From Labia minor (taxonomy: Eukaryota; Arthropoda; Insecta; Dermaptera; Spongiphoridae), in the NCBI GenBank assembly GCA_963082975.1, contig OY720346.1, positions 44,121,296-44,185,295 of the forward strand: DNA of 64,000 bases. The letters run 5' to 3'. Under the pieces are notes generated by a model. It had not been told where the DNA came from and searched no databases. It worked only from the letters and a program-made list of their open reading frames with translations. Positions 1 through 64,000 of the stretch are shown here, in pieces. The translations under genes and the position numbers were made by a program. The number at the start of each line of letters is the position of its first letter. Within the stretch, counting starts at the first letter, position 1.

Positions 1-299
1 TTCTTAAATTTCCGATTATCTTTGATATCACATCAGATACTAATTTCTCAATTTCAACGATAAAAAGGATTGAATGAAGGAAAAAAAATGTTTGTAAAGA
101 GATGAGATGTCTATGTAGATATATAAAGAGGTGTGAGGTGGGGGAGGAATAGTGAGAGAGAGAAAAAGAGAAGAGAGAGAGAGAGGATCAAACTACATTC
201 TCTATTAAATTATAAATCTTTTTCAATTTGATTCTCCTGTCTTCTTTTAGAGAAATAAATTTTTTCCTCTTTTTTTTCTTTTCCATCTGCATAATATAA

Positions 300-620
300 T
301 ATTTATATTCGTTAGAGTGTGAAGGTTGCTTCTTGCCTGGCAAGTCAGTGGCAGTGGCAGTGGCACCCATTCCCTCCTTCCAAACCCCTCCACCTCCACT
401 GCTCCATCCCTCTCTTTCACTCTCACTCACTCTTTTTTGGTGTATGTCCTCTCGCGCGTGAATTAGTGCCCTTTGAAAGGGCCCGGGTGCTTTTCTGGAA
501 TGCCGGCCTCAAATAGATAAAAAGAAAAGACCGGGACTGTGGTGACCTCCTCCACCCGCCCCGCTCACCGGGTTTTCTTTTTAAAAAAATAAATTCTCCT
601 CCTCCTCCCATGTCCTGCTA
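300..620. other. GC-richer island with a 15-bp palindrome
   Basis: The island stands out from its AT-rich surroundings. It contains a GCAGTG repeat near 350, CT-rich tracts, a palindrome GCCCTTTGAAAGGGC at 468-482 and a GGAATGCCGG segment near 498, whose GGAATG core resembles a TEAD/Scalloped site. The frames through it are short and shaped by CT-rich sequence, so I do not call a gene. A conserved regulatory block is possible but unproven. Confidence 0.35.
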
Positions 621-2291
621 CCTACTACTACTATTATTATTATTACTATAGAAATACTACTATTAATATATATATACTAATATGATATCCTTGGATAGAG
701 AGAATATTCAACTATACTTTCATTCAATCAATCAATTTTTAATTAATCGATTTAAAGGGATATTTTTATTAATATCATTTAATTGTGCCCCTCAGAAACC
801 AAACCGATTAACTCCAATTTTTAAAATTTTGCTAGTAATGTAATGTAATGTATTGTAAGGTAATCTGCAAGTGAAAACTTGATAATCTTAATATTGCAAT
901 GCAATATACATTTTTCTGTAATTAATAAACCTGAATTTTCTACAAGCTGTGAACTTTGGGCTTCATTTTCTCAGTTTCTTTAAATGTGAAGTTTGGTTTC
1001 TAAGTGGGACAATTATATTTTAATTTAAAAATTATATATATTTAATAAAAAAAAAAAAATTAAAAAAATTATAATTTATATAATTTATCTCATACACATT
1101 TAGATAATTTTTAAATTTTTTCAATATTTCTTTATATATTCATAAAATTTCTGATTACTTAAAAAATGTATCGAGTTTGACCATTTATTTATTATTTTGT
1201 AACACTAACAGGATTGTTTTGTAATTTACAAATTTACACACATGGGCATGTTGACATCCTCTCAACCCTTTATCCCCCTTTTTAACTGCTTTTCACACTT
1301 AACTATATGATGTAAAATTTGTATTCTTTAAAGTAAATAGAATGTAAAATAATATTTAGATAGAATGTGATGATTTAAAATAAATTTGTCAAAAATAGCC
1401 GGGTGCGAATTCTATAAGGTTAGTTAGGTCATTTGAGGAGTGCAAAGGCGAATAGGAGAGGGGAGAGGGGTGACTAGGGTCAATTGAATAGCAATAGAAA
1501 TGAAAAAGAAAAAAAAAATGAAAGAAATGTAAAGATGAAGGCGGACAATGTTTTGACCTCACTCTACCCATCCTACTCCCTTTCCCACCCACTACCTACA
1601 TACTCACACATTCTCACATACACATTCAAAATTCACTGACAATATTTTTGTGTATTCTATATACATTATCAATTGGACAAACACGATAAAGAAATGAATA
1701 TAAAGAGAAAAAAGGAAAAAGAAATTCGGCATGTTGACACCCTCTCAACCCTCCGTCCATATCTTTTCTTCATTTACAATATTTTCAATAAGTGTCAAAA
1801 TCTCAATTCAGGGAAAAATTTATTGGATTTTAAAGAATAATTATTGGCGTAAAATTAGGGTGAAATAAAATAAAAATAAAAACATTTATTGTGGTTAATC
1901 AATCAATAAAATAATTAAAAAAAACAAAATAAAAAATAAAAAGAACGGTGAAATAAATAAAAATCTATATTAATAATAAATTAAATCTTCTTGAACTGTC
2001 CAAAGTTAATACAACCCCCTTATTCGTTTTAGAATTATAAATAATATTCAATTGTTTTGTAAATATTTGCTTGTATTAAACTTTATAAATGAATATGTAA
2101 TAATTTCTATATAAAATCTAATCAATTTTCATTACTATTATATATTATATTTTTTAACTTATTTTTTTCATGTTATATATCAAATAAATATCAAAAAGCA
2201 AATAAAAAGATAATTAAATAAATATATTATTATTATCAATATATATATTAGACGATGACGATGATGATGGATGTATATTAGTGTCAATGAC

Positions 2292-2295
<4 letters not shown>

Positions 2296-2333
<38 letters not shown>
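2296..2333. repeat. (TA)n microsatellite
   Basis: A nearly pure TA run of about 38 bases. It is the cleanest of many such runs in the first 7 kb. A GATGATGATG-type tract lies just before it, near 2,250. Confidence 0.9.
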
Positions 2334-2337
<4 letters not shown>

Positions 2338-5300
2338 TGGTGGTAGTTAAATATAAATATTCTTAGAAGTTGTGGATTGCATTTTAAAAATCATCACGAC
2401 ATTTTATGATTTTTATGAATGGATTTTTGAATTTTTTTTTTCAATTACCTGGAATTTCTCTTTTGTAGTTTTCGAGGTCGTAATTTAAAATCATTACAAT
2501 TGAATTATAATACATTATATATATATATATATATATAAAAGAGTGAAAGAGGAGAAAAAGTAGAGAACGAGTGGGAAAAGAAGGCGGGGGTGGGTGATAA
2601 AGAAATGAATGAATGAATGGATATGAAAAAAATATGAAAGTTAAAAAAAACGGATTTTTATTTTTTTTTTTTTTCGTTGGAAATGTTGATGATTTCTAGT
2701 AAAAAATAAATAACTAAATTTGAATATATCAAAAGAATAAATAAATAAGTGATCAATCACGAATACTAGAAAAAGAGTAGGCAGCATCATTATCAATTAT
2801 TAACTTCAATAATAATTGAATTAGTTATAGAAGAAGTAATAATAGTAGAAATAGGCGGGACATTAACATTAACAACAACATCGATATAGTAAATATTTAC
2901 TATACTTTTAATAATTTTATAATATAAAGGTATTAAAATATTATCTCCTAAATATATATATATATATATAGGAATGAAAATTATGAATGCATTAATGGAA
3001 ATAAATTCTTACTTTTATGTATTTGCTGGAATTAAATATAAATAAATAAGGATAATTTTATTTAATTATATACAACATAAGTTTTAATATATTATATTAT
3101 ACTTTATAATAATAATAATTATAATCAAAATCATAATGTATTATTAAGAGAACACATTTTGATTTGATAAATTAGCTATTTACTTCCTTCCATCTCCCAC
3201 GTCTATAATATTATAATATATATAGTTATATATATATATAATGAGAAAGTTATTTTTTTTTATAATTAATATGCAAAATAAATATAATATTTTATAAATT
3301 AATTTTAAAATTACTAAAAATTAATATATACCTATTATATATATGTATATATATACAATATATTTGAATTTAATAAATATCAAATTAATAAATGAGAGTA
3401 TATTATTTTATTCTTAAAAAATTTCTTAAATAATTAAATTAAATTTAAATATAACCGCTTAATATCCCCTTTTTATCTTCCTTAGATTTTAATATTATTT
3501 TTACTATTGTAAAAAATTACAACTCCTAAATTATTAATCAATAATTATTTACAATTATTTACCTGGTTTAATAAATTTATACTCTTTTGTGAATTTTACC
3601 TTTCATCCGAATAAAAACTATTTTTTAATATTTTATTGAAAATAGAATCATTTGATTCCCTATTATAATATAATATACTATATTACTATATTATTGTATC
3701 CTTTAAATAAACATATTTTTTATTTTCAATTAAAAAATTGTTTCATAAGTTAATAAAGATGGTATATTTTAGTTAACAAAAAAAATATCTTTATTGTTGG
3801 CTTTAATAAAAATATTTCTCGCTATATAAAACAAAAATATTTAGTACAACCAATTTTTCTTTAAACTAAAATAAGTATCTTGATTCTTAAATCATTTGCT
3901 AATTTAATCAACCGTGTATTGTTTAAATGTAGTTTTCAAAATAGCAATATTGTCCCAATCGAAAATGTAAATCCTAAGAAAGAGAAATGTAGTCATACAG
4001 TCTAGTAAGACTGACAGTTGTTGAACAACATACCATATTCATATAAGCAGTAGCTAGTTGAATATTTCTAAAGAGTCATTTTTTTCCTGTTCTGTTCAGA
4101 GAAATATAGAGAAGATGAAAAGTGGGAAAGATGAAGTGAGGGGATAAAGAAGGGAAAAGTTGTAACGAGGATGGAAGAAGAAGGGGATAAGAGTGGGAGT
4201 AGGAGAGAGAGAGAGGGATGGACGAGTTGAAATATTTGGCAGAGGTAGCCAAGCACCAAGCAGGTGATGATAGTTGATATGAAAGAGAGAGAGAGAGAAA
4301 CATAACTAGCCAATTTATTAGAAAAAGAGAATAAAGATGAAAAAAATTATATCTTTCTTTAATATTTAATTATTAATTAATATTGATATATATATATATA
4401 ACAAATAGAGTTAAGTTCATGAATTCAAGGAGAGAAAAATAGATAATACAATTGGACAAAATATATTATTAATAAGAAGATATGGTTTCAAATATTACAT
4501 TTATTATGTTTCATAAGCTTTGGTTTTATAGAATTGTTTTATAAGCAAGGCATATTAAACTCCATTATCACTACTATATTATTATCAATTGAAAATATTT
4601 CTTTGAAAGAGGGCCTATTATTTATATATCAACTTCATATAATAAATATCATATTATTTTCAGATTCAATCTTTTCGATCAACATAATATAAAAACAATA
4701 ATAAACATTGATCCAATTTAACCATTTTATTTTAATTCTAAATAATTTATTTATTTGTAATATTTTTCTTTTTTTGTTTTTTTTTTTATTTTTTATATAT
4801 ATTACATTTAGAGTCACTTAACAAGTGACCACTCCTAGGTCCTTCTAACTTTAACCCTTCAAAATTTTATTAATAACCATCATGTATTTACTAAATTAAG
4901 TGGTTTTTTTGTAGGCATTTCAAAATAAAGAAGAAAATTAATTCAATAATATTCAAATTTTCTAATGATTTACATTTCAATTAATTTTTTTAAATAGATT
5001 TAAAGATTGAACTGGTTGCTCTCGTTGAAACATTGTATTTATTTAGACATTTAACCTACAAATTTTTTTTTAACAATTTTCAATTTGTTAAAGAAACTGA
5101 ATAAAATAATAGTCTAATACAAGCTTCTGAGGATGAGGTAACTGTCAAAATGATCATAAAGTTAAGTAAAATTTGAAACATAAAACCGAGTGTTTTTTTT
5201 AATAATTTACACATTTAATCTATTTTATTATTTATTTTTTCAATTTTTTCAGTTTTTTTAAAATTTGAAAATGGTTAAAAATTATTCAGGTTAGATATCT

Positions 5301-5929
5301 AAATATTTTTTTAGTTGTTATTTAGATTAATTAAAAAATAATCAAATTTAATATTTTTTTAATTATTAAGAGGATTCCAAAAAAAAAAATTAATAAATTA
5401 ATATGTAAACTTACGTAAAAAAAAAATAAATCCATTGTTTCTCCTCTTATAAATTTACATCTATCTTGTTTTTGGTCTAGGATACTATCCTAATTACTGA
5501 AATAAAAAAAAAACAGAAACGATTAAAATATTTTAAATTTTGAATAAATACTTTTGATATAAAATATTTTTTTTTATAATATATAATGATATGTATTAAA
5601 AAAAATAAAAATATAACTAATCTAAAATTAATTAAAAATAAGAAATGAAAGAAAAATAACAATGAATCCCTGTCAATCACTTATTAATAAGTCAAGAATA
5701 AGAGAATAATTATCATCGTTTAAATGATTAATGTACCTTGGTACATAATATAATTTTTATGACCATGATCTCTATCCAATTAATATATATAAAGTACACA
5801 GTATATAATAGTATAAATATTAAATATTATTAGTCTATATTTATATATCTAAATATATATATATATAATTTTTCTGTATTATTACGGAAGAGATTCATTC
5901 TTTTTTTCTGATTTTAATGAAGATTACGT

Positions 5930-6330
5930 TGGCATCTTTATTTCTTTCTTTCGTCACTAAGAACATCATAACTACTGATGATGATGATGATGACTAATGA
6001 GAAAATGAGAATTGGGGTGAGGTAATGGATGAGAGGGAAGGGGGCTGATGAGATAGGTGATGATAGAGACATTATCAGTCAGTCAGCCATTGCTTGTTAT
6101 CTCTTTCTCTCCTCTTTCTGTATGTGTATGGGTATTTTTGAATGAATGAATAGAGAGAGAGAAAGAGAGAGGAAGAGGTGTGTTACCCAACATGACTGAG
6201 CAAAAAACAACAAATTAGCAGCACAACAACAGTTGTTATACCAAGTCGTGGCCAATTAGAAATATAGACGAAGGAGGAACATTCATTAAAAGAAGAAGAA
6301 AAAGAAGGGAATAAGCATTAAAGCCCTCTC
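5930..6330. other. Purine-rich low-complexity island
   Basis: The island has (GAT)n near 5,980, G/A-rich sequence, repeated CAGT (TCAGTCAGTCAG near 6,075, which resembles overlapping arthropod initiators), (GA)n near 6,155 and CA-rich sequence. No coding frame was found. It is similar in style to the islands near 8.3, 16, 30, 31 and 33 kb. Confidence 0.35.
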
Positions 6331-7189
6331 TCTGTTAAAATGAAGAGTCAAAGTGTATAAGATATATACATACATACATAACTACACATATATATATATA
6401 TATATATATAAAGAGAAAGAGAAAGAAATAGGTACATCCATAAACATCCAAAATTTCTTTCCTCTTAAAAAAAATAAGATGTAATCACTATGATGATTCT
6501 ATTAACAAACTATCAAAGAAATAACTCTTTTAAGTTCAAGTTTTTAAAATATTATGATTAATTGGATTATAAGACTTATTATATTTATATCTTATATAAT
6601 TGATTCTACTCTTGTGAAAAATGAGATTCTTATATTGAGAGAGAATTGGAATCGATCTAAGGACTTTTTAATTTTAAAAATTAATTTTAATTGCATATTT
6701 TTTTTAAAATTATCAAATTAATCAAAGAAATGAAATTAATTAATATAAAATAATATGAAAATCGATAAACTAATTCAATGATTTATATGAATTTATTAAA
6801 TTTTCTAACTCTATAGTAAACCTACAATTTTATATCTTTAAATATCTCTCTCTCTCTATATATATATATTCCATCTTCCCCTCATAGGGTTTAGGCTCTA
6901 CATACTCTTATATAGATTTTATTTACAATATATATATATATTAAATAAATATACATATATACACATGTATAAGGATGGATTGCATACAAATTTGGCACAT
7001 ATCAATTAAATATAGTTAAATAGCACGATATATACACTGAAAATAGTTTCTAAATTTTGAAAACTTTAATTCAGTTTTTTATCTAATAATTATTTATTTG
7101 ATTGGTTGAAATGGATGAAAATTTGGTCTGATAGACTTGCTATTAATTATACTCTTTAAAATTTATAAAAGATATTAATTATATTATTA

Positions 7190-7322
7190 TTATTTGCGGA
7201 TAGACCCTGAGGGTCACAAAGAGCTTTAAAGAGAAATTATTAATTATTGAATTTTTCTAGTCCAAAACTCGAGTCTTCAGTGAGGTAGACTGTCGTGCTA
7301 ACCACTAAACCACTTAAGAGTC
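7190..7322 (-). mobile_element. tRNA-derived SINE fragment
   Basis: Read on the minus strand, the block begins with a tRNA-like head. It has an A-box-like TGGTTTAGTGGTTAGCACG (7,294-7,312) and a degenerate B-box-like GACTCGAGTTTTGGA (7,260-7,274). A tRNA-unrelated body runs to about 7,190. The head cannot fold as a functional tRNA, and the TAT-rich sequence on the lower side fits a SINE tail. Its head differs from that of the other SINE family in this window. Confidence 0.5.
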
Positions 7323-7489
7323 TATGTATTATATATTTATTTATTAAAAATTGTATTAGTACATTCGGAAAGAATTGATTCAAATTTCGTGAGCCCCATA
7401 TTTCTATGAAACCCATCTAATCGATTATTTAATGCTTGACAACAAACATTCCCAGATCTTTGAGAATACAAATTTTTTATCCAGACTAA

Positions 7490-8010
7490 AAAGTCCATTT
7501 TCGATAAATGGTATCACGACGGTGCAGTTCCTGTAGAGATGCATACGTCACATAAACAATGGTCAAGTCGGAGACTCATCCAAAAAAACAAGATTGTAAA
7601 CCAAACGAAACCATTAACGTGGTGGAATACACCTTGAACTCAAGACAGTCTTCGCATGGAAATTCCGTGAATTGGCCAACAGGTGTTTATTCTTCCATCA
7701 TAGTAATGCGAGACCTCACACAATGTCTATTCATAGGAAGTTGTTAGAGAGATGTTTTTCCTCATCCTCCATATTCTCCCAATATCCGTCTATTACCTAT
7801 TTCGATTTATAGATAATTTTTCTCAGGACAAAAAAATTAGAATCTTGAAAGACCGTAAAAGGTTTCTGTATCAATTATTAACCAATGAGAAAACTTTATT
7901 TAGAAGCAAAGAGATATCATACAACTATCTAAAAGATGAAAAACGATATTTATGGTATTTCCTTCAATGGTTTTGCTCACCTTGGAGGAAATAATTGTAT
8001 GGTATATTTA
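7490..8010 (+). pseudogene. Mariner transposase remnant
   Basis: Three frames together keep mariner landmarks in the usual order. A KQW-type segment lies near 7,553. FFHHSNARPHT lies near 7,689-7,721 and matches the catalytic HHDNARPH block with Asp changed to Ser. PHPPYSPN is near 7,762 and YYLFR near 7,790. After that comes the C-terminal helical region with a DKKI-like segment. Several frameshifts and stops separate these blocks, so the copy is dead. No intact terminal repeats were seen. The lineage is mauritiana- or cecropia-like by eye only. Confidence 0.6.
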
Positions 8011-8079
8011 TTTTAAAAATTTGAATCGAACTTTACAAACAATCCAATATTTAATTATGTCAATAAAGGTAATAGTGCT

Positions 8080-8480
8080 TAATGAGAAGATGAGGAAAGG
8101 CAGAAGTGGGGGGGACGATAATACCAATAGAGATTTGAAGTAATTTGTAAATAATTATTATTAGGTGTATAAGTGAGATGTACCACATATCATATAAGAT
8201 GGGAGATAGTACTAGATAATGTTGTAGGAATTACTGTGGTGATGCATTGTGTGGGGGTGGGAGGAGGTTAAATATCAAATAGATAGGTTAGATTGGTAGG
8301 ATGGTTGAATGGATAGATGACTGTGATGGGGTGTGAATTTAACTGTGAATTACCCTCTGGCACGTGAGCCTCCATAAAATCAAACATTAACATAATCTTA
8401 ATCCCTTTACATCCCTATTAGAGGATAAGTTTATCGCTTCACCAAATGCCATCCTCCCTTCATCCATCCATCCATCCCTT
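8080..8480. other. G-rich then CT-rich island
   Basis: G-rich tracts (near 8,105 and 8,250), GGATGG/GATAG repeats and a final (ATCC)n/CT tract near 8,460. No gene, RNA or element is recognised. Confidence 0.3.
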
Positions 8481-8817
8481 ATCTCTCTTTCTCTTTTCCT
8501 ACTAACAAATTCACTTATATACATTTCATTGATCAATCAATCAATTTGTCGCAATATGAAATAAAGTTATATAATTATTTTAATATACTTATACCACAAT
8601 ATCAGCATATAAATATAAAAAATATTTATTTTTAAATTAATTCATTATTTTTAGTTATATAGTATAAATAATGAATCTCTTAACAATAATAATCTAAAAC
8701 AAGGGTGGTATTTGACGATAAGTAATTATTTTTAAAAATCAAAAAAAAATCATAATTAAAATAATCAGTTATGGGAAGTAACATTATTTTGGGAAATGTA
8801 CAAAAAAAAAACAAAAA

Positions 8818-9310
8818 ATATGGCCAGGCACAGAAGCGACCAACAATTTAAAATAAATTAATTACCAAACATTATATATATACTTTATATAAAAAAAATA
8901 TTTTTAAAAATTGAATTAAAATGACTAAATTATATAATTTTGGTTTTTATTTTTAGTTTAATAACTCAATTATTAATTAATACTATATTTTAAGTGAAAT
9001 ATTTTCCGACAATGAATATAAAATTAATACATTGTAAACTACCACTTTCGATTTCCAAATATCCACCAAAAGTTGATGAATTGATCGTCCTGATACATTA
9101 ACTAAATATACCAAATTTTATCAAAATCCATTGAATCGTTCAAGCTACACACGTCTATAAGGATACACAATGGACAGAAGGACGGACAGACATCATGCAA
9201 AAAATACTTTTTTCCGTTAACAATTTTCACATGATTCGTGGAGATATGTAAAAATCTCCACATGAGTGGTGTGAAAACAATACCTTCCCTTCCTATCGAC
9301 GGTTGGTAAA
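8818..9310 (+). mobile_element. Hairpin-ended repeat, family H2, copy 1
   Basis: The start (GGCCAGGCACAG) and the end (ATGTAAAAATCTCCACATG followed by the GTGTGAAAACAATACC block and a CTATCGACGGTTGGTAAAA terminus) match the copy inside the hAT element at 59.2-59.5 kb. The middle is longer here. It includes a CCAAATTTTATCAAAATCCATTG-type segment followed by an ACAGAAGGACGGACAGACA tract, a pattern common in arthropod interspersed repeats. There is no coding potential. Its class is inferred to be a non-autonomous Helentron-like element. Confidence 0.5.
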
Positions 9311-9460
9311 AATCAATAATTATAAATAAAATATGTTTAAATTAAATATTAGAATTTCTTGTTAATTAATTAAAAATAAATATTAAATTACTTTATCTAG
9401 AAATGAGATATATTTTTAAATTCCTACTTTTAGTTCCCACTCTTCCTATAAATCTATATT

Positions 9461-9664
9461 TTTACTATCTCGCCAGAGATAGTATTGCCATCACGTAAAT
9501 TTTCGATGTCGAGAATTTGATGTTTTTATACGTTTTGAAGCCAAACACGCGCTGGTTTACTAAATATTATTTATTGATTTTAATTTATAATTTAATTAAT
9601 TAAATATAATATATGTTATTTAATCCAATTCAAATTGCGAAATAGTCGAGTGGAGACACTCTAG
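9461..9664 (-). mobile_element. Hairpin-ended repeat, family H1, internally deleted copy
   Basis: The lower end carries the perfect hairpin ACTATCTCGCCAGAGATAGT (9,464-9,483). The upper end carries GTGGAGACACTCTAG. Both match the ends of the full copies at 31.98 and 50.35 kb in inverse orientation, and the middle (about 380 bases) is missing. It is non-coding. Confidence 0.6.
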
Positions 9665-9697
9665 CTTATTTTCTTTTGTGTACAAATTAACAAACAT

Positions 9698-10003
9698 TAA
9701 AAAATTACTTATTATTTTACTTAAGTCAAAAAATATTCTTCTAAACTTGTAGTGAACGACAATTAATGTTAATACAGTTACATTCATTAAATTTCATTAA
9801 TTAATTTTAGTTTTATTATGGGAGAAAAAATATTTATTTTATATAAGATATTTAGCATATAATTTAATATAATTTTAATATATACCTTAAAAACTTATTC
9901 AAAAAAGTTGGGTAGAGTGTCGATTTAAAAAATTACTCATTACTTCACACACACACACTCAAGTTAAAAAATATTTTTCTAAACTTATAGTGAACGACAA
10001 TTT
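9698..10003. repeat. Direct repeat pair about 240 bp apart
   Basis: A unit of about 65 bases at 9,698-9,763 ends in CTAAACTTGTAGTGAACGACAATT. It recurs at 9,937-10,003 with few changes and an inserted (CA)n. This indicates a local duplication or two termini of an eroded repeat. Confidence 0.55.
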
Positions 10004-11560
10004 TTCGGATCGAATCTCGTTGAAGCATAAAATGATTTTATTTGATTTTCAATTAATGTTTAATACTTTTAATAGTTTTATCATTTGAAGTAGAAATTGA
10101 CTTATATTTTCTTTATATTACTTATTCCATTCGATAATTACCATCATGTACATTTCATTCTCATACCTCAAAAATGTCTATTATTTCTATTAAGTTTCTA
10201 TACTATTATCTAGGAACGACATTGATTAAATATTAGTTATTAAATGATTTTTTTTTCTTTGTTTTTAATTTTTACCCTTTCACTAAATCCACCCTTGAAG
10301 AGTGTGAAATCTTTTATATACTTATAAAATCTTAATATTCAAATTATTCATTTTATTATTATTATTAAGAATAATATATGATTTATAAATGTGAATGTAT
10401 TTACTAATTAAATACCAGATGATTAATAAATCATATAATTGATAATTAAATGATGATTCTATAGAAAATGAAAGAAAGAGAGAAAGAGAGTGACATTGGA
10501 ATTGAAATTCATTTTAGAAGAATCATGTGTATGTGTGTGTGTGTGTGTGTGCATGCATGCAGGTGTCTGATTGAATTATCACTACTAAATTTTTTCCATT
10601 TTTTTATATTATATCTGAAAGGTGTGAGAGAGAGAAAGAGAATGTGTGATGGAGGTAAAAATGTCCCATAGTTTGTGATCGTGTGCGTGAGAGAGGGAGT
10701 TGAATGGTAAAGAAGAAGATTGCTACCGGTTTGGATGAAAATTCTATATATATATACATATATGTTCACTCTTACTCTCTCTCTCTTCTGTATTACCTCC
10801 ATTCTTATTATTAATAATACTATTACTATTACTAATAAATTATAAATTATGTTGGTTGAGGGTAGAGAGAGAGAGAGAGTTGAAAGGGGACCGACTTGTG
10901 GGACATCTATTTTCAGGTATAATTCATTCATATTAGAATAATATTAATAATAATAGTAAAAAATTTACCCTCAAAAAAAAAAAAAATTCTATAGAATCAT
11001 CGAGTAGAAAACGTTATCTAGATTATTTTTTAAAAAATAAGGTTAAGAATAAATATACTTGAATTCTTGAATCTTTATTATATAATAATAATCATTTCTA
11101 AATGAAATTAAATATTTTTATATTAATTTTAATTAATTATTTTTTTGGGTTTTATCACCTGAATTTTATTTTTTTTTTTTAAACCATTTGAATTTTTTAC
11201 AAAAAACTTATTAAGTTAAATTCTCAGAATGATACATAGACAATTTCTAGCAACAAACCTAAAGTTTAAGAAGTCCTTTGATTTGGCGGAATACTTAGAA
11301 TGAAGGTATGACCTCTAGTTTATAGTTATTAGTTATGAGATACCTACTCTCAATTTTTCAAGTATACATTATATATATATATACAATATGTATTTTTTAA
11401 AAATTATTTTATTATGTTTGTTTAGAGGATCTTATAAAACAAATTTTCATTAATATATTTATATATAATTTGAATGTTTAGTTCCATAATCTTTTTAAGA
11501 TTATGATGATATCTATTTAATTTTTGATATCATATTAGGTATATATATATAGAAAGAGAG
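10004..11560. other. AT-rich spacer with GA/TG microsatellites
   Basis: No coding gene is seen. The block holds (GT)n near 10,535, (GA)n near 10,478, 10,626 and 10,866, and (TA)n near 10,750. Open frames in this block follow these tracts and are not credible genes. Confidence 0.6.
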
Positions 11561-11564
11561 AGAG

Positions 11565-11824
11565 AGATATGCGCCACAGGGTGGGACGTAGCGTAGCTGA
11601 CTGACATTCTCGTAGTCAAGTCCCGGGCCTAGAATTTCTCTTGCTGGTGTGTATGGGACGAAGTCAATCCAGGATCAAAATTGGGAAGCTACTTGATTAA
11701 AAATAGAACCTCAGATCAAAGTTAAGGTTGATAGGACCTGTTCTACTGATCATTGGACATCTAATTGATATAACCGACTTGATAGGCGTTTTCCTTGCGT
11801 AGGACGTACAAAGTCAGAGGTTAT
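11565..11824 (+). mobile_element. SINE family S1, copy 1
   Basis: A diverged plus-strand copy of the repeat at 61.19-61.46 kb. A GCGCCACAGGGTGG head is followed by a B-box-like AGTCAAGTCCCGGG, then the body. The body ends with a TTCTACTGATCATTGGACA block and a GATATAACCGACTTGATAGG block. (GA)n precedes it and (TA)n follows it, so a target duplication cannot be picked out. It is non-autonomous and presumably mobilised by a LINE. Confidence 0.65.
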
Positions 11825-12426
11825 ATATATATGTTTGTGAGTATTTATAAATTATGATATATAAAGATGTATCAGCCTTTCTGAAAGTTTTAAAACTTTT
11901 TTATGAAATTGACTGATTGAAAGGGTGAGGAATAAAAATGTACTGAAGCTTTGAATTTTTCATCAAATGAAGCATAAATGGCAGCACCAGTTCGAATTAA
12001 AACTACCATACCGATTGAGTCAACTGTCTTGTAAATAAATCTTAAATTTTAAATCGTACGGTCAGGTAATGTCAAATTGGTATAAATAGCGTGTGAGTAG
12101 TAAGGTCGGTGATGCGTATATTGACATTGTAACAAACCCACCAGAGATTGAGAATTTGTCAAGAGAGTCTAGACAATTTGAACTCAAAATCGCACTGGCG
12201 TGATAGCATAGTTTGAAAACTTATTAAAAATATATAAAAACTATTTTTTTTTTCATTTTTTTTTTGCATTACGCTAACTTCAAATGATCGTATAAATAAT
12301 AAAATAACTTATTTGATAAAATATATATTCCATTTAACTTATATATACGAGTATATATAAGATAATGACACATAGTATAAATTTAATAGAGTCAACTGGA
12401 GCGGTAACCTAACAAGAAGTCTTATA

Positions 12427-12906
12427 CAAGGGCAGGTCAATAAGTCCTTGACTTTTTGAATGAACCGCAGATTTTTGGATAAAAAATTATTTTATTTTTT
12501 CAACGTTGTCTCCTTTGAGCTGCTCTATAAACTTCGTCTAACGATTCTCCAATTTTTTTTATCCCTTCCAAAAAATAAGATTTGTCGAGGACATCTTTGG
12601 TGCTGATCCCAAGAAACCGACTGTTTTGACTACTGTTTGATCTCTGGTGTGTTGTGGTGGATCCATGTTTAATTGTGGTTAAATAACGCCAAACATTAAT
12701 GAGCACACGAAATTCTCTTGTTTTCATTTTCTTCTCAAATTACAAGGTAGTCTGCTATTAAAGGATGTTAAACAAAAACTAAAAGACTCAGCTGGTTTAC
12801 AGGAGTCAGCTGATAGTTGTTTAATGACAGGAGAAAGGAACGTTATTGCCATTTCATTTAAGAAAGGGGTAACTTAAAAAGTCATGGACTTACTGACCTG
12901 CTCTCT
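12427..12906 (-). mobile_element. Internally deleted mariner with TIRs and TA duplication
   Basis: The ends match in inverse orientation: left GGCAGGTCAATAAGTCCTTG, right (reverse complement) AGCAGGTCAGTAAGTCCATG. Each side is flanked by TA (12,425-12,426 and 12,907-12,908). On the minus strand a 75-residue frame (12,500-12,727) starts with an EFRVLI segment typical of mariner N-termini. It then jumps to C-terminal sequence in which GIKK and KGDNVEK-like pieces sit in alternate frames. The DDD catalytic core is absent, so the copy is non-autonomous. A 180-bp piece of the same family lies at 30.67 kb. Confidence 0.75.
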
Positions 12907-13744
12907 TAGTATACTTTGTTAGGCTTATATGTATGTACATATTTTAATTATTTAATTAAAATTTATATTTTGCCTCAATAAAAATAATAATAATAATTTT
13001 GTTTGGACTGTGTTTTTGTTATACGAACATATTAAAAATAAAATAAAATTAACTTGAAAGTTTATCTTACTCTTTGGATATAAAATAAAACAAAAAGAAT
13101 GTTATTCTTGTTGTTTTGTTGTTTTGCCATTTTTATTAATAAAATTCAGATGAAATGAATTTGCCCTCGAGTATAATATAAAATTTATTTATTTATTTAT
13201 TTAATTACATCAGAAACAACAACAAAAACAAAATAAAACAAAAAAATAACCATTCACTATGATATAAACAAAAATAAGAACTAATCAAGAAATCCAATTT
13301 ACTCTCAAATTAATCTTTATTTCTTTTTCTTTTATTTCTATAGAAATTTTTATTTTTATTTAATTTTAATTTTAAATCATTTAAATATTAGGGACAAAAA
13401 AAGTTTTCTTTTTCATTCAAACATTATTCTAGATGAAGGTGGGTAGATAAAGAGAAGGGAGCGGTGTGGATTAGAAATGAATAGGGAGTCACCTTTACTC
13501 TCCTAACCTCTTTTACCACTGTAAAATACCTATATATTATATATAGTTATGAAAAAACGTTCTTTTCTCTTATAAATTTATTTTTATTTTTTTTTTCAAT
13601 CTAAAATTTGGATATGTGAAGCTAGTTAGTTGAATTATAGTTTAGGATTAAGGCTGTTTGGTAACCAAGTATACTTCAAATAGCTAGTCATCCTGTCATT
13701 AATTAATTTCATTTATAAAAATTTGTTTATTTGGAAGCAAAATT

Positions 13745-13910
13745 GCATGATAATCATTCCAGTTGAGGGATAAAGGACTCGATGAGCAACAATATAGGAG
13801 GTAAGAGAGTTAGTAGAAAGTAGGAGTTGGCTTTCTTAGGATAGGGATGTTTGGAGGAATGTGGTTGCTGCGCCTAAGAACTTACGAAGTGACAGAGATA
13901 AATTGTTAGA
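13745..13910 (+). mobile_element. LINE 3' end fragment
   Basis: The sequence encodes the usual end of a non-LTR retrotransposon polyprotein, read as DRDVWRNVV followed by AA and a short basic tail. It matches the 3' ends near 34.9 and 20.9 kb in content. Only the last ~50 codons and a short tail remain, which fits 5' truncation during reverse transcription. Confidence 0.5.
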
Positions 13911-14394
13911 ATCATAATCATTTTTATTATTTATTTTATAAATATAATTATAGATATAGTTTTTATTTATTATTATTTTTTTTAATTTAAATATAAAATT
14001 CACATAAAAATTTAATTAATTAATTTCTAATTTTTCTTTTTATTTTCTTTTGAAAAAAATTTATAGATAAATAAATGTTTAATTAAAATTCCTTAAATAG
14101 AATAGATTTATAAATAAAATTGTTGTTAAATTAATTTAATACTAATAAATAAATATATGTACTTAACATATATATATATATATATATATATTGCGAGTTC
14201 GATGCAAGAATTATTTTTTTTTATAATTAAATAAATTTTCTTCAAAAGATAAGGAGAAGGATATAAAAGTGGTTTGAGTGTGTGGGTGATGGTGGGTGGG
14301 AAGGGGATGGGTGTTATTCTTTTTGATCGTTAGAGACAGTCTACCCCTCGATGATGGATGATGATCTTCTCTCCGGGTTACCCAAGAAGAAGGA

Positions 14395-14525
14395 GAAGAA
14401 GAAGAAGAAGAAGCGGTTGAAATCAAAGACTAAACAGCTACTGGAGTCACGCACAGCAGCAACAACAACAACAACAACAGCACAAGCGGGCCAAAACGAG
14501 GCTCATTAATAACCATTAGGATTGA
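14395..14525. other. GC-richer island with (GAA)n and (CAA)n
   Basis: (GAA)n at 14,390-14,412, CAGCAGCAACAACAACAAC at 14,455-14,475 and a TCATTAATAACCATTAG segment near 14,504 that resembles a cluster of homeodomain sites. No gene is supported. Confidence 0.3.
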
Positions 14526-14926
14526 ACATTCATTACATTCTGTTACACACCTCTCTCTATCCTTCTTACACACACACACACATATACGTATATATATATA
14601 CACGGTGTAAAAAGATTTACAAACTTTAAAAAAGAAAAACGAAAACGAATTGAAATGATTTGAAAATTTAAAAAAAAAATATTCATATTACTAATTCTTG
14701 CCATTAAATTCAATCATAAAGAAATAATAATGAAAATTATATAATTATACTTTATAAATAAGAAAATAAATAAATAAATCTATAGGTAGTGTGATTGGAA
14801 ATTAGGTGTTTTATTTATTTATTATTTTTCAATTTTTATAATTGATATATAAAATAGTAAAGATTTCAAAGTTTTTGTCTCATTTTGATGAAATTATAGA
14901 GTTATTTCAATTATCTTATCTTATTA

Positions 14927-15463
14927 TACTAGCAAAAATTGTATATATATTTGTATTTCTGAAATATTGAACCGCTCTAAGGATTTTTTTGAAATTCACA
15001 TGTTAGATAATTTTTATAAAGTAAAATCTTCATCATATTGGTTTCAGCCTTGGAAAAGTCATCTTAGGTTAGTTTTTTCTTAATTTAAAATAGGAATTTT
15101 AATAATAAAAAAATGGAACCGGGCAACGCCGGACATCGCTTCCTTAAATACAAAATATTATAAATAAAATAAAATTATAAAAATATTTATTTTAATAATA
15201 TTTTGTAATCAAATTACAAAATATATATTATGTAATATCCACAGGCCATACTTTTCTGTCTTTCAGTGCATTAATACGTACGTTTAAGGGCTGTATGTTT
15301 TATGACTATTTTTCTTAATTTATATTCTTTTAAATTATTTGAAAATGTATCATATATATTTTGTCGTTTATTTATTTTAAATCTAATAATCTTAATCTTA
15401 AATATTCATTGTTCATAAGAAATAATTTTTTTAAAGTAAGCTCGCTGAACCAGGTACTTATCT
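14927..15463. repeat. Dispersed repeat family R3, copy 1
   Basis: The block starts ACTAGCAAAAATTGTATATAT and ends GAACCAGGTACT. It shares both ends and most of the body, including CAGGCCATACTTTTCTGTC and CTTAATCTTAAATATTCAT, with 27,977-28,308 in the same orientation. This copy has an extra ~170 bases with an AACCGGGCAACGCCGGACAT segment near 15,118, whose CCGGGC/GCCGG halves can pair like a Helitron terminal hairpin. Read on the minus strand the element ends in TTGCTAGT, which also resembles a Helitron CTAG end. The classification is tentative. Confidence 0.55.
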
Positions 15464-15659
15464 TAATTTTGATGATTTTTTTTTTAAATTTTCCACTTTT
15501 TTTTATATAATTGAGTATTTTATTCATTTATTTAATTATTATTATAATTCATTCATTCATTAATCTTTTGAATAATCATCCTATTTTTTCTCTTTCCCCT
15601 TCAGTTATGAATTGATACTTGATACCACAAATATTTAAAATACATGTTTTCAAAAAAAT

Positions 15660-16290
15660 ATCTATCAAATTATTTCTCCTCCTCCCTTCTCTATTTCCTA
15701 CCTATATCCATTCACTTACCCCCCCCCCCATATCCCAATGTGTGAAGTGATAATTTGCAATGTGAGTGTCTCTCTTCCGCCCCTTCACTTATCGTTGGAG
15801 ATGTTGGACCATTAAAGGGGCTGGAAAATAAATTATAAGGAGGCAATAAATCGCTGTTCATTTTGATTTCCCAACCGCCCCAATGCAAATGCAAATAACA
15901 AGAGTAGAAACGATCGATTGTATTGTATTATTATGCCCTGTTAAGCCCAACTGGGGTTGTTCTCTCTCGTCGTCGTCGCCGTCGTCGTCCCACCTCATTC
16001 CTATATCTACCACACCACAATTTGCACCCTCCTCCTTCATCATTCAGTAGGGTGAATGAGTGAAAAAGAGAGAGAGAGTAGAGGAGGAAGGGGAGGAATT
16101 GGTGAAGTTAAATCTCCTCATCCCCTTCCACAAAAAAAAGAAAAATCACCCTCCCTGCATGCTTGCTTGTTTGCTTGCTGATGATGATGATGGTCCTCGT
16201 TTGCCATTGCAAACATTCAATTAGCAAATGCCAGACGCCAACCAACCAACCAACCGACCATCAGCCCTCTGGGACCAATAAAAATAAATA
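15660..16290. promoter_or_regulatory. Candidate regulatory island
   Basis: This is among the most GC-rich non-coding blocks of the desert. It holds a C-run, overlapping octamer-like CAATGCAAATGCAAATAAC (15,881-15,899), CGTCGTCGTCGCCGTCGTCG (15,969-15,988), GCTTGCTTGTTTGCTTGCTG (16,160-16,180) and an AACATTCAATTAGCAAATG segment near 16,210. Frames through it are low complexity. An enhancer or unannotated first exon is possible; no function is shown. Confidence 0.3.
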
Positions 16291-19200
16291 AATAGACAAA
16301 TATAATACAAATAAATAAATGATATATAAAGATAAATTATTTCAATTAAAAAAATAAACATATCTATGTTTAATATACATAAATTCAAAAATATAAATCA
16401 TAATAATATACATAAATAAATATAGTACATTAGATTTTTATTAATTAATATATTAAGAATGAAAAAAACAATATTTATATTATTTTTTATTAATGAATAA
16501 CAAATATTTAAAAATTTTATTTCAAAGACTTTAATATGATTGGGGAGGGGGGATCAAATTGTAATTTTGATATTTTCATTTTTTTTTTCCTCATGATTTC
16601 TAAACATTATTTAATATTATTATATACCTCCAATAAATAATTATTTTATAAGATTTCATTTCAAATAAAATGCATTTAAATATGCATTTTTATATTGATA
16701 ATTTTTTTTTTATTTATCTAATATCTAATGGAATTTTTTAAAAAAAATTAAATAATTATAAATTGTTTTTAAATTAAAAAAATAATATTTATTTAAATTA
16801 ATCGAGTACAATTCACTTAAGGTAATTGTAACTAATTATTTAAAAAAATTATTTTTACACAAATATAAATAAATCAAGATTTGTTTTGTATTGTTATTGA
16901 TGTTTAAGATTCATATTTCGATGGATGGATATGGGATGGATAGATGAGAAAGTCTTTTGGGTGAGCATTTAGAATAAAAAAAGAGACAAAGTAATAGAAA
17001 AAAGGGACCTAGGGCACAATGGAATATGAGATATGGGGGGAGGTTTTTATAGCTTCTCACCAGGAAATTTACACCTGGATATTGATAGGAATACTTTACT
17101 CTAGCAAGAGAATCCTAATTAAATTTTTATAATATTTTCACTAAATTGAATGATAAATATAATTTTTTTTTTTTTTGTTAATATTATAAAAAAATAAATA
17201 TTTTATCAATTATTATTATATATATTAATATTAATATTAGTTATTTATTGTTAGTTATTAGTAAAAAGTAAATATAGTATAAATAAAAAAAATCAATACT
17301 TATAAATATAATAAGGTAATAAAATTTATATAATTTAATTAAATTTAATAAATTTATATTTATATAAAATGATTGATATTATTATATTTTATTTATAGTT
17401 ATTTTATTACGTATTATTATTATTATTATTTTTTTTTTTGGATGATGATGATGATGATGAATACGTTATTAAGTACTTAATTATGAAAAATTGATGAATG
17501 AAAAAGATATTTAATAGAGAGATGTTTTCAATGTAGGCAGGTAGAGTAGTCGAGAATGTTTGTTCAGTTAATAGTTAAATTGACGTTGTTAACCGACGGG
17601 TCCATCTCCTCCCGTCGGAGGACAAAATTCAACGGTTGCCCGCCCGTCGGACAATAACAAAAACAACCTCAACAATAACAACACACCCAGTTTTATTCAA
17701 TATGAAAACATTCCTATGAAAATAAATTAAATTATAAATAAATAAGTAACTTACTTTTTTATATATAATTATTAAAATAATTAAATACTAAGTATAGGAT
17801 AATTTGTTTAATTAAATAATATATAAATAATAATACTTATTTAAATGAAATAATTGATGATTATTTTTTTTTTTGTTTTTATTTTATAAATTAATTTATT
17901 TAAAAATATTTCAAAGTAAAAAAAAATAACAAAAATTCGAAAAATAAATAAATAAATCATTAAGAATAATTTTTATTGGATAATAATTATATAAATTTTA
18001 AATTTAATTGATTTATTTATTATCTATAGAGGAAAATATTTACCTAAATGAAAAGATTTAAAATGTTTGAAATTTTTTTAAATATAATATAATAATAATA
18101 ATTATTATAAGGTCACTTGTGTGTGCACAACTTCAAATTCCTTATTTAAGATCAAAAATCGAGGAGATCAAAATCAAAAAGAATAAAATTAAAATTTGAA
18201 AAATTATAATAAACTGGTTTATCATCTGTTCAGTGATTCTCGTTTAATTTTTGGTCAACATTTAATATATTTTTCATCCAGGTATGACTTTCATATATTC
18301 AATCCTAAATATCATTTATTGACTTCGAACTGAAAAAAATGAGACTTTAAGAATAGAAGATTGTAATTAATAATAAGTAAAAGATAACTATATTAATTGT
18401 AGATTATAAATAAATAAATAATTATACTTTGATTTCTTTTGGATAAACATTTAATAATTTTTAAGGAAATTTAATGAGCATTTATTTATATATTGATTTA
18501 TATTTTATTTTATATAATCTCTCGCTAACTAAAATCAATTTTTCAATGTTAATAATTATTTTAATTTAATAAATAATAATTCTAAAATATCTTATATTTA
18601 TTATTGTTTACTTACTATTTCTAGCATTTTATTACAGTTTTTTTTTTTAAATATTTATTATTTTATTTACAAAATAATAAAAATAATAAATAATATTTAA
18701 AAATAAAATTTACTACACTTACTATAAAATTTTAATAAAAATTGTTATATTATATTCAGTATTATTAAGAAAAATATTTTTTACATATTTTTGTGATATA
18801 TCAAAGCATCAAAGCAATGAAGAAAATTTTTAGTGAATTTTTCAAAAGTTTTTTGAGAATATTGATATAATACTTAAAAATGGATAAGTCAGATACTATA
18901 TAAATAAAGTACAATATTTAATGATATAATCTTAGATACATCAACTTAAGCGTTTATTTTTTTAAAAACTTTCATGCAAATATTATAATCAAGATTTTGA
19001 ATTTGAATTTAATAAAGGCTATTTAATAATATTTTCAACTAAATTATTTGTTAAAAATAATAGCATGATCATTTTATATGAACATAAAAACTATATATAT
19101 ATATTTATATATAATTGCAATAAATATTTAATAAACAGCCTATTAACATAAATTTATTTACTGTATTATATAATAATATTTTTAAATAAATATTTTTTAT

Positions 19201-20384
19201 ACTTTTAGTTAAATATAGCTGTTTTGGCAAAATTTCAAATAAATTTGGTTTACTATATATCTAGATAGATATTTTTATTTTTGGCTAACTCCTTATTTAT
19301 CAATAGGGATATTATATTCTAACACATATTACTAACATCATAAAATTTAATAATAATAATAGATTTCCAAAATCAAATGCAACTACATGTTATATATAGG
19401 AATTATATACCCAACATATTATAAAAACAATTTTCATGCAATTATTTATAATCATATTGTGTTCGTCTGCGAGCTAAGAAAGATGAATAAAATATATATT
19501 AATAAGTATATAAATTAAGTATTTTGTGGAAACCAGATAGTTAAACTTAAAGATTTTGAAATGAACAAGCATAATAATTAATTTTCATTAACTTAAAATT
19601 GTTGAATTATTTGCTGTCAATTAAAGATTATTCTTTATTTTGGATCGTATCAGTCTCAACATATATTCCTATTGGTCCCTTTGTGATATAATAAGAGTTT
19701 TTGGCGCCCAATTTTCTTATTATAGAGAAATATGTGACTAAAGTTAAACATTCAAATTTTACATGATATTCTTTTATCTATTAAGAAAGTTTATTTAATT
19801 AATTTAATCTTAATTATTAGTTAATTATTATTCAATGTTATTATTAATGTAGTTTTTGGTTTTTTTACTTCTTAATTTTATAATATTTCCCGTTTGTCAA
19901 TAAAAAAAATGTAATCGCCAAAAATTCATTGCTAGCATAGTTAGGTTGTATATTTAATGTTAAATAAGATATTTTTTCATACATGAATACATCTATATAA
20001 AATTCTCTCTAATAAAATATAATTATCATGATTTCCTTACATTAATAATAAGTGAATTAAAATTACAATTATATTGAATTATATAAGAATTAATTTTAAC
20101 ATTAAGAACATGAATGATTAATCCAATGCTATTGACATGTGTTATATTTATGTTATTTATATTCACTTTATATATATGCATATTTTTAAAATATTTATTT
20201 TTAATTTTTTAAATTTTAAAATTATATTAATTACTAACGTAATATATTATTTTTGTGTTTAATTTGTAAAATTGATTTATTTTTAATTTTCTTCCAATCT
20301 CTCGTTCTCTCTCTCTCTCTCTCTCCCTCTATATATATATATATATATATTGTAGTTTAATAGTAAATTTAATTATCTATATAA

Positions 20385-20423
<39 letters not shown>

Positions 20424-20865
20424 GTTCTTTATATACCTATATGTCATTTTTAACGCCCCTATAATACGAATTTTAGTTAATCATAATTAATCTTGAAATA
20501 AACGAGAAATTATTGGTGTAAATTTAATTTCTTTTTAATATTTCATCTCTTAAAAAAATTTTAAACTTGAATAAAAAATATAAAATTTATAGCATTTTTT
20601 AAAATTATATTTATACTTGTTTTATACCTATGTAAAGAATTTTTTTGTTTAAAATAATAAATAATTTTGTACAATAATATGAAAACATTAAGGATTGATT
20701 TAAAAAAAAATTATTAAAACTAATGGTAATATTAGATCGATATAAAATTTTTTGCTAGCCGTTTTAATTTATTATCATAAATAAAATAAAATTTTTTTGA
20801 TAAGTAGTTATTCTATTTGAAAAATACAATTAAATAATTTAAAAAAAAACATGTATAAAGAGTGA
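16291..20865. other. AT-rich gene-free DNA
   Basis: No coding frame or recognised element is seen apart from the short island at 17.57-17.70 kb. (TA)n runs occur near 20,330-20,350 and 20,392-20,420, and (CT)n near 20,306. Confidence 0.65.
17574..17700. other. GC island with CCGACGGG hairpin
   Basis: CCGACGGG at 17,593-17,600 pairs perfectly with CCCGTCGG at 17,611-17,618 across a 10-base loop. A second CCCGTCGG follows at 17,643-17,650. CAACAATAACA-type repeats come next. The three 8-mers in ~60 bases, amid AT-rich DNA, could be a protein-binding cluster or the remains of an element end. Confidence 0.4.
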
Positions 20866-20965
20866 CTAAACTTGAAAGTATTTTGTCGCAGCAATTACAT
20901 TTCTCCAACTATTAATCCTCACCAAGTCATTCATACGTTTCTATTTTCAGCCGAGTGTATCCTTT
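20866..20965 (-). mobile_element. LINE 3' end fragment
   Basis: The minus strand reads NSWRNVIAATKYFQ followed by a stop. This is the same polyprotein terminus seen at 13.75 and 34.9 kb. It is short and diverged. Confidence 0.4.
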
Positions 20966-23900
20966 GTCTTATCCCCATTTATAATTATATATACTTATAT
21001 TTTAACAAATAAATTAAATAAATAAATTAATACATGTTATCATGTATTTCGATAATTCAATTAATATAAATTTTAAAACATATAATTAATTTTAGAATCA
21101 ACTAACAAACAATACATAAAATATAATTAAAATTAACAAAAATATATTTGTTTAATTTAGTTTTTAATTTTTTTTAATAATATCTTAAAAAATTAAAATA
21201 TAAATTAAATTATTTAGAACACCTAAAAATCTTAAATCTATCCGTCGCAGAAAAATTCTAATCTAATAATTATTTGGCGAAAATTGTTTATTTTCGGAAA
21301 AGGAGGGATGGTGGAAATATGAAGACTTATAGAGTTTAATATATATATATATATATATATACTATCATCTCAAATAACCTTTTGGATTCCGATATGTAGA
21401 AATTATAAATTGGGGAAGAAAAGATATTTAAGCTCAAATTTCAAGAGAAGAAAGATTATTGTAAAGTTTATTTATGGATGGAACTCAATTGGAAAACGAT
21501 CCTATGGATAGATGAGTGGACCGACAAGCCGATAATGGGAAGATATTATAAATACAAGTATAAGAGAATATTAATTTATTATACAGAGTTTTTTAAACTC
21601 TGATAAAAGTACTACTGGTTCACTATAACCTGGCGGTGGTACCTACAACACAGTTACTTGTAGTAACATAATTATTTTAGTGGTACCTGAACTTTTTAAT
21701 GGATATCAACTTGAAAAGTTTGAGAACATCTATAAGAGAAAAATTGGATGGAGATAGTGGAAATTGGATTGTTGATGTTGTTGTAAAGAACTTTCAAATG
21801 CACTCCTATCCATGAAGATTGATAAGAAAGTCTTTTCTTAATAATAATCTTCATTTTAATTATAAATGGAAAGAAATGAATACTAGCATTTTATTAAGGT
21901 TTAATAATTACCAATCCATACGAATTAGAATTAAATTACTATTATAACATATTTATTGATTTTTTCTGATTGAATGTTACAAATCAACCTATAAATATTA
22001 GTATACCATAAAACAAAGGATTAACCATAAATATAAATTAAAAAAATTGCAGTAAAATTAATTGCAAATGAAAAAGGGACATTGTCATTTCCAATATGAA
22101 ATTAATTCTTACAAATATGATCAATTCATTGAATAAACAAATTTTTGGCAATCGACATCGGTTTTATATTTACACAAATTCTCTTACTCATATGTTAATA
22201 CCAATAGACATATTTGATTTGTATTCTTATTATTATTTATTAATCAAACTTTAAATAGATTTTTTTATCACATGAATGAGTGAAAAATGAAATTTTATTA
22301 TAAGTTCATTTATATTTATTGTTATACTATGGATTATAGGGATACTTTTATATATTTTTTATGTTTTATCATTTAACATCAATTAATATTATTATTATTA
22401 CTATTATACTTCTTAGCTAAATTTTTCTAAATAATATACTCAATATACTCCTCATTATTTATAATGTAATAAAGTATAGGTAATAGCCAATCAATTTTTA
22501 ATTATGATAATAATAAACAAAAAAAATATAATTTTCTCTATTACATTAAAAAAACTTCAAATATTTTTTAGATGAATGATCTTTTTTATTTAATATCCCA
22601 TCATTCTATTACAAATATATTTGTATTTATATTTGTATTTATATTATAAAATAATTTTTAATGATTTTTTTACTTTTATTAACCATTATTTTTTTTATTA
22701 TTAATTTATAAAAAAAATTGTTAATTAAAATGCGAGACGTAAAATATTTTATTGAATGTTATGTGCATTAAAATCTCTAGTAAATATAAAAATTATATTT
22801 AATATTATACATTAGACGTGAAATTTTCTGAAAAAATATTAAAATAGGTATTTCAATTATTTTTTATTGAACGTACACGTCAAGTACATGTTGATGTTTC
22901 TATTTGTTTCATTTTATAAATAATAACTCAAATAGTAATACAAATAATCAAAAACCAAAACGAGAAAAAGTTTTTAATTACTTAACATTCTTCAATGCTA
23001 ATAATATTTTTCTTTTTTCTTTTATTTGTTATCTGTTTTTGATTAAATCTTGAATTTATGTAGGATTTAATTGGAATAATGGATTATTTAATTTAAACGT
23101 TAAATGATTGATGAAATATAAAAAAAAGTACAAGCGAAGTTAAATTTTTGTTAAATATAAATCTAAATCTAAAGTGCTCCTCTTAAAAATAAAGATTATA
23201 TAGGCAACGATTTTTATATAAAAGCATCCTTTAATAAATTACGACTTAGAAAGGAATATATGAATTGAATTGACACTGTGAGCAAGAACCTTTAATAATA
23301 TACATTAATAATATAAAGCAAATTAATTTTCTTTAAATTTTGATTTCAATAAAAGAGAAATAAAAATAACAAAAAAAAATCCTTTTCATAATTTAACACA
23401 TTTCTATTTAATTTTAAGTTGATATTTTAGTGATAAGAATCATCAAATTAATAATTAATTTAATAACATAAAAATCAATTTTAATTTTTAAAATATGAGA
23501 TATTTAAATACACATTATACACTAATATTTAAAAATTAATTATAAAAAATTTCAATAGAAAATTTCTTTGAAGCTATAGCATTTTTAAGTTAAAAATAAC
23601 TTACTTCAAAAATATAACAATAAATATATATACGTATATATATATATATATATTTGAAATAAATAATAATAATTTTTTATTCACAAATGAAAAGTAGTAA
23701 GTATTCTTAATATTTTTATTTTTTATCATTATATAATAATGATAAAAAAAAATAATTCCATAATTAATGAAAAAATGATAGAATTCAATCATTTAAATAT
23801 AAGTTACTAAAGTAGGACGGTACATGATTATATTTATTATTATTATTATTATTATTAAAAAATAATGTGTTTAAAGAAATTATTATTATATACTACTTAC

Positions 23901-25700
23901 TTCATTTTCTTATAGTAGTAATTTAATTAAAAATTTAATTAAAATAAACTACTTTAAAAATTAATATCTAATCAATAAAAAAGATAACCTACAGATTTAT
24001 TAGGCAAATTTCTTTAAAGATGAATAAAAATTACTAATTACTTGTATTTAATAGATAATATTTAATCATCTCTTTATTAATATATTAATAATGGCATTAA
24101 TTTTTACATTTCTGAATAAAAATATATACTTATCTCACGAAAAATAAACGCACACAGACACATAATTATTAGATATTTTAATTGATTTTTAATTCATATC
24201 GTATATTATATAATTATACTTCATATGAATAAATTTAAATATTAAGTTTATAAAATTTTCTTATATTAAATGTGATAAAAAAAATTAGTGGATTTACTAA
24301 AAATTAATTAATTTACTTTATAATATTTTATGTATATTTAAAATTAAAATTTGATTATTCATTGTAAATCATCAATTGACTTTAGATTTTTTTTTTTATA
24401 AACTTATAATATAATAATTATAATTTATTGATTTTAAATATTGACAATATTTATTTATACAGTACCTGAATTACCAATTTTTCAATTTCAGATGTGCTAC
24501 GTAAAATTTGGACATAATTGCTAATATTTTTATTAAAATATATTTACTGCTTTATTTATTAGTGGGTTAAGCCAAAACCTAAATTTTGAATTTTTCCATT
24601 TTTTCTTAGATATTCTTTATATAAAGATATATAATTTTTAGTACTGAAACTAAATCATCAATCATAATTATAATATGGTATTATTAATATTTTATACTTA
24701 TTAATTGAAATTTAAATAAATTTTGTTTATAAATAAATTCTTTAAAAATAAACTAATAACAATAAATAAATAAATAAATATTAAATAAAATAACAGCTAT
24801 AATATATTTAATTATTATCATTTCTATACTTATAATTTATTTATTATCATCTTCTTAAATTTTAAATTGATTTATTGTTCTTAGTTTACGAAATATTTGT
24901 TTAATAAATTTAATATCTTACAATATTCTATAAAATTAATAAATTTTAATCAAAATATTTATAATGTATATTTTTTTTATTTATTAATTGTGTTAAGTGT
25001 TATTTTTGGTCATATATGTATATCTAAATTAATATATAAAAGACAATATTTTATTCCTCAGTCTCATTTTGATTATAAATACGCGTATATTGTGTTAAAA
25101 AAACCAACAATGAATCATGAGAGATTTTTCATAAATAAATAAATTTTTACTATAAATATACTTTAACTTTATTGAAAATTTAATTATTTATATTTGTTTC
25201 TAATATATTTATCTTCATCTGATTATATCATTAATTAAAAATATTTTATAATTATAAGTTAATATATTATTGTGAAAAGATAATGTTAAATTGATGATGA
25301 ATACCATAATTAATTTATTATATTGAATTTTAGATTCAAGAAAATGTTTTATTATAAAAAAAAAATAATATAAAATATTAAAATATTTTAATAAATTTTT
25401 TAATAATTTTTTTTTTAATTTTTAAATTTACTTTTATTAATTATAAATATATAATATTTCAAAATAAAAATATAAAATTATAATTTAACAAAAAAAAAAA
25501 AAAAAAACAAAAAACAAAAAAAAAACGAAATCAATGAAAAATATTAATTTTATTTATTTTTATTAAGCTAATATAATTGAATTTTAAATTAATTCAATTA
25601 ATATTTTCATAATAATTGTTTATATATTGAGAGTATTAATTGATTTATTTAACTTAAAAAATATAATTAAATGGTATGGTAGTATGGTATGGTAAGTCGT
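20966..25700. other. AT-rich gene-free DNA
   Basis: There is a slightly less AT-rich patch at about 21,300-21,850 with repeated GTGGTACCT (near 21,636 and 21,680). It resembles degraded transposon sequence but I cannot name it. From 21,900 to 25,680 there is almost pure A/T with homopolymer runs, including a long A-run near 25,490. No gene is seen. Confidence 0.65.
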
Positions 25701-25734
25701 CACAATTACCTTTTGAATAGTCAATGTTGTAGTC

Positions 25735-26460
25735 TCCCCCCTAATCAATATCTCGTGTTTCAGATCCTGCTACTGCTGCTGTTGTTGCTGTTGCTTCTGC
25801 ATTTTATTCAGCTACCGTTGATGTAGACAATGTTCTTTTTACTTTATTTTGATTTCTTCTTCAATACATATATTATATATATAATAATTGTCGTTGAAAA
25901 TGTAGAAGAATAACTGACACACGAAAAATTTATCCAAATCACACGCACTGATGATTTAAATTCACTTTAACAAAAGCACCTTTGTCTTTCATTAACCAAT
26001 AATTAATTAATTAAATAAAATAACTTTTTTTAAAAAAAACAAACAAACAACAATAACCATAATAACAATGATTGATTGATGGATTGTTATTGAATAACAG
26101 AGTGAGTTGAAGAGACAGCAGCAAACAACAACGCTTATGCCTCCTGCCTCTTCTCTCTTGTGGTCTTCTTTTCTAGTTTTCCAATCCTGACCCAAGAGAG
26201 AAAGGGGAAAATTGTGTGTAGTTATTAAAACGGTCGTATAGATGGCGCTGCAGCACAGACTCTATCCCCTCTACTAGAATAAAATCCAAAATGGCAGATA
26301 AACAAGCGATGGGATTGGTTGAATCAACTTAGCGAGTCACAATCAATGGAAGGCGTGGTTTACAATAGTCACACCTTCTCCCTCTCTTTACATCCCCTCT
26401 AATGCATTGAATTGCCCCACCAGTTCAACCCCCACTAGACCTATTATAATATCTATATCT
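25735..26460 (-). promoter_or_regulatory. Candidate promoter/boundary region
   Basis: On the minus strand an arthropod initiator, ATCATCAGTGCGTG, is centred near 25,948, with a second TCAGTT about 35 bases downstream. Further downstream lies ATGCAGAAGCAACAGCAAC, a CAG-rich short frame that stops soon after. Upstream (higher coordinates) are TATAGATGGCGCTGCAG (near 26,237-26,253, a good match to the insect CTCF core), CCAAAATGGCAGA (PHO/YY1-like GCCATTTT) and TTGGTTGAATCAAC. This combination suggests a start site with a boundary, and a leftward gene whose exons I could not find. Confidence 0.35.
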
Positions 26461-27775
26461 ATCTATATAAATATATATATATATATATAAAGTATATATA
26501 CTAAAAAAGAAAAAAGAAAGAAAAAGAAAGAAATCATTATCATCATCATAGAAATAGAATATAGAAATATATAGAATCAAAACTGTTAATTTATTTATTA
26601 AATCATTTATTGATTCATTAAATAAAGAATTGAAACATCAAGCTATATAATATCCACAGGTTGTTAAATTAGAGCTAATTAATATTCTATTATACATATA
26701 ACATGATATTATTATATTTGACATAGATCATAGAATAACAAGAATTTTATTTTTTAAATTATTAATTTTTTTATTTAATTTTGAAATTATTTAGTTACAT
26801 ATTTATATAATTTTATTTTACATCCCACAAATTTTTATATATTTAATATTTTTTCTCTTAAGATTATTTATTTTATTTTTTTCTAAAACACATAAAGGCC
26901 CCAACAACTTTCCAAGCTCCATTTATCGTAATAAAAAATAAAATAAATAATTTAATAAATTTAGTATTTTATTTTTTTTATCATCAACATCCCTAATATA
27001 CCTACACGACCTTTACTTCATTACGTCAGTATAGTAAAATATTCTATTAGTTAACTGTTTGGAAATGAATTGGAAGTTTTTATTCTTTTTTGTAATGCTT
27101 TAATAAAGAAGAAGCTAATCAGAGAACAATTGGACCTTCTTGACATGAATGTATGTATGAATACAACTCAATCACTTCATCATTCACCTACGCCTTTTTT
27201 CCCCCTTCTCGCCATCCTACCACATCTAATTTTCTGCTACTTCAATCTACTCCCTCATTCTTTACCTCTCTCTCTCTCTTTCTTCTTATTTGCTTCTCTC
27301 CCCTACCTCCTCTCTTTCTCCTTACTACATCCTACTCTTGTCCACTCTCCATTATGCCTTTCTTATCTCTGTCAAGTATCGATAAGCCCCTTTAAAGCCA
27401 CACAAATTACAAATACAAGAAAAGATGCAATTTACAAAGGATATCTTATTATGTGTGTACAATAATAAAATATCCCATTGCAAGTTGGCATTTCTTATAC
27501 TAAATACTCTTACTATAAACAAACAAATAAATAAATGAGTAAGACAGACAGAAATATATATATATATATATATATATAAGGTGAAATGAAATATATAATT
27601 AGTATGTTAACTAACTAGTACTTAATTTAACCCCTCTGTCATCTCTTGTACTTTTCACACATCGCCCTCCCATTTTACCACCCACTCATCCCTTCAACAT
27701 CATCCCCTATTACCTTTTCTATCCCAAAGGGGTTTCATCCATTAACAACTTCCCTTTTACTTTACACTTTACCAT

Positions 27776-27813
<38 letters not shown>

Positions 27814-27976
27814 ACACATAGACACATACACACTCTGATAAAGCATACATATACACTTTCATTTTAAATTTACTTCACTTTAAATTTATATTTTTTATAG
27901 TACTAAATACTACATTTAAATATGATATTTATTAAATAATAGTTAAAAAATTAATTTCAAGTATATATCTTATCTT
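26461..27976. other. AT-rich spacer with CT-rich block
   Basis: It holds (TA)n near 26,470 and 27,560, and pyrimidine-rich sequence at 27,185-27,370 and 27,600-27,815 ending in a ~32-base (CT)n at 27,780-27,811. Long frames here are proline/serine/leucine-rich artefacts of the CT tracts. No gene is supported. Confidence 0.55.
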
Positions 27977-28308
27977 ATACTAGCAAAAATTGTATATATA
28001 TATTTGTATTTTTGAATTATTAAAGCTCTAAAGATTTTTTTCAAATTTACTCCATAAAGAAAAATCGATCTGTATTGGTTTCATATATTATGTTATATCT
28101 CAGGCCATACTTTTCTGTCTTTCAGTGCATTAATAAGTACATTTAATGGCTGTATGTTTTATGACTTTATTTTTAATTTATGTTCTTTTAAATTATTTGA
28201 AATTGTTTCATATATTTGGTGGTTTATTTATTTTAAATAATAATCTTAATCTTAAATATTCATAGTTTATAAGGAATAATCTTTTTAAAGTACCGAACCA
28301 GGTACTAT
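27977..28308. repeat. Dispersed repeat family R3, copy 2
   Basis: It matches the repeat at 14.93-15.46 kb from ACTAGCAAAAATTG to GAACCAGGTACT in the same orientation. It lacks the central ~170 bases that hold the CCGGGCAACGCCGG segment. It is non-coding. Confidence 0.6.
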
Positions 28309-28526
28309 ATGTTATATTATATAAGTTATATATATATATGTAAGCCTATAAAAGTTAAGTTAACTATAAGTGAAATTCATAATTAACATTTCTAATTAAT
28401 ATGTACACTCAACTTAATATTAATTTTTATATTTTTAATTGTGAGCATCGAGAAGGAAAGGAAGATGCATTTCTTAATACAAATTATATATGTAATGTTA
28501 TAATTATTTTTTTGGGGGTATATATA

Positions 28527-28730
28527 TATCGCACCCCTGCCAGAACAGTTACACAACTAAAAAAATCCAAATTTTGAAATGTCATATCTGTAACTCAAGA
28601 TTTTATCCGCAATGTGAAAGTTGTGTCATCTTTACTTTTAGGCTAGTAGACACTTTTAATTTTCTTTAATTCAATATTGTAGAAATTCAAGGTTTTTTAG
28701 TTGTATCACTGTTCTTGCCGGGGTGCGATA
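28527..28730. mobile_element. MITE with ~45-bp inverted repeats
   Basis: The left end TATCGCACCCCTGCCAGAAC and the reverse complement of the right end TATCGCACCCCGGCAAGAAC agree. The match continues through ACAACTAAAAAA-type sequence for about 45 bases. TATA lies on both sides, as expected for a TA-targeting Tc1/mariner-type MITE of about 200 bases. There is no coding capacity. Its right end is separated by only two bases from the mariner end at 28,733. Confidence 0.75.
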
Positions 28731-28732
28731 TA

Positions 28733-29680
28733 CAGGGTGCTTCAAAAAAATGTATACACACTTTGAACTTCCATAGAAAATTTATTTACCGTTCTACAAA
28801 GTTAAATTTCAGGAAAGTAGAAAGCTGAAAGTCCAATGTAAATGAAACATAAATAACAAATGTTAATACTGTTCAAATTGGTGACCTGCAGCATCAATAC
28901 AATTCTGAGTACGAGTCACCACTGATTCTGTACATCGTATCCAAACGTCCAATGAGATTTCTCTACACACTGCTTGAATCTCATTCCAAAGAATGTCTAG
29001 GTTACGTGGTTTACGTTTGTACACCTCATCTTTTACTGTGCCCCACAAGAAGAAATCCAGTGGTGTAAGGTCTGGAGAGCGTGCTGGAAATTCGATTGGC
29101 CCCCTGCGTGTAGGGCACAGTAAAAGATGAGGTGCATTATCCTGCAAAAAAGCCCAACTGTCGATTTCTCTATATTCTGACCGAATACGACGAATTCTTG
29201 CCAGCAAACACTTCATGACGCCTAAGTAAAACTCTCCAATGATTGTCTGGCCGGGTGGAACAAATTCTTTGTGGATAATTCCTTTTGAATCGTGAAAATC
29301 CGGTTCTGGGACGGCCTGATCTTTCGTCATCATCCAGCGTCTCTCTACCCGATTTGAATCGTCAGAACCAAGCGTAAACTTGCGTACGGGATATACAATC
29401 ATCATCATATGCATTTAGTAGCATTTGGTGCGTTTCAGTAAAAGTTTTACCAAGTTTAACACAAAAATCAATTGCAGCTCTTTGTTTGAAACTCATTTTC
29501 CAACCAATGTACAAAACACACTGACATTTGAAACGCAACAACTTTTGTTGTATGCATCCAAATGTCATGAAATTTATACCAGTTGTCAATGAGGGACTCA
29601 TCTACGGGTAAAATATTACAACAGATGGCATTAGTGGTACTATTTTAGTTCGGTTTCTTTTGAAATGGAGGGTGTATATA
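28733..29680 (-). pseudogene. Chimeric mariner-type transposase relic
   Basis: The minus strand encodes an N-terminal helix-turn-helix (RAAIDFCVKLGKTFTETH, then SRTQVYAWF). A central KGIIHKEFVPPGQTI block leads to WAFLQDNAP. The C-terminal PARSPDLTPLDFFLWG block comes from a different mariner lineage. The central part between the helix-turn-helix and KGIIHKEF is missing, and a frame change near 29,380 separates the N-terminus, so the copy is dead. The lower end (28,733) starts CAGGGTGCTTCAAAAAAATG, a mariner-type terminal sequence after TATA. The opposite end (about 29,660-29,680) has only a weak GGAGGGTGT match. Confidence 0.7.
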
Positions 29681-29699
29681 TATACTAGAGTATATTCTT

Positions 29700-30091
29700 A
29701 TTTTATTTGGATGTATGCTTCCGAAGAGGGTTGAAATTGATCTTTTCCGGTGATGATGATGATTATGATGATGGTAGGGGAGGTGTGAACCAACTCATCA
29801 ACCAATCCCTCCTCTTTCTCTCTCTCTCTCTCTTTCTCATCCACATACACAATATATGACTCTCACCCCGAATGCCAAAAGAGAGGGGAGGGTATTTCTC
29901 CGCCCTATAATGCTATCTATATAGTATGTATATTCATGTGTGTCTGTGTATGTGTGTTTGCATTTATGACATTTCGATATCAATTTGTGTGTGACATGGT
30001 ATCTATCCCCCTCTCCTCCATCCCTTTACATTTCGAAATCAAATCCCTTACATTTACCCTCCTTCTTTTCTATTATATGATATTCTTCTCT
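29700..30091. other. Low-complexity island
   Basis: (GAT)n near 29,755, (CT)n near 29,820, TG-rich sequence near 29,940 and C/T-rich runs. Frames are simple-sequence artefacts. No gene or known element is seen. Confidence 0.35.
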
Positions 30092-30667
30092 CACACGCGT
30101 TTCAATTCAATATAAGCAAGCCCTTTGCCCTCACTTTTTCTCTCTCATCACCCTCATACTACTTCCCATTCCCACCTCTCACTCTCTCTTATATACTCTC
30201 GTTTCAAAAATAAAATAAAAATAAAATTAATATAAGTATATATGTGTGAATTTTGGCGAAAATATCTATTTAGAGTGGAACCAATTGGCAAACAACAGAT
30301 GATAAGAGAGGGAAGAGAGGTCAATACGTAAAAATACCATTATTTATTTATTAGAAAAGGAGGCGGTCAGAATTGAATACAATTTAAGTTAATACTTTAA
30401 TCTATTAAAAGATAAGTTTAAATATTAAATATAAATTATTTTTGTCATATTAGATAATAATTATAAATCTGTTGATGAAAGAAGAAATGAGGGAGTACAT
30501 GTAATATGTTTTACTATCATGTGATAAAATTTAAATAATTAAAAAAATACAATAAACAATTTAATTAAAAATAAATTCCTAACATCTTTATGTAGAAATT
30601 AATATTTCTCTTAGTATAATTATAGATAATTTGTATTATTGGACTCTAATTTTATTTAAATAATTTT
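30092..30667 (+). repeat. Arm A of a ~0.5-kb inverted duplication
   Basis: The arm runs from CACACGCGTTTCAATTCAAT to GGACTCTAATTTTATTTAAAT. It is repeated in inverse orientation at 34,360-34,824. Shared landmarks in order include GGAGGCGGTCAGAATTGAA, TTGTCATATTAGATAA, TGTTTTACTATCAT and AATTTGTATTA. Arm A has about 130 extra bases near 30,190-30,325. The right end stops exactly where the mariner fragment begins. Confidence 0.75.
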
Positions 30668-30846
30668 CCATTTTCTTCTCAAATCTCGAAGTAGTTTGCT
30701 ATTAATGGATGCCAAACAAAAACTAAAAGACCCAGCTGGTTCAAATTTCAGGAGTCAGCTGATAGTTGCCAGCTGACAGGAGCAGTGTTGCCATTTCATT
30801 TAAGAGACGTGAAATTCAAAGTCACGTTCTAATTAACCTGCCCTCG
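30667..30846 (-). mobile_element. Mariner terminal fragment
   Basis: About 180 bases match the right part of the element at 12.43-12.91 kb, from TTTTCTTCTCAAAT through AACAAAAACTAAAAGAC and AGTCAGCTGATAGTTG to a mutated terminal repeat near 30,835. The other end and the coding part are absent. Confidence 0.65.
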
Positions 30847-31019
30847 TATATAACTGGCTAACTTTTCATTTATTTTTAATTTTATTTATTAATTTTTCAA
30901 GCATAATATATCTTTAAAGTTTCAAATGATTAAATAAAAAAATGATTTTTTTTTAATTCTATATATATTTTTATATATATATTATATGTGTATTGAATTA
31001 GTAATAGTATTTGAGAGTA

Positions 31020-31480
31020 TCATCTTGAGAAGGGTTAGGTTTTTTTTTGATATTAGAGCGAAGAAAGGAGGGGTTGGGCGGGGGACTCAGTAGAATATAG
31101 GATAAAGTAGAGATGAATGTGGCTGTCTCTCTTTCCTTTTGAGATTGTTAAAATAGAATAAAATCCTGTGAAGAGATACGAGTGAGAGGGAGTTATATGA
31201 ATGGTTTATGTTGGATGGGGTGGATGGGAGGGGAGAAGTAGAGAGAACGGCCGATCGGTTTCCAATTGCATATTATACTGCATTCATAGCGTTATGCCTT
31301 TGTATTGTCTGTCTGCCTGTACGTCAGTCATAGATGAAATGATATTTGAACTCTCTCTCTCTTGTTATCATTCATATAAAAAAAAAAGAAATCAGTTTAA
31401 AATGTATCCCCCTCCCTTCTCTCTCTCTTCCCCTTTTTTCATTTTCTCTCACTTTTCAATTATGAAAAGAAAAAATATAA
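31020..31480. other. G-rich then CT-rich island
   Basis: G-rich tracts near 31,065-31,085 and 31,205-31,250 are followed by CT-rich tracts at 31,345-31,455. The 95-codon frame across it is low complexity, with no domain that I recognise. It is not called a gene. Confidence 0.35.
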
Positions 31481-31744
31481 AGATATGAGAGATATCTGTA
31501 TTATATATTCTCAATTCTAATTCTAATGAATTCATAATTTATTTATTCATCCTCCTTCTTATCATCTACTAATAAACTGAAGAAAAATTTTTATATTATT
31601 ATTTCAAATCCAGTAGAATTATATATTTGCAGGGTAAAATAATTGCTAGTTATTTTCCTAATTAACATTGCCTCGAGTGTTCTTTGATAGGGATTTATTT
31701 TCTTTCTTAAATTTTTCATTTGATATTAATAATAATAAACCTTT

Positions 31745-31850
31745 AACTTTTGTGTACATCTTACCAAAAGACAGCGTCTATTAAGTCTGTTGCCGCCTAA
31801 GAGGGGTAAATGCGTTGTATGATCAGTAGAACGCATCCTATTAATCTTAA
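31745..31850 (-). mobile_element. SINE family S1, tail fragment
   Basis: The sequence runs from GTACATCTTACC to GTATGATCAGTAGAACGCATC. It aligns in order with the tail of the S1 copies at 32.53 and 61.19 kb, which have TGATCAGTAGAACGGGTCC at the same place. The tRNA-like head is absent. Confidence 0.45.
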
Positions 31851-31977
31851 TAATAATAATATTCTTGTATAAAATAATATATATGCCACATTTATTTTGT
31901 ACTGAATTTATATTTTCGTGTAAAATGACAGAAAATACATTTACTTTAATTCAAAAAAACAATAAAAGGTATAAATC

Positions 31978-32528
31978 TGGAGTGTCTCCACTCGTCTCTG
32001 TCACAAATTTGAATTGAATTAATTAACATATATTATGTTTAATTAATTATATAATAAATTAAAATTAATAAATAATATTTATTAAACCAGCACGTGTTTG
32101 GTTCATTGTTGATGGCACCTCGTCACGTGTTGGCGCTTGAGATTTGCAGTGTTAAAAAATTAATTCCGGTACTTTCAGCTGTTCAATCAAACTGAAATTT
32201 TATATATAGCAGTTTTATACAATTTTTAATTAGGTGAAAACTATCAAACATATATTTTTATTTTACGGTCAGTTTAGATGAAAAAAAATGAAAACGTGGT
32301 AGGTGACCCTCTTCCATTGCTCAAAAGTTGATAGAAAACTACGAATTTTGATTAATGCCCGTATACCAAATTTCATTATTCTAGCTCAAACCGTTTTTGC
32401 GTAATCTTGTCTACATACACACACACAGACAGACATTTTTTTCAACCTTACAAGTGAAAATGACTCAGGGACCTCAAAACGTATAAAAACATCAAAATCT
32501 CGACATCGAAAATGGCGAAATAGTAAAA
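31978..32528 (+). mobile_element. Hairpin-ended repeat, family H1, near-full copy
   Basis: It begins TGGAGTGTCTCCACTCG. It ends in GGCGAAATAGTAAAA, a mutated form of the terminal hairpin seen at 50.92 kb. Internally it shares CACGTGTTGGCGC, ATATATAGCAGTTTTATACAA, CTCAAAAGTTGATAGAAAAC and CAAATTTCATTATTCTAGC followed by (CA)n and ACAGACAGACA. It is non-coding. SINE S1 starts immediately at its right end. Confidence 0.7.
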
Positions 32529-32530
32529 AA

Positions 32531-32787
32531 CCTCTGACTCTTGTACGTCCTATAGAAGGACAACGCCTAACAAGTCGGTTATATTAATTAGGTGTCCTAT
32601 GATCAGTATAACGGATCATATCAACCTTTACCTTGATTTTCCTGATCGGAGGCACTACTACTTATCAAGTAGCTTCCCAATTTTGATCCCAGAGGCTGGG
32701 TTGATTCCCTCCCATAGTCCCCAGCTAAAGAAATTCCCTCGGCAGGTCCAGGACGTGAACACGGGGCCTCCTACCCTGTGGCGCTTC
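32531..32787 (-). mobile_element. SINE family S1, copy 2
   Basis: It runs from CCTCTGACTCTTGTACGTCC (tail, left) to CCCTGTGGCGC (tRNA-like head, right), about 257 bases. The frame through it is an accident of the SINE. Its left edge coincides with the end of the H1 repeat, so one element probably inserted at or near the end of the other. Confidence 0.7.
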
Positions 32788-32934
32788 ATTATATATATCT
32801 TCCAAGACTTAACAAAAAAATTTAAATTACAAAATATAATAATAATAATTCAATCAATGCATTCTGATTCTTGGATATAAAATTTTATATTTTTAGAAAT
32901 TTATTCTTTTTTTTGCTGTTTTTTTAACCCCAAT

Positions 32935-33450
32935 GTTCCTTCACGTGATCCAACCCCTCCTCCTTTTTTAATCTCTCTTTCTTCTTTTCTCTTGTCTCAA
33001 AGTTTATTCATTTAATGGTTCTAGAATGATAATGAAATCAATAAATAGATTTCGACCCTGAACTCCCTCCCCCTAACCCATTTGTGGATTAAGGATTAAA
33101 AGGGCGAATAGAGGTTGGGAGGGGATTCAATGAGAGGGTGGTAGGTAGATAGAGGTAGAGGGGGAGTGATGGTAAGGGTGAAGAAAGGGCACTCATTTCC
33201 CCCCCCCCCCTACTAACATTGCCAATGGATAGTTTTGATTTATGTATACCCAAAAGGGGAAATGCTTTTCATGGTTCATGCTTCATGGTTAATGGTTAAT
33301 GGTGGTAGTTGTTGTTAGTCTCCCTGCTTGCTTGCTTGCCTGCTTGTCTGCCTGCCTCCTCAGATAACAAACACACAGACACCAACACACACACAAATTC
33401 TATCTCTCTCTCATTCTCTCTCTCAAACACTCATATCCTCACACATACTC

Positions 33451-33482
<32 letters not shown>
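32935..33482. other. Low-complexity island
   Basis: C/T-rich then G/A-rich tracts, a C-run at 33,200-33,210, GGTTAATGGTTAATGG near 33,288, GCTTGCTTGCTTGCCTGCTTG near 33,328, CA-rich sequence and a terminal (TA)n at 33,456-33,484. The GCTTGCTTG tract recalls that in the 16.16-kb island. No gene is seen. Confidence 0.35.
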
Positions 33483-33490
<8 letters not shown>

Positions 33491-34359
33491 TGCGATTTCT
33501 TTTGATGTTTATTTAATTAAATCATTAATTACTTATAAATTGAATATTTATTAATTTTTGAATATTAAGTCATATCATTATTATATATAAAAAGTATACT
33601 AATTTAAATATTGCTAAAATAGAAGTATTATTATTTAATTAATTTTATTTATTTAATCCCACTGTATTCTCCAAGTGATATGAAATTATTTTTATTAAAA
33701 ATTTAAATTCATATTTTCTATAAATAGTGGATAGAGATGATTATTGTAGTTATTCGCTTTCTATCGAGTAACTACAAAACCTATAATTCACTATAAAAAT
33801 ATATTTCGTCGTCTGACAGTGAAGAATATACGTATATTGAAATAGTAAGACGTGAATTTTATCTCATGTCATTGAAAAAAAAATGAAATTTTCAAATGAA
33901 ACCGTGGAGTGGGAAGAATATCAGCTGCGCAGATACAGCAGACAGAACACAAGCCTCTGCACCACCCACTAAACACCTGTTTTATCTATATAATGAATTG
34001 GATGTATAAAAGTTATAAATTTCAAATTTGTTATTTAAAAATGGCCTCTAAAAAACTCACCCACCCACCACCCATAGTGAAGGGTTGATTCTCGTTCACT
34101 TACCTAATCCAAATTAATGTTTCTACAATAAAAAAATTAAAATTAATTTCTAAAAAGTTTTATTACTACCCTATAACTCAAATAGGATCGTTTCAGCTAA
34201 TTTTGTCTCTTTAAAATCACATCAATTTAGGACAGACAGAGAGCCATGAATAAAGCTTAAAACAATATATTCTTATTAAATAAAATATAAAGATGTATTA
34301 AAATCTTTGAAAAGATAAAAATTTACAAACTTTATATATAATAACTATAAAAATAAATT
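33483..34359. other. AT-rich spacer with a hairpin
   Basis: It contains GTAGTTATTCG / CGAGTAACTAC at 33,747-33,776, an 11-bp stem with one wobble pair and an 8-base loop. A GC-richer patch at 33,900-33,975 and a CCCACC-rich patch near 34,065 follow. No gene or RNA is recognised. Confidence 0.4.
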
Positions 34360-34824
34360 AAATTATTTAAATAAAATTAGAGTCCATTAATACAAATTAT
34401 CTAGTCATTTAAGTAAAAACCATATACCAAGAGAAATATTCATATCTAATTAAACGTGTTAGAAATGTATTATTATTTGTTCATTGTATTTTTTTTAAAT
34501 TATTTAATTTTAATATATGATAGTAAAACATATTACTTTTTTTCGATCACATATACTATTCTTCTTTCATCAAAAGATTTATAATTTTTATCTAATATGA
34601 CAAAAATAATTTATATTTTATATTTAAATTTATCTTTTAAAAGAATGAAGTTTTATTTGACTGCATTAAATTAAATTGTATTCAATTCTGACCGCCTCCT
34701 TTCCTAATAAATAAATAATGGATTTTTACGTATTGAGAGAGAAAGATGGGATTGGGAAGTATAAGGGTTATATGAGGGAGAAAAAGAGGCAATGGGCTTA
34801 CTTGTATTGAATTGAAACGCGTGT
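34360..34824 (-). repeat. Arm B of a ~0.5-kb inverted duplication
   Basis: This is the inverse-orientation partner of 30,092-30,667. On this strand the order is GGACTCTAATTTT at the left boundary, then the TTTACTATCATA, GGAGGCGGTCAGAATTG and CACGCGTTTCAATTC landmarks. A further ~70-base segment near 34,590-34,660 recurs in direct orientation at 34,834-34,902. Confidence 0.75.
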
Positions 34825-34889
34825 AATAATTATTATCTAATATAATAAAAATAATTTATATTTTAATTTTAAGCATATTTATTAATAGA

Positions 34890-35423
34890 ACGAAGTTTTA
34901 TTTATCTCTGTGGCTCTACGGAACTCGAAAGTTCTTGGCCGCAGCAACCACTCTTCTCCAAGTATCCTTATCCTTCAATCAACCCTCCAATCCCTACCCT
35001 CTCCCATCTCTCTCACGTCCCTTCCCACATTATCCACCCACCGCGTCTTTGGTTTTTCAAGCGGACGTTTCCCAATCGGTCTCCCCACCAATATCTTTTT
35101 CGCCATTCTTTCCTTGTTATGCAGACTCCGTCATTCCCCGGTGACCTCATCTTTGGTCCATAAATGCTGCGAAAAATCCTATTGTCAAATATTCTAAATA
35201 TACTCTCGTCTCCCAGAGTCATAGACCATGCCTCACATCCATACAATACAACCGGAAAAATAATTGTTTTAGATATTTTAATTTTAATCCCTTTTGTAAA
35301 TAATTTTGATGAGATAAGCCTCTTTACTGCATGATAACAAACGTTACCCGAGTGCAACCTCGATTTAAATTTTTCTATAATATTATTATCCTTCGTGATT
35401 AAAGGACCTAAATAGTTATGCAT
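34890..35423 (-). pseudogene. LINE reverse-transcriptase C-terminus and 3' end
   Basis: The minus strand encodes the C-terminal part of a non-LTR reverse transcriptase polyprotein. It has YLGPLITKDNN near its start, IIFPVVLYGCEAWSMT (the usual YG.E.W thumb-region motif) and a FDNRIFRSIYGP segment. It then changes frame and finishes with the WRRVVAAAKNF-type terminus at about 34,930. The 5' end is missing. It may belong to the same family as the ORF1/endonuclease piece at 57.3-58.07 kb, but the two parts do not overlap, so this is not shown. Confidence 0.7.
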
Positions 35424-36840
35424 TTCAAATTCTACGTTTTGTATGTTAAGACTTTGTGTGTTATAATGTTTTATTTGCTCACATTAACTATAATTTTATT
35501 TTTTTTTCTTTATGATTTCAACTTGGACGATATGCTTCCATCTCATGACATGTATTATTTTCAAATTCGGGAGAAAATTTATTAACTGTGTAGTTTTTAG
35601 AAAATTTAATGTAGATTGACTATCAAAGGTATTCGAAATAACTCCCTCCCCCAAATCTGAGTCTACCATATTCATATTGAGAAAGACTGTCCTTGATATT
35701 AAAGATATTCTCCCTAAGTTTAAAAATATTTCATAAAAGTTGGCAATATCAAGAAGACATGTAATAAATATAATCCATCTATTTTGATTTGTATATATAT
35801 GATTATAGTGAACTAAATAAAAATAAAAAAATGAAGATTTTTAAATATATTTTTGTATAACAAGTACTTTTAGATTAAAGAATCTATGTGATAATATATT
35901 ATAGATTGTTAGAAATATAATCATCATTTTCCTTAATACCTGGCTTGCATTTTATTATGTATATTATTTTAAATTATTTTATTAAAATGTATAACAACTT
36001 TTCAGGGATATTAAAAGGATTGATTTTAACATTTTAACATTTTACATTTTGCCTATCAAACAGGGGCTTAAAAAAATTAATTTAATGGATAGGAATTTTT
36101 TTAGAATAAATATATTTATATGAAAAATAAAGTTTCATTTTTTTAAATAAAAATTAAAAGAAATATAATTTTATAAACTAAAATGAAATCTAATCTAGAT
36201 GGTTTTAACATTATTTCTAAAATTAATTTTCTTTATGTCTATATTGCAAAAAATTTCAAATTCAAATTAAGAATGTAAGTAAAATGAGATTCTATATTCG
36301 AGGATTTCATGATGGAAGATATGAAATCTTCTCAAGATATTAAAGAGATGTATTGGTTACTGGTGGATCAATTCCATTAATTGTTGAGCAATATGTAACA
36401 CCTCCAGTCTTATTTTGTTCTTCTCTTAAAAAGGAGTAGTACTTAGGAGGACAAGGCAACATAACAGGGGTTGATTGTATTTCCTTTATGAATGTATTAT
36501 TTATTACTTTTATTTAAATTTAATAACTCTAAATAACAATACACTAAGAAAGTGTGTTAAAAAAACTGTTTTCTCGATATTTTAATTATTAAAAAAATAT
36601 ATATTAAAAAATCATAAATTATTATAAATATTTTTTATTTTAATGGATATATAAGTGAGATCCTTTTTATTAATTTCTAATATTTCTAATAATTAATTAA
36701 TTTTATTGTAATAATTCACAATCGATTGATTAAATAATAAATAAAAAATAATTAAATTTAATTGTTTATATTTTAATTATTTTATTAATTATATAATAAT
36801 AAAGAAGATACATGTTTATAATTAAATATATATTAAAATA
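35424..36840. other. AT-rich gene-free DNA
   Basis: Nothing recognisable is seen. A slightly less AT-rich patch near 36,300-36,480 has no persuasive frame. Confidence 0.6.
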
Positions 36841-37077
36841 CAGGTTGTCCTCGACTTACAAACATTTTATTTCATAGAGTATAAAAATAGTTGAAAAAAA
36901 ATAATCTTATCCTAATTTTTCCTTATATATTGTACTACACATAATGTGCCTAGATTAAAAAACTATTCAATTAAGATTAATTTATAATTATATTTTTAAA
37001 TACAGTCTCATTTATTTTCATTTGTGAATTTTGCCCGACTTACGACAAAAACAACATCCTAAGTCGAGAATTACCTG
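36841..37077. mobile_element. MITE with TA duplication
   Basis: The left end CAGGTTGTCCTCGACTTAC and the right end (reverse complement) CAGGTAATTCTCGACTTAG match, with TA on both sides (36,839-36,840 and 37,078-37,079). A second inner match is GTTGTTTTTGTCGTAAGTCG on the right arm. At 237 bases it has no coding capacity. A TA target and CAGG-type ends fit a Tc1/mariner-derived MITE. Confidence 0.75.
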
Positions 37078-37696
37078 TAATATGAATCTATATATCTAAT
37101 AGTTAAATCATTCTGTCATTTATTGTAAAAATATTTCAATTTTTTTTTCTCTTTTTTTACAATACTTACATCTTTTATAATCGTAAATCCAGTCTTTTAT
37201 TTATTTTAAAATATTCTATAATTAATTATAATATAATCTTTATATTATCTATTTCATCTAATAATTATGAGAAAGAGAGAATTATTTTATATATTATTAT
37301 TTTTACATTTACTAAACATTTAATTTTGGATAGTAAATTGTATTTTTTTTTTAGAAAGTTTTTTGTCTTTATCTATTTAATTTTAAAGTAAGCCAATGCT
37401 ATTCATTTTTTAGTTTAATTTATTTTTTTAAATTTTATTACAATTAATTTTATTTAAATCTTTCAGATATTAGATTTTAGGTTTAATTTCTAAATCACAA
37501 ACAGCAAAACATTTGAATCTCTTTTAAATACTTTTGCATCACATCTCTATAATTATTCTTTTATTTTTAATATTATAAGTATTAATAATAACTTAATTTT
37601 ATATAATTAATGTTAATTTTTAAAGCCATTAAACATTAATTATTTATTATTTACATTTAACTATTAATTATAAATTAATATGTACATATAGATAGA

Positions 37697-37741
37697 AAAT
37701 ATCTGAGAATATGTAATTTTATTACATATTCTCAGATATTT
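37697..37741. repeat. Perfect 21-bp inverted repeat with 3-base loop
   Basis: AAATATCTGAGAATATGTAAT, a TTT loop and the exact reverse complement. All 21 pairs match. No element boundary was recognised around it. Confidence 0.9.
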
Positions 37742-38329
37742 AGGTTTTTTATACTTTCTTAATTCTTAACAAATACTGAAATGTATCTGTGATTAATCAG
37801 ATATTTATTTAGTTATCAATAAAAAATTCAGAGGTTCAAAATTAGAATATATAAAGTTTAGAAAAAACAATGTTTTACTTATAAAAAAAATAGGATTTTA
37901 AGTTTACAAAAGCAATATAAGTTTTTTTTCATTATATACATTTATACAAAATAAACTCTTATGAGAAAAATTCAATCGGTTTATTTTTGTTTTGTTTTTC
38001 TTATATACAAATTCACATTTATTTAATGACCTTATAATAAAAATTGATCACTCTTTTTTACAATTTATCGATTATGATAATAAATTTTAATATTAAGTAA
38101 AATAATATCTCCTTGTCTCTTTATTGGCATTTTTATTTAGTTAATATTTTAATTATTTTAAGAAAATATAAGTGTGTATCTTTTTATAAATATCCAAAAT
38201 TGAAATGGGGACCATGTTATTATAATAATACAACAGTTTCAGTTACAAATAAAGGCAAATATAATTTGGACGAATCATCAAAAAAAACCCTGCTTTAAAG
38301 AGAATTCTGGAAGTTTAAATGGTTCTAAA

Positions 38330-38720
38330 GCAGTGGTTCCCCAGGTGGGCGTACGGGGTCATTTTAACTCTTCAGAGAGGCAAATGGAAAAAATTGATGA
38401 GCGGTCAGGAGTCCAATATTTAAGCTACATAGTGAACAATTAAAAATTCTTAATATTAAAAATTATTTATATGTATCATGTGGAGCATTTTATGTTTTTA
38501 AGAAGCTCTGGTGGGACATGGAATAAAATATGTTTACTGCTGTAAAGTCATTTTTTTTTTATTTCTAGACTACTCGTATTTTAAAATCATTTTTTGGTAG
38601 ATGTCGACTGAGCACCCAAAAGTAGATCTATTTCCTTTTAGATCTTAGACGAGTTATCAAATGTAGATTAAATTTTGATTAGTAAATATTTGACATATTA
38701 GTAGATCATATGCCTACAAA
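38330..38720 (+). mobile_element. Possible hAT terminal remnant
   Basis: CAGTGGTTCCCCAGGTGGGCG at 38,332 resembles the CAGTG-type end of ZBED-like hAT elements. GTGGGACATGG and AAAGTAGATCTATTTCC follow, in non-coding sequence. The opposite end was not found and no transposase frame is present. Confidence 0.4.
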
Positions 38721-38885
38721 AGGAAAGATCATCAGTGCTAGTTAACGTCAGTGTCTGTCGAGCTCGCTCTGGGTCCAGGCCAGGGATGATGCTTTCAAGC
38801 AATCGACGTGCCAGCTTCCCCAGTGGCCGTAATCACCAGTAGGTTAATTTACCCATCATCTAAGAGGAAATCATTTTCAGGATGC
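38721..38885. other. Unassigned GC-richer patch
   Basis: CTCGCTCTGGGTCCAGGCCAGG and CCAGTGGCCGTAATCACC occur in an otherwise AT-rich region. It may belong to the broken element to its right. I cannot assign it. Confidence 0.25.
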
Positions 38886-39160
38886 ATCAGAGCCAAAAAT
38901 CAGTATAAAATAAATTGAGGATTCAATAAGTTCGTTTGATGGTTCGGATACCTATCCTATTGAAAAATGAATTGAATATATGGAGGATTTAAAAAATCTA
39001 GTTGGGATGAACGTTATACAAACCAAACGTAAATTAACGATTTGGCAAAATTATTTAATTAAAGTGAAGTTAAAATTATACATGGTAAAATATGAAATGT
39101 GTTCTGGTGTATGAACTTAAAAAAAAATTGTTTCACAAGATGTTAACTATTAGAAAAATT
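38886..39160 (+). mobile_element. Fossil Gag-like region of an LTR-type element
   Basis: A short stretch reads like the capsid part of Gag from a Ty3/gypsy-like retroelement, with a SFDGSDTYPIEKWIE segment followed by basic sequence. No terminal repeats, protease or polymerase were found. The copy is broken, with several disruptions, and looks old. The family name is tentative. Confidence 0.3.
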
Positions 39161-40285
39161 AAAAAAAAATGGTCAAAGAATATTTGTTAGTAATGCCGGA
39201 CAAAGCAATATAGAAAATTATACCCTATTTAAGAATAAAATAGTCGGAATAATAGATAACGAAAACATAAGGAAACGATAACAATTCTTTATGCAGCAAC
39301 AAATATCTAAAAAAATTAATAAAAAATCGTTAGAATAGAAAACTACGAGAGTTTCGGGGATATTTTGATACCAGTATAAAAATTAATGATGAATTATTTG
39401 AATCTATATTTTTTTTATAATTTCTTATAAATTTCTAAATTATTCTCCGTTAATTAGACAATAATTATTAGGTCAATTAATGATGGATAAAGGCGCAATT
39501 ACTGTAATTCAATTTATACAAAAATTAGTTTACTTTCCTTCTTTGGAAGTATTTTCAACTACGAGTCAACATATTTTCTTAACAAAAATTAAAACTTATT
39601 TAAAATTTGTTACTAACTAATTTAAATGTGGCCTCCAAAGGTTCCTTATCTCTTACCTATTCTAAAATCCATAAAAAGGGGAAGTGGAATACCGTGTTTA
39701 ATACTAGAATATCAAAACGATTATAATAACAATAATAATTAATAAGTTTTTTTAAGAATGTTTTAAGAGAAATAAAATTAGAAAAAGTAATACTTTTTTA
39801 TTTTATTTATTTCACTATTATTATTATTATAATTATTATAATTATATTCTAGTGAATCATTATCAAAGATGAATGAATTTAATTTATAAATAATGATGAT
39901 TAATTTTATCCTCATTAGAAAAATCTAATTACTATTAAAGTGATCATTGAATTTTAGGAACGAACATAAATTTAAGTTGGATTGTTTGTTACGCGGAAAT
40001 AATTAAATACAATTACCATATCTCTCATCCTCTTAACTTGAAATTAAGCGATTAAGGGATAGAAACTAATTCGTTTAATCTGAAATCTCACTTTGAAATA
40101 CCAATAAAAATTATAATTTATTTAAAAGTTTCTTATTGGTTAATTTTCTATTTAGTTTAATAAAAATTACTATATTTTTTAATTCTATCATAATTCAAAT
40201 GATAAAAATCATTTTATTTATTTAAATTAATTATATTTTTATTAATTTAAATGATGTTGAGAATATTAAAGTAGAATAAAAATAT
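39161..40285. other. AT-rich spacer downstream of cereblon
   Basis: No gene is recognised. The left part (to about 39,760) may continue the broken element before it. The right part is plain A/T-rich DNA. Confidence 0.5.
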
Positions 40286-40291
40286 TTTATT
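40286..40291 (-). terminator. Candidate cereblon polyadenylation signal
   Basis: AATAAA on the minus strand, about 100 bases after the cereblon stop codon. The setting is A/T-rich, so other hexamers are possible. Confidence 0.4.
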
Positions 40292-40387
40292 ATAATAGAA
40301 TTATTATTTTAAAAATGAAAATAATATTAATTTTTATATTAAGACGAAGAAAAGTTTGAAAATAGAAAATAGAAAATGTAAGTTAAA

Positions 40388-43300
40388 TTATACAGTAAAT
40401 GTTGCTTCAGTGTCATCACTTTGAAATACAATTGTAATTGATGATCTTGTTAAGCCCCAAAAATGCTTTGGCGTTAGATTTTTTGACATTGCTGTAAATT
40501 TCCAACCCATATGTTTTGAACATCGTTGACATTTCACGATTGTCCATCCGTATCTATAACAGAATAAAATAAACCAAAATTAAATTATTAAAAGAATAAA
40601 TATAATATATATATGTTTCTATTAAATATTGATATAAAAATCATATATGTGCAGCTTGCATCCATGAGCAACTCACATTCGACGAAAATAAATTCCAAAT
40701 TTAAATAAACAATTAATAAATTATTTATTTAAATCAATTAATTAATTAACACAGGAGGGACTCTAAATTTTAAAATTTAAAAAAGCCAGACAACACTTAG
40801 ACTATTGAAAGAACTAAGAGACTTAATTCATACAATCTGGCAGGAAAATGAATAAAATTATAGTCAAATTTCCTAGTTCAAATTAATTTTAAAATAATTT
40901 TGTTAATATTTGATTAAAAATATGTTAGGGGGGTCTCTTATCATACATAGACCTTATTTTTATTTACCTCCCACATCCTACCCTTTTATTTATTTCGTAC
41001 TTAATATTAGTATTATATATCTATCTTATTTAATGAATAGTAAATATGATAGCTGCAAGAAAAATAATCATTTTATTTCTTGATTGAATGAAGAAAATAA
41101 TGACTTACCCTGGAAACCATGAATAATCTGTATTTGGAACAGATGTATAACTGCCTAATTGATTAACTTGTGTAACTGTAATAACATCATGTAAATCTCC
41201 ATTGGCATTCACATATGTGCCTTGTGGTCCCTCTGTTGACATTGAAAATATATATTTCTGATAAGTCACAAGAAGGCCACATTCATGACAAATTAACTTT
41301 TGAGTAAACTACAAAAAATAAATATAAAAAACATTATTAAATAATATAAAAAGATTTATATATATGTATATATAAAATGAGAAAATTACTTTTTCAAGCA
41401 TACTCAATTCCCATCTGAGCCTTTGTGTTGCACAATTAATTTGTAATAAAAAATTCCGTTGATCTTCACTTAAAGGTAAATTTTGTGCAATATAAAAGGA
41501 TAAATCATGGGGATTACCATCTAATTTTCCAATTATTTGGCCTATTTCAAATGAAAAACAATTTAATAATTTGCATAGTTTTAAATTAATTACTTAAGAA
41601 AAAAATGCTAGCATTACCCATATTCCTTTCTTCCATCTTGGTTGCAATTTTTTCACTTAATAGACATGGTTCATATTGATCATAGACCCACCCTGGCCAA
41701 GATGTCATCAAAGATTCCACTTTTTTGAAATTTGATCTGAATATATATATAAATTATTAGTTTAAAATAGCGATAGTAATAATAATTACATCAATGAAAG
41801 ACGGAATACATTTATAAATGATTTGCCATAAGTGTTGGAGCATTATCATATATATATATAAACCAAACCAACATATATATATATATATATATTATATTAT
41901 ATAGTTTATAATAAGCACAATATAATATATATTTGAATATTAAATATCAGTGGCTGAACAGTTAAAATAAATAAATTACAAATGCCGTCGATAGATATTG
42001 AAAATGAAATCGGAATACTTTATAATATTCTAATAATAAAAATAAGAAAATTATTATAATTCAAAAAATATAAATCGAATCGCCTAAGTTACTTATTAAA
42101 ACCACTCTCTAAACAATTATTTTTAGTTTATAGATTATAAACAAATAAATAATAGAAATATTATTTTTCCTTAAAAAAAATATTTACTTTTTTTTAAATA
42201 ATGAGTAATTTTCAGGTTTTAATCTTTTTGATCCATTCAATGAGATATTTTTTAAAAATTGTGGTGGATCAATATCTTTTAATATTAATACATCAGCAAT
42301 ATAACTAAAAAAAATAAAATAAATAAAAATATATACATAATTATATAATAAATAAATAAATATAATAAATATAATAAACTTATTTTACTTACCAATCTCT
42401 ATCTTGCCGATATTTAATAATTTTAAATCTTTGCCTACCAATTGCTTTAACATTTAATTTATTTCTATTCATTTGATATTCATATATTTCTGCTGTAGTG
42501 CCAATTGAGAAATTTTTAATATCATTTGTATGATTACTAGAATAAAATCAAATAAATAAATATATACATATATAATCTTAAATTTTATTTTTAAATTCAA
42601 TTATATATATTAACTTTGTTTTATTTTAGGAAAATAAAAATAATAATGTAAATATAAAAAATAATTCATTATATAACATTACTTGGTATCAGAAATAGAG
42701 ACTACGCCAAAAGTTCCATTATTATCAATGACCTTCTGTAGCATACGAATATTATCAGCAAAATAGGTTGTAATAGGGATTATTTGTCCGGGAAGTAGTC
42801 CTAATGTCGGCTGGACCATCAAAGGCAAAGACAGATGTACACCTGAATCGAGAATGGTCCTTCCACGATACTCTTCTAGAGCTTCACCCAAATACTAAAA
42901 AAATAATCTTATATTAATAGAAAATAGAAATAACAACTATGGATTAAAATAGATATATTTTGTTTTTATAAAATATAGATCTTTTTTTGGAATAACCAGC
43001 TTGAATTTCATTTCATTAGAATCTATTTTTTTTTAATTTAATTTAATTTTCAATAAAATAAATGAAACAATAATTAATATTTACAACTTTATATTTATAT
43101 ATAAATAAGAATCAGCTTTATTAGAATTCATATATTTTACATTTCATATAAAAATTATTTTTTTGGCTTTCTTTTTTTTTATAAATTATAAATGATTAAT
43201 ATTATAAAAATATAGCAATAAAATATTTTACAGAGTGTTGTATTGGTATTGTAGGATCAAAATTCATTGGTTGGCCTTGTGCAGATGCTATTCCATTCTC

Positions 43301-44344
43301 CTGTTCATCATTTAAATCCAATAAATTTTCACCTAAAAAAAAAATAAATAATTAAAAGGAAAAATTCCGATCTATCGAATTATTAATTTTAAATTAATAT
43401 TTATATATACTATTTTCTAGGCTGGCAAAAAGGCCGATCAGAAGTTAAAGGACGCAGACAATGTAGGAAGGGGCTTAAGAGAGATGGAAGAAATTAGGAG
43501 TTGGATTGATGTAGCACACTAGTTCGTAGAGCCACAAAGATAGATAGATTTACTATTTTTATATATATATTTATATATATACATATATATATATATATAA
43601 ACTTGCTAATACTGGGAAAGTGCAATATACACGTGCAGAATAATAATATATGAAAATGAATCCTTCCGTCATAAATTTTTCTCTTAAATTACACATACAA
43701 AAATAAAAGCTCAGATAAAAGAAATTAGAGTGAACTATGATGAATGTATGCCCGATTTTGTATTTATGTGTTTTGTAATGGAAACGTTATAGCTTTTTAA
43801 AAAGAATAGAACTCAATAGTTGGAGACATATTATATGGAATTTTTTATTGCAATTATTCTACTATACCATCTCTCCTAAAATATTTACTATTCTCTCTGA
43901 AACACAGTGTATTATTAGTCATACAAAAAATAATTTTTATTATTATATCGAAAATTAATATAGGTAGTCTACTCATCTCATAATATATTTTTATTAAACT
44001 AATAAAACAATATAAAAAAGAAAATGAAAATAACAAAAAACAATATAAATAAATGAAATATATTCATTGTAAAATGTAGATGAAAATTTGAAAGAATTAA
44101 AATATATGAAGGAAGGATTACCATTATAATCATGATTATCATGAAATAACAAGCTTATCTTTCCTTTCAAACGACTCCAAAATGCTCCCATCTTCAGTTT
44201 TTTTTTATTATTTTAAATATTAAGTTAAAAAAAATGATGATGAATTTCTCTACCTGAGGATATATTTGATTCATAAGAATGTGTGCTATTAGAAACATCA
44301 TCATTCAGAAAAATATCATCATCACTATCATAATGATTATCCAT
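40388..44344 (-). CDS. CRBN: Cereblon, CRL4 ubiquitin ligase substrate receptor
   Basis: Nine exons were read on the minus strand: 44254-44344, 43232-43332, 42683-42894, 42393-42536, 42188-42304, 41618-41736, 41390-41541, 41109-41308 and 40388-40553. All junctions are GT-AG and stay in frame, giving 433 residues (human CRBN has 442). The acidic N-terminus leads to YLGEALEEYRGRT and the Lon-N-like domain (GLLPGQIIPI, FGVVSISD, VKAIGRQRFK). A helical DDB1-binding region with TSWPGWVYDQY follows. The C-terminal CULT domain has zinc ligands C319, C322, C387 and C390 and cage tryptophans W376, W382 and W396. In the known family it recognises C-terminal cyclic imide degrons for CUL4-DDB1. Relative to human, H378 is Tyr (Y374) and V388 is Ile (I384). 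The downstream neighbour on the same strand is an LRR gene, with no sign of co-transcription. Confidence 0.95.
43425..43560 (+). mobile_element. LINE 3' end fragment in cereblon intron 1
   Basis: The plus strand reads GRKADQKLKD followed by GLREMEEIRSWIDVAH, a stop, and FVEPQR. This is the common C-terminus of a LINE polyprotein and is antisense to cereblon. It ends in a short AGATAGATAG tract. GTAGAGCCACAAAG also occurs (inverse) at the 34.9-kb LINE. Confidence 0.45.
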
Positions 44345-44527
44345 AGTTTTACAATTCAAAAAAATTTTAAATGAGTTGTATTTAATTTAATTAATACAGT
44401 AAATTTTAAGCTGTCTTCTTGCTATATTGTTTTTGACAAGTGAAGAAATTTTTTTTTTAATTGATAAGTTTTGAAATAGACGGTAGGTGGCAGTAGAGTA
44501 CAAAATACAGCCACTTATGAATTTTCT

Positions 44528-45115
44528 CTTTACTATGTCGCCAGATACGGATGGTCTGCGGGGATAGAATTGCGATCACGAAAATTCTAGATGTCGAGAT
44601 TTTGATGTTTTTATACGTTTTGAAGGCCCCTAAGTCATTTTCACTAAGGTTATCTGCAGTGATATATTGGTAAAATAAAAAGTAAGGGAACGCATAGTAG
44701 GAGTAAAAAAGTCCTATTTTCAGCAAACTATTTTTTTTCCATATAAGTTTTTATTTTTTCTTATTCTTACTATACAAAAAGTATTAACGAACACAAAAAA
44801 AGAAATTCTAACAGTAGATTTAAGAGTTGTCGGGACATGAAAAAGTACTGGAATGCGTTCCTGTTCTGAAAAAAGGTAAGGGAACGTTCCTCCGCGTCCC
44901 CCTCCCAATACACCACAGGTTGTCTGTGTGTGTGTGTATGTAGACAAAATAGGTACAATACCTACTATGTTTTCATTTTTTTACTCTAAACTGACCGTAA
45001 AAATAAAGATATATGTTTGAGAGGTTTTCAAATTATTAAAAATTGTATAAAACTGCTTTATAAAGAATTTCAGCTTGATTGAATCACTGAAAGTACCATA
45101 ATTAATTTTTTAAAT
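44528..45115 (-). mobile_element. Hairpin-ended repeat, family H1, copy with insertion
   Basis: It is inverse to the copy at 50.35 kb: a mutated terminal hairpin near 44,530, then AAAACATCAAAATCTCGACATC (read on minus), (CA)n, and an ATATATGTTTGA / AAAATTGTATAAAACTGC block at the upper end. The part with CAAATTTCATCATTCTAGC is missing. About 270 unrelated bases lie between 44,655 and 44,925 and hold two AAGGGAACG units about 190 bases apart. It lies between cereblon and the LRR gene. Confidence 0.6.
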
Positions 45116-45982
45116 TTTGACTTAAAAATGAAGGTAAAATTTTTAAATTTAAATTGAATAAGTATATGCTAATTAATTAATTTAATTGAATAACAAATCT
45201 TATAGATCGAGGGTAAAGAAGATAATTAAACACATTTCTATTTATTAATAGTTAATTTTTTTATTATGAAATATTAAGTATATAACAGTTACTTTTTTAA
45301 TTCAATTAAATTATATTTTATATAGTAAATAAATATATCTAATATTCAATATAATCTCATTTTGTAGTTTAATTAGTAATATTATTTTTAATTAATACTT
45401 AAGATTAATACATATTTTTAGTTAATACTTTTAATTAATACATAAAAAGATTCACAAATCATAATAAAATAAATAAACAATTATATTATATATCAAATTT
45501 TAATATATAGATTTAAGTAAAATATTAATTTACAACATATAATAGAGTATATATAAATTTAATTATTTAATGTAATCATTCTAACAAACAAAAAATAAGA
45601 TTTTCTGTATTATCATAGAAATGGGTTTAATACATATTAATGTCTTTGTTTCCTGATTTTAAACAATTTCAATAATAATGTTGATATTAATCTCAAGTAA
45701 ATATGTAAAATATTTATAATTGGAAAAAAAGGTAAAAAAATAAAAATTTTCACAATATTTTAGTAGCATAAACTACATATATAAAAACAAAAGGAGTTTA
45801 TTTCTACGATTTATAATATATATTTAAATAAATTAATATTAGTTAAAAAAATGAATTTCTAATAAAAAATAAATTTTAGAGAGTTAATACTCTAATCAAT
45901 TTTATGTATCATACATGAATTATTCGGATTTTGTATGTTAGTTCAATATTAATACTAAATATGTAATAAAAATAATTATAAT
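45116..45982. other. AT-rich spacer, 3' side of the LRR gene
   Basis: Only A/T-rich sequence is seen. It presumably includes the 3' untranslated region of the LRR gene. Confidence 0.6.
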
Positions 45983-47413
45983 TTAAGGATTAAGTGAAAA
46001 TTTATAATTATCAATTTCTAATATTTGTATTGTGTCAATCAACTCTTGAGGTAAAATATTCCAATTGCTAACTCCATAAACACTTTCTAAAAATGGACAA
46101 TTATTAATCAATAGCCAAAGTGCTTTTATGGTCAAATGATTAGCTGAATGTAAACGTAACGATTTCATTGATTGCCATATGCCTATATTTAAATAATTTT
46201 CAACATCTTCATCAGTAATTGTCATATAATCATCAATATTCAAATGTTCAATAGATGGCATTGAAATTAATAATTTATTAATTGATTCTGGCTCATAATT
46301 GGAACACCAAATATCAAATTTTATTAAATTTGGATAGAAATAATGTTTTTCTTCAAATTTAATTGATATATAATTAATTTTAAAAATGTCTAATGTCCTA
46401 AGATTTGGACATGATTCTAATATATTTATAATTTTCAAACGACCCTTACCAATTAATAATTCAAATGTTTCAACTTGTCTACCGCATTTCACAACTAATT
46501 CTTCAATCTCCTCGCAATGAAAACTATTCACTTTGATATTATGTAATAATTTAAATGCTGATAATTGACGAATAATTCCTGGCTTAGGCCGATCTAAATA
46601 AATAGAAATTAAATTCGGACATAGTTCTTTTAATGAATTTAAAATTGGTGATGATGTTTGAGAATCACGAACGTATATAAAATTCGTTCTTTTATTGGAT
46701 TTAGTTGTAGTGGTGGCATAAATGGACAAGGCTTTTCCAGCTAATGGATAACTACCCAATGAGATTAATGATGGAAAATGATCAATCATTAGTGCAGCCA
46801 TTTCTGGTGAAATTAAATTCTGATGAATTCCGCCAATGTCTAATACTTTTAAATTCATTAATGTGGGCCATTCACGTTTCACTAAAGAGTCCAAACATGT
46901 TGCTATTGAATTGCCTGATATATCTAAAATTCGCATTAAAGGATTATATCTTAAAATTGTTACCATAATTTTATCATTCACAATATGCCTTGCCCATAAA
47001 ATTTCCAATTTTGACAATTTCATTAAAACAAATTTAAACATAATAAGATTATCATTTTTTATCCAGAAACCTCGCATATCTAAATATTTTAAATTCATGC
47101 ATTTATCACGGATCATATCTAAAATTGTTTTATGATAATTTTCAGGAAATGAGCCAAGTTTTAATTTTTGCGTTTGGTCATTTAATAATAACTTCATTGT
47201 TTGAATACGGCATTCACATTCAATATTATAAGAGAGTATCAATTCTAATAATAAATCATTAATAAATACAGGTATTTTCTCTAAATACTGAGCCACGGAT
47301 TGAAAAATAGTTGTATCATGATATAATGGATTTAGTGTAAAGTTAATTATCTGCTTTGCAAATGCCGAACTGGCAATTGATGTTAAATCCAATGGTTGAA
47401 TTTTAGGTGCCAT
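45983..47413 (-). CDS. Single-exon leucine-rich repeat protein, F-box/LRR-like
   Basis: A 476-residue intronless frame with no signal peptide. Residues ~30-70 (YLEKIPVFINDLLLELILSY) resemble the short helical start of F-box or LRR-cap regions, but a canonical F-box is not clear. From ~105 on, irregular ~25-residue leucine-rich repeats follow: MNLKYLDMRG, LSKLEILWAR, PLMRILDISGN, MNLKVLDIGG, FPSLISLGS, CPNLISIYLD, CPNLRTLDIF and MPSIEHLNID. These are of the cysteine-containing or F-box-LRR type. In that family such repeats bind substrates for SCF ligases; this role is inference here. The first Met (MAPKIQPLDL) is chosen as the longest start. I do not recognise an orthologue. The gene is divergent from the methyltransferase gene 805 bases upstream. 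Confidence 0.85.
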   Translation of the reverse strand: MAPKIQPLDLTSIASSAFAKQIINFTLNPLYHDTTIFQSVAQYLEKIPVFINDLLLELILSYNIECECRIQTMKLLLNDQTQKLKLGSFPENYHKTILDMIRDKCMNLKYLDMRGFWIKNDNLIMFKFVLMKLSKLEILWARHIVNDKIMVTILRYNPLMRILDISGNSIATCLDSLVKREWPTLMNLKVLDIGGIHQNLISPEMAALMIDHFPSLISLGSYPLAGKALSIYATTTTKSNKRTNFIYVRDSQTSSPILNSLKELCPNLISIYLDRPKPGIIRQLSAFKLLHNIKVNSFHCEEIEELVVKCGRQVETFELLIGKGRLKIINILESCPNLRTLDIFKINYISIKFEEKHYFYPNLIKFDIWCSNYEPESINKLLISMPSIEHLNIDDYMTITDEDVENYLNIGIWQSMKSLRLHSANHLTIKALWLLINNCPFLESVYGVSNWNILPQELIDTIQILEIDNYKFSLNP

Positions 47414-48218
47414 AATTTTTTTGTTTTATATTATTATTAATGTATTATTATTTTTTATATATAAATATATATATTATATATCAAGCAGAGAAAAAATAAT
47501 AATAATAAAACAAACTAAAAAAGATAAAATATTGAATTTTAATTAATAAATGACATTTATTGTTTTATTTTTTCAATTTATACTTACTTTTATCTCTTAA
47601 ATTATTAATTTAAAATTAAGGAATATTCAAAAATAAAATCATTTTAGAATTTAAATCTTAAAAAAATAAAATAAAAATATTAAATATATTCAGAATAATT
47701 AAATTACTATCTTAGACTTTCATTTATTAGACAATAACATTTATACTTACAAAATTATTTTATATATAAAGTATTTATTGAAATTTATTAAAAATCACAT
47801 TTGTTATTTACTTTTTCTATCATTAATTATATCAATTAACTGAAATATAACATACTTTTCAGTACGTAGTATTTAAAAATAACATTTTTCTTTTTTTTCT
47901 CTTTTAAATACCAAATTTCTATTTATAAAATATTACTGTATTTTTTTTTCTTTCTTTTTTTTGAATTATTTAAACTTTGAAAATTATATTGGAATATTCC
48001 CATCTTATATAGATATATATTAATTTAAATATAGGTAATTATAACTATATTAATTTTTTATTTTAATGCAAAAAAAAATAACCAATTTTAAATTATGTAA
48101 AATTTAATGACATTTATCAGCTGTTCAATATGATCTCATTTAAAATAAATAATAATAATAATACATAAATAGCGGTTAAATATTTAAATTTTTAATTTAA
48201 AAAGCAAAAGATGAAATA
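47414..48218. promoter_or_regulatory. Shared divergent intergenic region
   Basis: 805 bases separate the start codons of the LRR gene (minus) and the methyltransferase gene (plus), so both promoters should lie here. The sequence is A/T-rich with (TA)n near 47,460. No clear initiator or TATA element can be chosen. TTATCAGCTGTTC near 48,114 contains an E-box. Confidence 0.45.
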
Positions 48219-50126
48219 ATGGATTATTTAATTAAAGAACAAGAAAATATAAAAGAAATTAAAACAAAATCTTCATCCTCAATATTTGGAAATATTCTTC
48301 TCTATCTTTCAGGTTAGAATAAATTTATATATATATATATATATGTATAACATAATCAATTTATTATATAGAAAATATATAAGTTCCTAACTTATATTAT
48401 AACAAAAATACCCTGATAAAAATAACTTTACTATAACTTCCGTTTATAACAAATTAATATCTTACGCATAACATATATGCATTTATTCATCATTTCTTAC
48501 ATATCCAATTGATTTTGCTTCAAGAAAAATATTACTTATAATTTGGTCTTCATTTTCTGATATTAACTTGGTACATTCATTCATATTCTTTAATATGTAC
48601 TCACTTTATCTTCATTAGTTTTTTGTTTTTGTTTTAGGTGGTGCTGCTTTAGGAATTACTGCCCTTTGTTTGCCATTTATTAGTCCTGCATTTCGACGTA
48701 TTTGTCTACCCTTCGTTCCAGCAACACAAAATCAAATTGATAATGTATTAAGTGGATTAAAAGGAAGAACAGGCAAATTGGTTGATATTGGCAGCGGAGA
48801 TGGACGTATTGTATGTATTTATTTTGCCAGTTTATTTTCATTAGTTTCAATATACAAATATTAGTATAAGATTTATATATTTTAATAATTCAGGTTTAGA
48901 TTTAGGTCCAAATGGCTTGTACTCTAGGCTCCCTAAAGAATAAATGATGAAGATTATTATTATTATTTAGGAATATTATAGGGATTTTAATTATTAAAAT
49001 TAATAAGAAATCGCAACAAAAATTGTGTTTGATTTATATTTAATTTAATCAGTTTTTAGATTATATTTATAAAGATTTTATTTTTATTATTTTTATCAGC
49101 TATTCAGAGATTACCAGAGTTGGTTTTATTTATTATATTAATACAAATTATATTCTATTAGAGAGATTTTCTGGGTCTATTTTCAATTTATTAAATAATA
49201 ACTGTAATAGATTTTAAAATATAATAATTAAGTAATTAATTTTCATTAATTAGCTATTCTATTAAGGATTTTCTCACAAACAATTTCTTGTCTTCGCTTA
49301 ATTCATTCTTCAATATAAATAAAGTATTTTTATAGATGCATTTTGATTTTAGGTTTTCGCTGCCGCAAAAAAAGGATTCGTATCTGATGGGGTTGAATTA
49401 AATCCATATCTTGTTCTATATTCAAAAATAAAATCATTATATTTTGGATATTATAACATAACAACTTTTCATAAAAAAGATTTATGGAAATTTAACTTAA
49501 ATCCATATTCAAATATTATTATATTTGGTGTTGAACAAATGGTAAGAGAGTTAAAATGTGTAACTTTTTTAACCTAATTAAACTATTTAATAATTTTATA
49601 TTTTTTAACATTAAATAATTCGTAAAAATATAATATATTCTTTGAAAACTGGCAAAATTGCATCTATATATTTGACTTTCTGATCTTGAAAAAAAACTTA
49701 CAAAAAAGATCAAATTCACACTTGAGAAATTAATTTGGGGGAGGAGGAATTATGTTCAAGTTTTTATGAGTCATTTTAGGGCGAAATCATTTTAACTGTT
49801 TTTTTTATTATTTAAAATAATTAATCAACAGGTATAAAAAAATAAATATCAAATTATTACAAAATCCAAATAACAATGCAATGATTCTTTCAAGCTCGTT
49901 TGTTTATTAATTTGATTTTGAAAAATTTGACATCATCAGATGACAATTAAAGTGATCAATTATTTGGATTTTTCAGATGAAAGAACTAGAAGAGAAAATA
50001 AATACAGAAGTGGAAGATAATAGTTGTATAATTGCTTGTCGATTTCCATTACCTAATTGGGTTCCATGTAAAACTATTGGACATGGAGTTGACACTGTGT
50101 GGGTTTATTTTAAAAAGTTTAATTAA
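48219..50126 (+). CDS. ATPSCKMT: Mitochondrial protein-lysine N-methyltransferase (FAM173B/ATPSCKMT-like)
   Basis: Four exons (48219-48312, 48638-48810, 49353-49541, 49977-50126) with GT-AG junctions give 201 residues; the human protein is somewhat longer. An upstream ATG at 48,211 is followed at once by a stop, so the second ATG is used. Residues ~22-44 form a hydrophobic segment ([17 protein letters not shown]) followed by [19 protein letters not shown], the family's hallmark. Motif [11 protein letters not shown] (residues 80-89) and the acidic VELNP (103-107) make the SAM pocket. [10 protein letters not shown] and [10 protein letters not shown] follow. Family members sit in mitochondrial membranes and methylate ATP synthase subunit c (FAM173B) or the ADP/ATP carrier (FAM173A). 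The extra PFISPAFR-type region favours the B/single-copy invertebrate type. The substrate here is inferred. Confidence 0.92.
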
Positions 50127-50349
50127 ATAAAAAAATAAATAAATATAAAAGCTGTATTTCAAACATTATTTATTTCTACCTTTATATTTTTTACTAATCA
50201 TTTAATAAGGTAAAGTTGAAAATTGGTACAAAAGCATAAAATAAGTCTTTGTAAAAACCTATGGGTTCAACTGTTGTAGCTTTGGAGGGAGAAAAAGTAG
50301 TTCTTGATAGGTAAATTCAACCTAAGTGTAAGACCGTAAAACCTAATTA
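50127..50349. other. 3' flank of the methyltransferase gene
   Basis: AATAAA hexamers occur directly after the stop codon. The remainder is a short spacer up to the H1 repeat. Confidence 0.5.
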
Positions 50350-50942
50350 GCTGGAGTGTCTCCACATGACTATCTCGCAATTTGAATTGGATTAAATAAC
50401 ATAATATATTATATTTAAATTAAATTTAATTAATTATAAATTATAAATAATAAATATTAAACCAGCGCATGTTTGGCTTTTTATTGATGGCACCATGGCA
50501 CGTGTTGGCGCGTGAGATTTGCAGTGTTAAAAAATTAATTCTGGTACTTTCAGCAATTCAATCAAGCTGAAATTCTATATATAGCAGTTTTATACAATTA
50601 TTAATCATGTGAAAAATTATCAAACATATATTTTTATTTTTACGGTTACTTTAGAGGAAAAAAAATCAAAACGTTGAAGGTAATGACCCTCTTCCGGTTG
50701 AGCTACATTTCTCAAAAGTTGATAGAAAACTATGAATTTTGAATAATGTCCATGTACCAAATTTCATCATTCTAGCTCAAACCGTTTTTGCGTAATCTTG
50801 TCTACATACATACACACACACAGACATTTTTCTCAACCTTAGTGAAAATGATTCAGGAACCTTCAAAACGTATAAAAACATCAAAATCTCAACATCGAAA
50901 ATTTTCATGATCGCAATACTATCTCTGGCGAGATAGTAAAAA
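50350..50942 (+). mobile_element. Hairpin-ended repeat, family H1, best copy
   Basis: It starts CTGGAGTGTCTCCACATG, with ACTATCTCGC at 50,369-50,378. It ends with the perfect hairpin ACTATCTCTGGCGAGATAGT (50,918-50,937) followed by AAAA. GCGAGATAGT at the end is the exact reverse complement of ACTATCTCGC near the start. It shares its whole length with 31.98-32.53 kb. There is no coding frame. Short inner inverted repeats plus a 3' hairpin and no target duplication fit a non-autonomous Helentron (HINE-like), as inference. Confidence 0.7.
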
Positions 50943-51488
50943 TAACGTAGTGGAAAAAAGGCGGAGTTTTGTACCAATTTTGGACTGCGCACATAGTATT
51001 TTTAATTTATTAACTTGTCTTTTAAATACAAATTAATTATTATCTTTAAATAGATAAGGAATGTTTTTAAAAGCCCTGGTTCAAAAATCATTATATTTTA
51101 TAAATATTCATTTCTATTTTATATTAAAAGATTATGTTAAATTATGTCAATTATTAGAAGAAATTAAGGGATTTTTTAGATATGATGCTAATTATCTCCT
51201 CTCTTTAAAAAAAATTTAAATATAAATTTATTGCTAAATGTATTACATATTATCAACAAAGACCTTAAATTCATTAATAACATTAAATATTTACATTATC
51301 TAATTAGTTTAATTTTCAGATGTGTTGATTTAACAATTTGTTGTTATCATATACGCATACTATTTAATTATCTATATATTCAGTTTTTAATGAGAGTAAG
51401 TATGTCGTATAGTTAATTGTCGTGATACTTTAATTTTAACTTTATTTCAAATTGTCGTATCACTATTTTTGAGTTTAAGTAAGAAGTG

Positions 51489-51515
51489 TATAAAAGACGT
51501 AAAGTGAATGTCAGT
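51489..51515 (+). promoter_or_regulatory. TATA box and initiator upstream of the HARBI1-like gene
   Basis: TATAAAAG at 51,489-51,496 and TCAGTG at 51,511-51,516 are about 24 bases apart, a little short of the usual spacing. The start codon is 108 bases further on. This is consistent with a core promoter either carried by the transposon or recruited by a host gene. Confidence 0.4.
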
Positions 51516-51623
51516 GGTTACTAACAACATAACCTTAAAATATTCAGTTCTTTGACGTATGTGTGTATCTAGCTATTTTTAATACTTATATCAAATATAT
51601 ACTAGTAAAATATTATATATAAA

Positions 51624-52757
51624 ATGGAAAGAGAAGTGCACGAGTTTATGCAATATTATATAAATAGTATATTGAGTGAGCGTGATTTTCAATTTGTTTT
51701 GCAAAGTTATGCAGTATTGCAAAATGAGAAAACTATTAAAGTACGCTCAAATAAAGGCTTGTTCAACCTCGAAATAATGGATGAAGAACAAGTTAAATTA
51801 AATTTCCGATTTAAAAAAAAAGATCTAGATGTGTTAAAAAACGCATTGAAAATCCCTGACGTTATTGAATTTAAATCCGGTTGCAGAGTGCAAGGCCTTA
51901 TTGCACTCTGTATTCTACTAAAACGGCTTTCATATCCTAACCGCCTAAAAGATTTAGAAGATATGTTTGGGATGTGTTATTCTAGTATTAGCGAAATAAT
52001 CACATGGATGATTCAATTTATTTCGGACAGCCATGGACATTTGCTACAAGACATTGGGAACATTTCGTGGTTAAATCAAGACAAATTAAATAATTACTGC
52101 TCTGTAAGTTCATATTTTTATCTATCTATATGTTATAATTCTAAATAGAATAGCATATTTTTTAATATCTAATTTATAAATTTATTTTAGGCCATTTCCG
52201 ATTCAAGAAATGCTCCACTTACATCTTGTTGGGGTTTCATTGAAGGCACACCCAGAAGAATATGCCGCCCACAAAAAAATCAACAAGATTACTTTAGTGA
52301 ACATAAGCGATTCCACTGTGTGAAATACCAATCCATCTTGGCTCCTGATGGATTAATTAAAAATTTACAGGGATCATTTAAAGGAAAAAGACATGATGCA
52401 GGTATATTTAGAGAAAGTCGGATCTATGAACAGTTGATTAGGCTACATCAATTTGGATCCAATTATGTTATTTATAGGGATCCCACCTATCCCATTTCGG
52501 ATGTTTTGATATCGCTATTTCGTGGAGCCAGTGTTAATATTCATCAACAAATGTTTAACTCTAAAATGAGTACAGTCCGGCAAGCGGTCGAATGGGGTTT
52601 TCAAAAAATATGTACATTATTTACATTTGTGGATTTTCATAAGAATCAAAAATTACTATTACAAGATGTAACTGGCATGTATAAAGTTGCTACTTTACTT
52701 ACTAACTGCCACACTTGTTTATACGGGGGAGTCAGACATCACAATATTTTAATATAG
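51624..52757 (+). CDS. HARBI1-like PIF/Harbinger transposase (DDE_Tnp_4)
   Basis: Two exons (51624-52103 and 52191-52757), with donor GTAAGT and acceptor TTTTAG, give 348 residues, nearly the length of vertebrate HARBI1. The N-terminal half has the helical FRFKKKDLDVLKNAL and a DLEDMFGMCYSSISEII helix-turn-helix. The catalytic domain keeps D257 (YRDPTYP) and E294 (AVEWGFQKI) with family spacing. It also keeps KYQSILAPDG, KGKRHDAGIF and a WGFIEGTPRRICRP block. In that block Glu178 stands where the first catalytic Asp of IDGT is expected. Both exons are open. No PIF terminal repeats or 3-bp duplication were found, and no Myb-like partner gene is present. It may be a recently dead transposon or a domesticated gene. 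Confidence 0.85.
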
Positions 52758-53559
52758 ATCCACCATTATTAGAGGAATATTTAAATTAAATTAAAATTAA
52801 ATATTATTTAATGTAAACATTTATTTATATTGTATAAAATATTATTATAAAATCATAACATGTTTTTAAATTTTAATAAATTTATTTATATATATATATT
52901 GTATATTTTTTAATATTATATTATAATCAAATAATCATATAGTTTATAAAACAGTATATATATATATATTATTTAATATTATTTATTTTTTATATAATAT
53001 TATTTTTATTTTAATCAAATAAATTTATTTAATTTATAAAACAAATATATTATTTTAATTTGTTTATGAGTGGACAAGCCGAAACAAAATAAAATATTGT
53101 TGAGCCTATCGGATCACCTGTGCCACTAGTGAAGGAGTTAAAAAAAGAATTCTCAACTCTTTTTCACACGGGGAGTAAACTAAAATTATTTGGGGAAGGA
53201 ACCCTGAAATAAACTTCACCAAAGAGTGCAGTACGTTTGACTATTAGTGCTTAAGCGATTCGCCTTGGAGAACCAAGATCGGAAAGAAATAATAATAAAT
53301 CAAATTAATCAAAATATCCGATGCTAACATATGGATCTGCAAAGGAAAGATTAGATTCACTTTTTTACAAATTAAAGAAAAAGGTTCGTTGCCACGTTAT
53401 CATATTTAATGAAAAGAAAATTAATATATAGTAAAAATAAAAAAATGAAATTGATATAAAATTAAAAGGAGAGAATCATTAAAATTTACAAATTAAATAT
53501 AAAAAATAAAAATGAATAAATGCTAGCTAATGCTCAGCTAAAACAAAACAAGTTTACAA
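52758..53559. other. AT-rich DNA and an unassigned GC-richer patch
   Basis: To 53,050 it is A/T-rich with (TA)n. From about 53,059 to 53,300 the sequence is less A/T-rich (GAGTGGACAAGCCG, GGATCACCTGTGCC, GATTCGCCTTGGAGAACC) and resembles transposon untranslated sequence, but I cannot name it. Confidence 0.4.

Positions 53560-53596
<37 letters not shown>
53560..53596. repeat. (AAT)n tract
   Basis: About 12 TAA/AAT units. This is the first of three such tracts that bound successive retroelement pieces (also near 54,071-54,094 and 54,611-54,635). Confidence 0.9.
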
Positions 53597-54094
53597 GACC
53601 GGATATTGTTCTAATAAATAAAGAGATGAAATTAGGATATATAATTGATATAGCAGTACCGCTTTCTGAAAATATAAGGAAGACCGAGTGTACTAAAGTG
53701 ACTAAGTATGAAAACCTTTCCTTAGAGATAAAGAATATATGGAAACTAGACAAAGTGGAAATATATTCTTTTGTAATATCCGTAGAAGGTATAGTCACAA
53801 AAAATTTCCAGAAGAACTTGGAAAAGCTCGAGCTCCCGATTAACATCTTAAAAGAGGGACAAAAAGCGATAATTTTATAAAGCTGCCATATTGTCAGAAA
53901 ATTCTTGAATGCATAGTCTCAAATTATTCGATAGGTTAATAAAAAACAAGAACAGAACTGTGAGGGCCAGGGTGAAGTCTCTTTCCACACAGTCCGAGCC
54001 TAATCCCACACCATCTAAGGGATAGGTGAATATTTCCAGCATTTATGCTGAGAAAGTGCGCTCAAATCGGATAATAATAATAATAATAATAATA
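53597..54094 (+). pseudogene. Non-LTR retrotransposon C-terminus, 3' UTR and (AAT)n tail
   Basis: A frame of about 94 codons (53,597-53,880) begins RPDIVLINKEMKLGYIIDIA and ends KEGQKAIIL. The arrangement PDIV ... IIDIAVP, then a long helix, then a VISVEGIVTK block is the usual C-terminal end of a group of LINEs, possibly the PD-(D/E)XK endonuclease tail seen in R2-like elements. About 190 bases of non-coding sequence and an (AAT)n tract follow as the 3' end. The 5' part is missing. Confidence 0.5.
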
Positions 54095-54635
54095 GGGGCA
54101 GCATGGCTGAGTGGGTAGAGTACGAGATTTCTACACAGGAAGCCTGAGTTCGAATCCCAGCATAGAACTCAAGATTACATATTTATTTAATTTAATAATA
54201 ATAAAAATATAAAAAAATTTAATTCAATTTAACATCGGCTGCCCCAGCTCCAGGAACTGACAAGCCCTGGTTCTACAAAGCCTGCTCCGGCAGGATAACC
54301 TCAAAACAAGCAACCATGAATCGTGATAGAATATCCAGATAATTGCTCTTCAAGAGACAAGATTCACGGTTGAAAAATACAATGGACTATAAGAACTATC
54401 GCATATTCAAGAGCAAGACGGCCAAGCGAATTGGAAGAGGTTTACCACTTCTTTACCACTTCTGGGCGTGGCGTTCATTGTGAACAAGAAGATCATCGAT
54501 TCAATATTAGAAGTCAATGCCATCAGCAATCGCATCATGACCATGAGGATGCGATGCGCTTCTAAAAATTTATAGGAGCTTTGCGTGATCCAAGACGGTC
54601 CATACGCAATTAATAATAATAATAATAATAATAAC
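54095..54635 (+). mobile_element. tRNA-headed chimera carrying a LINE endonuclease fragment
   Basis: The head (54,095-54,165) resembles a tRNA. Its A-box is TGGCTGAGTGG (54,104-54,114) and its B-box is GAGTTCGAATCCC (54,146-54,158). A (TAA)-rich linker follows. At 54,325-54,570 there is sequence that reads, in shifting frames, as the start of an endonuclease (IIALQETRFTVE, then a GVAFIVNKKIID segment). The unit ends in (AAT)n at 54,611-54,635. A SINE that captured or fused with a LINE 5' region would explain this, as would two insertions. The tRNA head is not a functional tRNA by eye. Confidence 0.5.
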
Positions 54636-54950
54636 TCAACACAGTTTAAAAACCAAACACGTGGTTAACAAAAAATTCACAGCCAAAAGCCAAAAACGTG
54701 TAAACGATATCCAAGTCCAAAATGCAAGTGAAGAGAACGCCTCTCCGAAGCTCATGGCAGAAGCCTTGAACCCAACATCAACAAAAAAAGCAAGGTGATT
54801 GGCTGTGAGGGGTCATGTGACCCGTTTGCAAAGTCAAAACAGCTACTGAACACACTACGTAGTTGAATATAAATATATAAAAAAAAAACTTATAAAACTT
54901 ATACAAAAACAAATTGATATTAAATAAATCTAAATCAGGGAGAGGCTTTA
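54636..54950. other. Unassigned transposon-like spacer
   Basis: The sequence between the (AAT)n tract and the hAT remnant is less A/T-rich (near 54,700-54,860). It has a frame resembling basic ORF1 sequence (KLMAEALNPTSTKKA), which is too short to assign. Confidence 0.3.
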
Positions 54951-56737
54951 ACAATGAGCAGTCAACAACTGATTTGTTTGATTTTGTGTATTCAAAAGCA
55001 TTTCAAATTTTTTTTCTTCCGACGTAATTCTACGTTCTTCCAAGTCATATAAGATTTCACATATAATAGCTCAAAATGCGAAACCTCATAATATTGGAGA
55101 GAAATTATTATTACGGGTTATAAAGGAAGTTCTTACCATGACTTCAGCAGATCCAGCCAATATTTTGTCAATGATTCCATTAAGTAATGATACCATATCA
55201 AGAAGGATTAATGAAATGGTCAATGATGTTGAAAATCAACTAACTGCGGATCTCCAAACACGAGAGTTCACTATACAGTTGGATACAGTAGTGTACGGGA
55301 TAGTGATGCAATATTAATGGCTTATGTTAGGTACATTTAGTCACTGATACGAAAGGCACATCAATATATGAATGTTTTAAAACGTATTTTGATGAAAAAC
55401 AAATTCCTTTGAAAAATATATTGGCCTGTGCAACGGATGGTGCCCCTTCGATGGTAGGACGTCATCGTGGTTTTATAACCATGTTGAAGGAAGAAAATCC
55501 AAATATCTTTACAAATTGTATAATTCATAAGCAACACTTGGTTGCCAAATCCATTGGCGGTAGATTACATGAAACAATGAATTTAGTAAAATCAATAATT
55601 AACAAAATAAAAGCACATCCACTTAATGATAGATTATTTCGGCAACTTTGCCATGAAAATGATGAAGAATATGAGCGCCTATTATTACACACGGAGGTAA
55701 GGTGGCTATCTAAAGGAAGTTGCCTCAGAAGAATGTTCAACTTATTTGATACAGTCATTAGTTATTTAGAATCAACAAATTATAATTTCCAATCTGTTTT
55801 AAAGAGTGACATAGCTTATTTGGCAGATATATATGCAAAAATAAATGAATTACTTTTGAAACTGCAAGAAAACCCATATTTAAAGAAAAAAGTTTAATTA
55901 TTGGTTTTATAAATAAATTAAGTCTCTATAAAAATAACATGGGTAGAAAAGATTTTTCTTTATTTCCCTGTTTAAGTAATATAAATGTACAGGACGAAAA
56001 TATTGCAGTTTATTATAAGCATTTGGAAAGCCTAATTGTAAATATAAAACTTCGGTTTAAAGATGTTGAAAATATTCTTATTCCTGATTGGGTTATTAAT
56101 CCATTTAGTGCTGATCCTACTAATGCTCCTTCGCACATTCAAGAAATATTAATAGATTTGCAGGCAAATGTAGAAGCGAAACATTCATTTGAACATAGTA
56201 CTTTAGAAGAATTTTGGATAAAAATTAGCAGTACTAACACATTTCAGAGACTATGGATAGAAATAAGACTATTAATCATGGCATTTCCAACGTCATACCT
56301 AGTGGAAAAGGGTTTTAGTGCGCTTTCTCAAATGCTGACTAAGCAAAGAAATCGCCTCAACATTTGCCAACAAGGTGACTTAAGATTATATCTGTCAAAA
56401 TTAGAACCCAATATTATTAAACTTTGTCAAGATCCAACCTCAAGGTTCTCATTAAAATTTCATTTAGTTTATTATTTCTTTGTTATGTTAAAATTAAAAC
56501 ATATTACTTTATGTATCTTACTTTTTTTGTAAATTAAATTAAATTTATAACTAATAAATGTTATTCTACTATTGTTCCCTTCAAATTTCTTTGTATATAT
56601 CTTACTAACGCCTAATGTAATTTACCTTATATTAGGGATTATCGTACAATTTTTATCAGTTAAAATTTATAGGGGGGCGAATTAAGAAGCGGGTCTTACA
56701 AAGGGGGCGTTTGGTCAAAAAAGGTTGAGAAACACTG
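54951..56737 (+). pseudogene. ZBED-like hAT transposase relic
   Basis: Three blocks in order encode a hAT transposase of the ZBED5/SCAND3-like group. The first (from ~55,040) has HNIGEKLLLRVIKEVL, SNDTISRRINEM and an IQLD segment. The second (55,409-55,897) has the CATDGAPSM motif and LLHTEVRWLSKGSCLRRMF. The third (55,939-56,532) holds the C-terminal dimerisation region (FPTSYLVEKGFSALSQML, NRLNICQQGDLRLYL). At least three frame breaks or stops separate them, and the N-terminal BED finger is lost. The 3' end carries a hAT-type terminal repeat, read inversely as CAGTGTTTCTCAACC, ending at 56,737. The 5' terminal repeat was not found. Confidence 0.85.
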
Positions 56738-57272
56738 GTCTAAACCAACATAAATCTGAATTAGAAATTTTTCTTGAAGTTCAGAAGATAGATGTTCGCT
56801 TGATATCGGAGACCCATTTCACAAAAAAAAATTCAAGTATTCAAGACCTACCATACCTACCATCCCTCTAACAAGGCTAAAGAAGGTGCAGCAGTTATAA
56901 TTCGTGAAAATATTAAACATTATGAAGAACCTAAATATTCTAGTGAAAGCATTCAAACTGCATCAGTTAAAATGTTCTCTAGTCGATACAAGTTTTTAGT
57001 AACATCAGTGTATAGTCGAACAAGACACAACATTAAATGTAATGAATATATTAAATTTTTTCATACCTTGGGAAATTAATTTATTGTTGGCGGGGATTTT
57101 AATGCTAAAAACACGCATTGGAGTAGCAGATTTTCCCTGCCGAAAGGGAGAGAACTCTATCAAGCTGGAAGGTCATTAAAATGTGAATTTTTATCAATTA
57201 TTGGCCTTCTGACCCTAACACCCTGATGTCATTGATATTTTTATTGTAACAGGTTTATCAGTAAACTACATG
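56738..57272 (+). pseudogene. Jockey-type LINE endonuclease fragment
   Basis: It encodes the exonuclease-endonuclease-phosphatase domain of a Jockey-clade ORF2 in more than one frame. The blocks are IDVRLISETHFT, KEGAAVIIREN, the catalytic block IVGGDFNAKNTHWSSR and KGRELYQAG, with a VIDIFIV-like segment at about 57,230. Neither ORF1 nor reverse transcriptase is present. It starts exactly at the hAT end, so the hAT appears to have inserted into this LINE. It ends against the opposite-strand LINE piece. Confidence 0.7.
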
Positions 57273-58066
57273 TACACACATCTTCTATATTTGCCATTTC
57301 TGAACCTTTTTTTTTGGTCTCTTGAATCGCCATGATGTCTATCTCATATCTTTTCAACTCACTTATTAGCTCTTTGAGACTTCCCTCTGTGAATGTGCCA
57401 CGCACATTCCACGTTCCAATTGCCATTCCATTTCCATTTCTCCCCCCCCCCCTCCCCTCTCCGCTCTCTTGTCTTCTCCTTAACTGACATGGGGGAGTTT
57501 ATCCTATTCGGTCCCTTCCCCCGCCCGTTACCTGTTTTTTTTAGGCCATGAGGCTTTTTCTTCTCAAATCTTCCCTCGGTACCATTCCACACCCAGTCCT
57601 CTGCATCAATTGTTAATCTCTGATAGCCTACTCTCACAGTCTTCCACTCCTCTCTTGCTTCCTTTGCCTTTCTTTTTATATTAATTTGAGCCCATCTCTC
57701 TCTTCTGCTCAGATCATCATTTATATAAATCCTTTCTCCCAACCTCTTTCTTAGGTTATGTTCATTTTTTATAACCTTCTCCTTATCCTCCTGATTGTGT
57801 AATTCGGCCAAGCATATTTTCTCGCCCAACTTTCTTATACTCTTAACTGCTATCTCCACTCCCAGATCCTTTTTTAAAAACCCTTCCACCTCTTTTTGGA
57901 GTGATTCTTCTTCTTTTGCCCTCATCCCCCTCACTTGAATTATAATGTTATTCGCTCTTTTCTCTCTTTTGAGCCTATCCACTTCTCTGATTACTTCTTC
58001 CAATTTTTTCAGAATAGACATATTTACTTCTTTCATTTGCCTATTTTCCTCTCTTAGCTCTTCCAT
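57273..58066 (-). pseudogene. LINE 5' part: ORF1 and start of endonuclease
   Basis: The minus strand has a 235-residue ORF1 (58,066 down to 57,359). A coiled-coil N-terminus (EELREENRQMKEVNMSILKK) leads to an RRM-like/CTD region (NNIIIQVRGM, GERIYINDDLSRRERWAQ) and a basic tail. ORF2 overlaps it in another frame and begins MAIGTWNVRGTFTEG with AIQETK, the first endonuclease motifs. It breaks off near 57,275 where Jockey sequence begins. The L1-like ORF1 layout is complete and open, while ORF2 keeps only ~50 codons. Confidence 0.75.
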
Positions 58067-58480
58067 CTAGACAAGGCTAGAAACAAAAAAAACAGAAATA
58101 AAGTTTGAGGATTTAAAAATATTTTTGACTTGATAAAACAGTAAAATAATTTCTGTTTTTTTTCATTAGATATAGATAAATTTTATACTACGTATATAAA
58201 AAGAAAGAATATTCAAATCAAATAATAATAATTTAACATAAATATGAAGAAAATATTTTATTAAGTTAGTTAAAATGAGAACTTGTAGAATAAATTAAAT
58301 AATTGAAATGATACCTGAATAATAGAATAAAAATTTAAAAATTTTAATAATTCTTTGTGTGACAGAATTGCTTTAATTATTAATATTATATTCATTGTCG
58401 TAAATGTATCAAGACCTTCACTGAGTCTGTGAAGCCTGAACAATCTCAAAAAATCGGTTCATTATTGTAGTGATAAGTGT
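58067..58480. other. AT-rich spacer
   Basis: A/T-rich sequence with no frame or element recognised between the LINE piece and the hAT target duplication. Confidence 0.6.
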
Positions 58481-58630
58481 TGCTTATCCAGGGATGGGCA
58501 AGTTACTCGATTTTGAGTAATCAGATACCAAATACCAATTACTTCAGATTTGTGTAACGAAATACAAGATACCAATTACGTATTTGAAATACATTGAAAA
58601 TACCAATTACATTCAAATTTTCCCTTGATT

Positions 58631-59720
58631 TTAATTCTTTTTTTGTGGGGGGGGGGGGGTAATTCTGGAATGAATGAACCCCGCAAATGAAAACAATCTT
58701 TCAACCGGGGAAGAAGAACAAAGATGTGTATTAAATATTATAAATAATTCTTTTATTAAAGGATAATTGTTCAAAGAAGTAAAATGTTTGCTCTTATCAT
58801 TAAAATAGGGTACAATTTCTAAGTCCATCTTTGAGTCCATTTTATCTTCTGGTGAGCTCAATAAAACAAGAATGTTGTCTTCCTCATCACTATTAGATGA
58901 AGAGTTGTCATTATTATTTATGCATTCTTTAAATTGTTTTGAGGCATTTATACATAAATTATAAATTCTTTTTTTTTCACTTTCACGTGTATTTGTTAAC
59001 CATCTTAATTTAAAAGTTGGATGTAAACATGTAGCCAAAATGGCTTCGTTTACTTCAGGAGATAATTGAAAAAATAATTTAAATCTTCTTTCAAGAGCTT
59101 CTAATAAAGGTGAAATTAAATTACCAACATAGCGTAATCTCTCTGATTTTAAAGATTCAAGTTTAATCTTTAGCGAAATAAGTTGACCTGTGGCCAGGTC
59201 CGAACCGACCGACGGTTTGAAATAAATTAATTTCCAGCTACAGAAACAATTTCAAATAATTTTAATATATCTATTAATGTAATAAAAAACAGATATGAAT
59301 ATAACATAAATAGTTTTAATTTTATTTTATTTATAATATATATGTAAGACCAGGCTGTGACATCATGAATGGCTGGATGACGTCATATAATTTTAAATTA
59401 AGAAAAACCTATAAAGATGATTTTTCTCTAGGATAAAACCAATACAAAGTGAATTATTCGTGATATGTAAAAATCTCCACATGTGAAATTTGGTGTGAAA
59501 ACAATACCTCCCTTACTATCGTCGGTCGGTAAAAAGTGTTGGAATCAAATGACCATAATATGAATTATTTTCACCTTGCAAATGATCTAATGCCATTGCA
59601 ATAGGTTTCATTAAAATTATTATTTCGGATAAATAATCCAAATCACTATCTTTGAAAGACTTTAATTCTAGTTGTTTGCAAACAATATTAAGTTTATCTT
59701 TATATTTTAATAATTAAATC
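58631..59720 (-). pseudogene. hAT transposase C-terminal half, split by a repeat
   Basis: On the minus strand the upstream part (59,720-59,540) reads KIYKDKLNIVCKQLELKSFK, then DYLSEIIILMKPIAMALDHL and the YYGHLIPTL block. After the H2 insertion it resumes with a GQLISLKIKLESL segment. It then continues as a 135-residue open frame (59,038-58,631) with ATCLHPTFKLRWL and the dimerisation block YPLIKELFIIFNTHLCSSSP followed by VERLFSFAG. The frame ends in a G-run near 58,650, which removes the last part of the hATC domain. The N-terminal zinc finger and the first catalytic block are absent. Confidence 0.8.
59190..59535 (+). mobile_element. Hairpin-ended repeat, family H2, copy 2, inside hAT
   Basis: ACCGACCGACG (59,204-59,214) and CGTCGGTCGGT (59,520-59,530) are perfect inverted repeats near the two ends. 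The terminal TGATATGTAAAAATCTCCAC block and the GGTGTGAAAACAATACC block match 9,236-9,310. It interrupts the hAT coding sequence between PTL and the GQLIS segment without an obvious target duplication. It is shorter in the middle than the copy at 8.8 kb and is non-coding. Confidence 0.65.
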
Positions 59721-59906
59721 AAAATGAATCGTACAATGAGCTCCACCGGGTGGGTAGCTAAATTTCATAAGGCTGCAAATTTAAAAAAAAATGTATTTGG
59801 TATCGAAAATTTCAGATACCAATTACTTAAAACTGTAACGAAATACAAGATACCAATTACTCAGGGCTGTGCGTAACGAGTTACAAGATACCAATTACAA
59901 TTGTAA

Positions 59907-61105
59907 CACAGGCCAACAAAAAAATTTGTTTGAAAACTTTTTTCACGTTAATAGGTGATGTTTATAGATTTTTTTGAGCTGAATCCAAATCTGGCCTTGG
60001 TTTTTTTGTATCACGCACAGTTTTTGAGCAATCTGTTTTTTAATGATATAGTATAAAACCACTTTAGTATATAGGGAAATTAATGAAACGCTATGTTAAA
60101 TCATAAGCATGGTTTGTATTTACAACTTAAAACAGTGACCGAATGTGTGCCATTATAGGTTTTTATTGATATTACAGGTTTCACTTGTCAGCTGGAATTG
60201 GTTTATACTTCCGTTCTCTTTTTTCTTTGAAGCTTCTTATGTAGCTTTTTCTTCGATGTGTTGCTTGCTGAACTTCACGGTGAAGTGACCAACAATAGTC
60301 CCCCATCATGTTGGTGTTCCAGCGGCCCTGGTAGCGTTTTTCCATCACTTTAATGTCTTGGTGAAAACGTTCGCCTTGCTCCTCGCTAACATCTCCCAAA
60401 TTGTCTGGGAAGTAATCAAGGTGGCTATTCAAAAAGTGAACTTTCAGGCTCATCAAACATCCTAAATTTTTAAACTTCTTTAACATGTTAGCTACAATAG
60501 AAACATGTTCTGGATCTTTTTTATTCCCCAAGAATTTTGTAACGACTTGCTTGAATGATATCCATGCTTCTTTCTCATTTACGGTCATTGTGGATTCAAA
60601 GTTAACGTCAAACATCATTTTTCTAATGTCAGGTCCGACAAAGACGCCTTCTTTTTGTTTAGCTTCTGAAAGGTGTGGAAACTTTTGGCTGAGATACTTA
60701 AAACACGGTCCATCTTTAGGCAGAGCCTTAACAAACTGTTTCATGAGTCCTAATTTTATATGTAGAGGTGGTAGGAGCACGTTTTTTGGATCTACAAGGT
60801 TTCTGCGTAGAATGTTCTTCTCACCTGGGTTTAAGGACTTCCTCACAGGCCAGTTCTTTCTGCACCAATGTTGATCCCTAGCCCTACTATCCCATTCGCA
60901 CAAGAAACATGGAAATTAAATTAAATTAATTAAATTCTTTAAATATCGCTAAACGCAAAAATCTCGAAAAAAATGCATTTAACTATAAAATGTGAAGAAA
61001 TGGTAGGTGATTCAGTTTTTTAAGCATCATATTTGGATTCAGCAACCTAAAAAACATAATAATAAGGTATATTCATTAAAAAAGTTTTTTCATCGTTGGC
61101 CTGTG
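59907..61105 (-). mobile_element. 1.2-kb CAC-ended DNA transposon inside the hAT end
   Basis: The terminal inverted repeats CACAGGCCAAC / GTTGGCCTGTG are flanked by TAA on both sides (59,904-59,906; 61,106-61,108). Subterminal 13-mers GCTGAATCCAAAT (59,978-59,990) and its exact reverse complement (61,031-61,043) lie 71 and 62 bases from the ends. Removing the element restores a symmetrical ACCAATTACAATTGTAATTGG in the hAT end. CAC-type ends plus a 3-bp duplication fit the CMC (CACTA/Mirage/Chapaev) group. A TAA duplication also fits Harbinger. The class is inferred. Confidence 0.8.
60181..60903 (-). CDS. Transposase-like protein of unassigned family
   Basis: A 240-residue open frame inside the CAC-ended element. 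It starts with CEWDSRARDQHW, and the sequence just upstream reads CFL before it, giving a C-x-x-C-like start that suggests a lost zinc-binding N-terminus. Then come VLLPPLHIKLGLMKQFVKAL, EGVFVGPDIRKMM, LKVHFLNSHLDYFPDNLG, EEQGERFHQDIKVMEKRYQG and MGDYCWS, ending in a basic tail. I recognise this pattern as one repeated many times in arthropod genomes as an uncharacterised transposon protein. The HxxHxD and GERFHQD blocks look catalytic, but that is inference. Known relatives are longer, so this is probably the C-terminal half. Confidence 0.7.
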   Translation of the reverse strand: MCEWDSRARDQHWCRKNWPVRKSLNPGEKNILRRNLVDPKNVLLPPLHIKLGLMKQFVKALPKDGPCFKYLSQKFPHLSEAKQKEGVFVGPDIRKMMFDVNFESTMTVNEKEAWISFKQVVTKFLGNKKDPEHVSIVANMLKKFKNLGCLMSLKVHFLNSHLDYFPDNLGDVSEEQGERFHQDIKVMEKRYQGRWNTNMMGDYCWSLHREVQQATHRRKSYIRSFKEKRERKYKPIPADK

Positions 61106-61186
61106 TAATTGGTATCTTGTATTTCAAATACATGTAACTGATTAACGCCCATCCTTGTGCTTATCCTAGTGGTATATGTTAACTAT

Positions 61187-61460
61187 TTTTTATAATCTCT
61201 GACTTTGAACGTTCTACGCAAGGACATCAAGCCGGTTATATCAATGAGGTGTCCTATGATCAGTAGAACGGGTCCTCTCAACCTTTACCTTGAATTTCTT
61301 GATCGGAGGCGTTATCAAGTAGCTTTTCCCCAATGTTGTTCCCGGAGGCTGGGTTGACTCCTTCCCATAGACCCAGCTAGAGAAATTCCCTTGCCAGGCC
61401 CGGGACTTGAACCCGGGACCATGTGAATGTTCGCCACTCACACACCCAATGGCGCCTCTT
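61187..61460 (-). mobile_element. SINE family S1, best copy, with 12-bp target duplication
   Basis: TATGTTAACTAT occurs at 61,175-61,186 and 61,461-61,472, a perfect 12-bp duplication. On the minus strand the head starts GAGGCGCCATTGGG with an A-box-like TGTGTGAGTGGCG and a B-box GGGTTCAAGTCCC (61,402-61,414). A ~190-base body follows, ending TCAAAGTCAGAGATTATAAA. Retroposition by a LINE is shown by the duplication. The open frame across it is accidental. Confidence 0.85.
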
Positions 61461-61472
61461 TATGTTAACTAT

Positions 61473-62345
61473 AGTACTTATATATTGATAAGAGTTTGAC
61501 TTGATTATAGTAAAAAGAATTAATAGGTTAATGGATGGATGCAGAAAATTAAAGAAGGAAGAATTAAAAATGATGTAAAACTTTCGGGTTCATTTAACAT
61601 CATATTGATTCAGAGCTATAAAATTAAAACAAATTTCTTTTTTTTTTCTTTTATTAAGGTTTAATAACAGCATGTTTATGAATTTTATAATTTAGCTTAA
61701 AATTGACAAATTCTTTTTTTTTATTTTATATTTTTTTAAACATTGATATGATTTTTGGAAGACAAGTTTACTGCTTATATTAAAAAAAAAGACATGAAAA
61801 GCCAAAATAAACATTATTAAATAATTTGATAATAACAATAACAATAATAATAATAATATACATTATCAATAAAAAACTAAATATATAAGATAAATTTCTC
61901 AAAGAATTAACTTTTATAAATTTTGTTGATATCTTCATGCATATAAGAATACCATATATATATATATATATATATGTATATATGTGGTATTCTTATAGGT
62001 ATGAATATATATATATATATGAATTAATATATTGATTAATATATTTAAATTTATAAAATATTATTCATTTGAAACTTGTTATTATTTAAGTCGAATAAAC
62101 ATTAATATAATTAGCAAAGATTTAAAAATTCATAAAACATCAAATAAAGCTGCGCGTGCTTATATATATATATATATATATTTAGATTAGAGTATAAATG
62201 TGTATAGGTGAGTTGGTGTTTTAATAAAAAAAATTAAATATATTTAAATATATGAGTGAAAAATCGAAATAGTAAAGAGAAATATTAATTTAATAACACA
62301 CATTTAGAGGAAATTCATTAATTTTCTTTTATTAAATTATAAAAT

Positions 62346-62381
<36 letters not shown>

Positions 62382-63437
62382 TTGAAAATTTTAATATTGT
62401 TGGTGGATGAAAACACGGGTGTGATTACAATCAAATAATGATTTATTTCAATGTAACCTGAACGAAAAGGAGGATTTATTCATTAACTTTTTGATTGACA
62501 CACCGATATTTGTTTAGAAATGTATAATAACAATATCCTCAGTCAAATGGATCATCAGTTTATCTGGATATTTTCTTTGTTTTCATTTTTAATATTTTTT
62601 TTATCATACTTATGAAATTTTTTTTTCTCTTTGATTTCACCAACAATAATGAAACTTGTCAAGAGATTTTTTTTACTTTCAAAATAATTCATCTTACAAT
62701 AAAAATTTTTTGTTTCTTATTCCAGGAAGTATTTATAACTAAATTATTCGTTCAGTTATATGTTTTCAGATAAGTTGTTGTGGATTCCACAAGTTAGAAT
62801 ACTTTAGAACTGAAGAACTTAGAATACTTATTCCATAAGTTAGAATATTTATAAACAGTTAGAAATATTTTTTTCAACGCAAATAAACAAATTTAATTTA
62901 ATAATCAGCGCTATAATAAAAAAAACTAAATAAATATTATATTTTTAAAAGGATTGTAAATTACTAATTTTTATGTGTAATATATTATATTAAATGACAT
63001 GCCCTTATTAGATTAATAATTCCATTTATTTATAATTATTTATATTTTGGTCAAATATGTTAAAAAATTTCCTTATGGAACAGTCAGGGAAAAAATATTA
63101 TTTGAAATAATAAAAAAATATTAACTTCCAATAGAATATAATAATAATAATAAAAAGCACACACATTTCTGTTTTTCTCTTTCTTTCCCAAATATAACTA
63201 TATATATTTATTTTCTTAACTATTCATAATTGAAGAATTCGAATATTTTTTTCCTTTTTTTAATATAGTTAATATATATGTATAATACACACAATATATA
63301 TATATATATTATTTTTAATATTTAAATATATATATATATATACTTTGATTAACATTTATAATTGTAAAAACTATACGCAATTGTTTTATTTTTTTTTTCT
63401 TGATAATGGTTTTTAATAATCATAATAATAATAGTAA

Positions 63438-63469
<32 letters not shown>

Positions 63470-63580
63470 ATAAATATTATAATTACATGTATTATAAAAC
63501 ACAACATATAATTTTATTATTATTATTTTTATATTGTATATGATGTTTAAATATTTATTAAAAAATAACACATTATTACA

Positions 63581-63618
<38 letters not shown>

Positions 63619-64000
63619 CTGGTGTCTTGATAATATTTTATTTTGTTCTAGATATTATATTTTAATAATAATTTATTTATTTATTATTAATTTTTATATT
63701 AATGATAATATAGTGGATATAATGGACAAATCTGAATTTATATCTACTATATATAATTAAATATATAGTAAAAGTTTATTTTTTTGGTTGATGAATTTAT
63801 TAATTTAAAGAGTTCATCAGTTGAATGCTCACAATTTTGAATCACAACTATGTAAACCAAAATATTCTGAGAAACTTGATATATTATATTATAATATATA
63901 GTATATACTCTTATAATACATCACTCAATAATAACAATAATAAGTCCTCGAGCTGATACAGTCTGGATGGAAACATTGTTGACTTTATAGACTATTTAAG
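61473..64000. other. AT-rich gene-free DNA
   Basis: (TA)n runs lie near 61,960, 62,020, 62,165, 62,365, 63,300, 63,445-63,468 and 63,587-63,617. No frame, RNA or element is recognised. A somewhat less A/T-rich patch at 62,400-62,560 has no coding character. Confidence 0.65.

Follow-up and report, generated by a model that had tools for sequence, protein, structure and literature searches.

A 1.2-kb transposon nested in a hAT-like element of Labia minor: probably an internally deleted member of the CMC group

The 1.2-kb DNA transposon at positions 59907–61105 (1199 bp) of a 64 000-nucleotide stretch of Labia minor DNA (the window) raises the question of whether it is a complete small element with its own transposase or the remainder of a larger one, and of where its protein belongs. 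An initial annotation described it as a compact transposon with a transposase-like protein of no named clan, pointed tentatively to the CMC (Chapaev–Mirage–CACTA) group, and proposed a fold prediction together with a search for an RNase H-like core with three acidic residues; a clear match to a family of capsid, host or other non-transposase proteins would have counted against it. In this study, the ends, the insertion site, the open frame and possible relatives of the element were analyzed. The element, with its coding fragment on the minus strand, is probably a non-autonomous cut-and-paste transposon that arose by internal deletion within the CMC group, and its anatomy is closest to that of Chapaev3.

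The element begins with CACAGGCCAAC and finishes with GTTGGCCTGTG, giving the termini CAC...GTG. Three inverted blocks are paired between its ends: the terminal inverted repeat CACAGGCCAAC (59907–59917 on the plus strand, the 3' end relative to the coding strand, and 61095–61105 on the minus strand), an 11-bp subterminal block common to both ends, AAAACTTTTTT (59933–59943, plus; 61078–61088, minus), and an exact 13-bp subterminal inverted repeat, GCTGAATCCAAAT (59978–59990, plus; 61031–61043, minus). The trinucleotide TAA is duplicated on the left (59904–59906) and on the right (61106–61108). The 11-bp terminal repeats, the exact 13-bp subterminal repeats, the TAA duplication and the length given in the initial annotation were all recovered, and its reading of the locus as a DNA transposon insertion is supported by the ends, the duplication and the empty-site palindrome described below. 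When exact 11-bp inverted repeats with at least five G/C were sought 300–3000 bp apart and next to an exact 3-bp duplication, this was the sole pair in the window, and none was present in any of 20 first-order Markov resamples of it. The threshold of at least five G/C was the analyst's choice, and 179 pairs occur in this AT-rich window when it is dropped (a figure without a resample comparison), so that the weight rests on how G/C-rich the two termini are. With up to two mismatches, GCTGAATCCAAAT occurs twice in the window against 2.5 occurrences expected from shuffles; it is not commoner than chance, and its value therefore lies in its exactness and placement. No second copy of the element was seen within the 64-kb window, nor was a full-length parent encountered.

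Independent support for these boundaries is provided by the insertion site. When the flanks are joined at one TAA they form a perfect 38-bp palindrome, and 3 bp is the only duplication length between 0 and 6 that fits, lengths of 0–2 and 4–6 giving palindromes of 12–14 bp. In the simplest reading, the insertion broke a pre-existing palindrome, and both termini as well as the 3-bp duplication have been assigned correctly to the base. A counterweight is that perfect palindromic runs of 38 bp, the longest in the window, are also found at 2295–2333, in overlapping registers as in simple repeats, whereas the joined site is not itself a simple repeat.

The interrupted palindrome is part of another element. 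A hAT-like element occupies 58489–61157, with terminal repeats CAGGGATGGGC and CAAGGATGGGC that match at 10 of 11 positions, between two copies of the 8-bp target duplication TGCTTATC (58481–58488 and 61158–61165); it is 2669 bp long with the insert and 1467 bp long minus the insert and one TAA. No other pair in the window combines an exact 8-bp duplication with inverted repeats that match at 10 or more of 11 positions, six or more G/C and a separation of 500–6000 bp, and no such pair was present in any of 10 Markov resamples. From this anatomy, an 8-bp duplication with short terminal inverted repeats as in hAT elements, we infer that 58489–61157 belongs to the hAT superfamily. Its short ORF at 58631–59038, to which we would ascribe a hAT-like C-terminal look, matched no Pfam family at E up to 0.01. 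The sequence GATACCAATTAC, with at most one mismatch, occurs nine times in the window against 0.5 expected; all nine occurrences lie within 58524–61116 and cluster towards both ends of the hAT-like element, and the 38-bp palindrome belongs to this repeat set. The possibility that the palindrome in the flanks forms an outer arm belonging to the 1.2-kb element was considered and rejected, since GATACCAATTAC is also present at the far end of the hAT-like element (58524–58610) and the 8-bp duplication encloses both sets. The 1.2-kb element lies inside 58489–61157, in the end of the hAT-like element, and is therefore the younger of the two nested insertions.

Other repeats and ORFs are present in the window. 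An interspersed repeat of 210–240 bp was found at 61194–61420, 32529–32768 and 11616–11825 (minus strand), and the second and third copies share 79% and 75% identity, respectively, with the first. The copy at 61194–61420 contains a stretch that resembles the B box of tRNA genes (GGTTCAAGTCC, minus strand), ARAGORN reported no tRNA, and the repeat is presumably a tRNA-derived SINE. Remains of PIF/Harbinger type lie at 51624–52757, where the ORF 52320–52757 matches DDE_Tnp_4 (E 2.1e-13), and a Mariner-like transposase fragment lies at 28863–29414 (Transposase_1, E 0.0018, below the Pfam cut-off). The longest of the 13 listed ORFs of at least 120 aa is an uninterrupted one of 476 residues at 45983–47413, which shows weak similarity to leucine-rich repeats (E 0.00012 at best, below the cut-off) and is probably a host gene.

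The coding part of the 1.2-kb element is a minus-strand frame that is open for 244 codons (60184–60915), between an in-frame TAA directly upstream (60916–60918) and the stop TGA (60181–60183), and that exceeds the longest frame (211) in 2000 Markov resamples of the element. The listed ORF of 240 residues starts at a TTG inside the C(2)C motif, and the open frame extends four codons further upstream (FPCF). Its motifs suggest that it is the C-terminal fragment of a CMC-type DDE transposase. On the minus strand, it carries a C(2)C motif, CFLC (60898–60909, residues 3–6), an LH motif within PPLHIK (60760–60765, residues 51–52) and an H(4)H motif, HFLNSH (60421–60438, residues 160–165). These are followed by EEQGE (60370–60384), in which the glutamates 13, 14 and 17 residues after the second H are candidates for the last catalytic E; further glutamates occur at +27, +49, +66 and +69. 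In shuffles of the fragment, the motif order alone was reproduced in 215 of 100 000 and a strict spacing pattern, the bounds of which were fixed after the sequence had been seen, in 87 of 100 000.

Chapaev transposases, as described in PMC4079192, are characterised by C(2)C, LH and H(4)H, and the wider CMCT clade shows C(2)C and H(3–4)H motifs with a signature of 2C + 3H ahead of the last E; CA..TG ends and duplications of 2–5 bp are common across the clade (PMC12730594). The element has TAA on both sides, within the range of 2–5 bp, and its fragment carries C(2)C, LH and H(3–4)H in order before a candidate for the last E. These motifs and ends, taken together, point to membership of the CMC group, with Chapaev3 as the nearest type by anatomy; the CMC suggestion of the initial annotation thus gained the three motifs in their proper order, but no profile match. 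The absence of a profile match also counts against the assignment, as do the G to the left of the duplication and the distance from H(4)H to E, which is 13–17 here and 20 in RAG1.

The placement within the group is less firm. The duplication TAA agrees with the TWA of Chapaev3, for which the insertion context is given as A-TWA-T (PMC4079192), but in this single copy the duplication lies between G on the left and T on the right; since the context is matched on one side only, the element is not filed as Chapaev3 proper. An origin in a CMC-type lineage other than Chapaev3, such as EnSpm/CACTA, Mirage or an undescribed CMCT branch, is a serious possibility that falls somewhat short of being probable: the one-sided context and the fact that no profile names the element are consistent with it, as are the clade-wide CA..TG ends and 2–5 bp duplications (PMC12730594), whereas a TAA duplication agrees with the TWA rule for Chapaev3, and the three motifs all correspond to the description of Chapaev (PMC4079192). 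It appears rather unlikely that the fragment comes from a separate, as yet unnamed lineage of animal elements within the CMCT clade, marked by GERFHQD and HFLxSHLDxFP. If this were true, full-length members would constitute a new lineage alongside Chapaev3, characterised by CACAG ends, TAA targets and a modular arrangement of subterminal repeats, and lacking a curated Pfam profile.

Whether the element could act alone depends on how much of the protein is encoded. A complete, compact autonomous transposon, with the 240-residue protein acting as a small transposase of novel type, would agree with two intact ends and with a frame longer than any in the 2000 resamples. However, this frame opens right after a stop codon and two residues before C(2)C, its first in-frame Met is residue 58, downstream of both C(2)C and LH, and the minus-strand open stretches that overlap the remaining 190 bp upstream span 25–37 codons, which leaves no room for two D. 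In mouse RAG1, as described in PMC4914335, the first two catalytic aspartates, D600 and D708, lie upstream of the zinc-binding C727/C730, and H937/H942 precede E962; since D708 precedes C727 and the fragment opens two residues before its first C, both D would be absent here. The compact autonomous element is consequently very improbable, and the frame reads as a truncated fragment rather than a complete protein. The fragment would keep the zinc insertion, a candidate glutamate and the C-terminal tail, both catalytic aspartates having been lost. An AAATT-rich run at 60913–60944 may mark the junction of an internal deletion, which is the likely cause of the truncation. Many arthropod and cnidarian `uncharacterized proteins' have, we assume, this same region after a FIDSS...ICGD stretch that would supply the two missing D. 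A deletion product of this kind has a precedent in two Chapaev MITE families, which are direct internal deletion derivatives (PMC4079192). The single open frame of the initial annotation is therefore real, and four codons longer than stated, but it is not a complete protein; the description as a compact transposon with a transposase is not borne out, because the coding part opens only shortly ahead of C(2)C and the upstream aspartates would be missing, and of the three acidic residues of an RNase H-like core at most the last is contained in it.

In profile searches with an E-value limit of 5, none of Pfam, PHROGs and NCBIfam returned a family for the 240-residue ORF, which begins after the first C. 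No capsid, host or other non-transposase family was therefore matched in these three libraries, and by the same result no CACTA or RAG1 model backs the CMC assignment. A PIF/Harbinger-type element is hardly credible. The TAA would fit, as canonical Harbinger elements have 3-bp duplications (PMC12730594), but DDE_Tnp_4 was not matched at E up to 5, and the same Pfam library found this family in another ORF of the window at E 2.1e-13, although a fragment without the catalytic core could also miss the profile. To our knowledge, neither CAC...GTG ends nor the C(2)C, LH and H(4)H motifs are Harbinger features. A captured host gene fragment between transposon ends would explain the missing start codon and the lack of a transposase profile match, but it is scarcely plausible given that motifs of a transposase group occur in order and that no host family was matched in Pfam either.

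A sequence search of the PDB with the 240-residue ORF at E up to 10 returned two matches, neither of them to a transposase: one was a ribosomal protein S17, with E 0.028, and the other a regulatory subunit of a phosphatase, with E 6.1. The fold prediction proposed with the initial annotation, made from the single sequence, was poor (mean pLDDT 43.6, pTM 0.28), and a structure search of the PDB with this model gave 152 matches, none of which reached E <= 0.001; RAG1 and Transib were absent from the best 50 of the 152, and the matches are noise. Furthermore, searches of viral, phage, plasmid and prokaryote collections yielded no relative of the fragment. A protein-based locus search of viral contigs yielded six pattern stretches, none of which was confirmed; the pattern GERFHQDI gave seven stretches in viral contigs and 27 in genome contigs with no confirmed relative, HFL..HLD(F/Y)FP gave three and PPLHI.LGL(M/V) gave none. 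When the 244-residue fragment was compared by tblastn with the loci fetched by these patterns, the best E values were 0.018 (34 loci) and 0.019 (37 loci), and these matches, mostly short and around the fetching motif, are read as chance. The terminal-repeat pattern was found once in the viral contigs, without a second end and with a tblastn E of 0.45 for the fragment, which is likewise attributable to chance; the contig concerned (46.6% G+C, with long frames) was read by the analyst as phage-like. The phage and plasmid collections each gave one tblastn match, at E 6. Since the source is an animal, the misses in viral, phage, plasmid and prokaryote collections say little about distribution. A literature search for GERFHQD gave no match, although a string search alone does not show that a family is undescribed, and the titles among the matches listed for the terminal-repeat strings were unrelated to transposons.

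The internally deleted CMC-group element can be fitted into the following course of events. The parental element would have carried the gene for a DDE transposase of the RNase H-like type, and a deletion would have removed everything upstream of the zinc-insertion domain, namely the N-terminal part, both catalytic aspartates and the start codon, leaving both ends and the C-terminal coding half in place. A full-length transposase encoded at another genomic locus would bind both the terminal and the subterminal inverted repeats, make its cuts at the CAC/GTG ends and integrate the element into a TAA target, which repair would duplicate; the landing site would have been the palindrome in the subterminal region of the hAT-like element. 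The subterminal blocks may accordingly take part in transposase binding. Mobilisation would be in trans, the copy presumably being inactive by itself and dependent on a complete relative.

The 1.2-kb element looks like a member of an already known kind of transposon and an ordinary deletion product. A frame that had been left as `transposase-like' can now be placed, by its motifs, as the half of a CMC-type DDE transposase that contains the zinc insertion, and annotators are given a guide to the parent, which should have the ends CACAGGCCAAC and two D upstream of CFLC. The gap in the curated profiles, in which this protein has no match, means that a mobile-element family can stay hidden. In addition, any lineage that shares the zinc-ligand order is a possible comparison for RAG1-like recombinases, although the present copy cannot act alone.

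Three known systems can be compared with the element. With EnSpm/CACTA and other CMCT elements it shares the CA..TG ends, the duplications of 2–5 bp and the 2C + 3H before the last E (PMC12730594); however, it ends in CACAG, whereas the plant elements are described as ending in CACTA (PMC4158355), and its fragment matches no Pfam family. The order of zinc ligands is that of mouse RAG1, with C(2)C, a long insertion, H(4)H and E, although 154 residues separate the second C from the first H here and 207 do so in mouse RAG1 (730 to 937; PMC4914335), and the 240-residue ORF found no match to RAG1/Transib among PDB sequences. The closest likeness is to Chapaev3 (Garfield, Merrow and Conan; PMC4079192), a likeness of anatomy that is drawn from published descriptions. 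The element differs in having G, not A, to the left of the duplication and in keeping only the C-terminal half of the transposase, and it is about half as long as Garfield_BM, which has 2289 bp and a transposase of 556 residues (PMC4079192). It shares with Chapaev3 the CAC...GTG ends, the 3-bp TWA duplication and the C(2)C, LH and H(4)H motifs, and Chapaev3 likewise has internal deletion derivatives (PMC4079192).
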